Shown: positions 1-41,546, counted from the first letter of the stretch. The stretch: DNA of 41,546 nt from Bacteroidales bacterium (GCA_030611105.1 JAUWQL010000014.1:1-41546), one strand, 5' to 3'. Made by a program: numbers and translations. Notes: generated from the sequence alone by a model not told the origin.

Positions 1-1824
1 TCTACAGATTATAGTGTTTTAAGTAATATTACACAAGTAAATAATATTAAATTCAGCGAAACAGGCGATAGAGAATTACCAAACCTTGATCTGACAGTTC
101 TTGGAGATTTCACCATAGACGGCGATGATGCAACTCTCAAAGTTATTAACGAATTTGACAAAAAAACAGAAGTTCGTGGCAATCTTGTATTTAATGCCGG
201 AACTTTTGACGCGGGAACAGGCGCAGGTGCAATTGTAGAATTTAACGGAACAAGTGCTGCTCAAACAATATCGGGAACAGGTAGTTTTACTGCAGGAAAT
301 GCGTTTAATCATGTAATTATGAATAATACTAACGGTCTTACATTATCGAGCCCTGTTGAAATTGACGGAAATCTTACTTTTACTTCTGGTATTATTACAA
401 CAAGTTCTGCAAATATATTAACAGTGGATAATTCTGCAGAAACAACGGCTGTTACTGGCTATAGTAGTTCAAATTATGTGGACGGGCCAATGAGAAAACT
501 TATCAATAGTAATGATGATTTTGTTTTTCCGGTAGGAGATGCATCAAGGTATGGCCGGGTTGAAGTAATTAATACAGCTACAACAGGAGTACAATATTGG
601 GAAGCACAATATTATAATTTAAATCCTCATAGTTTTCCTATGGATACTAGTTCACGAGAAGCAGGGCTTGAAATGGTAAGTGGAAATGAATATTGGCGAA
701 TTGAAAATGTAAATCCGGATTCATCTCGTGTAAAAATCAGATGGGATGATCAAAGTTTGTTGCCGGCTATGACCAGCGACAGGGCAGCTAATATGAAAAT
801 GGTTGAGTGGTCAGGTGCTTTATGGGAAATAGTTGATGGAACTGTTACAGATGGAGGAGTAAATAGTGGAACAATTCTTTCTGACTGGAGGGTTAATCTT
901 GATGAGCATTATTTTACCCTTGGTACTACAGAATCGGCACCATTGCCAACAGCAACCTTTACTAACAATGACACATCAATTTGTGCTGGACAATCAGTGA
1001 CGCTTAGCATTGATCTGACTGGTGATCCTAACTGGAATGTTACCATTGAAGAAGGTGGCGATAGTCATACTTTTGCTCCACAGGCTACAAGTCCGCTTAC
1101 TTTTTCTGTTGATAGTGCAGGAACATATACAATAACCGCTGTTTCAGATAATAATGGAGCAGGCGTTCCTTTTGGTCCCGATGTTACTGTAACAGTTGTT
1201 CCTGTACCAACTGCATATAATGTTACAGGTGGAGGATCATACTGTGCTGGAGATGGAGGAATGTCTGTAGGATTGAGTTATTCTGATGTTGGTGTTAATT
1301 ATGAATTGTTTGCAGGAGTAACTTCTGTTGGTATTTGGGCTGGAATAGATGCAGTACTTGATTTTGGAAATCAAACGAATACAGGGACGGTAACTTATAG
1401 TGTAGTTGCAACTGATGCCTCTGGAACCTGTTCCGAAAATATGGCTTCAACAGTTGATGTTACCGAAAATCCATTACCAACAGCAACAATTACAGTTAGT
1501 GCAGCATTGGATACAATTTGTGATGGAAGTAATACACAAATTGATATTGATTTTACAACAGCTTCAATATCTTGGGATCTTGTTATTGACGATGGAACAA
1601 ACCCTACGGAAACTATTAATGGGGTAGGAGATCCTTATGCATATATTCCTGTGGTAGCACCTATTTGGGTTGATGATGGAACACCTGATACGGATTATGT
1701 ATATACAATACAAATTACTGATAGTAATACTTGTGTAAATACTCTTAGTAGCCCGACGGTTACGGTTTTTAAAGTCCCAGATACAGGACCTCAGTACCAT
1801 ATAGAAGATGGCTGGAGTAATTAA
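1..1824 (+). CDS. Giant secreted adhesin with Ig/PKD-like repeats, 5'-truncated by the window
   Basis: The frame is open from base 1 without a start, so only the last 607 residues are present. Residues 1 to about 160 are Gly/Thr/Asn-rich beta-strand repeats of the kind seen in beta-helix adhesins. A spacer of about 150 residues follows, then three Ig/PKD-like modules, each opening with a P-L/V-P-T-A linker and a paired-Cys motif (S-I-C-A-G, S-Y-C-A-G, T-I-C-D-G). I see neither a type-A nor a type-B T9SS sorting domain at the C-terminus; the protein ends TGPQYHIEDGWSN. The next gene ends with a closely related tail, and a type-B sorting-domain protein and a PorP/SprF protein follow. I infer a surface-exposed, SprB-like filament or adhesin delivered with help from its neighbours. 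The ligand is unknown. No terminator is obvious directly after the stop. Confidence 0.8.
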   Translation, partial: STDYSVLSNITQVNNIKFSETGDRELPNLDLTVLGDFTIDGDDATLKVINEFDKKTEVRGNLVFNAGTFDAGTGAGAIVEFNGTSAAQTISGTGSFTAGNAFNHVIMNNTNGLTLSSPVEIDGNLTFTSGIITTSSANILTVDNSAETTAVTGYSSSNYVDGPMRKLINSNDDFVFPVGDASRYGRVEVINTATTGVQYWEAQYYNLNPHSFPMDTSSREAGLEMVSGNEYWRIENVNPDSSRVKIRWDDQSLLPAMTSDRAANMKMVEWSGALWEIVDGTVTDGGVNSGTILSDWRVNLDEHYFTLGTTESAPLPTATFTNNDTSICAGQSVTLSIDLTGDPNWNVTIEEGGDSHTFAPQATSPLTFSVDSAGTYTITAVSDNNGAGVPFGPDVTVTVVPVPTAYNVTGGGSYCAGDGGMSVGLSYSDVGVNYELFAGVTSVGIWAGIDAVLDFGNQTNTGTVTYSVVATDASGTCSENMASTVDVTENPLPTATITVSAALDTICDGSNTQIDIDFTTASISWDLVIDDGTNPTETINGVGDPYAYIPVVAPIWVDDGTPDTDYVYTIQITDSNTCVNTLSSPTVTVFKVPDTGPQYHIEDGWSN

Positions 1825-2295
1825 AAAATTGACTAATTATTACTTGCCTGCGGCAAGCAGGTTGATAATTGAATAATGAATAATGACGAATTACAAATTA
1901 CTATTTACTAATGAATAATAAACATTGAACAATAAATACTGTAAAGACGTAATGCATTGCGTCTCAAAAATAAAGAAGATTGTGTCTCGACACTGAAAAA
2001 AGACTGTTTATGTAAAAAAAGAACATTTGATAAAAGCTGTTTTGGCATTAATCATTAAAAATGATACTTTTACGGCTTAATTGAAGATTTTTATCAAACA
2101 TGAAAGGATAATTGAAACCAAAGAGCTGAAAGAACGTTAAATATTATAACACACTAATTTAACATATTGAAATAATTAAATATATACTCAAGGATTAGTA
2201 AACCTTTTATAAAATATTACGTATCAAGAAAATTAATCTCTTAAAAAACAAAAATTTATTAAATTTAATTAAATACTAACTTAAACTTTTAGATC
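1825..2295. other. Non-coding gap with two short palindromic repeats
   Basis: I find no gene in these 471 bases. The gap contains the CCTGC/GCAGG repeat at 1843-1861 and a near-perfect 18-bp palindrome, GACGTAATG/CATTGCGTC, at 1946-1963 (one mismatch between arms). The rest is AT-rich. I found no convincing TAnnTTTG promoter for the gene at 2296. Confidence 0.6.
1843..1861. repeat. GC-rich palindromic repeat (CCTGC/GCAGG type), non-coding copy
   Basis: CTTGCC-TGC-GGCAAG is a perfect inverted repeat nested with CCTGC...GCAGG, standing out in AT-rich DNA. It shares its CCTGC core with the two coding-region elements at 9584-9631 and 36066-36113, so it may be an intergenic member of the same family. 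Confidence 0.5.
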
Positions 2296-3234
2296 ATGAA
2301 AAAAACAAACATTTTTAAAATTGCTTTTACCTTGGTATTAGCATTCGTTATTACAGGAGCTTTTGCACAAAGTACTGACGTTCCTGGTTTAGCAACGGAT
2401 TATGCTACTACAGGTGCTGTTACGGTAATGGAAGGTACAACTGTTCCTTTATATGCTAACCCTGATGCGTACTATCATCCAACTTATGATCCTGATGGTG
2501 CAGGTACTTTAACTGCTGGTTTTACTTGGACTTGGACTGAGCAGGTTACAAGTGATATTACATTTGGTAATAATAACCCTCTTAATGAGGATAATTATAC
2601 TACAATATCCGGAATGTTAGTTGCTAATTCTCCATACAATATTAATGTGTTGGAAATAGCTCCTGCAGCAATGGGAGGTTGTGACGATGGTGTTGGTACA
2701 AATATTGCCGTAACTGTTGTGGCTCAGCCAACAGCGACTTTAGGTGGAACTACATCTTATAATTTATGTGAGGGTGATGCTGGCTTACCTGCTAATGTAA
2801 CTGCTACAATTTCTAGTGGATGGCAAAACTATCGTGTAGTTTGGACATTGGAAGTTAAAACACTTACTGGCGCTGGTGCTGATAAAGATTTTTATGATAG
2901 TGATAAAACTACTGTTATTATACCTCCTGTTTTAGCTGAGGAATATACAACTGCTGTCCCTTACACGCAGGCTGCTACTGGTGCGTATGATATTACTTCA
3001 GTTGCTGCTGGGACTTTTACTGTTATTGATAATAGTGCAACTGTATATACTTATACATTAACAAGTATTAATGATAATGCTTCTCGTTTTGGTGATTTTA
3101 TTGTACTTGATGGTGACGATACTGTAGCTGCTAACTTTACTTATTATGCTGTTCCTGAAACAGTAACTATTAGAGTTAATCCTACTCCAACAACAGGTCC
3201 AATTTATCATATTGTAAATACTTGGGCTAACTAA
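2296..3234 (+). CDS. Secreted Ig-like domain protein with TGPxYHI C-terminal tail
   Basis: The protein has 312 residues. Residues 1-24 form a signal peptide (basic MKKTN start, hydrophobic core, GAFA-Q cleavage), which supports the start. The mature part is two or three Ig/PKD-like beta domains rich in Thr, Ala and Asn; one opens A-Q-P-T-A-T like the linkers of the upstream adhesin. No catalytic motif or T9SS type-A/B domain is visible. The C-terminus TGPIYHIVNTWAN matches the adhesin tail at 8 of 13 positions (T, G, P, Y, H, I, W, N). A strong terminator follows at once. I infer an extracellular subunit that is exported by Sec and works with the adhesin and the type-B protein encoded next. 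I do not recognise a named family. Confidence 0.8.
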   Translation: MKKTNIFKIAFTLVLAFVITGAFAQSTDVPGLATDYATTGAVTVMEGTTVPLYANPDAYYHPTYDPDGAGTLTAGFTWTWTEQVTSDITFGNNNPLNEDNYTTISGMLVANSPYNINVLEIAPAAMGGCDDGVGTNIAVTVVAQPTATLGGTTSYNLCEGDAGLPANVTATISSGWQNYRVVWTLEVKTLTGAGADKDFYDSDKTTVIIPPVLAEEYTTAVPYTQAATGAYDITSVAAGTFTVIDNSATVYTYTLTSINDNASRFGDFIVLDGDDTVAANFTYYAVPETVTIRVNPTPTTGPIYHIVNTWAN

Positions 3235-3263
3235 TTTTGTTTAAAAATATTTAACTATATTTA

Positions 3264-3294
3264 AACTGGTTCAGGATTTTCCTGAACCGGTTTT
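3264..3294 (+). terminator. Rho-independent terminator after the 312-residue protein
   Basis: A 13-bp stem (AACTGGTTCAGGA / TCCTGAACCGGTT, one G-T pair) with a TTT loop is followed by TTTT. It separates the tail-bearing genes from the type-B protein gene, so the latter needs its own promoter or read-through. Confidence 0.8.
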
Positions 3295-3382
3295 AAAACC
3301 AAAACCAAGCTTCGCTAATGATAGTCACGGCGTAACTATTTAAAAGAAAAGCGACAAGCGAGTTCGATAAAACATAGTTAAT

Positions 3383-3408
3383 TAGCAAGTCACACCGTGA
3401 CTTTGCTA
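3383..3408 (+). repeat. Hairpin repeat ending 2 bases before a start codon
   Basis: TAGCA-AGTCAC-ACC-GTGACT-T-TGCTA folds into an 11-bp stem with one bulge. A related dyad (ATAGT-C-ACG-G-CGT-A-ACTAT) lies at 3321-3339. The hairpin ends just before the ATG at 3411 and would sit in the ribosome footprint. Confidence 0.6.
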
Positions 3409-3410
3409 AA

Positions 3411-4433
3411 ATGCAAAATAAAAAATTGAAAAATTATATTCAAATATTAATTTCAATCTTTTTCCTGGTTTTCGGATCGGGTTTTAATAGTTATGCTCAG
3501 GATTTACCCGTTGCTTGTGGCGATGGTACGGTTCGTTATGGCGTAATTGGTGATAATGGCAATTCCGTTTTCGATTGGGAAGTAACTGGTGGAACAATTG
3601 TAAATAATTATAATGACTCTGTTGATGTTCAGTGGAATTCAGTTGCCGGGGCTCATTTTATCCGGGTAACGGAAACAAATTTATATGGTTGTACCGGAGA
3701 ACAATACGAAGATACGGTGATTATTTCAACACCTTTTGTTGATTTGGGACTGGATGCTGATATCTGTAGTGGTGAGACTTATGAGTTTATTGCTTCGGCC
3801 TCGGATATATTTACTTATTTGTGGCAAGACGATAGTAATGAAGAAACATTAATAGCTTCAACAGATGGACAATACTGGGTTCGTGTAACCGATAATTATG
3901 GTTGTATCGCATCAGATACTGCTTTATTGATCGTTCATGATTTACCTGCTGTAGATTTAGGTCCTGATACTACTTATTGTGGTGATGAAGGCCTTGTATT
4001 TGATGTATCGGAATACGGAATTTATTATGATTGGTTCGATGGTGATATATCATCAACATACACTGTATATACTCAAACCATAGACCAGGAAATCTGGGTA
4101 AGTGTTACGGATAATTTCGGTTGTGTCGGATCGGATACGGTTATAGTTCGTTCCTGTGGAGATATAGAAATACCAAATGCATTTACACCTAATGATGATG
4201 GTATAAATGATACCTGGGAAATTGAACAATTATTTATTTTTAATGAAGTAACTGTCGATATATTTAACCGATGGGGTGAAAGAGTTTTCCAGTCTAGTGG
4301 ATATTCATCTGATCAGTTCTGGGATGGTACAAGCCAGAAAGGTAAAAAATTACCAATGGATGCTTATTATTATGTTATAGATTTACATAATGGAGAAGAA
4401 CCAATAGTTGGTACGGTAACAATAATAAGGTAG
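3411..4433 (+). CDS. Secreted Ig/PKD protein with T9SS type-B (gliding motility-associated, CHU_C) C-terminal domain
   Basis: The protein has 340 residues. Residues 1-29 are a signal peptide (cleavage near SYA-Q). Three beta-sandwich modules follow (about 33-110, 113-178, 180-250) with repeated V-D-L-G and D-N-Y/F-G-C motifs. Residues about 252-340 are the classic type-B sorting domain: IPNAFTPNDDGINDTW, then FNRWGERVFQS, W-D-G-T, AYYYVI and G-T-V-T-I-I-R at the terminus. Type-B proteins are exported by T9SS and held at the surface by a PorP/SprF partner, which is the next gene (42-base gap). It is the only protein of the cluster with a known sorting domain, so it may anchor the tail-bearing proteins upstream (inference). 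Confidence 0.9.
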   Translation: MQNKKLKNYIQILISIFFLVFGSGFNSYAQDLPVACGDGTVRYGVIGDNGNSVFDWEVTGGTIVNNYNDSVDVQWNSVAGAHFIRVTETNLYGCTGEQYEDTVIISTPFVDLGLDADICSGETYEFIASASDIFTYLWQDDSNEETLIASTDGQYWVRVTDNYGCIASDTALLIVHDLPAVDLGPDTTYCGDEGLVFDVSEYGIYYDWFDGDISSTYTVYTQTIDQEIWVSVTDNFGCVGSDTVIVRSCGDIEIPNAFTPNDDGINDTWEIEQLFIFNEVTVDIFNRWGERVFQSSGYSSDQFWDGTSQKGKKLPMDAYYYVIDLHNGEEPIVGTVTIIR

Positions 4434-4475
4434 AATTTTGGAAATCTCACATAGATTGATTTGTTTTACAGACTA

Positions 4476-5450
4476 ATGAAAAAAATATTAACTATACTGT
4501 TTATCATAATGTTGACTGTGTTTTCTGCAAAAAGTCAGGAACCCATTTTTAGTCAATATACGATGAACAAATTCCTTATTAACCCTGCTTACGCGGGAAG
4601 TGAGGGATATACTACTTTTAATCTTACTGCACGTCAACAATGGCTGGGTTTTGAAGATGCACCAATGATACAGGCTATAAGCGGGCAAACCAGAATCTTG
4701 AAAACTAGTCATATTTCAAAGTCAAGATCAGTTAAGAAAAGAACAAAAAGACGCCGTCCTAGCGGGAAGATAGGATTAGGAGCTTATTTATATAACGACA
4801 AAAACGGGCCAATTGGAAGAACAGGACTAGAATTATCATACGCATATCATTTATTTATTCAAGACGGGCAGTTATCTTTAGGTTTATCTTTATCGGCATA
4901 TCAGTTTAGAGTAAACACAAGTGAACTACACACTTTTGAGGGCTATGATCCATTAATAGACGAAGCACGCGAAAGCATGTTTATTCCTGATGGAAGTGTT
5001 GGAATATATTATACATATCAGCCATTTTATTTTGGGGTATCAGCAAAGAATTTATTCCAGGCTTCGGTAAAATTTGGAGGCGATAATAGTTTTACCGATT
5101 ATCAGCAAGTGAGAAATTATTACTTGATAACAGGTTATAGATATGATATGGATAATGATTTTGAAATTGAACCTTCCTTATTAATAAAAACAACTGAGGC
5201 ATTTAATTTACAGGCAGATGTATCTGTAAAAGGATATTATAAAAGAGATTACTGGTTAGGATTTTCTTATAGAACAGGTAATGCTATTGTTACTATGGTG
5301 GGTATAAAAATTGACAAGTTGTATGTTGGTTATGCTTTCGATTATTCTTTAAATGATATTCAAAGAATTAGTTATGGTTCGCATGAAATAATGATTGGAA
5401 TGAACTTTGGCGACAATACCAGACGTTACAGATGGCTTAACAGATTCTAA
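4476..5450 (+). CDS. PorP/SprF family type IX secretion membrane protein
   Basis: The protein has 324 residues from the ATG at 4476; an in-frame TTG 15 bases earlier is rejected because MKKILTILF starts a clean signal peptide ending near AKS-Q. The mature start, EPIFSQYTMNKFLINPAYAGS, is the family hallmark, followed by TARQQWLGFEDAP. A basic loop at about 80-97 (SVKKRTKRRRPSGK) may face the periplasm or vary between paralogues. The remainder alternates polar and aromatic residues as an outer-membrane beta-barrel does. PorP/SprF proteins are paired with type-B sorting proteins and are needed for their export or attachment; the gene just upstream is such a protein. It likely shares a transcript with that gene and ends at the terminator at 5479-5505. 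Confidence 0.9.
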   Translation: MKKILTILFIIMLTVFSAKSQEPIFSQYTMNKFLINPAYAGSEGYTTFNLTARQQWLGFEDAPMIQAISGQTRILKTSHISKSRSVKKRTKRRRPSGKIGLGAYLYNDKNGPIGRTGLELSYAYHLFIQDGQLSLGLSLSAYQFRVNTSELHTFEGYDPLIDEARESMFIPDGSVGIYYTYQPFYFGVSAKNLFQASVKFGGDNSFTDYQQVRNYYLITGYRYDMDNDFEIEPSLLIKTTEAFNLQADVSVKGYYKRDYWLGFSYRTGNAIVTMVGIKIDKLYVGYAFDYSLNDIQRISYGSHEIMIGMNFGDNTRRYRWLNRF

Positions 5451-5478
5451 TATAATTTTCCTGATAATATTATACTAC

Positions 5479-5505
5479 TGCTTCGCTTTTGTGAAGCATT
5501 TTTTT
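5479..5505 (+). terminator. Terminator of the PorP/SprF gene
   Basis: TGCTTCGC-TTTT-GTGAAGCA (8-bp stem, one G-T pair) is followed by seven T, 29 bases after the stop. Confidence 0.8.
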
Positions 5506-5517
5506 ATCAAGCATATT

Positions 5518-5542
5518 AGGACAACGCAGCGCCTGCTGCGTT
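5518..5542. repeat. REP-like hairpin, left copy beside transposase gene
   Basis: The core AACGCAGC-GCCT-GCTGCGTT forms an 8-bp stem. The 25 bases here are identical to 6146-6170 on the other side of the transposase gene, same orientation. This is the arrangement expected for a REP-associated tyrosine transposase and its target repeats. Confidence 0.8.
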
Positions 5543-5606
5543 TATTTAGCATAAAATTTGTACTATTCTACAAAATCAATAAATTAGTAATTTGTAATAA
5601 ATAACT

Positions 5607-6134
5607 ATGCAGAAAAAACAAACACCTGATGAATACCGCCGAAATCTACCACATATTCAGCTGCAGGGAGGTATGTTTTTTATAACTTTTCGTCTGTATG
5701 GTTCAATACCTGTAAGTGAGATAGAAAATATATCAAATATTTATAAAAACACAAATACAACTGATATTTTAGGCAAATCAGTTAAAAGGCTAAAACAAGA
5801 ACAACAGGAGGATTATTTTTTAGCTTTTGATGAATATTTAGATAATAATCTTAATGACCCTTATTATTTGTCAAAACCGGAAATAGCACAATTAGTTTCT
5901 GATTCTTTACATTTTAGGGATGGTAGAGATTATAAGTTGGTTTGTTTTTGCATTATGAGTAATCATGTTCATATGATAATTTATAATCTTCAAAAGCCAT
6001 TAGATAGGATTATGAAAGAACTGAAATCGTTTACTGGAAAGGGGGCTTTGAAGATATTAAAAAATATGGACAGCAAAGTACCTGCTTCGATTCTTAATAT
6101 TAGCGCAGCAGGTGCTACGAGTTCCTTTTGGTAA
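5607..6134 (+). CDS. REP-associated Y1 transposase, probably C-terminally truncated
   Basis: The protein has 175 residues and starts MQKKQTPDEYRRNLPHIQL. The fold of TnpA_REP/Y1 enzymes is visible: GGMFFITFRLYGSIP near the start and the metal-binding HUH motif as H120-V-H122 in IMSNHVHMIIY, followed by the basic helix MKELKSFTGKGALKIL. These enzymes nick and join single-stranded hairpin DNA. In the family, the part after SSFW continues through a Tyr-containing segment and a final helix; here translation stops directly after SSFW (residues 172-175), so the segment expected to hold the catalytic Tyr is missing. The last codons contain a degenerate copy of the flanking repeat (6103-6120), and a perfect copy lies 11 bases after the stop. 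I think it is a decayed or inactive enzyme. Confidence 0.8.
   Translation: MQKKQTPDEYRRNLPHIQLQGGMFFITFRLYGSIPVSEIENISNIYKNTNTTDILGKSVKRLKQEQQEDYFLAFDEYLDNNLNDPYYLSKPEIAQLVSDSLHFRDGRDYKLVCFCIMSNHVHMIIYNLQKPLDRIMKELKSFTGKGALKILKNMDSKVPASILNISAAGATSSFW
6103..6120. repeat. Degenerate REP copy inside the transposase 3' end
   Basis: The bases GCGCAGCAGGTGCTACGA match the reverse complement of the flanking REP core (ACGCAGCAGGCGCTGCGT) at 14 of 18 positions. It encodes S-A-A-G-A-T, directly before the SSFW at the truncated terminus. Confidence 0.5.
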
Positions 6135-6145
6135 TGCAGTGCATC

Positions 6146-6170
6146 AGGACAACGCAGCGCCTGCTGCGTT
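6146..6170. repeat. REP-like hairpin, right copy beside transposase gene
   Basis: Identical over 25 bases to 5518-5542, starting 11 bases after the transposase stop codon. It forms the same 8-bp GC-rich hairpin. Confidence 0.8.
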
Positions 6171-6195
6171 ACAAAAAAAGAAGTTAGCTGTGTAA

Positions 6196-6235
6196 ACTCT
6201 GTCAGGGATTCGAAACCCTAACAGAGTATTTTTTT
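6196..6235 (+). terminator. Rho-independent terminator
   Basis: ACTCTGT-C-AGGG pairs with CCCT-A-ACAGAGT (11 pairs, one mismatch) and is followed by a run of T. It ends transcription between the transposase and the TPR gene. Confidence 0.7.
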
Positions 6236-6306
6236 GTATATTCATTTCAACTTGTAACGTTATATGGTTAATTTCGTAGAAAAACCAAATTAAATATTGT
6301 AGCAAT

Positions 6307-7650
6307 ATGAAAAAATGGATATTAATATCAGCGGCATTAATTATAATTATTATTGCATTTCTTGTTTTAAAACCTAAAATATCAAATAATTATTATCAAA
6401 AGGGACAAATCTATACCGACTCCGTAAAATATGATGTGGCAGCAAAATATTATAGTAAAGCATTAAATTTTAATAAGAAAAATATAAATGCCTTGTTAAG
6501 CAGAGCTAATGCTTATTATCAACTGGAACAAGAATCGGATGCTTTAGTCGATTTCAACAAGTTATTAGAACTTGATACTGAAAACTTTGAAGGATATTTT
6601 GGCAGGTCATTATTATTTATCAGGCAAGATGATTTAAAAAATGCTTTAAGTGATTTAAATAGGGCATTAGAGTTAAATAAGGAAAACCCTGATGTTTTTT
6701 ACTTTTTGGCTTATGTTAAATCAAATTTAAACGAATATGATTTGGCTTTAGAGTATTTGAATGAAGCAATTCAGTTGGATTCAGTTTATGCAGAGGCTTA
6801 TCATCAGCGAGGAATAGTTAAAGCCAATTTAGGTGATTTAGAAGGCTCTGTTGAAGATTTTAATAAAGCTTTGGAGTTGGATAAAGATAATTTGGATGCC
6901 TATCAGCGTAGGGTTAAATACCGTATTGATAAAGATGATTACAAAGGTGCAATTGCTGATTATGATGCTATTATTAAACTTGATGCCAATAATCAGAATG
7001 CGTATTATCAGAGAGGATATTTTAAATTACAAATACAAGATTTTGAGGGAGCATTAGCTGATTTTAATAAAGCCATTGAGATAAATCCTCGAGATGCAAA
7101 ATCGTATAAAAAAAGAGGTAATGCAAAAGCAGCTTTATTAAAATATGATGATGCTTTATCAGATTACGATAAAGCAATTGAATTGAATAGCTCTGATCAT
7201 GAACCTTATTATAGAAAAGGTTTGGTATATATGCATAAACCAGATCACCAAAAAGCTATAATAAACTTTAACTTAGCCGTTAAATATAAGAATGATTATT
7301 TTGAGTCGTATTATTTACGAGGTGTTGCTAAGGCAATGCAACAAAAATATGAAGCTTCAATTAGTGATTTTAACCAGACACTAAAGTATAATAAGAATTA
7401 TTCAGATGCTTATTTGGGGAGAGCTGTTTCTCTGGGGATTCTTGAGAAACACACTGAAGCTATTACCGATTACGACAAATATATAGAAAAGGTTAAGAGC
7501 AACGGGAATGCATATTTAAATAGAGGTGTTTCATATATTAATATAAGTAACTATGAGAAAGGTTGCTCAGATTTTAATATGGCACTGGAACTTGGTGTTT
7601 CAAAAGCTAAGGAAATGTTAAATATGTATTGTAAATCGAATAATAAATAA
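6307..7650 (+). CDS. Membrane-anchored tetratricopeptide repeat protein
   Basis: The protein has 447 residues. Residues 4-21 form one hydrophobic segment without a cleavage site, so it is probably an N-terminal anchor with the rest in the periplasm. From about residue 30 to 440 there are roughly twelve 34-residue TPR units with the usual pattern (A-x-x-x-Y-x-x-A...A-L-x-D-F-N-K-A-I-E-L-D). Several units are unusually alike in the second helix (ADFNKAIEI, SDYDKAIEL, EDFNKALEL). TPR arrays bind proteins; no enzymatic domain is present. The gene stands alone, after the terminator at 6196-6235. The partner cannot be named from sequence. Confidence 0.85.
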   Translation: MKKWILISAALIIIIIAFLVLKPKISNNYYQKGQIYTDSVKYDVAAKYYSKALNFNKKNINALLSRANAYYQLEQESDALVDFNKLLELDTENFEGYFGRSLLFIRQDDLKNALSDLNRALELNKENPDVFYFLAYVKSNLNEYDLALEYLNEAIQLDSVYAEAYHQRGIVKANLGDLEGSVEDFNKALELDKDNLDAYQRRVKYRIDKDDYKGAIADYDAIIKLDANNQNAYYQRGYFKLQIQDFEGALADFNKAIEINPRDAKSYKKRGNAKAALLKYDDALSDYDKAIELNSSDHEPYYRKGLVYMHKPDHQKAIINFNLAVKYKNDYFESYYLRGVAKAMQQKYEASISDFNQTLKYNKNYSDAYLGRAVSLGILEKHTEAITDYDKYIEKVKSNGNAYLNRGVSYINISNYEKGCSDFNMALELGVSKAKEMLNMYCKSNNK

Positions 7651-7758
7651 TTAAATAAAAAGAAAGTGTCCAAAAAATAGTCTTTGCGAGCAGAGCGAAG
7701 CAATCTTTTAAAGTAACTAATTAATTGAAAAACACAACTTTAAATAATATTTACACTA

Positions 7759-8835
7759 ATGAAACTACTATTTAAGAAAATAGCAGGAGTTATTATAATA
7801 ATATTTGTTTTATTTCAATTCTCTGTTAATGCTCAAGATACTTTAGACCTTAAAAAAATAGAAAAAGATGTCGATAAGTATTTAACTTATTTTTCAAATG
7901 ATAATCCTGGAGCTGTTATTTCAGTAATAAAAAATGGAGAAATTATCTTTAATAAGGCTTATGGATTATCGAATGTGCAAGAAAATGAAATAATGACGGT
8001 CGATAAAACGTTTAATCTTGCAGAATTATCAAAATCATTTACTTCACTTGCTGTTCTTAAACTAGTCGAAAAAAATAAATTGAGTTTAGACGATAATCTA
8101 AAAGATATATTTCCTGATTTCCCTGAATATGGTAAAAAAATTAAAATAAGAAATCTTTTGAATCATACATCAGGTTTAGTTAGTTATAATGAAGAAGAAG
8201 TTAATTCAAATGATCAGGTTTACGAATTTTTTAAAAATCAAGATGAGTATGTTTTTGAACCGGGAACCAAATGGAAATACAGTAATTCGGATTATGCTTT
8301 ACTAGTAAAGATTATTGAAAAAAAATCAAAAAAGTCATATAAGGTTTTTTTGCATAAGTACATTTTCAAAAAGCTTTCAATGAATAATACTTTTTTAACA
8401 GATGAAATTAGCGATCAAAATATAGCAGAAAGTCATTTCAAAGAAAATGAAAAATATATTACAAAAAAAGATATTAGTAAAGTGTATGGGGAGCAGGGGA
8501 TATATACTAATTCTATAGATTATGCCAAATGGACTAAAGCTTTATTTTCAGAGAAATTATTGAAAAGCGAAAGTCTTTCTAAAATATTTTCAATTGAAAA
8601 ATTATCTGATAGCAAGGATGTCCCCTATTATGGTTATGGCTGGGCTGTAATGAAAAAAAATGGTGTTCGCTATAATTGGCATGGTGGTTCTCAAAGGGGT
8701 TATTCAAACTTAGTTTTACTCTTACCTGATACTCATATGACAGTTTTAATATTGACCAATAGAAATGATGGTTACGACTTTTTAAAAATGTCAATTTATA
8801 TAGCTAAGCTATTTGATAAGGATTTGAAGTTATAA
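7759..8835 (+). CDS. Class C beta-lactamase-fold serine hydrolase homologue, nucleophile Ser replaced by Glu
   Basis: The protein has 358 residues. Residues 1-25 are a signal peptide (cleavage near NA-Q), so it is periplasmic or secreted. The beta-lactamase/penicillin-binding fold is clear: PGAVISVIKNGEIIF near 50, RNLLNHTSGL at 131-140, YSN at 174-176 (the Y-x-N motif) and WHGGSQRGYSN at 307 (replacing K-T-G). In active homologues the region near residue 88 reads A-S-x-x-K; here it is A88-E89-L-S-K92, so the Lys is kept but the nucleophile is Glu. The neighbouring Ser91 and Ser93 are out of register. It is either inactive (binding or regulatory) or uses other chemistry. No operon partner: the upstream gene ends 108 bases earlier and a palindrome follows. 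Confidence 0.85.
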   Translation: MKLLFKKIAGVIIIIFVLFQFSVNAQDTLDLKKIEKDVDKYLTYFSNDNPGAVISVIKNGEIIFNKAYGLSNVQENEIMTVDKTFNLAELSKSFTSLAVLKLVEKNKLSLDDNLKDIFPDFPEYGKKIKIRNLLNHTSGLVSYNEEEVNSNDQVYEFFKNQDEYVFEPGTKWKYSNSDYALLVKIIEKKSKKSYKVFLHKYIFKKLSMNNTFLTDEISDQNIAESHFKENEKYITKKDISKVYGEQGIYTNSIDYAKWTKALFSEKLLKSESLSKIFSIEKLSDSKDVPYYGYGWAVMKKNGVRYNWHGGSQRGYSNLVLLLPDTHMTVLILTNRNDGYDFLKMSIYIAKLFDKDLKL

Positions 8836-8842
8836 TTTTCTT

Positions 8843-8875
8843 AGTGATACGATGACTTAGAGTCATCGTATCACT
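8843..8875. repeat. 33-bp perfect palindrome, left of the second transposase
   Basis: Arms of 15 bases (AGTGATACGATGACT and its exact complement) enclose a TAG loop. T-rich DNA follows, so it may also terminate the hydrolase gene at 8835. It is a sister of 9272-9304 and 9522-9554. Confidence 0.8.
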
Positions 8876-8897
8876 TTTTATCTACTTTTACTTCGAA

Positions 8898-9508
8898 TCA
8901 AGACTCATCTTTGTAAATTAATCCAAAATTCTTAGCTGCAATTTTGTTAATTAGCTTTCCGTTACGCAAATCTGAATAATCTTTAGCTGATGAAAATGAC
9001 CATTCTGTTACTTTTCCTGCCAGACCTGCTTTTACTGGATTTTGGTGTATATAATTGAAACATATTTGTGGATATTCATTTTCGGGATTTGATGAATTTA
9101 ATTGCGTAATTCCATTTTTAGCAATAAAAGACGGCGTTATTCCGTTTGGACAATTTAAACATTCGACTTTTGTTTTTCCTCGAAATAAACTTCCTGAAGT
9201 AATATTTTGTTTATAGCTCGTGTATAGGATGCAAGCATAATTCCTATGGAATGATTAAAACTGATTGTTTTAGTAGGAGTGCGACTTGGAGTCGCACCCC
9301 CACTCTCAGGCAAACTTTCATAATTCACTAATACCATTAAATGAAAATGATTAGGCATTAAACACCAAGCCAAGATATCGGCATAAGGTGTTATATATGT
9401 TTTTATCTTTTCAAGGAAAAATAAATAATTCTCTTGACTAAAGAAGATTTTTCTATGGTTGTTGCCTTGATTATAAATGTGATATATAAAATCTTTTTCT
9501 AGTAGCAT
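8898..9508 (-). pseudogene. Y1 (REP-type) transposase broken by a frameshift
   Basis: The first frame runs from ATG at 9508 to a stop at 9155 (117 residues). It begins FIYHIYNQGNNHRKIFF and carries the HUH motif in MPNHFHLMV, then SYTRAINK. Past AINK, near 9212-9220, homology continues in another frame: N-K-Q-N-I-T-S-G-S-L-F-R-G-K-T-K, then FNYIHQNPVKAGLAGKV, WSFSSAKDY and a stop at 8898. The second frame is open throughout. One small indel therefore broke a gene of about 200 codons. The first part also carries an in-frame 33-bp palindrome at 9272-9304, adding S-G-G-A-T-P-S-R-T-P-T between VNYESLPE and KTISFNHSIG. Perfect 33-bp palindromes flank the gene on both sides. Confidence 0.8.
9272..9304. 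repeat. 33-bp palindrome in frame inside the transposase gene
   Basis: AGTAGGAGTGCGACT-TGG-AGTCGCACCCCCACT has 15-base arms matching at 13 positions. It has the same length, loop size and arm ends (AGT...GACT / AGTC...ACT) as the two flanking palindromes. Being 33 bp (11 codons), it keeps the reading frame. Confidence 0.75.
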
Positions 9509-9521
9509 GTTTCTTTTGTTT

Positions 9522-9554
9522 AGTGATAGGATGACTATAAGTCATCCTATCACT
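9522..9554. repeat. 33-bp perfect palindrome, right of the second transposase
   Basis: Arms AGTGATAGGATGACT and exact complement with an ATA loop. It differs from 8843-8875 in the arm by C to G, with the matching change in the other arm, so pairing is conserved. Confidence 0.8.
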
Positions 9555-9559
9555 TTTAA

Positions 9560-10945
9560 CTAAAAAGTTAAAGTAAAAGTTGTTCCTCCCTGCCTGCCCT
9601 GTCCGTCCGGCAGGCGGGCGGGTGGCAGGTTTTCTATTTCTGATTTTGCTGTAATCGATCCAGCATGTAATCGCATAATTTGTTTCGATAGACTTAATCC
9701 GATACCTGAACCTTTTGGTTTAGTAGTGAAAAACGGTATAAAAATTTTATCTAATACTTCTTTTAGTATTCCTTGTCCGTTATCGATAACCTGTATTGTA
9801 ACTCTCCCGCGTTTGTTATAGTAGGCCTTTACATGAATCATAGGCATTTCACTATTTTCAAGAGCATGTATGGCATTTTTAATTAAGTTAATTAAAACTT
9901 GTTCAATTAATTTTGTATCGGCATGGAACTCAATTGATTCGGGCTCAATTGATACAACATAATCTATATTATTCGTTTTGATTTCTTCCTGAAATAGGAG
10001 CTTAATATTATCAAGAACCTCTTTAACTTTAGCTATTTTGAAATTTGGTGTAGGAATCTTTGTTAAATTTCTATAAGTATCAACAAAATGAAGCAAACCA
10101 TTGCTTCTTTTATTAATGGTTTGAATGGCCAGTTGAACTTCTGCTATGGATTCTTTATCAGGAGGAGTTTCTTTATTCTGAGCATCTTTCAACATTAAAT
10201 CTAATGTAGAAGTAATCGAAGAAATTGGCGTAATTGAATTCATTATTTCGTGTGTAAGAACCCGGATTAGCTTTTGCCAGCTTTCTGTTTCCTGATCCTC
10301 TAATACGCTTTGAATATTTTTAATAGTAATAAGTATAATGCTTTTATTCAGTATCTTAAATTCTGTTCCCGATATGGCTAATTGTAAAATATCATCTTCT
10401 TCCTGAATCTTTACCAGGTAACTTTTTCCCGGTTCAAATTTAATAAGAGTATCTACTAATTTGGGACTAATACTATTCAGGTCGTAAATATTCTTTACAG
10501 AATTTATCTGGAATAGTTTTTTAAATGCATTATTAACCATATCGACTGTACCATCACGTTGATAGGTTATGATACTTACATCAATATTCCTTACAAGATT
10601 TTGAAAGTATTGATATTGCTCTTCCTTTTCAGATCGTACTTTTTGGAAGTCCTGAATTACATCATTAAAAGCTTTGTTCAGTTCATCAAAAGATGATCCC
10701 ATCCCTTCAATTTTAAAAGATCGTGTAAATTCAGAAAAACGAATAGATTCAAGGAAACTCGAAAGATCACGGTTTGTTTTGTCCAGGTATTTAAAAATGA
10801 GATAAATCTGGAATATGATTATAAGTGCAATTAAGAATGGAGTAATAAAATACTCTAAAGTAAGTGTATAGAAAAAAAGAAATATTGTTGCTGTTAACAA
10901 CAATATTCTAAATATAGCAACAAATCTAAAATTTCTAAAGACCAT
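9560..10945 (-). CDS. Membrane histidine kinase (NtrB-like partner of the adjacent NtrC-type regulator)
   Basis: The protein has 461 residues. Two membrane segments lie at about 8-27 and 33-52, followed by a HAMP-like/linker helix, a PAS-like domain at about 112-215, and a HisKA helix with H232 in LTHEIMNSITPISS. The ATPase domain shows NLIKNAIHAL, VIDNGQGI and KGSGIGLSLSKQIM. The start overlaps the end of the regulator gene by 11 bases, indicating translational coupling and a cognate pair. Near the end, residues 439-454 (NLPPARLPDGQGRQGG) are a 48-bp GC-rich palindromic insertion where kinases normally read G-K-G before the last strand (TTFTLTF). The N, G1 and G2 boxes are intact, so the kinase may still work. 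The signal sensed is unknown. Confidence 0.9.
   Translation of the reverse strand: MVFRNFRFVAIFRILLLTATIFLFFYTLTLEYFITPFLIALIIIFQIYLIFKYLDKTNRDLSSFLESIRFSEFTRSFKIEGMGSSFDELNKAFNDVIQDFQKVRSEKEEQYQYFQNLVRNIDVSIITYQRDGTVDMVNNAFKKLFQINSVKNIYDLNSISPKLVDTLIKFEPGKSYLVKIQEEDDILQLAISGTEFKILNKSIILITIKNIQSVLEDQETESWQKLIRVLTHEIMNSITPISSITSTLDLMLKDAQNKETPPDKESIAEVQLAIQTINKRSNGLLHFVDTYRNLTKIPTPNFKIAKVKEVLDNIKLLFQEEIKTNNIDYVVSIEPESIEFHADTKLIEQVLINLIKNAIHALENSEMPMIHVKAYYNKRGRVTIQVIDNGQGILKEVLDKIFIPFFTTKPKGSGIGLSLSKQIMRLHAGSITAKSEIENLPPARLPDGQGRQGGTTFTLTF
9584..9631 (-). repeat. 48-bp GC-rich palindromic element in frame in a histidine kinase gene
   Basis: The element is dense in CCTGCC/GGCAGG and its complementary arms can fold on each other. 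It replaces the usual loop between the G2 box and the last beta strand. A second kinase gene has an equal-length element at the matching place (36066-36113). Confidence 0.75.
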
Positions 10946-12311
10946 ATTTTTCCATTCTTCTGTATAACGAAGTCCTGGTCAGTCCAAGTATTGTTGCAGC
11001 TTGGGTTACATTACCTTGATTTTGTTTTAGTACTTTAACAATTATATTCTTTTCTATTTCATCAAGGTTGTATGTGTCAATTTCAATTTCTGCAACTTTT
11101 TCACTTCTGGTTGTAAGTAAAAAATCATCAGATTCCAATATGTCGGAATCGCTCATAATAACAGCTCTTTCCAAGGCGTGTTGTAATTCTCTTACATTTC
11201 CTGGCCACTGATACTGACTCATCTTTTTCATTGCATCGGCATTAATACCCTTAATTTTTTTTCTGTATTTCTTTGAATAGATACCTAAGAAATGATCTGC
11301 AAGCAATGGAATATCACTTACTCTTTCTCTTAAAGGAGGTAAATGTATTTCTACAGTATTTATTCGATATATTAAATCTTGCCTAAACGATTCATCCTGA
11401 ACCATTGTATGAATATTATTATTTGTAGCACAAATTAGCCGAACATCAATTTTGTTTGATTTATTGGCACCTACCCGGGTAATTTCTCTTCTTTCAAGAA
11501 CATTAAGTAGTTTGGCTTGCATGGGCAATGATAAATTCCCTATTTCATCTAAAAATAATGTTCCCCCTGATGCTATTTCAAACCTCCCTGGTTTATCCTT
11601 TTTTGCATCAGTAAAGGAACCTTTCATGTGCCCAAATAGTTCGCTTTCGAATAATGTTTCTGCAATTGAACCCAAATCTACACTCATAAACACTTCGTCT
11701 TTTCTGAGTGAATTTCGATGTAAAGCTCTTGCTACAAGTTCTTTCCCGGCTCCGTTTTCGCCAAGAATTAGAATGTTGGCATCGGTTCTGGCAACTTTTT
11801 TAATTGTTGTAAATACTTGTTGCATTTCAGGAGAATTACCGATAAATTCATGAAAAGGTTGATCCTGAATAGCACTAATTGCCTTTTGTTTTTTCTTTAA
11901 ATCCGTAGCTTCACTTTTTGATCTACGAAGTTTAATTGCAGATGAAATTGTAGCAAGTAACTTTTCGTTTTGCCATGGTTTTAAAACAAAATCTGTAGCA
12001 CCAAGCTTAATTGCTTTAACAGCTTTTTCAGCATCGCCATAAGCAGTTATAAATACAACTACCGCATCAGGATCTATTCCTGTGATTTTTGCTAAGCAGT
12101 CAAAACCTTCCTGACCACTAATGGCATCTTTAGTAAAATTCATGTCAAGAAGAATAACATCGTAATTTTCGTTATGCAAAAACTCCGGAATTTTTTCAGG
12201 ATTTGTTTCAGTTTGAATTAATTCCACATGATTTTTAAGTAGAAGTTTTAACGCAAACAGTATATCTTCATTGTCGTCAATTGCCAGTATTTTGCCAATC
12301 TTTTCGCTCAT
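10935..12311 (-). CDS. NtrC-family sigma-54-dependent response regulator
   Basis: The protein has 458 residues. A receiver domain (1-120) has acidic residues at D12-D13 and phospho-acceptor D56 in VILLDMNF, with T-A and K in VFITAYGD and LKPW. The AAA+ sigma-54 activator domain (about 150-390) has Walker A GENGAGKE, Walker B GGTLFLDEIGNL and the sigma-54 contact loop as GSFTDA (usually GAFTGA; the D is common, the S in place of A is less usual). A Fis-type helix-turn-helix ends the protein (GNVTQAATILGLTRTSLYRR). It is the first gene of an operon with the kinase and is divergent from the HlyD operon. Dyads at 12393-12406 and 12412-12430 in the shared upstream region are likely binding sites. 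Confidence 0.92.
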   Translation of the reverse strand: MSEKIGKILAIDDNEDILFALKLLLKNHVELIQTETNPEKIPEFLHNENYDVILLDMNFTKDAISGQEGFDCLAKITGIDPDAVVVFITAYGDAEKAVKAIKLGATDFVLKPWQNEKLLATISSAIKLRRSKSEATDLKKKQKAISAIQDQPFHEFIGNSPEMQQVFTTIKKVARTDANILILGENGAGKELVARALHRNSLRKDEVFMSVDLGSIAETLFESELFGHMKGSFTDAKKDKPGRFEIASGGTLFLDEIGNLSLPMQAKLLNVLERREITRVGANKSNKIDVRLICATNNNIHTMVQDESFRQDLIYRINTVEIHLPPLRERVSDIPLLADHFLGIYSKKYRKKIKGINADAMKKMSQYQWPGNVRELQHALERAVIMSDSDILESDDFLLTTRSEKVAEIEIDTYNLDEIEKNIIVKVLKQNQGNVTQAATILGLTRTSLYRRMEKYGL

Positions 12312-12392
12312 AATAAGGTAGTTAAATAAATTCTTGTCCGAATTAACCGTAAAGATACAATTAAAATGACTAAAATGTTAAAATGACTTTAT

Positions 12393-12406
12393 GTACGAAT
12401 TCGTAC
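12393..12406. promoter_or_regulatory. Dyad GTACGAATTCGTAC, candidate activator site
   Basis: A perfect 14-bp palindrome in the divergent region between the sigma-54 activator and the HlyD gene. Its centre is 95.5 bases before the TGGCAT box at 12495. A 13/14 match lies at 14885-14898 with nearly the same spacing to another TGGCAT box. Confidence 0.65.
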
Positions 12407-12411
12407 TCCGC

Positions 12412-12430
12412 CTGTTTCGTTATCGAACAG
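12412..12430. promoter_or_regulatory. Second dyad CTGTTTCG...CGAACAG, candidate activator site
   Basis: Arms CTGTTTCG and CGAACAG are complementary with one bulged base. Its reverse complement (TGTTCGATAACGAAACA) nearly matches the dyad TGTTCGATAATGAACA upstream of the tolC gene at 34233-34248. Confidence 0.5.
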
Positions 12431-12494
12431 TTTGTCTTTTGTAAAAAGATGTTAAGAATCTGTAATAATCATTAAAACAGATGTATACATGTTT

Positions 12495-12510
12495 TGGCAT
12501 AATAAATGAT
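12495..12510 (+). promoter_or_regulatory. Candidate sigma-54-type promoter of the HlyD operon
   Basis: TGGCAT-AATAA-ATGAT resembles TGGCAC-N5-TTGC. The -24 half is good; the -12 half keeps only T-G. It lies 46 bases before the HlyD start, with activator-type dyads about 95 and 74 bases upstream. Confidence 0.45.
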
Positions 12511-12555
12511 TATTGAAGGGCAGAATCTAAATAAATTTTACAAATTTTTTAAATA

Positions 12556-13809
12556 ATGGATAGAGTAATAGAAAAAAAGCATAAATGGCTAAACAAAAGA
12601 ACAGTCTGGATAACAGTGGGGAGTGTTCTTATTCTTCTCGTTTCATATAATATCTTTTTTGGCGATAAAAGTTCAAAGCTGAATGTAGAAAAGGAAAAAA
12701 TTACAATTGAATCAATCATTGAAGATGAGTTTAAGGATTATATAGCACAGACTGGAACAGTAGAACCAATAAGGACTATTTATTTAGATGCTATCGAAGG
12801 AGGGAGAGTTGATGAAATATTAATTGACGAAGGTAATATGGTGAAAAAAGGAAATGTGATTCTACGTTTAAGTAATACCAATTTAATTTTAGAAATCTCT
12901 AATAATGAGGCTGCTGTTTCAAGATCAATAAACGAATTCGAAAATACAAAAATCACTTTAGAATTGAATACCATTAATAGAAAACAGACACTTATTGAAA
13001 CTGAACGATTATTAAAAATGCAAAAGCGTCAGTATGAGTACAATAAAAAGTTATTTGATGATGAGCATATTTCAAAAGAGGTTTTTGATCAATCATATGA
13101 GCAGTATTATGCTACAAGCCGTCAGCATTCGTTATTAAAAGAAGCTTTAAAGAACGATTCTATTTATAGAAAAGTTCAACTAAAAGCCATGGACAATCAA
13201 ATTAGAAATATGCAGGAAAATTTGAAAATTATTCAGGGTAGATTGGATGATCTTAATGTAAAAGCTCCTGTTGATGGTGAATTGGCAAACTTAAATCCTG
13301 AAATTGGTGAAGTTATTATTTATGGTTCCCGTATAGGGACTATCAATATTCTTGATAATTATAAATTAAGAGTAGAAATTGATGAACACTATATTGCACG
13401 TGTTAGAAAAGGATTGCCAGGCAGTTTCGATTTTGCAGGTTCAAATTATACTTTAATAATTGATAAGGTATATCCGGAAGTTAATAATGGCAGATTTGCA
13501 GTTGATATGGTGTTTACTTCCGAGAAACCAAGCCAGATAAGAATTGGACAAACTTTCAGACTTAAACTTGAGTTAGGCGAATCGAAACAAGCTGTTTTAA
13601 TACCTCGTGGGGGATTTTATCAAAGCACCGGCGGACAATGGGTATATGTTGTTAACGAAGAAGGCGATTTAGCTGTGAAAAGAGATATTTCAATAGGACG
13701 TCAAAACCCAAGATTTTATGAAGTGCTTGAAGGATTAAATCCCGGAGAACAAGTTATTGTATCGAGCTATGATAACTTTAATGATGTTGATCAGTTAATA
13801 CTAAAATAA
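12556..13809 (+). CDS. HlyD/MacA-type periplasmic adaptor (membrane fusion protein)
   Basis: The protein has 417 residues. One membrane anchor lies at about 15-32, after the basic start KKHKWLNKR. A split lipoyl/biotinyl-like domain is seen in DEILIDEGNMVKKGNVILRLSN (first half) and DLNVKAPVDGELANL (second half), separated by a long coiled-coil hairpin of about 120 residues. Beta-barrel and membrane-proximal domains follow (VLIPRGGFYQSTGGQWVYVV, LNPGEQVIVSS). Such adaptors bridge an inner-membrane pump to a TolC channel. The next gene encodes an ABC ATPase 258 bases downstream, but no permease gene is near. A sigma-54-type box and activator dyads lie upstream, pointing to control by the divergent NtrC-type regulator. 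Confidence 0.9.
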   Translation: MDRVIEKKHKWLNKRTVWITVGSVLILLVSYNIFFGDKSSKLNVEKEKITIESIIEDEFKDYIAQTGTVEPIRTIYLDAIEGGRVDEILIDEGNMVKKGNVILRLSNTNLILEISNNEAAVSRSINEFENTKITLELNTINRKQTLIETERLLKMQKRQYEYNKKLFDDEHISKEVFDQSYEQYYATSRQHSLLKEALKNDSIYRKVQLKAMDNQIRNMQENLKIIQGRLDDLNVKAPVDGELANLNPEIGEVIIYGSRIGTINILDNYKLRVEIDEHYIARVRKGLPGSFDFAGSNYTLIIDKVYPEVNNGRFAVDMVFTSEKPSQIRIGQTFRLKLELGESKQAVLIPRGGFYQSTGGQWVYVVNEEGDLAVKRDISIGRQNPRFYEVLEGLNPGEQVIVSSYDNFNDVDQLILK

Positions 13810-14067
13810 GGTACTACCACGAATTTAATGGGTAATGACAAAATGATTGAATGATAAAATGGTTATGAAAGATTATGACAGAAAAGGAAGTATAGTTAAA
13901 TGTTTAGAGTTTAAAGTTCAAAGTTTTGAGTTTACCAATAGACCATTTAATTATTTACGCATTTAATCATTTCCACTAAAATTGATACTGAGCGTAGTCG
14001 AAATATAACAGTAGAACCTAAAATAAAAGAATAATATAGTAATAATAATAATTTAAATCTTACAGTC

Positions 14068-14751
14068 ATGATTAAAACTAATGAACTAGTAAAAATTTTC
14101 AGAACAGACGAAGTAGAAACTACAGCTCTTAATAAAGTAAATTTGAATATTGAAAGTGGAGAATTTGTAGCAATTATGGGACCATCAGGTTGTGGTAAAT
14201 CAACTTTATTAAATATCGTTGGATTGCTTGATAATCCTACTTCAGGTGAATTAAATTTTATGGATCAGGAGATTTCAAAATATTCAGAAAGACAAAGAAC
14301 TAACTTAAGAAAAGGTAATATTGGTTTTGTTTTTCAAAGTTTTAATTTAATAGACGAACTCACTGTATATGAAAATGTAGAGCTTCCATTACTATATTTA
14401 AATATGCCTTCGTCTGAAAGAAGAAAAAAAGTGGAGGCAGTACTTGACAGAATGAAAATGTCGCATCGTAAGAAACATTTCCCACAGCAATTATCAGGTG
14501 GTCAGCAGCAACGTGTTGCTATATCAAGAGCTGTTGTTGCAAATCCAAAATTAATTCTTGCCGATGAGCCTACAGGTAATTTAGATTCAGCAAATGGCGA
14601 AGAAGTTATGAATTTGTTAGCTGAGTTAAATAATGAAGGTACAACTATTGTAATGGTAACACACTCGCCTTCAGATGCTGAAAAAGCTCATAGAATTATT
14701 CAATTATTCGATGGTCATATTGTTACTGAGAATATTAAGAAAGTTTTATAA
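14068..14751 (+). CDS. ABC transporter ATP-binding protein, MacB/LolD type
   Basis: The protein has 227 residues, normal for a stand-alone ATPase of this class. Walker A is GPSGCGKST, the Q-loop is in GFVFQSFNL, the signature is LSGGQQQRVA, Walker B is LILADEPTGNLD, and the switch His is in VTHSP. The Asn-Leu-Asp after Walker B and the ELVKIFRTDEVETTALNKV start are typical of the family that works with FtsX/MacB-type permeases. No such permease is encoded in the window, although an adaptor gene is directly upstream. A terminator follows at 14859-14884. It either pairs with a permease encoded elsewhere or has lost its partner. Confidence 0.92.
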   Translation: MIKTNELVKIFRTDEVETTALNKVNLNIESGEFVAIMGPSGCGKSTLLNIVGLLDNPTSGELNFMDQEISKYSERQRTNLRKGNIGFVFQSFNLIDELTVYENVELPLLYLNMPSSERRKKVEAVLDRMKMSHRKKHFPQQLSGGQQQRVAISRAVVANPKLILADEPTGNLDSANGEEVMNLLAELNNEGTTIVMVTHSPSDAEKAHRIIQLFDGHIVTENIKKVL

Positions 14752-14858
14752 ATAAAAAAGGAAATAAGGAAGACAGAAGTGAATATTCCCCTATACTTTC
14801 CCGATTTTTGAGTATATAAGATCCCCAATTTGTTCACTTCTGTTCTTTCTTATTAAAA

Positions 14859-14884
14859 AGAAGCTTTTTCAAGCTTCTTTTTTT
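14859..14884 (+). terminator. Terminator of the ABC ATPase gene
   Basis: AAGAAGCTT-TTTC-AAGCTTCTT is a perfect 9-bp stem followed by T, about 107 bases after the stop. Confidence 0.8.
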
Positions 14885-14898
14885 GTGCGAATTCGTAC
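14885..14898. promoter_or_regulatory. Dyad GTGCGAATTCGTAC, candidate activator site
   Basis: Matches the palindrome at 12393-12406 at 13 of 14 bases. Its centre is 94.5 bases upstream of the TGGCAT box at 14986, almost the same spacing as in the HlyD promoter. Confidence 0.65.
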
Positions 14899-14985
14899 GT
14901 TCTTTGAACGTAGCCGCACAAAATAATTACCAACCATTATTAATAAATTTTGTTAAGTATCAGCATGAAAGCACTTTATGCTGAT

Positions 14986-15000
14986 TGGCATATAGCTTGT
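14986..15000 (+). promoter_or_regulatory. Candidate sigma-54 promoter of the 98-residue gene
   Basis: TGGCAT-ATAGC-TTGT differs from the consensus TGGCAC-N5-TTGC at two positions and is the best match of the three boxes in the window. Confidence 0.55.
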
Positions 15001-15126
15001 TCCTAAAGTGTTAAGATATGATAAAATGATAATATAAGATATACACAAACCTAATCACTTAAATATATAACCTTCTACAAGCCATTATAATAGAGTAATT
15101 ATTAATTTAAATGAAAGGACAAAATT

Positions 15127-15423
15127 ATGTTAAAAGATTTATGTATTCCGGTTCCGGGTTTTAGAGAAAATGAAATAGCCGAATTGCACTTAAAAGTTGG
15201 CGACAAAAAAATTAGCTACGACTTTAGAGTCGAATCTTTTCCCTGGGATGTTACAGATGAGTTGAATGGCGACTCAGATGATATAAGCAGATCTTTAGCC
15301 AGAATTAGCAGATTAAGAAAATCTATTGCTGATTATAATAAAAGCTGGGAGTTAATTCAAATTTTCACTCCTGCAGATCATTCAAAATACATCCAGGTGT
15401 TATATCGTAAAAAAACAAGCTAA
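15127..15423 (+). CDS. Small protein of unknown function, putative NtrC-regulon member
   Basis: The protein has 98 residues. It has no signal peptide and no membrane segment, so it is cytoplasmic. It is charged, with Asp/Glu-rich stretches (DVTDELNGDSDDIS) and a helix SLARISRLRKSIADYNKSWEL, followed by a strand-like end IQVLYRKK. I do not recognise a family. ATG at 15127 is preceded by AAAGGA, a fair ribosome-binding site. The upstream dyad and TGGCAT box match those of the HlyD operon, so the protein is probably induced together with that transport system. A 71-base hairpin follows the stop. It is too short and featureless to assign a role. Confidence 0.7.
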   Translation: MLKDLCIPVPGFRENEIAELHLKVGDKKISYDFRVESFPWDVTDELNGDSDDISRSLARISRLRKSIADYNKSWELIQIFTPADHSKYIQVLYRKKTS

Positions 15424-15493
15424 TACCATTTATGTATCATATTGTCGCATATAAATTATTTCTTTATACGACACTATGATGAATAATTGGTAT
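15423..15493. repeat. Long imperfect inverted repeat after the 98-residue gene
   Basis: The outer arms start at ATACCA and end at TGGTAT; the inner arms share ATCATA-N-TGTCG and TATAAA. The 71 bases can form one long hairpin with a few bulges, like a miniature mobile element or a terminator. Confidence 0.55.
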
Positions 15494-15834
15494 AACAAAC
15501 ACACACCAGGTTTTACATGCTAAATTAAACCTGAGCCGTTAAAAAATTATTATTTGTCAATAAACAATAATCAATCTTGAGGTTTTATATCTAACTTTAC
15601 ATAAATAACATGAATTCGATGTGAGATTTTTAATTAGACTTCTTATTTACCGCGTGTGTAGCAATATTTGATTGAAAAGTATCAAGTATCAAGCCTTCAA
15701 GTATCAAGAAGTAAGTGGTTTTATCTTGAATCTTGATACTCATATCTTGATACTTTGACACCAGAAATTAATAAAGTGTCTCAATGTAAGTTGTCTAGCT
15801 GTTTTCTTATATTAACGTTAAAATATTAGTAGTT
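15494..15834. other. Non-coding gap with repeated 10-mer
   Basis: No gene is visible. AAGTATCAAG occurs at 15677, 15684 (overlapping) and 15699, and its complement CTTGATACT(T) at 15732 and 15746, so 15677-15755 can fold into a large imperfect hairpin. There are no spacers of constant length, so it is not a CRISPR array. Confidence 0.5.
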
Positions 15835-16200
15835 ATGAGAGTAGATAAAAAAGCTTTAATCAGATGGAAGGTATATCTTGACAGGTCGAAAATGTATATC
15901 GGATATATCAATCTTTTTATGATGGTTACCATATTTCTTGGAGCAATCAAAAATACAGGCGTTGGGGAATACTTAATCGCGAATGTTTATGTCGCCATTC
16001 CAATATTGATAATCCTGTTTATATTTTTTGCTCTGTTACTGGGTTATTGGGATTCCAGGTTGGGTATCAGGAGCGAAGAAATGAGAAATTTATCTTCACA
16101 AAATCCTATTCAAATGGAGATTCTAACAACAATCAGGAAGTTAAAAGAAAACCAGGAGATTTTGCTTGAAAAAATTAATAAGATTGAGAGAATAAGATAA
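15835..16200 (+). CDS. Small two-helix membrane protein of unknown function
   Basis: The protein has 121 residues. It begins with a basic stretch (MRVDKKALIRWKVYLDRSK), then two membrane helices at about 21-39 (GYINLFMMVTIFLGAIK) and 49-70 (YVAIPILIILFIFFALLLGY). A cytoplasmic coiled-coil tail ends it (RKLKENQEILLEKINKIE). The layout is a helical hairpin with both ends inside the cell. I do not recognise a family. The gene lies 68 bases before the pentapeptide-like protein gene, on the same strand, and may share its transcript. Coding character is good, with no competing frame. Confidence 0.7.
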   Translation: MRVDKKALIRWKVYLDRSKMYIGYINLFMMVTIFLGAIKNTGVGEYLIANVYVAIPILIILFIFFALLLGYWDSRLGIRSEEMRNLSSQNPIQMEILTTIRKLKENQEILLEKINKIERIR

Positions 16201-16268
16201 ATAAATCTCATTGCTGCATCAATCTGAATAATTATTCGTCTTTAGTTAAATCAAAAAATTAAACTGAA

Positions 16269-17144
16269 ATGAAAAATCTATTTTTGACAATTACATTATC
16301 GCTTTTCCCTTTTTTAGCATTTATGCAAATAAGTATAGATGCTAACGAGATTATTACCAAATTAAATAAAGGAGAAGCTGCACACTACGAAAATGTCACT
16401 ATTTCTGGCGACATAGATTTCAGACTTATTGAAGATAAAGATAAAGATTTTGACTTTGAAGTATTCTTTAAGGATAATGTAACTTATAAATATCATATAA
16501 ATGCACCGTTAAAATTTTCAAACTGTATTTTTAAAGGAAAATTTATAGCTTATTTTAACGACGATGATAATGATGAGTTACATATTGCACTTTTTCACGA
16601 AGATGTTGTTTTTAACAAATGTACATTTAAAGATGATTTTCTCGTAAAGTATTCTGAATTTGATAAACTGGCATCCTTTCCCGGAAATACCTTTGAGGAG
16701 TTAGCATTATTTAAGTATGTTGAATTTGAATCTGAAATTGATTTTACAAATTCGGTTTTTGAAGATGATGCTAATTTTAAATATACAAAATTTTCGAAGT
16801 ATACTAATTTCAGCAATTCAAAATTTAGAGAAGAAGCAAATTTTAAATATTCCGAATTTGAAGATAAAATAGAGTTTGTTAATTGCGAATTTTATGATTT
16901 AGCTAACTTTAAATATACTGATTTTGATGAATATGTTGATTTCTCAGGATCAAAATTTCAGTCAGATGCTATATTTAAATATACAAAGTTTCCTGATGGT
17001 GTAAGTTTTGAAAATGCATATTTTGATGATTTTGCTGATTTTAAATATGCAAAATTTTATGATCCTGTAAACTTAAATAATGTTACGTTCGATGGTGAAA
17101 CTTCTTTTAAATATACGGGGAGATTGAAGGTAAGGAATTTGTAA
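16269..17144 (+). CDS. Secreted solenoid protein with perfect 22-residue repeats (pentapeptide-repeat-like)
   Basis: The protein has 291 residues. Residues 1-19 are a signal peptide (cleavage near AFM-Q), so it is exported. Residues 124-277 are seven gapless repeats of exactly 22 residues, with an eighth begun at 278. The pattern is x-x-F-K-Y-x-x-F-x5-F-x4-F-x3, with Phe at positions 3, 8, 14 and 19 (spacing 5-6-5-6). Less regular repeats precede them from about 45. Ordinary pentapeptide proteins step by 5 throughout (20 per coil), so this looks like a variant right-handed beta-helix with two wider faces. F-K-Y recurs in seven of the eight units and would form a ladder. The C-terminus lacks a T9SS domain. 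Function unknown. Confidence 0.8.
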   Translation: MKNLFLTITLSLFPFLAFMQISIDANEIITKLNKGEAAHYENVTISGDIDFRLIEDKDKDFDFEVFFKDNVTYKYHINAPLKFSNCIFKGKFIAYFNDDDNDELHIALFHEDVVFNKCTFKDDFLVKYSEFDKLASFPGNTFEELALFKYVEFESEIDFTNSVFEDDANFKYTKFSKYTNFSNSKFREEANFKYSEFEDKIEFVNCEFYDLANFKYTDFDEYVDFSGSKFQSDAIFKYTKFPDGVSFENAYFDDFADFKYAKFYDPVNLNNVTFDGETSFKYTGRLKVRNL

Positions 17145-17186
17145 CGTATCTATTGAAAAATAAATAGACAATTAAGACGCATAAAG

Positions 17187-17213
17187 AAAAGGTCCAATTT
17201 TTTGAGCCTTTTT
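17187..17213. terminator. Shared terminator between convergent genes
   Basis: AAAAGGTCCAA pairs with TTGAGCCTTTT with two wobble or mismatched positions and has T (plus strand) and A (minus strand) runs. It lies between the solenoid gene and the convergent kinase gene and overlaps the kinase stop codon. Confidence 0.55.
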
Positions 17214-20200
17214 ATATTGGTATAAATATCTCAACACGAGTACCACATGCCAGGTTGTGTTTATCATACAAATCAATAATTTCTACTTTATAACCTTTGC
17301 GTTGTTGAGTTTGATTTAGCAATGATAGTCTTTCGTTTGTTATAAAAGTTCCTTTTGATGTATGGCCTTTTTTGTTTTTATTCAGCTCTCTTGATTTTTT
17401 TCGACCTATTCCATTATCTTCAATAATACATTTTAATATATTATCATCAGAAATCAGAAATTCCAGTTTAATTTTCCCTCCGTCATCTTTAAAAACAAAT
17501 CCATGTTTAATTGAATTTTCAACATAGGGTTGAAGAATCATAGAAGGAATTATAATTTTCCTGTTTTCATAATCGGAAGGTAAAATTATTTCTGTTTCAA
17601 ATTTTTTATCGAAACGCATTTGTTCAAGGCTGAGGTAATACTTCAAATAATTTAATTCTTCATCTAAGGTAATTTGTCTTTTCGAAACATTATCAAGTGT
17701 TAATCTAATCAATTTTGCAAAATCAGAAAGATAGCTTAGAGCAGGATCGATATCATTATCAAGCATATAATTCTGAATAGAATTTATTGCATTAAAAATA
17801 AAATGAGGATTCATTTGAGCTCTTAGCGCTTTCATTTCAAATTCAGATATTCTTTCTGCAATTTCAGCTCTAAGCCGTTCTTTTTTCTGTATTGATTTTG
17901 TTCTTAAAAATATTATAAGCCAAATAAAGAATATTATAAGACATGTTCCTGAACTAATAAACCACCATTTAAGCCAAATAGGAGATAATATTATAAAACT
18001 TATAGATAACTCAGAACTCGCTATATTTTTGTTTTTGTTAATTACCTTAATTCTTAATCTGTATTTTCCCGGTTTCAGGTTCTGAAAAACAGCTTTTCTG
18101 TCTTTTGTCTCATTTATCCAATTTTTATGATATCCTTCAAGTTTATAACTAAAATTAATATTTTCAGGATCCAAATACTTAATAGCATCATAATAAAACG
18201 TAATGGAATTTTTGTAATATGGTAACTGTATTGTTGATCTAGGTATGTTGGTCCATTGGTCAGTGTTTTCAAAATTTTTAAGATCGAGAGGCTCGTCGTT
18301 TACTTCAATTGATTTTATATAAAAGTTGACGTATTTAGTTTTTTCTTTTTTAAGTTTTTCGAGGTTAATTTTAATAAGATTAGTATTTGAACCGATCCAT
18401 AAATTTTTACCATTTTGGATTATAGAGTTTGTTCCCGAATAATCAGTAAATCCTTTGGATTTATCAATGGTTTCTATAAAAATATTCCCGGTATTGTAAA
18501 GCTTGTCAAGATCAATGAAATTTAATCCGGCATTGGTTCCTGCAATTAATATATTGTCATCAGTACAATTGAGCCATCTTATGCTTGAGCCTAATAGTCT
18601 ACTTTTTTTGTCAATTTCAAATTTGGATCGTATAGTATCATTCGAAAATTCGGTAATGTAAATTTTACCATTAATACCACCGGCAATAATATTTCCGAAA
18701 TTATCAAAACAAATGTCATTAAAAGCCTGATTATCTATTGTTTTTTGATCATGCGTTGAGTAAAACTTATTTTTATCATAAAGGAATAGGCCATGGTCGG
18801 TGCTGACAAACCAGATTCTCTCATCCTGATTTTTTATTTTGGTAATATTTATCGAACTTTTTTGGTCGTAATAATTATATAAGTAATAATCTGAATTATT
18901 TTCTATGTCAGGATATATAAATAGATCAGCCCAACTTACGCCATAAATTCTATTTTCAGGATCAAAAGAAAAATTACTAAATTGATATCCCTCCAAATCA
19001 AAATATGTAATATTATCTGATTCTTTGTCAATTTTAAAAATTCCAACATTACTTCCTACCCAGGTATTTCCCTCAGAATCTGTTATTATGCTATTAAATT
19101 CAGTTAATTTTTTATTTATTAAAACATCATATTTTAGAGGCTTGTAAAGACTTTTAGCTATTATTATATTTCCGTTCAGTCTTTTATATGGATTTGTAAA
19201 AGGATATGAACCTGATGAAATAAGTTGCTGATATTTTTCGAAAGAGCCGGTTTGATCAATTAGGTAATAATATTTTGGTTTAATCGTGTTCTTAACGAAA
19301 CGCTCAAATTTAGCATTAAACAGATTTAAACTGAATGTTTTACAAATACCAGTATCATATTTTTTTATAATATTTTTCTTCGTGGCAATCCATAAAGTAT
19401 TCGATTTGTCAATATTTAAATCAGTTATATTTAATTCCGACAAATTAAAGTCCTCTGCTTTATAATATGAAAAATTGCTCAAAGGATATAAGAATAGCCC
19501 GTCTTCTTTAGTTCCTATCCACAGAAGGTTTTCTTTTGAATCAAATTCGAGTGATAAAATATTGTTGGATTTTATCCCAAGATAATTGCCGAAATTTGTA
19601 AGTCCTGAACTATCATACTTAAATAGTCCTCCGGCATTTATGTAATTATTACTCCATGCAGCTATCCAAATATTATTATCAAGGTCTTCTTTATAGCCAA
19701 CAACCTGACCTACAAAATCTGTGACATTCTTTTTGCCATTTTTTATTGATATAAGGCTTTTTCGTTTGAAATTTATGAGAGTATCTTCTGAGCCGGAAAT
19801 GAATGCAGAATTGGTTAAATGATTGTTTAACGGGTGATCGGAAGAAATTCTTATCAGGTTTTCCAATGCAGGAATATACTTATATAAACCATTTCCATTT
19901 GTAAAAACATATATAAAATCATCGTTTTCTAAGAAATCTGTAATTTGAAGTCTTTGGGTTATATTATTGAGTTTTTTATGAAAAGAAATAAATCTATCAT
20001 TGTTGTAAACAGTTAATCCATCTTCGGTACCAATAAGCAAAATATTAAATTTAACCGAATAATGGATTTTTCTAACTTCATTTGATATCAAACCAGATTC
20101 CGAATTGTACGAAATAATTTCTTTATTACTTAGTTTAGAAATACCTCCATCATGGCAGCCAATCCAAATACAGTTTTCTCCACATTCAGCAATAGACCAT

Positions 20201-20442
20201 ATTTTATCCCCAATTAATCCGTCCTGCGATGAATAAACTTTAAAGTTTTTACCATCAAACCTGGATAGGCCAGCATCAGTTCCTATCCATAAAAAGCCTC
20301 TGCTGTCTTTATAAATTTCCCGAATGCAATTATCCGGGAGCCCATCATTTATTGTATAATTCCTTGAATAATATTGCTGACCCAAAGAATAATGAGTTGA
20401 GAGAAAAGAATATATTAATATAAAGAAAAGTGTTTTTTTCAT
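17212..20442 (-). CDS. Two-component-regulator-propeller sensor with LytS-type histidine kinase
   Basis: The protein has 1076 residues. A signal peptide spans 1-21. Residues about 25-720 are propeller repeats (motifs such as DSRGFLWIGTDAGLSRFDG and ENLLWIGTKEDGLFLY) forming the periplasmic sensor. A Y_Y_Y-type beta domain follows at about 740-810 (INFSYKLEGYHKNWINE, LKPGKYRLRIK), then one membrane helix at about 822-845. The His-kinase domain has the LytS signature ALRAQMNPHFIFNAINSIQNYM near 870, and the ATPase has ILQPYVENSIKHGF and IEDNGIGRKKS. Unlike the giant hybrid sensors of gut Bacteroides it has no fused receiver; its regulator is encoded 18 bases upstream. Ligands of such propellers are often carbohydrates, but none can be inferred here. 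Confidence 0.92.
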   Translation of the reverse strand: MKKTLFFILIYSFLSTHYSLGQQYYSRNYTINDGLPDNCIREIYKDSRGFLWIGTDAGLSRFDGKNFKVYSSQDGLIGDKIWSIAECGENCIWIGCHDGGISKLSNKEIISYNSESGLISNEVRKIHYSVKFNILLIGTEDGLTVYNNDRFISFHKKLNNITQRLQITDFLENDDFIYVFTNGNGLYKYIPALENLIRISSDHPLNNHLTNSAFISGSEDTLINFKRKSLISIKNGKKNVTDFVGQVVGYKEDLDNNIWIAAWSNNYINAGGLFKYDSSGLTNFGNYLGIKSNNILSLEFDSKENLLWIGTKEDGLFLYPLSNFSYYKAEDFNLSELNITDLNIDKSNTLWIATKKNIIKKYDTGICKTFSLNLFNAKFERFVKNTIKPKYYYLIDQTGSFEKYQQLISSGSYPFTNPYKRLNGNIIIAKSLYKPLKYDVLINKKLTEFNSIITDSEGNTWVGSNVGIFKIDKESDNITYFDLEGYQFSNFSFDPENRIYGVSWADLFIYPDIENNSDYYLYNYYDQKSSINITKIKNQDERIWFVSTDHGLFLYDKNKFYSTHDQKTIDNQAFNDICFDNFGNIIAGGINGKIYITEFSNDTIRSKFEIDKKSRLLGSSIRWLNCTDDNILIAGTNAGLNFIDLDKLYNTGNIFIETIDKSKGFTDYSGTNSIIQNGKNLWIGSNTNLIKINLEKLKKEKTKYVNFYIKSIEVNDEPLDLKNFENTDQWTNIPRSTIQLPYYKNSITFYYDAIKYLDPENINFSYKLEGYHKNWINETKDRKAVFQNLKPGKYRLRIKVINKNKNIASSELSISFIILSPIWLKWWFISSGTCLIIFFIWLIIFLRTKSIQKKERLRAEIAERISEFEMKALRAQMNPHFIFNAINSIQNYMLDNDIDPALSYLSDFAKLIRLTLDNVSKRQITLDEELNYLKYYLSLEQMRFDKKFETEIILPSDYENRKIIIPSMILQPYVENSIKHGFVFKDDGGKIKLEFLISDDNILKCIIEDNGIGRKKSRELNKNKKGHTSKGTFITNERLSLLNQTQQRKGYKVEIIDLYDKHNLACGTRVEIFIPI

Positions 20443-20460
20443 TCTTCTGTAGTGGAAATT

Positions 20461-21213
20461 TTAACGTTTTGTTAATGCTTTTAAAAATTCCTCGTTCCTG
20501 CGTGTAGCAACATCCAGCTCAACCCCATTTTCTAAAACAATTCTGTATCCTTCGGCTTTACTGTACGATTTAATATAATTCATATTAACCAGATGCGATT
20601 TGTGTATTCTAAAAAATATTTCGTCAGGCAATAATTCTTCAATATTTTTTAAAGTTCGTGCAACTAATATTGCTTCGTTACGATTTGTAAAAATCTTACA
20701 ATAATTTTCCTCGGCCTGGCAATAAACTATATTATTTATTTTTTCTAACTGAAAACCATCCATAGTTGGCAGGGCAATTTTAGTAAAATTCCCAGGATCG
20801 CTATTTAAATTACTTAAGAATGCTTCAATTTGGTCTGTATTTGAAGATCTGTTTTGTTTTTTTTCCAGTCGAACCAGAACATCTCTTAAATCAATATAGT
20901 TTATGGGTTTTAAAAGATAATCCAGTGCTGCAAATTTTATTGCATCGATTGCATATTGCTTGTATGCAGTTGTGAAAATTACTTCAAAATTGTAAATGTC
21001 AAAATAATCGAAAAGCTTAAATCCATTCTCTTCTGGCATTTCAATGTCAAGAAATACAATATCCGGGCGATGTTTATTAATGGCAAATACACCTTCTTTA
21101 ACAGAATCTGCCAATTGCAGAATTTTTACTTTAGTGTTAAAATAACGTTCAATTATTTTTGCTAATGCTTCCCGGGCATTTTTTTCATCATCAATTATTA
21201 TACAGGTTTTCAT
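20461..21213 (-). CDS. LytTR-family response regulator
   Basis: The protein has 250 residues. The receiver domain (1-125) has D8-D9, phospho-acceptor D56 in IVFLDIEMPEENG, T-A at TTAYKQYA and the Lys in LLKPINY. The LytTR DNA-binding domain (about 145-250) shows INNIVYCQAEENYCKIFT, the typical ILVARTLKNIEELL, FFRIHKSHLVNMNYIKSY and VATRRNEEF. The gene precedes the propeller/LytS kinase by 18 bases, forming a classical cognate pair in one operon. LytTR regulators bind direct repeats near promoters; targets are not visible. A possible TAnnTTTA promoter lies at 21245-21276. Confidence 0.92.
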   Translation of the reverse strand: MKTCIIIDDEKNAREALAKIIERYFNTKVKILQLADSVKEGVFAINKHRPDIVFLDIEMPEENGFKLFDYFDIYNFEVIFTTAYKQYAIDAIKFAALDYLLKPINYIDLRDVLVRLEKKQNRSSNTDQIEAFLSNLNSDPGNFTKIALPTMDGFQLEKINNIVYCQAEENYCKIFTNRNEAILVARTLKNIEELLPDEIFFRIHKSHLVNMNYIKSYSKAEGYRIVLENGVELDVATRRNEEFLKALTKR

Positions 21214-21244
21214 TGAAGTTCTGTTATTTTTAGAATTGCTAATT

Positions 21245-21276
21245 TAAAGATACTCGATAAAATTATGATATCAAAA
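21245..21276 (-). promoter_or_regulatory. Possible Bacteroidota-type promoter of the LytTR/LytS operon
   Basis: On the minus strand TTTTG, 19 bases, TATCTTTA approximates the TTTG-N19-TAnnTTTG pattern. It would start transcription roughly 25 bases before the ATG at 21213. Confidence 0.4.
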
Positions 21277-21394
21277 CATTTGAAAATTCAAAAATAAAAT
21301 AAACTTATTTACCAATGTTTTGCACGTATTTCTATAATTTGTAAATATTTAATAATGTAAAATTAATGATTGTATAATATTTTATGTTTCGTGT

Positions 21395-21470
21395 AATTTT
21401 GTGTTTTAGTGCTTTCGTGGCAAAAGAAAATAGCCACAAAAACACGAATTCACTAAAACCCACAAAAATT
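21395..21470. repeat. 76-base inverted repeat
   Basis: Left arm AATTTTGTGTTTTAGTG...TTCGTGGC pairs with right arm GCCAC...CACTAAAACCCACAAAAATT, with small bulges. It is probably a miniature intergenic repeat. Confidence 0.55.
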
Positions 21471-21563
21471 AAGAAATCTAACCAACAACGTGGTGAAACT
21501 AATCAATTAAGTATTATATATAAACTGCTAAAGCATAGTATATGGACTACCAAGTGTGAAACA

Positions 21564-22412
21564 TTAGTTATCTGTTTTAATATGATATTGAGCAAGTCGC
21601 GTAATAGGATTTTTTTCAATTAGGTCGATATGGGCATTGAATTCTTTTGCAACTTCTTTTAATTGATTTTGAAAATGAAACCCAACCGAGCCGGTAACAC
21701 GTATTTTAAAATTAGTATAATTTTCATATTTTGTAATATGATTAAGGAATAAGTCAGTAAATGATTTCTTCACTAAATTATTCATATAAGAATCTTCTTT
21801 ATGCTTTGAAATAAACTCGCAAAATGATGCTAAAAACCGATTAGGATTAGGTTCTTTATAGATTTTGTGCATTATTTGATCATTACTAAGATTATATTTT
21901 TTTAAAAAATTCTGATGTGTATTTTCAGGAAGATTTTCATATAGAAATTCAGTAATAAATAATTTCCCTAAATAATCGCCTCCCCCTTCATCTCCTAAAA
22001 TATATCCCAATGACGGAATATTTTTCACAATATTTTTTCCGTTATATAAACAAGTATTAGCTCCTGTTCCAAGAATAATAACAATGCCGGAATCATGCAT
22101 GAACAGGGCTCGTGCAGCAGCTAATAAATCATGATTTATTTCAATATCAGAATCAGGAAAAAATTGATTTAGACCATTGTGTATAATACTATTTAACTCT
22201 GGTGATGAACAACCTGAACCATAAAAATAGATATTACTGATACTATTAACATTAATATTTTGGGGGGCTTTACTTTTTAATTCGTGATATATTTCTTCAC
22301 TCTTAGTAAAGTATGGGTTAAATCCATTTGTAATAAATGAGGAGATAATTTTATCTCTTTCAATAATTACCCAATCAGTATTGGTAGATCCGCTATCTGC
22401 AACAAGTATCAT
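21564..22412 (-). CDS. BadF/BadG-family kinase, N-acetylglucosamine-kinase-like
   Basis: The protein has 282 residues. The ASKHA ATPase fold is visible: phosphate loop ILVADSGSTNTDWVII at the N-terminus, GTGANTCLYNG near 120, LGDEGGGDYLGK near 140 and RVTGSVGFHF near 245. BadF-type proteins of this length in Bacteroidota are usually annotated as N-acetylglucosamine kinases that phosphorylate amino sugars for recycling. The gene starts 8 bases after the stop of the OppA-like lipoprotein gene, so the two are co-transcribed; this could couple uptake of a cell-wall-derived compound to phosphorylation (inference). The substrate is not proven by sequence. Confidence 0.85.
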   Translation of the reverse strand: MILVADSGSTNTDWVIIERDKIISSFITNGFNPYFTKSEEIYHELKSKAPQNINVNSISNIYFYGSGCSSPELNSIIHNGLNQFFPDSDIEINHDLLAAARALFMHDSGIVIILGTGANTCLYNGKNIVKNIPSLGYILGDEGGGDYLGKLFITEFLYENLPENTHQNFLKKYNLSNDQIMHKIYKEPNPNRFLASFCEFISKHKEDSYMNNLVKKSFTDLFLNHITKYENYTNFKIRVTGSVGFHFQNQLKEVAKEFNAHIDLIEKNPITRLAQYHIKTDN

Positions 22413-22420
22413 ATGTTTAA

Positions 22421-24037
22421 TTATTTTTTAACGTATTTCAGATTTAATAAGTTCATAGGATTACTTTCAAATCCCGAAATATCATTTTTTACAAATCGAA
22501 TAACTTCATCATAATATAGAGGTACAATTACTGCATCTTGAATAATCATTTGATTCATTTTATTATACACAGTATATCTAATGCTGTCATTAACTTCAAG
22601 CATTGCTTGTTCGTATAATTTATCATATTTTTGGTTAAAATAGTGAGTATAATTTGGTCCGACAGGACTGAAATTTTTACTGTAAAACAGCGCAAGATAA
22701 TTTTCTGCATCAGGATAATCTGCTATCCACGAACCTCTAAAGAATTCCAGCTTAGAGTTTGCAACCATATCTCTGAAAGTTGCTCCGGTATTAACATCAA
22801 TAATTATTTCAATGCCAAACTGAGCCAATTGCTGCTGGATATATTCGCATAAATCTAAATAATCGCTTGTAGTTGTTAATGTAATTGGAGTGAGTCCGTC
22901 ACCATTCGGAAAACCGGCTTCAGTAAGTAAATTTCGTGTTTTGTCAGGATCATAATTGAATCCGGTAAATTTTTCAGAATAAGAAGGTAGGCCTTTGGGA
23001 ATAAAACCATATAAAGCAGGTGATCCAATATTATTTCTTAAGTATTTCATCATTTTTTCACGATCGAAACCATAATTTATAGCTTGCCTTATTTTTTTGT
23101 TTAAAACAGGTGATGACTTATCCTTTAATTGCGAAGTATCTAATAAAAATCCTAAATATTCAGTGTTCAAATATGGCTGATTTATCATAACTATTTGATC
23201 TTTATATTTTGGATTCAAATTTCCATTTTTAGTAACTAATTCATCTTTATTTGCCGGATTTAATCCTGATATAAAGTCGATATTACCTTTTAAGAACTCT
23301 AAAAACTCAGATTGCTTATCATTAATAAAAGTAATTGAAATTGCATCAAGGTAGGGAAGAGGGTTTCCCAAACTATCTTTTTCGAAATATTCAGGATTTT
23401 TTAGCAGAACCAATTTTTCGCCTTCTTTCCATATTTTAAATTGAAAAGGGCCTGTGCCAATTGGATTATTCCTGAAATCTTCTCCATAAAAGTCTATAAT
23501 CTCTTTTGGAACTACGGAACAATATTGCATGGTGAGTAAGCCCAAAAATGCAGGAAAAGAATTTTTTAATTGAATTTGCAGCGTACTGTCGTTAAGAGCT
23601 CGAATTCCATTATTAGCAACATTATTGAATATCCATGCGCCAGGCGATGCTGTTTTAGGGTCGATTATACGGTTTAAGCTGTATTCAAAATCTTTGGCAG
23701 TTACTTTTCTTTCTTGTTTATTCTCAAATATATTGTGATCATGAAAATACACATCGTCTCGTAATGTGAACTGATATGTTTTACCGGAATTTAATATCTT
23801 CCATTTTTTTGCAATACATGGTTTAATGTTTAATTCATTATCCATTTGTAATAAACCATTATAAATTTGGTTTGTTGGCCAAATTAATACCTGGCTTTTG
23901 GCAAATGCCGGATCGAGTGTTGCAATACCTTTCGATTCGTTATATCTAAATACATTTTTTTTCAGTTCATCTGTTTTGTTCTGGCACGAATTAAAAAGAA
24001 GTAAAAAAAGAATGTAAAATGTGTTTTTTAATCGCAT
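22421..24037 (-). CDS. Extracellular solute-binding lipoprotein, family 5 (OppA/DppA-like)
   Basis: The protein has 538 residues from the ATG at 24037. The frame is open further upstream to 24169, but MRLKNTFYILFLLLFNSC gives a clean lipoprotein signal with lipobox F-N-S-C, so the longer start is rejected. Family 5 features: TLDPAFAKSQ near the start, KKWKILNSGKTYQFTLRDDVYFHD, NNPIGTGPFQFKIWKEGEKLVL, RQAINYGFDREKM and the C-terminal AVIVPLYYDEVIRF. These proteins bind peptides or similar ligands for an ABC importer. No permease or ATPase for an importer is nearby; instead the BadF-type kinase gene follows in the same operon. The ligand is unknown. Confidence 0.88.
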   Translation of the reverse strand: MRLKNTFYILFLLLFNSCQNKTDELKKNVFRYNESKGIATLDPAFAKSQVLIWPTNQIYNGLLQMDNELNIKPCIAKKWKILNSGKTYQFTLRDDVYFHDHNIFENKQERKVTAKDFEYSLNRIIDPKTASPGAWIFNNVANNGIRALNDSTLQIQLKNSFPAFLGLLTMQYCSVVPKEIIDFYGEDFRNNPIGTGPFQFKIWKEGEKLVLLKNPEYFEKDSLGNPLPYLDAISITFINDKQSEFLEFLKGNIDFISGLNPANKDELVTKNGNLNPKYKDQIVMINQPYLNTEYLGFLLDTSQLKDKSSPVLNKKIRQAINYGFDREKMMKYLRNNIGSPALYGFIPKGLPSYSEKFTGFNYDPDKTRNLLTEAGFPNGDGLTPITLTTTSDYLDLCEYIQQQLAQFGIEIIIDVNTGATFRDMVANSKLEFFRGSWIADYPDAENYLALFYSKNFSPVGPNYTHYFNQKYDKLYEQAMLEVNDSIRYTVYNKMNQMIIQDAVIVPLYYDEVIRFVKNDISGFESNPMNLLNLKYVKK

Positions 24038-24586
24038 AGTGTTTGCTTTTACACAAAAATAGGCAAAAAATAAGTATGATAATTTGAAAAACGAAATGAA
24101 CGGATGGAATTTGAACAGAGATATTTTTAAACAATATAAGTATTGCATATAATACCAATTCTTTTTCAAAATGTCGTCCCGATTAAATCGGGATAGTGTT
24201 TTGAAGTTTAGAATGGTTAATGCCGTTATATATTCAATGCATATTTGTTTTTCACAAATATGACAACTGCTCTCATGAGCAATAGCGAATAATTTGAATA
24301 ATAAACGGTATAATTAAAAAAGCCAGAAACCTATTGCTCCTGACTTTCCTAATACCCTAAAAATTAAACCTAAAATTTAAATGAAAAAACTGTTTCTTTA
24401 CAATCTTACTTGCGCTGCTTAAATTAATTAAGCATTGAACCAATTTCTATTTTATAAACGATTTTATACCAAAATTGTTTCAAAAAAAGTTGCTTTTTTA
24501 AAATATTTTATTATGATAATTCTATGTCTTTTATATAATCGACTTTTCAGAGTGAAAAAAAATAAATTTTTTTCCGAATTTTTTTA
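24038..24586. other. Non-coding gap: repeats and the 3' region of the TonB gene
   Basis: No gene is accepted in these 549 bases. A perfect hairpin TCCCGAT-TAA-ATCGGGA lies at 24177-24193 and another, TGCTTAA-ATTAA-TTAAGCA, at 24416-24434. The minus-strand terminator at 24315-24345 lies 240 bases beyond the TonB stop. On the plus strand there is a CCTAAAATTT...ATGAAAAAA stretch (24370-24390) that recurs beyond the tolC gene. Confidence 0.5.
24315..24345 (-). terminator. Candidate terminator of the TonB receptor gene
   Basis: On the minus strand AGTCAGGA pairs with TTCTGGCT (two wobble pairs) and is followed by TTTTT. Confidence 0.5.
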
Positions 24587-27031
24587 TTAGAATTTTAGAG
24601 TAATTCCTCCAAGTATATTAATTCCTGCTTGTGGAAAATAGCCATCCATTAAATATTCTTCTCCACCTAAAATATACCTGTATACCCATGCATTTGATTC
24701 ATATTCGTGATTAAATATGTTGTTAATTAGCACATTAAATCCAATTTCTTTAATAGATTTTGTTTTTAGAGAATAAGAAAATTTTAAATCGTTAACGAAG
24801 TAGGGATCGATTGATCTGTCGTTATTAGAAGTATTATCGATGTATTGTTTTCCTACATGTTTTGAAATGAATTCGGCCTTAAAGTTTTTAAATAATTCAT
24901 AAGATATTCTTCCATTTACAATTATGCTTGGGGAGAATGAGAGATCCGTTTCTCCAATATTATTAGCTTCTTGTCCCCAGGTATCCCAATTATCAACATA
25001 TTCTGTAAAATCATAGATTTTATTCTGGCTAAGAGTTGCATTAGCACTAACAAACAGTTTTTCAAAGATTTTAATTCCTCCGGAAACTTCTAATCCTAAT
25101 CTATAACTTTTATCGACATTTGTCATAATTGCTGCCCCAACATCATTTATTTCTCCGGTTAAAACTAACTGGTCAATATAATACATATAATAAAAATTTG
25201 AACTGATATATGTATTTGTAGATTTGTAATTATAACCTAGCTCAATATTGTAAAGAGTTTCTGGTTTTGGTAATGGTTTGCCCGGATCGGCGTCGGTATA
25301 ATTGCTCCTGTTTGGTTCTCTGTTTGCTATGCCAAATGTTAAATAACCTGAATGTAAATCATTAACCTGGTAAAATAAACCAAGTTTTGGATTAAAAAAC
25401 TCAAATTTATGATTCTGTGTTATATTTCTTAAATCATCATCAATACCATCAATTGAATAGTTAATATTTCTATATTGGAGATCAATGTATGTGCTTAGTT
25501 TGTTAAATAATAAATATTTAGCTTTAGCATAAATATTGAAATCAGTTTTATCCCCGTTATTTTCATACCATCGATGTCTGATATCTCCATTACTTGCATA
25601 CTCTGCCCAAATTACTTCACCAAAATGATCACCTAAATATTGATTCCATCCTCCACCAATGGTTAGGTTTAAATTATTTTTTTGATAATCTAATGAGAAA
25701 ACTCCCCCGTAAAAATGATTATCTAACCACTTTTGCTGTATTAAATCTGTACTTGTAATTGTATCAGAAATTAGAATAATATCTTCGAGTTGATAATCAG
25801 CAAAATCGCGATCTTTTTTATATTGTTCATAACAACCTCGCCCACGAGTGTAATGTAATGCAGTATTTATATGAAATGCCGGACTAAATTCATAAGAATA
25901 AAACAATTGGTAATGATCTTGCTGATAGTTATCTGTTTCGTTATCGTAAGTATAAAAATTATAAGTTCGGCTATCTGAGTTTATCATATGATCATACTCT
26001 TCCTGATCAATTAACCAATTATCTAAATATTGTTGCATTCCGTCATAGTCGTTTTCTAACCTTACTTTTGGAACTCCGTTCCATGCCTGGTATGTTTTTT
26101 CTTTACCGGAAATAATGTTTGCTTTTAATAAGCTTTTGCTTGTGTAATATGCTCCTGATAAATAAAATGATTCTAAATCTGATTCGGCCCTGTCAACATA
26201 ACCATCAGAAACTATTTTTGACAAACGGCCATCGAAAGTAAATTTGTTATTAATAAGCCCTGTTCCAAAACTTACAGAGTTTCTAAAGGTGTTAAAAGAT
26301 CCCGCAAACGAATTAATTTCTGCGTATGCTTCTTCGTTGAATGTTTTTGTTTGCAGATTTAATGTTGCCCCAAATGCTGCAGATCCATTAGTTGAAGTTC
26401 CTACTCCGCGTTGTATTTGAATATTATCAACCGATGATAAAAAGTCGGGCATATTTACAAACCAAACACCATGTGATTCTGAATCATTTAAAGGTATTCC
26501 GTTAATCGTAATGTTGATTCTATTTTGATCAGTTCCTCGGATTCTTAGGTATGTATAACCTATTCCTGTCCCGGCATCTGAAGTGGAAACAATCGATGGT
26601 GTAGAACTTAATAAATAGGGAATATCCTGTCCAAAGTTATTTTCTTTGATTTCTGAATTCCCAATGTTAGTGAATGATACTGGATCATTTACTTTAGCCC
26701 TGGTAGCTGTAACGATAACGTCTTCAGATAAAATACTTGCCGGTTCAAGTGTGAATACTAAGTTTTTAGTATTCTTACTTGAAATTTCTTTTTCCAGTGT
26801 TTTATATCCTAAATAAGTAATAATAAAGGTTAAATTATCAGGTTTGATTTTTGAAAACCTAAATTCGCCCTTTGAATTTGTAGCTGTTCCTTTAAAGGTT
26901 TCTTTAATAACAATATTTGCACCAATTAATGGTTCTCCATTTTGGTTTTTTACAATTCCTGTAATTGTTTCTTGCGAAAACAGAGTTAGTGATAAAGCAA
27001 TTAATAAGATTAAAATTCCTATCCGTTTCAT
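24587..27031 (-). CDS. TonB-dependent outer-membrane receptor, probably for thiamine
   Basis: The protein has 814 residues. A signal peptide spans 1-19 (LSLTLFS-Q). A CarboxypepD_reg-like domain covers about 20-105 (ITGIVKNQNGEPLIGANIVIKE), the plug about 115-230 (VIVTATRAKV, the TonB-box-like start; GYTYLRIRGTDQNRINITINGIPLND; IQIQRGVGTSTNGSAAFG), and a 22-strand-type barrel the rest, ending in Phe (GGITLKF). A TPP riboswitch with its own promoter lies upstream, so the receptor is repressed when thiamine pyrophosphate is plentiful. That links it to uptake of thiamine or a precursor; riboswitch-controlled TonB receptors of this type are known in Bacteroidota. There is no SusD-like partner gene. 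Confidence 0.93.
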   Translation of the reverse strand: MKRIGILILLIALSLTLFSQETITGIVKNQNGEPLIGANIVIKETFKGTATNSKGEFRFSKIKPDNLTFIITYLGYKTLEKEISSKNTKNLVFTLEPASILSEDVIVTATRAKVNDPVSFTNIGNSEIKENNFGQDIPYLLSSTPSIVSTSDAGTGIGYTYLRIRGTDQNRINITINGIPLNDSESHGVWFVNMPDFLSSVDNIQIQRGVGTSTNGSAAFGATLNLQTKTFNEEAYAEINSFAGSFNTFRNSVSFGTGLINNKFTFDGRLSKIVSDGYVDRAESDLESFYLSGAYYTSKSLLKANIISGKEKTYQAWNGVPKVRLENDYDGMQQYLDNWLIDQEEYDHMINSDSRTYNFYTYDNETDNYQQDHYQLFYSYEFSPAFHINTALHYTRGRGCYEQYKKDRDFADYQLEDIILISDTITSTDLIQQKWLDNHFYGGVFSLDYQKNNLNLTIGGGWNQYLGDHFGEVIWAEYASNGDIRHRWYENNGDKTDFNIYAKAKYLLFNKLSTYIDLQYRNINYSIDGIDDDLRNITQNHKFEFFNPKLGLFYQVNDLHSGYLTFGIANREPNRSNYTDADPGKPLPKPETLYNIELGYNYKSTNTYISSNFYYMYYIDQLVLTGEINDVGAAIMTNVDKSYRLGLEVSGGIKIFEKLFVSANATLSQNKIYDFTEYVDNWDTWGQEANNIGETDLSFSPSIIVNGRISYELFKNFKAEFISKHVGKQYIDNTSNNDRSIDPYFVNDLKFSYSLKTKSIKEIGFNVLINNIFNHEYESNAWVYRYILGGEEYLMDGYFPQAGINILGGITLKF

Positions 27032-27206
27032 TTTTTTAATTTTTATTGTTTAACATTCGGATAGTTGAAAGTAAAATCTGATTTTACAAATTAACTTGAA
27101 GCCTTTATAAATCATTGTTTTTATTAAAAAATGATTTGTGTTTACTTGTAAAAAGCAAATTGTACTTATCAACTTTAATGAAAAACAATGGGAAATTTTT
27201 GATTTA

Positions 27207-27282
27207 CTCTTTTCCCTATCCGGCATTACCCGGACCAGGTTCGAAGGGTATGATCTCAGCCTGTATATTTGGCACCCCATTG
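27207..27282 (-). promoter_or_regulatory. TPP (thiamine pyrophosphate) riboswitch
   Basis: Read on the minus strand, the conserved THI-box elements occur in order: GGGGTGCC, GGCTGAGAT, CATACCCTTCGAACCTGGTC, GGGTAATGCC and ATAGGGAA. These form the pyrimidine- and pyrophosphate-sensing helices. It lies 175 bases upstream of the TonB receptor start. The 5' edge CAATGGG (27276-27282) is complementary over 7 bases to CCCATTG just downstream (27186-27192), a possible alternative pairing for the expression platform. Confidence 0.95.
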
Positions 27283-27289
27283 ATCGAAA

Positions 27290-27319
27290 CAAATGTAAAT
27301 CAAAAATTTAATAATACAA
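27290..27319 (-). promoter_or_regulatory. Promoter driving the riboswitch and TonB receptor
   Basis: Minus-strand TTG, exactly 19 bases, then TACATTTG fits the Bacteroidota TTG-N19-TAnnTTTG consensus. Transcription would start within a few bases of the riboswitch 5' edge. Confidence 0.75.
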
Positions 27320-27351
27320 AAAAAACCGGTCCCAATAATTATCGGGACCGG
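27318..27351 (-). terminator. Terminator of the thioredoxin gene
   Basis: On the minus strand CCGGTCCC...GGGACCGG (8-bp perfect stem) is followed by eight T, 27 bases after the thioredoxin stop. Its T-run overlaps the TTG box of the next promoter. Confidence 0.85.
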
Positions 27352-27377
27352 CCAATTCTGTTTGCTGAAAATTTTAA

Positions 27378-27743
27378 TTAGTTTTCAAGATTGACTTTTA
27401 AAACATCATTAATTGCTTTCTCAAGAGAATCTTTTGGTAATGCTCCTTGTGCCATTTGTGGCTGACTATCCATTGGTACAAATAATAATGAAGGAATACT
27501 TCTTACTCCAAACACTCCTGCTAATTCTTGCTGGTCTTCAGTATCAACTTTATATATGTCAATTTTTCCGTCATATTCTTTTGATAATTCTTCTAGAATA
27601 GGAGCCACCATTTTACAAGGTTGACACCATTCTGCATAAAAGTCAATTAAACAAGGTTTGTTCCCTTCAAATTTCCAGTCTTTATTATCTTCAAAGTTGA
27701 AAACTTTTTCTTTAAATGTTTCTTTTGTTAAATGTTCAAGCAT
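27378..27743 (-). CDS. trxA: Thioredoxin
   Basis: The protein has 121 residues with no signal peptide, so it is cytoplasmic. The active site is WCQPCKM, in FYAEWCQPCKMVAPILEEL; the Gly of the usual CGPC is replaced by Gln, a common variant in Bacteroidota. The cis-Pro motif is in VRSIPSLLFV. The N-terminus is about 15 residues longer than in E. coli TrxA (LEHLTKETFKEKVFNFEDNKDWKFEG). It reduces protein disulfides with thioredoxin reductase, which is not encoded here. The gene appears to be transcribed alone and ends at a strong terminator. Confidence 0.93.
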   Translation of the reverse strand: MLEHLTKETFKEKVFNFEDNKDWKFEGNKPCLIDFYAEWCQPCKMVAPILEELSKEYDGKIDIYKVDTEDQQELAGVFGVRSIPSLLFVPMDSQPQMAQGALPKDSLEKAINDVLKVNLEN

Positions 27744-27879
27744 TTCTTTTTGATTTATGTGTTATTACTAAATATTTACATTTATAAAAATATCAATATG
27801 TGAATTTGTTATCTCTTTATCAAACTATATTCCAAACACTAAAAAGGCTATAATAGTTCATATTAACTGCAAATAATTG

Positions 27880-27887
27880 TAATTTTG
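27880..27887 (+). promoter_or_regulatory. Possible -7 box (TAATTTTG) that bears on the next start codon
   Basis: TAATTTTG fits TAnnTTTG, but no good TTG box lies 19 bases upstream. If it is used, the transcript begins at about 27893, after the ATG at 27890, which favours the ATG at 27920 as the true start of the next gene. Confidence 0.35.
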
Positions 27888-27919
27888 TCATGAATTTTAA
27901 TAAATTGTCATATCTATAT

Positions 27920-29338
27920 ATGAAGAAATGTCTTAATGATCCGATTTTTAATATTATATCTCAGGTTGGAGAATCAGAAAAAACATTGGTTTTCGTGATT
28001 GGTGGATTTGTGAGAGATGCATTATTAAAGAGACCATCAAAAGATATTGATATTGTAGCACTTGGAAGCGGAATTCGAATAGCGGAAAAGCTTGCTGAAA
28101 AGCTGGGGCCAAAAGTAAAGGTTAGTGTTTTTAAAAATTTTGGAACTGCCATGTTACGTCATGGCGATTATGAGATCGAATTTGTTGGAGCCAGAAAAGA
28201 ATCTTACAGACAAAATTCAAGAAAACCAATTGTTGAGAATGGTACACTTGAGGATGATCAGAACAGGAGGGATTTTACTATAAATGCTATGGCAATTTCT
28301 TTGAATAAGGGAACTTACGGCAAATTGATCGACCCTTTCAATGGAGAAAACGATTTAAAAAATAAGATAATCAGAACACCACTTGACCCTGAAAAAACGT
28401 TTTCTGATGATCCATTAAGAATGTTCAGAGCTATTCGATTTGCTTCTCAATTAAAATTTAATATTGAAAAAAAAACATATAAATCAATTAGTGATTGTAA
28501 AGATCGGGTAAGTATATTGTCTAAAGAAAGAATTATTGATGAGTTAAATAAGATTCTTCTTTCACCTAAACCATCAATGGGTTTAAAGGCTTTGGAAAAT
28601 ACAGGTTTACTGGGTGAATTTTTTCCCGAACTTCAGAAGTTAAAAGGTGTTGATACAAAGGATGGGAAAAAACATAAAGATAATTTTTATCATACAATCG
28701 AAGTAGTTGATAATGTCAAAAATAAAACTGACAATTTATGGTTGTTATGGGTTGCATTATTGCACGATATTGCTAAACCAAGAACCAAGCAATACAGTAA
28801 AGAAATTGGCTGGACATTTCATGGTCATGAACATATCGGGGCAAAAATGATTCCATCAGTTTTTAAGCGATTAAGGCTTCCTCTTAATGAGAAAATGAAG
28901 TATGTCCAAAAACTTGTTCAGTTGCACATGCGTCCAATAGTATTATCCCAAGACATAGTAACAGATTCAGCTGTGCGAAGATTATTATTTGATGCAGGTA
29001 ATGAAATCGATGATTTAATGTTATTATGTGAAGCAGATATTACATCAAAAAACGAATATACAGTACAAAAATATTTAAAAAATTTTAAGATTGTCCGTCA
29101 AAAACTAATTGAGATTGAAGAGAAAGATGCTTTAAGAAATTTTCAGCCACCAATTTCAGGAGACCTAATAATTGAGACTTTTGATCTAAAACCTTGCAAA
29201 ATTGTAGGTGATATTAAGAACGCAATTAAAGAAGCTATTCTCGAAGGTGAGATTCATAATGATTACAATGAAGCTTACGATTATATGATTAAGAAAGGGA
29301 AGGAGCTGGGCTTAAAAAATAAACGTAATGTAAAATAA
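27920..29338 (+). CDS. cca: CCA-adding-type tRNA nucleotidyltransferase with HD domain
   Basis: The protein has 472 residues from the ATG at 27920; an ATG at 27890 would add [11 protein letters not shown] prefer the shorter form because [14 protein letters not shown] resembles the start expected for the family and a -7 box lies too close to the first ATG. The polymerase head has [11 protein letters not shown] and [11 protein letters not shown] (catalytic Asp pair), then [11 protein letters not shown] and the RNA-binding [16 protein letters not shown]. The HD phosphohydrolase domain is seen in [12 protein letters not shown] and [12 protein letters not shown]. The enzyme adds or repairs the 3' CCA of tRNA. 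The gene has no operon partner. Poly(A) polymerase activity cannot be excluded from sequence. Confidence 0.9.
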
Positions 29339-29421
29339 AGGATGCAGGATACAGGTATTGTTTATTTGTAAAATATGTAAACTGAAATTTGAAATTTGGA
29401 ACTCAAAACTCTGAACTCTGG

Positions 29422-30453
29422 TTATTTCTTAAAATTCAAAATCAGATAAGTAGGTAAATGATCACTATATCCTCCATTGTATTTGTAGCCAATAAAAGTT
29501 CGATTTGGTTTGTAGCCAAAATATCCTTCATCGGGCTCTAATAAAAAGTCAGCATCAAAAATATAAATATCATCAAGCGAAGTAGAAACCGTATTTTCTT
29601 TATTAAGTAAGTGCCCGGATACAATAAACTGATCAAAAACTCCCCAATTTCCCTGATATTTAAGTGAACCTATATTTTTAGTTTTAGAAAGATATGATGA
29701 TAAATTATATAATTCATTACCTATTATTTGATCAAACTCCTGTGAAGCATTTAAAACTTCGTTTATGCTTTTATTATCAGGATAATCGTTAAAATCACCT
29801 GTTATAATTATGTTTGATTGTGGGTTTGATTTAAAAATGGAGTCAATTTTAGATTTTAAAACAGAGGCTACGAATAATCTTCGGTCTTCGGATTCAAGTT
29901 GTCCTCCCCAACGCGATGGCCAATGATTTATAAAAACGCTCAACGTATCAGAGTTTTTAGTAATACCTTTTACATATAAAATATCACGTGTTTTACTTTC
30001 CGGATTACCTGGGAAATTTATAGGAATGGCTTCATAATATAATGGCCGGAAGAGTTCCTTTCGGTATAAAAGTCCAACGTCAATTCCTCTCCAATCCGGT
30101 GATTCTTCATGTATAATCTGGTATTCAAATTTTACCAGAGGAGTATTATTAACCAAATCTTCAATTACCTTTCTATTTTCAATTTCGCATAAACCAATAA
30201 TGGCAGGTGGATTCCAACCTCCAATTGCAATAATTACTTTGTATATTTGGTTAAGCTTTGTATAATATTTATAATTATTCCAGAAACGATTACCTTCGGG
30301 AAGGAACTCTTCATCATTTTTTAAACTATCATCAAAAGTGTCGAAAAGATTCTCAACATTATAAAACATTATCTTATAGCTATTACTATTTTGTTGAGAA
30401 TATCCAGAATTAAATATTAACACTAAAATGATAATTACTAACTTCTTTTTCAT
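29422..30453 (-). CDS. Secreted endonuclease/exonuclease/phosphatase family protein
   Basis: The protein has 343 residues. The signal peptide is MKKKLVIIILVLIFNSGYS-Q. Family motifs occur in order: MFYNVENLFDTFDD (metal-binding Asn/Glu region), GLCEIENRKV (metal Glu), VFINHWPSRWGGQ, IITGDFNDYPDNK (catalytic Asp/Asn) and YSDHLPTYLIL (catalytic His near the C-terminus). All catalytic positions are present. Such DNase I-like proteins cleave phosphodiesters in DNA or lipids; the substrate is unknown. The gene lies 2 bases after the stop of the lipoprotein gene and is co-transcribed with it, so both may act at or outside the cell envelope. Confidence 0.9.
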   Translation of the reverse strand: MKKKLVIIILVLIFNSGYSQQNSNSYKIMFYNVENLFDTFDDSLKNDEEFLPEGNRFWNNYKYYTKLNQIYKVIIAIGGWNPPAIIGLCEIENRKVIEDLVNNTPLVKFEYQIIHEESPDWRGIDVGLLYRKELFRPLYYEAIPINFPGNPESKTRDILYVKGITKNSDTLSVFINHWPSRWGGQLESEDRRLFVASVLKSKIDSIFKSNPQSNIIITGDFNDYPDNKSINEVLNASQEFDQIIGNELYNLSSYLSKTKNIGSLKYQGNWGVFDQFIVSGHLLNKENTVSTSLDDIYIFDADFLLEPDEGYFGYKPNRTFIGYKYNGGYSDHLPTYLILNFKK

Positions 30454-30455
30454 AA

Positions 30456-31868
30456 TTAAGGATTTTCGATACGTTCAAAAGCTCCCAGGTCGGGTCCTGA
30501 ATCAGAGTTTCTGTTTTGCATATTTATATCATACGGAAACATAAGTCCATATTCAGATTTACCAACATCTTTGGCAAAAGATAATGTATCTAACTCAAAA
30601 TCTCCGTTGTATGGATCTTTAAATTTAGGATCTTTATTTACAATTACACTCTCGAAGTAATCAGGATCTGATGTTGAAAATTCCGAATCAACTTTAATAA
30701 GGGAATGATCGAACTTGTAGTTTAGTTCACCCAATTCATTTTTATCAATATAAATTTCCGATTCTTTGTTTCCGTATATAATGCAATTTCCAAATAAAGC
30801 TTTATTTATTGACCTGATATGTACATCGCTATTATCATCAACATAATAATTATTTAGTAAAAGCGATGGACTTGTTCTGGTCGAAAATCCCCAATAGTTT
30901 CCTATAGTGCAGTGATAAAATTCGTAAGAACCACCAATAGTAAGAGCTATTGCAAATTGTCCGCAATTAGTTATTAAATTATTGAAAGCTTCAATTGTTG
31001 ATCCCTGGGCGTAAATACCGGCAGAAGTCATATTTTGAATTTTACTATTCGATAATAGCAAAGTCGGCTTGGATAAATTTGCCAAAGTATCTACTCGAAT
31101 TCCAATAATCGCATTTTTAATTTCAGAAAAATTGAAAACATTGTCCATACTACCTGCCATTAGCCAAATACCATCCCATTGTCCGGGAATATCTTCATAA
31201 ACATGTTCAAGTCTGTCGCCTTGAAATATAATTGGAGATTCAAAAGTGCCATTTGCAATTATACTTCCGGCAACATATAACCTTGAGTTTTTATGAAAAT
31301 GTAATATTGCTCCAGCTTCAATAGTCAGTACACTATTCGTATCAACCAGCATCGAATTATAAATTAAATAAGGCTTATTATTGTTCCATGTTTCTGTCCC
31401 AACAATCTCTCCATTTATAAGATTTACATCTTGTCCCCAGGCAATAAGATCAATATCTTGTTGTTTGTTATTAAATGAAAAAATAATTGAGTCTGTAACA
31501 ACAAGTGGGAGATTAGAATTATTTGGATCGATGGTAATTTCAACAAAAATGTAAAGACTGTCTTTTTCTCTTAGTTCGATATTGTCTAACCTGACTCCCG
31601 GATATCCATCAATGTTAAGCCGGTACGGAGAGCTCTCTCCTCCAGCCAGATATATTGAAGAAATTTTAAGGATTTTATTATATGGATTTTTTACAGTAAA
31701 TCTCTGAGTCGCAGAACCTATCGAAGTGAAAACTGTATCAAATATAATTGTGTCTACGGAGAAAACCAGGTTTGCATCAAAAGATGTATTAAATTCTTCT
31801 TTTTCGCATGAAAAAAATAATTGTACTATAAAAATAGAAATTAATAGATATTTTAATGATTTGTGCAT
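30456..31868 (-). CDS. Lipoprotein with right-handed beta-helix-like region
   Basis: The protein has 470 residues. A lipoprotein signal ends in the lipobox L-F-F-S-C, followed by EKEEF; no acidic export cue directly after Cys other than Glu is seen. Residues about 30-140 form an Ig-like region (SVDTIIFDTVFTSIGSATQRFTV). Residues about 170-390 show beta-helix features: LTIEAGAILHFHKNSRLYVAGSI, GTFESPIIFQGD, ISPSLLLNNYY-type strand stacks and short Asn ladders. The C-terminus GPDLGAFERI is a common ending in this group of proteins. I see no catalytic residues. It is the first gene of a two-gene operon with the secreted nuclease/phosphatase. Confidence 0.85.
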   Translation of the reverse strand: MHKSLKYLLISIFIVQLFFSCEKEEFNTSFDANLVFSVDTIIFDTVFTSIGSATQRFTVKNPYNKILKISSIYLAGGESSPYRLNIDGYPGVRLDNIELREKDSLYIFVEITIDPNNSNLPLVVTDSIIFSFNNKQQDIDLIAWGQDVNLINGEIVGTETWNNNKPYLIYNSMLVDTNSVLTIEAGAILHFHKNSRLYVAGSIIANGTFESPIIFQGDRLEHVYEDIPGQWDGIWLMAGSMDNVFNFSEIKNAIIGIRVDTLANLSKPTLLLSNSKIQNMTSAGIYAQGSTIEAFNNLITNCGQFAIALTIGGSYEFYHCTIGNYWGFSTRTSPSLLLNNYYVDDNSDVHIRSINKALFGNCIIYGNKESEIYIDKNELGELNYKFDHSLIKVDSEFSTSDPDYFESVIVNKDPKFKDPYNGDFELDTLSFAKDVGKSEYGLMFPYDINMQNRNSDSGPDLGAFERIENP

Positions 31869-31957
31869 TCTGGATGATTCAGTTTTGGATTACTAAATAA
31901 TATAAAATAAACGATATAATCTATGTTAAATTTTAAATAGGTGTTTTTTTATTAAAA

Positions 31958-31984
31958 TTGACACACTTTTTATAATTAATTTTG
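31958..31984 (+). promoter_or_regulatory. Possible promoter of the GNAT gene
   Basis: TTG, 16 bases, TAATTTTG. The -7 box fits TAnnTTTG but the spacing is 3 shorter than the usual 19. It lies 66 bases before the start codon. Confidence 0.35.
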
Positions 31985-32049
31985 AAGGTGAAAATTAAAT
32001 AAATGATTACATTTGTTTTTAATTGTTATTAATATATTCCTTTTTTAGC

Positions 32050-32550
32050 ATGCAAGTAGAAAAAGCAAAAGCAAGTAATATTCTGGAAATAACGTACTTA
32101 TTACAACATTGTATTGAAGATTTTAATAAAAACAGTGTTTATCAGTGGAATACATCTTATCCTGATTATTTCAGATTACTTCGCGAAGTTGAAAAAGAGA
32201 CCTTATATATTATTAAGAATAAAGGAGTTTGCATAGGAACAATTACATTTGATGAGCTGCAGGAGTCGGCTTTTGATGAAATAGAATGGGAAAATAAAAC
32301 TGATAAATTCATTGTAATTCATCGTATTGCAGTTTTTCCGACATGGCAAAAAAAGGGAGTTGGCAGAAAGCTTATTGAATTTGCAGAAAAAAATGCGAAG
32401 GAGAGTGGCTACAAATCTATTAGATTAGATGTTGCCAGTTCAAGCGAGCATTTAATTAAATTGTATGAAAGTATAGGGTATTCTTATACAGGAGATATTC
32501 TTTATCCTAAACAAAAAGAACCATTTAAATGCTTGGAAAAAGTGATTTAA
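32050..32550 (+). CDS. GNAT-family N-acetyltransferase
   Basis: The protein has 166 residues from the ATG at 32050. A TTG nine codons upstream is rejected because MQVEKAKASNILEITYLL is a typical GNAT start. The acetyl-CoA binding motif A is IVIHRIAVFPTWQKKGVGRKLIEFAEKNA, in which the Q-x-x-G-x-G form appears as KKGVGRK. Motif B follows (SIRLDVASSSEHLIKLYESIGYSYTGDI). The substrate cannot be told from sequence. It is a single gene between a divergent operon and a convergent tolC gene, with its own terminator at 32575-32598. Confidence 0.88.
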   Translation: MQVEKAKASNILEITYLLQHCIEDFNKNSVYQWNTSYPDYFRLLREVEKETLYIIKNKGVCIGTITFDELQESAFDEIEWENKTDKFIVIHRIAVFPTWQKKGVGRKLIEFAEKNAKESGYKSIRLDVASSSEHLIKLYESIGYSYTGDILYPKQKEPFKCLEKVI

Positions 32551-32574
32551 TAGATATATTGAGTATAAAATATG

Positions 32575-32598
32575 AAGGAGCTTTTAGTTCCTTTTTTT
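32575..32598 (+). terminator. Terminator of the GNAT gene
   Basis: AAGGAGC-TTTTA-GTTCCTT (7 pairs, one wobble) followed by T, 25 bases after the stop. Confidence 0.7.
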
Positions 32599-32603
32599 AT
32601 AAA

Positions 32604-32627
32604 TAAAAATCCGGGTTAAGACCCGGA
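32604..32627 (-). terminator. Terminator of the tolC-like gene
   Basis: On the minus strand TCCGGGT-CTTA-ACCCGGA (perfect 7-bp GC-rich stem) is followed by TTTTT. It lies about 109 bases after the gene's stop. Confidence 0.75.
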
Positions 32628-32735
32628 CTTGCAGAAAGCAATTTTAAATAAAAACCAACTATTAATCCTAAACTATAAATAAATCGTTGAATAATTTACT
32701 AACCCTAAAATTTTACCATGAAAAAATGATTTTGT

Positions 32736-34082
32736 TTATAGTGTAATTTGCTCTCCTCTATAAAAGTCTAATATTTTAGTTCTAAATATGTATTCGTATT
32801 TAGCTTGTGATAAATCAGATTTTGTTTGATTCAATTGAATCTTAGCTGTTTTATATTCCAAAATATCGACTAAACCAACCTGGTATTTTTGTTCTGTGTA
32901 CCTGAAAGCTTCTTCCATTGATTTAACAGCTTCAAGATTGGCTTTGTATCCGTCCATGGCTGCTATAGCTTGTGTTCTGGCTTGTTGAATGCTTTTGTAA
33001 AGATTTTGTTTTTGCAAGTCAACATATAATTTTGAGTCAGACAGATTAATTTTTGCCTGGCTAATAGCATTTCCGGTTTGCCATCTGTTGAAAATAGGAA
33101 CCCTTAAAGCTACATATATTGCTTGAGATGCATTATCGCCAATTTGTTCCATGTACGGATAATTTGAAGTTGGATCAGCTATATTAGTGGCCAATTCATT
33201 ATACCTTGACTGGTACTGATATCCTAAAAATACGCTCGGACTTATTCCTCCGTAAGAAATAGCAAGATTTTTTTCAGAGCTTTTTAACAGTAGTTCAGCG
33301 CTTTTTATTTCAGGTAAAAAGTTAACAGCCTCGGAAAATACAGTATTTACACTTGAAATTTCATCTGAAAGAGTAATGTCTGGTATTTCAGGAAATACAA
33401 TCTCGAAATTTTCAGTTTCTTCCAGGTTTAAAAGTTGAGTTAAATCCAGATAAGAAATTTTCAAATTGTTATTTGCATTAGTTAAAGCAGCTTTTTCTGA
33501 GGCAGCCTGGGATTCAATTAGCAGAAGGTCTCCTTTCGCTGCATTGCCTATTTCAAACAGTTTTTTTGTTTTTTCAATTTGATCGAGGGTAATATCTAGT
33601 TGTTGTTTTGCATTATCTCTTAATTCTTTGTTTAAAAGAATTTGCAAATAAGCAGTCGAAACATTTAAAGTGATATCATTTTTTACTTTTTCTACTGTTT
33701 CTAATTGAGCTAGAAGATCAAGTTTGGTTTTTCTTATTGTATTGAAATTTTGCAGCCCATTAAATACAGTAATTTCTGTAGAAATATTAAAGCTGCCACC
33801 TTGAAAACTTTGGTCTTCATAAGTGTATGTTTCCGTGTTTAATGTTTTACCAGTGTTTAAGTAATGATTACCGTTTGCATTTGCATTTGGTAATAACTCC
33901 ATTAAAGATTGAAAATGTGTTTTGTTTGCCGATTCAGCAGTTAACTCTTGTCTTTTTACGGTAATGTTATTTTCAATTGCATAATTAATACAATCTTCTA
34001 ATGTCCACACTTTTTGTGCATTCGAAGCAGAAGAAAGTGTAATTGTTAGAGCTGTAAGTATTATTAATCTGATAGATTTCAT
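32736..34082 (-). CDS. TolC-family outer-membrane efflux protein
   Basis: The protein has 448 residues from the ATG at 34082; a GTG three codons upstream is also possible. The signal peptide is MKSIRLIILTALTITLSSASNA-Q. It begins KVWTLEDCINYAIENNITVK, the hallmark of Bacteroidota TolC proteins, and has two related halves with long coiled-coil helices (QLDITLDQIEKTKKLFEIGNAAKGDLLLIESQ and the second-half equivalent YTEQKYQVGLVDILEYKTAK). A strand-rich part between them fits the beta-barrel. It forms the outer-membrane exit duct of tripartite pumps. No adaptor or pump gene is adjacent, but its promoter resembles that of the HlyD operon at 12556, so the two may form one pump. Confidence 0.92.
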   Translation of the reverse strand: MKSIRLIILTALTITLSSASNAQKVWTLEDCINYAIENNITVKRQELTAESANKTHFQSLMELLPNANANGNHYLNTGKTLNTETYTYEDQSFQGGSFNISTEITVFNGLQNFNTIRKTKLDLLAQLETVEKVKNDITLNVSTAYLQILLNKELRDNAKQQLDITLDQIEKTKKLFEIGNAAKGDLLLIESQAASEKAALTNANNNLKISYLDLTQLLNLEETENFEIVFPEIPDITLSDEISSVNTVFSEAVNFLPEIKSAELLLKSSEKNLAISYGGISPSVFLGYQYQSRYNELATNIADPTSNYPYMEQIGDNASQAIYVALRVPIFNRWQTGNAISQAKINLSDSKLYVDLQKQNLYKSIQQARTQAIAAMDGYKANLEAVKSMEEAFRYTEQKYQVGLVDILEYKTAKIQLNQTKSDLSQAKYEYIFRTKILDFYRGEQITL

Positions 34083-34128
34083 TTTTCCCACGTTATTTTA
34101 GTATTCAACATAAATTTGTTTTCAAGTT

Positions 34129-34144
34129 ATCACATATTGTGCCA
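34129..34144 (-). promoter_or_regulatory. Candidate sigma-54-type promoter of the tolC gene
   Basis: Minus-strand TGGCAC-AATAT-GTGAT has a perfect -24 half and a -12 half that keeps only T-G, like the HlyD box (TGGCAT-AATAA-ATGAT). It would give a short leader of about 35 bases. Confidence 0.45.
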
Positions 34145-34232
34145 TATAGTATAATGTAGAGTGTTACAATTACTTAACTATCTTTTGGAATTTGGTTTTA
34201 ATATACAAGGTGAACGATTTTGTAACAATCCG

Positions 34233-34248
34233 TGTTCGATAATGAACA
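34233..34248. promoter_or_regulatory. Dyad TGTTCGATAATGAACA, candidate activator site for the tolC gene
   Basis: TGTTC and GAACA arms; centre 96.5 bases from the TGGCAC box. It nearly equals the reverse complement of the second dyad of the HlyD promoter (TGTTCGATAACGAAACA). Confidence 0.5.
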
Positions 34249-34398
34249 ATTAATTTTATACCATGGAATATTTATAAAAAGCGTTAATTTAAAGAATTGC
34301 TACGTTAATTTATTAAATCCATACGATAAAAAAGTTATATAAAAACGATTAATTATTAAATATATTTTAGCATAATAAATGTTTAATGAGAAAGAATT

Positions 34399-34527
34399 AT
34401 GAAAAAGATATTTTATTCAATCAGGGATAAAATGGTTACAACACATAATATCGATTTTGGGGTTCTTATTTTATTTTCAATTGTAACTATTGTTTTCCTT
34501 ATTTCATTCATTACGATATACTTTTAG
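34399..34527 (+). CDS. 42-residue single-span membrane peptide
   Basis: ATG at 34399 opens a frame to TAG at 34525-34527. The peptide has a basic N-terminus (MKKIFYSIRDKMVTTHN) and one strongly hydrophobic helix (FGVLILFSIVTIVFLISFITIYF) to the end, so it should insert with the N-terminus in the cytoplasm. AAAGAA precedes the start. It lies 72 bases upstream of the 102-residue gene and may lead that operon. Membrane composition and start context support a real gene, but its small size leaves doubt. I do not recognise a family. Confidence 0.5.
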   Translation: MKKIFYSIRDKMVTTHNIDFGVLILFSIVTIVFLISFITIYF

Positions 34528-34599
34528 AGAACATATTTACAATACCTTACTATATTTTATTTAAGGTAACAAAAGAAAGATCATTCTATTAAAAGTAAA

Positions 34600-34908
34600 A
34601 TGAATACAATTAATATAAGCGTAAATATAAAAAGTAAATCTGAAACAGTGAACCTGGTTTTGTTTCATAAAATATACTCTACACCTTCTGGAATTGTAAA
34701 TCATTGGTTAACAAATTGTAACTCAGAGTTTAGATTAGAGGTAATAATTGATGAAGATGATTTATCTGTCAATCCCTCAAAAATCACTAAATCAATGAGT
34801 ATAATAACTGATGAATGGGACATTGCAGATCAAATGATGTTAGAGCTTTATAAAACAGGAAGTTTTTCGACGCAAATCTTTAAAACTCATATTGATAACA
34901 ACAACTAA
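34600..34908 (+). CDS. Protein of unknown function, operon partner of a trypsin-fold protein
   Basis: The protein has 102 residues with no signal peptide or membrane helix. It looks alpha/beta: strands NTINISVNIKSKSETVNLVLF and EFRLEVIIDEDDLS, then helices around ITDEWDIADQMMLELYKTG. I do not recognise a family. It ends 11 bases before the trypsin-fold gene, so the two are surely co-transcribed and may interact. No metal or catalytic motif is apparent. Confidence 0.7.
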   Translation: MNTINISVNIKSKSETVNLVLFHKIYSTPSGIVNHWLTNCNSEFRLEVIIDEDDLSVNPSKITKSMSIITDEWDIADQMMLELYKTGSFSTQIFKTHIDNNN

Positions 34909-34919
34909 ATTTATTAACT

Positions 34920-35756
34920 ATGTATAAACCCGTTTGGAATAAATGTCAAAATTCTGTTTGCCAACTTAGTTTTTATAGTTCCGCCGGTATTAAGTTGCTG
35001 TCTATGACAGGATTTAAAGTAAATGATCATTTTTTAATTACCGATGATTATTTATTTAAGATTTACAAAGCAGTTAAGGTTAAAATAAAATTTGTAAACC
35101 CGGATGGATATACTGAAAATGTAAGTATTGAAATTCCAATGAATGAGTTAAAGAAAAGAATTATAAAGGGTATCGATAAAGAAAAGACATCATTTGCAGC
35201 TATTAATATGGATTTTGAGGAATTTGCAAATATTCCATCGCTTAAGTTAAGTACAAATAAAACTATTGAAATAGGCCAAAGTATAGCTGTATTGGGATAT
35301 CAATTGGATCAGGAAAATCTTTCGATTAAAACCGGAATTGTTTCATCTGCATTTAAACACGATAATGGTTTAAAATATTTGCAGGTTGATTCAAATATTA
35401 AACAAGGAAATTCCGGTAGTCCATTAATCAATGCCGAAACTGGTGAAGTTATTGGAATAATTGGGCATAAACTTGCCTCAATAACTCAATCACACAAGCG
35501 AATGAAACAAATTATTAACAATAATCTTGCAATATTGAAAAAGTCGCAGGGTAAATTTAATGTTGAAGAAATAGATCCAATTCAGGTTTTAATAGCAAAT
35601 CAGAATCAGATTAAACATATTACAAATGAAATATATAAGACAGCTACAATGAGTATTGGTTATGCTTTAGATATTTCATATGTTCATGATCTTTTTGAAG
35701 AGTTCATTGATGCTGAAGTTTCGCAAACTTCATTGAAATTTCAGGTCGATGTATAG
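34920..35756 (+). CDS. Trypsin/HtrA-fold protein with apparent loss of catalytic His and Asp
   Basis: The protein has 278 residues and no signal peptide, so it is cytoplasmic, unusual for this fold. The C-terminal barrel of a chymotrypsin-like protease is clear: GQSIAVLGYQLD at about 119, LKTGIV-type strand at 135-141, the oxyanion/Ser motif QGNSGSPLIN with S165, and GEVIGIIGHK. In the N-terminal barrel the segment that normally reads T-N-A-H is T41-D-D-Y44, so the catalytic His is Tyr. The segment normally D-L-A-V is S91-F-A-A, so the Asp is lost. Residues 190-278 are a helical extension. It is probably a pseudoprotease for peptide binding, or an enzyme with a moved triad. Confidence 0.8.
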   Translation: MYKPVWNKCQNSVCQLSFYSSAGIKLLSMTGFKVNDHFLITDDYLFKIYKAVKVKIKFVNPDGYTENVSIEIPMNELKKRIIKGIDKEKTSFAAINMDFEEFANIPSLKLSTNKTIEIGQSIAVLGYQLDQENLSIKTGIVSSAFKHDNGLKYLQVDSNIKQGNSGSPLINAETGEVIGIIGHKLASITQSHKRMKQIINNNLAILKKSQGKFNVEEIDPIQVLIANQNQIKHITNEIYKTATMSIGYALDISYVHDLFEEFIDAEVSQTSLKFQVDV

Positions 35757-35787
35757 TTCCTTAATGTAAGATGGTTTAGGTTAAAAG

Positions 35788-35818
35788 GGGCTGTTCTGTA
35801 TAGAGCAGCTCTTTTTTT
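35788..35818 (+). terminator. Terminator of the trypsin-fold operon
   Basis: GGGCTGTTCT...AGAGCAGCTC (two wobble pairs) followed by seven T. It overlaps the convergent xseB stop codon by two bases. Confidence 0.75.
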
Positions 35819-36020
35819 ATTCACCATCAATATCTTCTAGTATTTTTTGAACTTCATTTTCGGTTTGATGAAGTTTCTTCTTACAAAGTTTTAATAATGT
35901 CGAAACTCTTTTTACTTTTTCTGATAAAATATCAATATCTAATTCTTCGTTTTCAATCTGATGCAATATTTCTTCTATTTCTTCAACAGCATCGTTATAC
36001 GAGATATCCTTTTTTGTCAT
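35817..36020 (-). CDS. xseB: Exodeoxyribonuclease VII small subunit
   Basis: The protein has 67 residues, the usual size for XseB. It begins MTKKDISYNDAVEEIEEILHQIENEELDIDILSEKV and continues VKRVSTLLKLCKKKLHQTENEVQKILEDI, the family's two-helix pattern (EIxxIlxxIExgeldld.L). It binds the large subunit XseA, which degrades single-stranded DNA. XseA is usually encoded next to it, but here the gene instead follows a TPR histidine kinase gene by only 3 bases, with no xseA in the window. Confidence 0.9.
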   Translation of the reverse strand: MTKKDISYNDAVEEIEEILHQIENEELDIDILSEKVKRVSTLLKLCKKKLHQTENEVQKILEDIDGE

Positions 36021-36023
36021 AAT

Positions 36024-38990
36024 TTAAACTTTAATGTTGTTTGCGATTGTAAATTTAAATGTACTTCCTCCTGCCTTGCCATGCCTATCGGCAGGTAAAC
36101 CGGCAGACAGGTTATTTATTTCACTTTCAACCCATATTTTCCCATTATGTTTTTCAACAAATTCACGACATAGAATTAAACCTAAACCACTGCCTTGTTC
36201 TTCCGAAGTGCCAGAAGTTGAATGGTGTATATCTATCCTAAAAAGTTTTTTAATATTTTCCGGACTAATTCCAACGCCGTTGTCCATAACAGAAATTTCT
36301 GTATATTCCTCGAAGTTTTTGCTACTTATTCTAATAAAACTATTAGTAAACGAAAATTTTATAGCATTAGAAATTAAATTACGTAATATGGCAGTTAGCA
36401 TATCATAATCAGCAAAAATTGTTTTTTTCTGATCAACTTCGTTAATAAGATTTATTTCTTTCTTTTCGGCATTCATGCTCAAAAGATTAAATATTTTATT
36501 AATTACTTCTGACAAGTTAATTTTTTTAGGAGAAAATTGTATTTTACCACGTTGAGTTCTTGACCAGTGTAAAAGGTTTTCCAATAGTTCAAGCAAATCA
36601 TCAGCTGAATTGTATATTAATTCAAGTGATTGTTTAATTTCGTTTTTATCAAATTCTTCATAATTATTTAATAGGTGATGAGTTAACCCATGCAGAGCAT
36701 TAAATGGATTTCTAAGATCGTGTGCAATAATTGAAAAAAACTTATCTTTTGTTGCATTTAAGATTTTAAGATTATCTTCTGATTCTTTGAGTAATTTATT
36801 TGATTGATCAACTTCCGTAATTTTTTCCCGTAATAAAATATTTGTTTTTCGTTTTGATAAAAACTGACTAAAAATAAGAATCCCTGAAGTTAATGTTAAT
36901 AAAACAATAGCAAAGAGAAAATTCCTGACATTTTTTTGTTTTTTAAGTTCAAGTTCTCTGATTGTATTTTCGGCAACTAACTCAGTAACTTCGTTTTCAA
37001 TTCTTGATATTTCACTATAGCTTTTTTCGAGCTCGAAATTCATTTGTATTTCAACAAGTCTTTGAGAATTCAATTTTGCGTTTATTGAATCCTTTACCAG
37101 TGCATAATTTAAATAATTTTCCAGAGCTTTATCCTTATTCCCACTTTTGTTATAATAATTGAATAATTCAAAGTAAGCATTTTTAATTAATTCAAGATTG
37201 TCAATATTTTGACCTATCTGAAGTGATTTGTTGATATTATCTAAGCCATCAATTTCAGAACCTTTTTCTAATTGTATAGTACCTATTTTTCGCAGACAAA
37301 GTCCTGTTAAATATTGATCATTGGTTTTTTTACAAATATCCACTGTTCTTAAAAAGTATTCAAGGGCTTTATCTAATTCGTTTATTCTGAGGTAATAATT
37401 ACCAATATCATTAAGAATATCGCTTACTCCATTCGTAGCGCCTATTTCTTCTCTAATTTCACGGGAATTATTTAAATTGCTTATAGAATTATCATATTCA
37501 CCAAGTTCCAGATAAGTGTTCCCAATACTTTTATAGGAATTGGATATACTTAACTTATCTCCAACTTCTTTTCTTAAACTTAACGCTTCGTTATAATACC
37601 TTAGAGCTTCGTTATAATTTTTAAGTTTAAGAAAGGTATTTCCTATAATATGTAGTGAATAAGCAATTTCTTTTTTATTACCCAAGTTTCTTTTAATTTC
37701 TAAAGCAATAGAATATGATTCCAAAGCTTTAGGGTAATTACTTATATCGTTATATATAAGCCCAATATTGATTAATAATGAAGCAATCTTATTTTGATTG
37801 TCTAACTCTTGCTGTATTTTAAGTGCTTTAAGGTAATTTTCAAGTGCTAAGTTATATTTATTTAGTTTTTTATAAATACTTCCTATTTGATTTATAGAGC
37901 TTGCAATTAAGGATCTGTTTCCAATATTGTAATAGTTGCTGAGTGATTTGTTAAAATAATTCAAAGATTCCTGATTATTACTAAGTCTTTTATAAACAAG
38001 GGCAATGTTAGTTTGAGTTTGTGCAATACCTAAAATATCATTAATGTTTTCACGAATCTTTAGTGATGATAAATAGAAATCTAAAGCCTTATTAATGTCG
38101 TTAGCTGCAAGGTATATACTCCCAATTTTATTATATGAATCAGCAATATCTTTTCTGTTATCTTTATTAGTTCTTAGTTCAAGAGCCTTTAAATTATAAT
38201 CAAGAGCTTTTTTAAATTCACCAATATTTTTATAAACAGTACCAATATTAGTAAGAATATTTGCTTCACCAATAGTATCAGGTATTTCTCGATAAACTTC
38301 TATCGATTTTTCATAATAGAACAGTGAACTGTCGTATTGACTATTGCTCCAATAAAGGCTTCCAATATAATTAAGGGTGTTTGCAACCTCATTTTGATCC
38401 AGGGCTAAATTTGAAGCATTAAGCGCTTTTTGATGGAAATAAAAAGCCTCATTAAATTCGCCTTGTAGTTTGTATATAATACCGATATTATTATAAGCTT
38501 CTGATATTTTATTATCCTGTTCGGCTAAATAAAGATTAAGTGGTTTTTGATAATTGAAGAGTGCATCATTATAATTGCCAAGCATCTTTTCAGAATGCCC
38601 CAGTTTGGTGTAAATATAAATTTTATTATCGGATGCTCTTTGTTCGTAAAAATAATCCAGTGCTTTTTCATAAAATTCAATTGCCGGCTGGAAACGACTC
38701 ATTTCATAATAAACATCAGCAATGTAAATATTTGAAAATGCAATTAATCTTTCATTACGATATTTCCCAGACAGTTCTAATGCTTTACCAGCAAAATTTA
38801 AACTTCTGTTTAAATCTATAGAAAGATAGGCATGTGATAATTCATTTAATATTGGAATTGATTTTTCTTCTTCAGTTTTTTTTAAAACATTCTCAAGACT
38901 GTCAATTACCGATTGATTAGCACTTATGGACGTTTTGATGCTAAATGAAAAAATAAAAAAGAATAGAAAGAAAAAATGATTAACCTTCAT
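36024..38990 (-). CDS. TPR-repeat sensor histidine kinase with in-frame palindromic insertion
   Basis: The protein has 988 residues. A signal peptide spans 1-24. About 15 TPR units of 40 residues (NIGxIYxxxGxYxxALxYxxKALxIxxExxD) fill residues 30-640, followed by a coiled coil, one membrane helix at about 688-710 and a second coiled coil. The kinase domain has the H-box FFSIIAHDLRNPFNALHGL (His near 757), N box NLISNAIKFSF, VMDNGVGIS and GSGLGLILCREFV. Residues 960-975 (NLSAGLPADRHGKAGG) interrupt the last part of the ATPase domain and come from a 48-bp GC-rich element. It is a paralogue of the next kinase; no response regulator gene is nearby. TPRs probably bind a periplasmic protein. Confidence 0.92.
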   Translation of the reverse strand: MKVNHFFFLFFFIFSFSIKTSISANQSVIDSLENVLKKTEEEKSIPILNELSHAYLSIDLNRSLNFAGKALELSGKYRNERLIAFSNIYIADVYYEMSRFQPAIEFYEKALDYFYEQRASDNKIYIYTKLGHSEKMLGNYNDALFNYQKPLNLYLAEQDNKISEAYNNIGIIYKLQGEFNEAFYFHQKALNASNLALDQNEVANTLNYIGSLYWSNSQYDSSLFYYEKSIEVYREIPDTIGEANILTNIGTVYKNIGEFKKALDYNLKALELRTNKDNRKDIADSYNKIGSIYLAANDINKALDFYLSSLKIRENINDILGIAQTQTNIALVYKRLSNNQESLNYFNKSLSNYYNIGNRSLIASSINQIGSIYKKLNKYNLALENYLKALKIQQELDNQNKIASLLINIGLIYNDISNYPKALESYSIALEIKRNLGNKKEIAYSLHIIGNTFLKLKNYNEALRYYNEALSLRKEVGDKLSISNSYKSIGNTYLELGEYDNSISNLNNSREIREEIGATNGVSDILNDIGNYYLRINELDKALEYFLRTVDICKKTNDQYLTGLCLRKIGTIQLEKGSEIDGLDNINKSLQIGQNIDNLELIKNAYFELFNYYNKSGNKDKALENYLNYALVKDSINAKLNSQRLVEIQMNFELEKSYSEISRIENEVTELVAENTIRELELKKQKNVRNFLFAIVLLTLTSGILIFSQFLSKRKTNILLREKITEVDQSNKLLKESEDNLKILNATKDKFFSIIAHDLRNPFNALHGLTHHLLNNYEEFDKNEIKQSLELIYNSADDLLELLENLLHWSRTQRGKIQFSPKKINLSEVINKIFNLLSMNAEKKEINLINEVDQKKTIFADYDMLTAILRNLISNAIKFSFTNSFIRISSKNFEEYTEISVMDNGVGISPENIKKLFRIDIHHSTSGTSEEQGSGLGLILCREFVEKHNGKIWVESEINNLSAGLPADRHGKAGGSTFKFTIANNIKV
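36066..36113 (-). repeat. 48-bp GC-rich palindromic element in frame in the second kinase gene
   Basis: It shares its core (CCTGCCGAT...GGCAAGGCAGG) with the 9584-9631 element (CCTGCCGGAC...GGGCAGGCAGG). Both start at AACCTG, end at GGAGG and are 48 bp long, but the core is read in different frames. Confidence 0.75.
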
Positions 38991-39053
38991 ACACTAATTT
39001 ATTACAAGAATGGTGAATGATTATTATTCTTGATAAATATTTAAAATTTTACC

Positions 39054-41363
39054 TTATTCGGTTTGTTCTTCTAAAATTGGTAAAGTAAATTTGAAATTAC
39101 TCCCTTTTCCCAAAGTACTTTCTACAAAAAGTTCACCATTACTTTGTGAAATCAGATCCTTACAGAGTATTAATCCAAGACCTGTTCCCGACTCATTTTC
39201 TGTTCCTTTTGTCGAATAACCCTGGTCAATTCTAAATAATTTTTCAAGATTTCCTTCACTAATTCCCTTTCCGTTATCTTCTACCGAAACAGTAATTTTG
39301 TTATTCGATATAACAGAGGATATCTTTATTTCACCACCTTGATTAGTAAACTTTATAGCATTGCTTATTAAATTTCTGAAAACTGTTGATACAACATGTT
39401 TATCGGCAAAAACTGTTACATCTTTTGCAATCGAGCTTTCAACTTTTATATTCTTTTTTTGAGCTGCAACACCAAAAATAGACAATACATCATCAATTGA
39501 ATCATATACATTAATAGGTTTGGGAGATAATTTTATGCTGCCCAATTGAGATTGCGACCATTGTAATAAATTTCCTAAAAGATTAAAAAGGTTTTGTGAT
39601 GATTCATAAATTAACTTTGTATACTCACTAATTTCATCTTTACTTAATTTATCCATTTGATTGTAAAGTATCTCAGAAAATCCTAAAAGAGATTGGAATG
39701 GATTCTTAAGGTCATGAGCAATAATAGAGAAAAACTTGTCTTTAGTGGCATTTAATTCTTTTAAGTTATATTCAGAAACTGTAAGCTTTTTATTTGCGTC
39801 TTTTAATTGATCATTCTTTGATTTTAGTAAACCATTGGTTCTTTTCTTTAACCTGAATTGACTAAAGCTTAAAATAGCTAAGGCTAAAATCAGTATTGAA
39901 AAAGCAATCGAATAATTTTTAATGTTTTTTTGACGATTAAGCTCAAGTAAATGTATTTTATTATCTTTTTTTAATAGTGTGTTTTCAGTTTCAAGGTTAT
40001 CCGTTTCATATTTGATTTTCATTTCAGTAATTCGGTTGGAACTATTGGTGGAAAAAATACTGTCCTTCGTTTCCGAATATAATTTATAATACTCTAATGC
40101 CTTTTTATAATCATTTAATTCTGAATAAAGCTGAGAATAAAGATCGTAAGACTCAACAAGCCATTCTTTTACATTGATTTGTTTTGATAACTTAATGGCA
40201 AGATTTAAGTTGTTTTGTGCTTTAATATATTGCTTTTGACGTAAAAAGAGGTTTGCTAAATTGTTATAATTATTGGCCAAACTATAGGTGTCATTTATTT
40301 CTATAGCTAGTTCGGTTGATTTCTTTAAGTTAGTATAGGCTTTATCATATTCGCCTAAGTCAAGATAAATTAAACCAATATTATTTAATGCCGTAGCTAT
40401 TCCATCAGTATCTTCTAACTCTTTGTTAATTTTAAGTGATTTGTTATAATATTCAAGTGATTTTTCTTTATCTCCTTTTTCATCATAAGCTGTTCCAATG
40501 TTATTATAGGCAGTGGCTTGTCCTTCTTTATTATCGGATTTAATATCCATTTTGAGTGTTTTCTGGTAATATTCCAGGGCTTTGTCATTATCTTTTGATG
40601 CCTGATATACAATTCCAAGATTGTTATATAGCATTGATACCCCATTCGGGAGATCAGCTTTTTTATATATTTCCAGGGCATCTAAAAAATATCCTAAAGC
40701 CTTGTCATAACCTGATATTTCGATATAAACATTCCCTAAACCATTATATATACTTGCTAAAGTTAAATCATCGTTTATTTCTCTGGCATTTTTTAAAGCT
40801 TTTAAATAATTTTCAATAGACTCCTTGTATTTATTAATGTTGCTATATGTCTGTGCAATATTACTGTAAAATCCAACTATATCTTCAATGTCTTCTCTTT
40901 GTATACTTTCTTCTAATCCCTTCTGTAAATTTTCTAAAGCTTTTAAATTATTATTATCAAAATCATACGACATAGCAATATTATGATATATGTTTGATAT
41001 CCCTTTTGAATCCTTAATTTCTAATCTAATTTCAAGACATTTTTGGTAAAATTCAAAAGCTAATTCGTTTTCATTTTGAAAAGAGTATACATTACCTATT
41101 CTATTATAAGCATCGGATATTCCTTTCTTGTCATGTACAATATGAGCCAGGTTTAGAGCCTCATTTGCAAAATACAAACTACTATCTAAAGAGAAGTTCC
41201 AGTAATTCCTCGATATGTTATTGAGAATTTCAATTTTGCTTTTATCATCAGCTTTTTCCAGTTCGTTAAACAGGCTGTCAATAGCTTGTCTGTTATCTTG
41301 CGAAAAAGAAAAAAGTGAAATAAGCATTAAAATTGCCGAAATGTATAATTTGATTTTTTGCAT
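39054..41363 (-). CDS. TPR-repeat sensor histidine kinase
   Basis: The protein has 769 residues. The signal peptide is MQKIKLYISAILMLISLFSFS-Q. About ten 40-residue TPR units cover residues 40-430, then a coiled coil (ENTLLKKDNKIHLLELNRQK), a membrane helix at about 481-501 and a second coiled coil. The kinase has FFSIIAHDLKNPFQSLLGFSEIL (His near 548), NLISNAIKFTNQGGE, VEDNGKGIS and GTGLGLILCKDL, and an uninterrupted end ESTLGKGSNFKFTLPILEEQ, which is the normal form for comparison with the interrupted paralogue. It is the middle gene of a tandem array of such kinases. Its last 123 bases recur almost unchanged at 41424-41546. Confidence 0.92.
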   Translation of the reverse strand: MQKIKLYISAILMLISLFSFSQDNRQAIDSLFNELEKADDKSKIEILNNISRNYWNFSLDSSLYFANEALNLAHIVHDKKGISDAYNRIGNVYSFQNENELAFEFYQKCLEIRLEIKDSKGISNIYHNIAMSYDFDNNNLKALENLQKGLEESIQREDIEDIVGFYSNIAQTYSNINKYKESIENYLKALKNAREINDDLTLASIYNGLGNVYIEISGYDKALGYFLDALEIYKKADLPNGVSMLYNNLGIVYQASKDNDKALEYYQKTLKMDIKSDNKEGQATAYNNIGTAYDEKGDKEKSLEYYNKSLKINKELEDTDGIATALNNIGLIYLDLGEYDKAYTNLKKSTELAIEINDTYSLANNYNNLANLFLRQKQYIKAQNNLNLAIKLSKQINVKEWLVESYDLYSQLYSELNDYKKALEYYKLYSETKDSIFSTNSSNRITEMKIKYETDNLETENTLLKKDNKIHLLELNRQKNIKNYSIAFSILILALAILSFSQFRLKKRTNGLLKSKNDQLKDANKKLTVSEYNLKELNATKDKFFSIIAHDLKNPFQSLLGFSEILYNQMDKLSKDEISEYTKLIYESSQNLFNLLGNLLQWSQSQLGSIKLSPKPINVYDSIDDVLSIFGVAAQKKNIKVESSIAKDVTVFADKHVVSTVFRNLISNAIKFTNQGGEIKISSVISNNKITVSVEDNGKGISEGNLEKLFRIDQGYSTKGTENESGTGLGLILCKDLISQSNGELFVESTLGKGSNFKFTLPILEEQTE

Positions 41364-41423
41364 TGTATATGGAATGTATAATTTAATTAAGTGTCAAGTT
41401 ATGAAAATATTTTCAATTTTACG

Positions 41424-41546
41424 TTATTCGGTTTGTTCTTCTAAAATTGGTAAAGTAAATTTGAAATTACTCCCTTTTCCCAAAGTACTTTCTACAAAAA
41501 GTTCACCATTACTTTGTGAAATCAGATCCTTGCAGAGTATTAATCC
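41424..41546 (-). CDS. Third TPR-type histidine kinase, only the C-terminal 40 codons in the window
   Basis: The frame enters from the right edge and ends with a stop at 41424-41426. The 123 bases are identical to 39054-39176 except for one base (A at 39162, G at 41532), so the encoded end is the same ESTLGKGSNFKFTLP type. Gene order predicts a full upstream TPR kinase beyond the window. Confidence 0.85.
   Translation of the reverse strand, partial: GLILCKDLISQSNGELFVESTLGKGSNFKFTLPILEEQTE

Follow-up and report, generated by a model that had tools for sequence, protein, structure and literature searches.

How do surface proteins that carry no known sorting domain come to be displayed by a bacterium with a T9SS? 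The question is raised by the first genes of a 41,546-nucleotide stretch of DNA from a Bacteroidales bacterium (GCA_030611105.1, JAUWQL010000014.1:1-41546; hereafter, the window), in which two otherwise different surface proteins end in the same short tail, and are followed by a type-B CTD protein and a PorP/SprF protein. The reading favored here, with a probability of roughly three in four, is drawn from sequence comparison and structure modelling. The tail would be a beta strand, donated to the N-terminal domain (N-domain) of the next protein, in a chain running from the adhesin through the middle subunit and the type-B protein to PorP/SprF.

Gene Content of the Locus

The four genes lie on the plus strand. 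The first (1..1824), cut at its 5' end by the contig start, encodes the C-terminal part (607 residues) of an adhesin with Ig-like repeats, the full-length equivalents of which count 2,563-4,062 residues in the same genus. The second (2296..3234) encodes a 312-residue middle subunit, consisting of a signal peptide, an N-domain, a C-terminal Ig-like domain, and the tail. The third (3411..4433) encodes a 340-residue protein, the proposed anchor or adaptor, whose type-B CTD (4164..4430) is recognized by PF13585 (7.4e-25; 87.3 bits, cut-off 27) and TIGR04131 (7.5e-20; 70.9 bits, cut-off 35). It is adjoined by a gene for an outer-membrane protein of the PorP/SprF family (4461..5450; PF11751, 3.9e-76; TIGR03519, 5.5e-80, 268.9 bits), the presumed cognate holder of this CTD. 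Export by the T9SS has been established for type-B CTD proteins, which require their cognate PorP/SprF and remain bound to it (PMC9143113, PMC12618676). The genome of origin (3.77 Mb) contains a full SprA translocon gene, 36 type-A CTD matches, eight type-B CTDs over the cut-off, and six PorP/SprF genes.

A previous sequence-only reading of this DNA had named the two downstream genes correctly, and had stated that neither tail protein bears a sorting domain. Indeed, models of the type-A CTD (PF18962/TIGR04183) and type-B CTD (PF13585/TIGR04131) match neither of the two proteins, nor any of three full-length adhesins. Pfam/NCBIfam scans of the two proteins returned no C-terminal domain, and no fimbrillin match was obtained with Pfam for tail proteins. 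These proteins have ordinary signal peptides with an AQ end, as judged by inspection of their sequences.

A Rare and Conserved C-Terminal Tail

Translation of both open reading frames (ORFs) places the adhesin tail, TGPQYHIEDGWSN, at 1783..1821 (stop codon 1822-1824) and the middle-subunit tail, TGPIYHIVNTWAN, at 3193..3231 (stop codon 3232-3234), both on the plus strand. The two agree at 8 of 13 positions, as first noticed, and the chance of at least eight identities between unrelated 13-mers is about 2e-7. When searched in six frames, the pattern TGPxYHI occurs twice in the whole genome of origin, at precisely these two tails.

It had been predicted that such tails would be found at C-termini, close to type-B and PorP/SprF genes, and both expectations were borne out. 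The pattern is present in 16 of 98 related genomes, at C-termini save for a degraded copy and a match due to chance (L003). A search of the GTDB contig collection gave 36 stretches, 27 of which show a tail gene followed by a type-B gene; of the others, five are cut off less than 0.8 kb past the tail, three are chance matches, and L055 is the same contig as L015. Because the sequences found with the pattern had been chosen by their tail, a profile of the 312-residue protein family, from which all the tails had been removed, was also searched against 393 genomes of Bacteroidales. The tail, or a clear variant of it, ends all 32 strong matches (E <1e-12), with a type-B gene within 3 kb in 28 cases, accompanied by a PorP gene in 25. 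Of the four exceptions without a near type-B gene, three are situated at the edge of a contig; L126, the last, is an additional copy, its genome also having a complete locus. Even so, the lack of an adjacent type-B gene beside some tail genes (L126, L184, L185, and L117) counts against strand donation.

Under another explanation, the last Ig-like domain would simply have a conserved end, the tail, with no partner at all. The tail does directly follow the last Ig-like strand (V-x-V-x-P-x-P), as this explanation requires. However, no stretch of the family, whose mean column identity is 21-26%, is more conserved; the P, T, G, P, Y, H, and N of the tail fall in columns that are invariant or nearly so (in an alignment for which some sequences had been selected by their tail), and the tail is common to otherwise different proteins of one locus. 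Together with the modelling described below, these points make a partnerless domain end very improbable, and it is disfavored.

The N-Domain as Companion of the Tail

In the window, the type-B protein carries an Ig/PKD-like domain at 3504..3728 (plus strand), directly after its signal peptide, which is the proposed receptor of the tail of the 312-residue protein. The type-B proteins of tail loci all have this same N-domain in the same place, with about 76 residues and the consensus LPxACxGSxxxYGVxG...W.V.GG.I...DSI.V.W....G...I.V.E....GC.G. Other type-B loci serve as controls. Those read in the genome of origin, with type-B proteins of 1,203, 1,348, and 1,650 residues, have neither the N-domain nor tail genes, and no tail gene was found at the short type-B loci read in other orders (G457, G449, and G461), where the type-B proteins also lack the N-domain. 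These controls show that the companion of the tail is the N-domain, and not the type-B/PorP pair as such. Rather than the type-B CTD or PorP, the most likely partner of the tail is the Ig/PKD-like domain with which the mature type-B protein begins. The idea that the tail docks on the type-B anchor or its Ig domains, already put forward in the sequence-only reading, is retained insofar as an Ig domain would be the receptor, and is narrowed to this N-terminal one.

The middle subunit has an N-domain of its own (2413..2727, plus strand), identified by homology to that of the type-B protein (hhalign Prob 92.8, E 3.9e-7), and the type-B N-domain HMM matches the middle subunit directly in several relatives. 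It is the proposed receptor of the adhesin tail; no such domain opens the full-length adhesins found in the genus. No Pfam/NCBIfam model over its cut-off covers the N-domain or the tail. The N-domain of one relative (L118) gave a PKD_6 match, and the N-domain HMM is similar to the tandem PKD repeats of Bacteroidota (E 1e-8 to 1e-14). In a phylum-wide search, N-domain matches outside the order were mostly repeats inside giant proteins, and the split system is, therefore, not extended beyond the order.

Tail Variants and the Order of Subunits

Searching with the N-domain instead of the tail yielded matches in 138 of the 393 genomes of the order. Twenty loci found in this way were read, most of them from families that had not been found earlier. 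The complete ones share one organization: an adhesin, then a middle subunit with an N-domain, then a type-B protein with an N-domain, often followed by PorP. The adhesin and the middle subunit each end in a short tail, the letters of which vary by locus, for example, KPITSNIFHF and PKPSTSPIFHF in L175, SPNTSLIWHY and LPNTSLIWHN in L185, KPTQTTILHD and PLQKLQIYHE in L190, or GDIQSSNSLTRR and GDIASSSSLTRR in L171. Four loci (L115, L116, L188, and L190) have minimal anchors of 193-198 residues, made of the N-domain and the CTD alone, and L113 has five consecutive tail proteins upstream of the anchor, with different tails. A cultivated relative, Perlabentimonas gracilis (L048), has the locus as well.

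On comparison of these sequences, the general tail is approximately P-x-T-x-x-I-x-H, followed by zero to ten residues up to the stop codon. The TGPxYHIxxxWxN pattern initially described is, hence, a real C-terminal tail, but one lineage's version, in which the final W and N are dispensable. The looser motif P-x(4-6)-[IVLM]-x-H ends at most ten residues from the stop codon in 95 of the 721 distinct ORFs of the collected loci, for 3.5 expected from its interior rate, in a set enriched by selection and with 17 of the 95 matches coming from loci found via the N-domain alone.

The tails of different proteins are far more alike within a locus than between loci (0.487 vs 0.271, sd 0.021; 0 of 5000 permutations, n=29, with tail pairs picked by hand from the loci read), and this holds when one locus per broad lineage is kept (0.520 vs 0.250, n=13). 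The N-domains follow the same trend (0.150 vs 0.113, 0 of 5000), which common ancestry can also give. Likeness of tails within a locus is what a single common receptor would produce, and the type-B N-domain is the common denominator of the loci. The adhesin and the 312-residue protein could, therefore, both dock on the N-domain of the type-B anchor, side by side or in competition. Such an arrangement would leave the homologous N-domain of the middle subunits without a partner, and it does not account for the equal numbers of tails and N-domains (2:2 in L173, L175, L177, L182, L188, L190, L115, and L116). Moreover, in multi-subunit loci, the tail letters follow the operon position, with, for example, T[SQ]PI[QKR]HI just before the type-B gene and TGxIYHLPN one gene earlier. 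Joint docking on the anchor is, consequently, considered unlikely. As the middle subunit has its own homologous N-domain, the adhesin most likely docks there, which would give a chain. From the proposal that both subunits are held by the anchor, only the docking of the 312-residue protein on the type-B protein is kept.

The tail could also direct export as a further T9SS signal, which either the translocon or the cognate PorP/SprF shuttle would recognize, without any joint between subunits. It stands at the very C-terminus of proteins that have no CTD but need to reach the surface, with a PorP/SprF gene alongside, and the type-A, type-B, and type-C CTDs are likewise C-terminal (PMC10202324). 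Several observations speak against such a signal: its 13 residues compare with about 100 in known CTDs, its letters vary between loci and with operon position, and tails are absent from type-B/PorP loci that lack the N-domain. Furthermore, tails accompany an N-domain type-B protein in ten loci without an adjacent PorP gene (L105, L107, L112, L115, L116, L173, L181, L182, L188, and L190). A pure export signal is rated as quite unlikely; like joint docking on the anchor and the partnerless domain end, it ranks below the strand-donation chain.

Structure Modelling of the Tail with the N-Domain

In one relative (L029), the middle-subunit and type-B genes lie in one frame, 18 bases apart, so that the DNA, with its stops read as glycine, encodes a natural read-through fusion. 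The fusion modelled has 440 residues, comprising the 326-residue subunit, seven residues, the type-B signal peptide, and the N-domain (366-440). AlphaFold2 was run on 71 aligned sequences, 15 of which are natural read-throughs. The evidence taken from this single-chain model consists of residue ranges, pLDDT, and secondary structure, as well as the contrast with a control. The mean pLDDT of the fusion is 77.8, reaching 94 for residues 311-320, and YHI (318-320) forms a strand. In the control, the 326-residue subunit alone with an alignment devoid of the N-domain, no strand is found from 310 onward; its pLDDT is 63 beyond 320, but already 88 for 311-320, and the latter value counts against strand donation. 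An export signal is further argued against by the fused model, in which the tail forms a strand together with the N-domain.

Fold comparison using VIA-align 2 aligned residues 827-933 of 2yhg with residues 309-440 of the fused model (88 residues, 2.4 Å, Z 9.0), and Sas6 (7uww, 7uwu, and 7uwv) with residues 310-439 (75-78 residues, 2.2-2.5 Å). Since the N-domain proper spans 366-440, the 2yhg match takes in 13 or more residues ahead of it. In the model, the tail and the N-domain together align to single solved Ig domains, with Z values of 8-9 that are moderate for Ig folds. With the subunit-alone control, nearly all alignments among the matches listed stop at or before 313, which puts the tail outside the subunit's own domains, and so against its being a mere domain end. 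No pilus subunit is prominent among the fold matches listed, which says nothing against a likeness to pili.

Tandem PKD arrays of other Bacteroidota suggest how the two parts may fit together. Their unit reads ...VTVN-PNPTPSISG-PNSVCANQTGVVYST..., and the N-domain profile begins in them just past PxPTPxISG, which is the first strand (strand A). The tail, ...VTVYPAPVTGPIYHI, occupies the place of strand A: the domain before it has just ended with its last strand, and LPxACxG opens the domain that would receive it. The picture would be that of a tandem array split between strands A and B, and rejoined non-covalently. When the tail plus the N-domain was scored against the array profile, the real tail brought no gain (24.5 bits, versus 24.7 for shuffled tails), so the strand-A assignment draws on position and the model rather than on any similarity of residues.

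Proposed Assembly and Its Meaning

In the proposed assembly, the N-domain, which appears to lack a strand A of its own, would receive the terminal strand (TGPxYHI) of the protein encoded just upstream, and this would apply to every surface protein other than the anchor. The adhesin tail would enter the N-domain of the 312-residue protein, the tail of the latter would enter the N-domain of the 340-residue type-B protein, and PorP/SprF would hold the type-B CTD in the outer membrane. The product would be a non-covalent fiber of adhesin, middle subunit, type-B anchor, and PorP/SprF, whose CTD-less subunits would cross the outer membrane via the T9SS, with or after the type-B protein. Computation shows tail position and conservation, gene order, N-domain homology, tail co-variation, and the strand modelled in the presence of the N-domain, whereas the binding itself, the order of the chain, and this T9SS passage are inferred.

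A broader idea, held tentatively and at somewhat less than even odds, is that this amounts to export in trans. Adhesins of up to 4,000 residues, devoid of a T9SS signal, might be caught by their C-terminal strand, directly or via the middle subunit, and exit with a small type-B adaptor through the T9SS. One CTD and one PorP/SprF could then serve a whole heteropolymeric fiber, and the tail/N-domain pairs might constitute an evolvable code for subunit order in many Bacteroidales families.

If true, the assembly would explain the display of surface proteins without a known secretion signal in T9SS bacteria, and would give small type-B proteins a role. In P. gingivalis, the sole type-B protein is PG1035, and its suggested role, a cap for PorP, was still a guess (PMC9143113). 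It would also provide a sequence rule, a P-x-T-x-x-I-x-H tail plus an N-terminal docking domain, for finding multi-protein surface fibers in Bacteroidales, and a testable pair, constituted by a short tag and a partner domain of about 80 residues.

Comparison with Known Systems

Type-B anchors, PKD domains, and strand donation are all known; their combination in operon order is new as far as was found. No description of such a tail was retrieved from family databases or from the open-access literature on type-B CTDs, CTD-less substrates, and piggyback export in the T9SS, on donor strands, or on multi-subunit adhesins. The anchor half of the window resembles SprB-SprF of Flavobacterium johnsoniae and PG1035-PorP of Porphyromonas gingivalis, in which a type-B CTD protein gene is followed by a PorP/SprF gene (PMC9143113, PMC12618676). 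In the described type-B/PorP cases, the adhesin itself bears the CTD; in the window, a small protein has it, and both the middle subunit and the large adhesin end in a tail without any CTD. The type-A, type-B, and type-C CTDs (PMC10202324) share with the tail their C-terminal position on T9SS surface proteins, but each of them is a folded domain with about 70-100 residues or more, while the tail has about 13 residues and would be paired with a partner domain rather than a shuttle.

A donor-strand mechanism has been proposed for the FimA/Mfa fimbriae of Bacteroidales (PMC4789730). These, like chaperone-usher pili, are similar in proposed principle, as the strand of a neighbor completes an Ig-like fold, resulting in a linear fiber. 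Here, however, the donor would be a C-terminal tail located after a complete domain, the receptor would be the domain at the start of the protein encoded next, the domains are PKD-like, and the end piece would be a type-B CTD protein. No chaperone or usher gene was found near the loci read (by Pfam in the window, by inspection elsewhere), and neither a lipoprotein signal nor gingipain processing was seen at the tail loci. By analogy, the principle would be that of donor-strand assembly, and the proteins are not assigned to any pilus family. The N-domain is also akin to the repeat unit of giant proteins with tandem PKD-like/Ig-like domains, such as GhpA of Aureispira (PDB 9flw/9fls), fragments of which are among the best fold matches. 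In these giants, the domains run in one chain, in contrast to the split at a domain's first strand proposed here.

Intergenic Features

Promoter-like scans across the locus remained at chance level. Between the middle-subunit and type-B genes, a strong stem-loop followed by TTTT was detected on the plus strand (3263..3293; -20.3 kcal/mol, z -6.4). As a guess, it may be an attenuator setting subunit ratios, which would hold the expression of the anchor below that of the middle subunit.

Locus architecture in relatives

In a genome of the same genus (G016), contigs L156 and L157 constitute one locus, in which three tail adhesins (3,024, 544, and 3,185 aa), all ending in TGPQYH[IL], lie upstream of a single middle subunit, type-B protein, and PorP. 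Possibly the three adhesins vie for a single receptor, or each takes its turn as the tip. Four other collected loci (L184, L185, L117, and L126) carry tail genes with no adjoining type-B gene, and the partner of their last tail (e.g., SLIWHN) must be elsewhere; it is perhaps a large protein starting with an N-domain (the proposed tail receptor), as found in L119 and L120.

On the reverse strand of L171 (genome G387, positions 1-1456), two adjacent proteins have a common C-terminal tail, GDIxSSxSLTRR, which differs completely from TGPxYHI, and the pair precedes an N-domain type-B gene and PorP. This locus follows the same plan as the tail loci, with different tail letters. At position 1905 of L013 (genome G018), a second TGPIYHIPNNFNY end is found in frame but lacks an open body, with a stop just upstream; this copy is a decayed middle-subunit duplicate.

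Features flanking the type-B and PorP/SprF genes

Between the middle-subunit and type-B genes of the window, at 3263-3293, a 14-bp stem-loop with TTTT immediately after it (-20.3 kcal/mol, z -6.4) looks like an intra-locus terminator or attenuator. Immediately downstream of PorP/SprF, 5607-6134 is probably a fragment of a REP-associated tyrosine transposase, matching NF047646 at 30.9 bits, below the cut-off of 80 bits.
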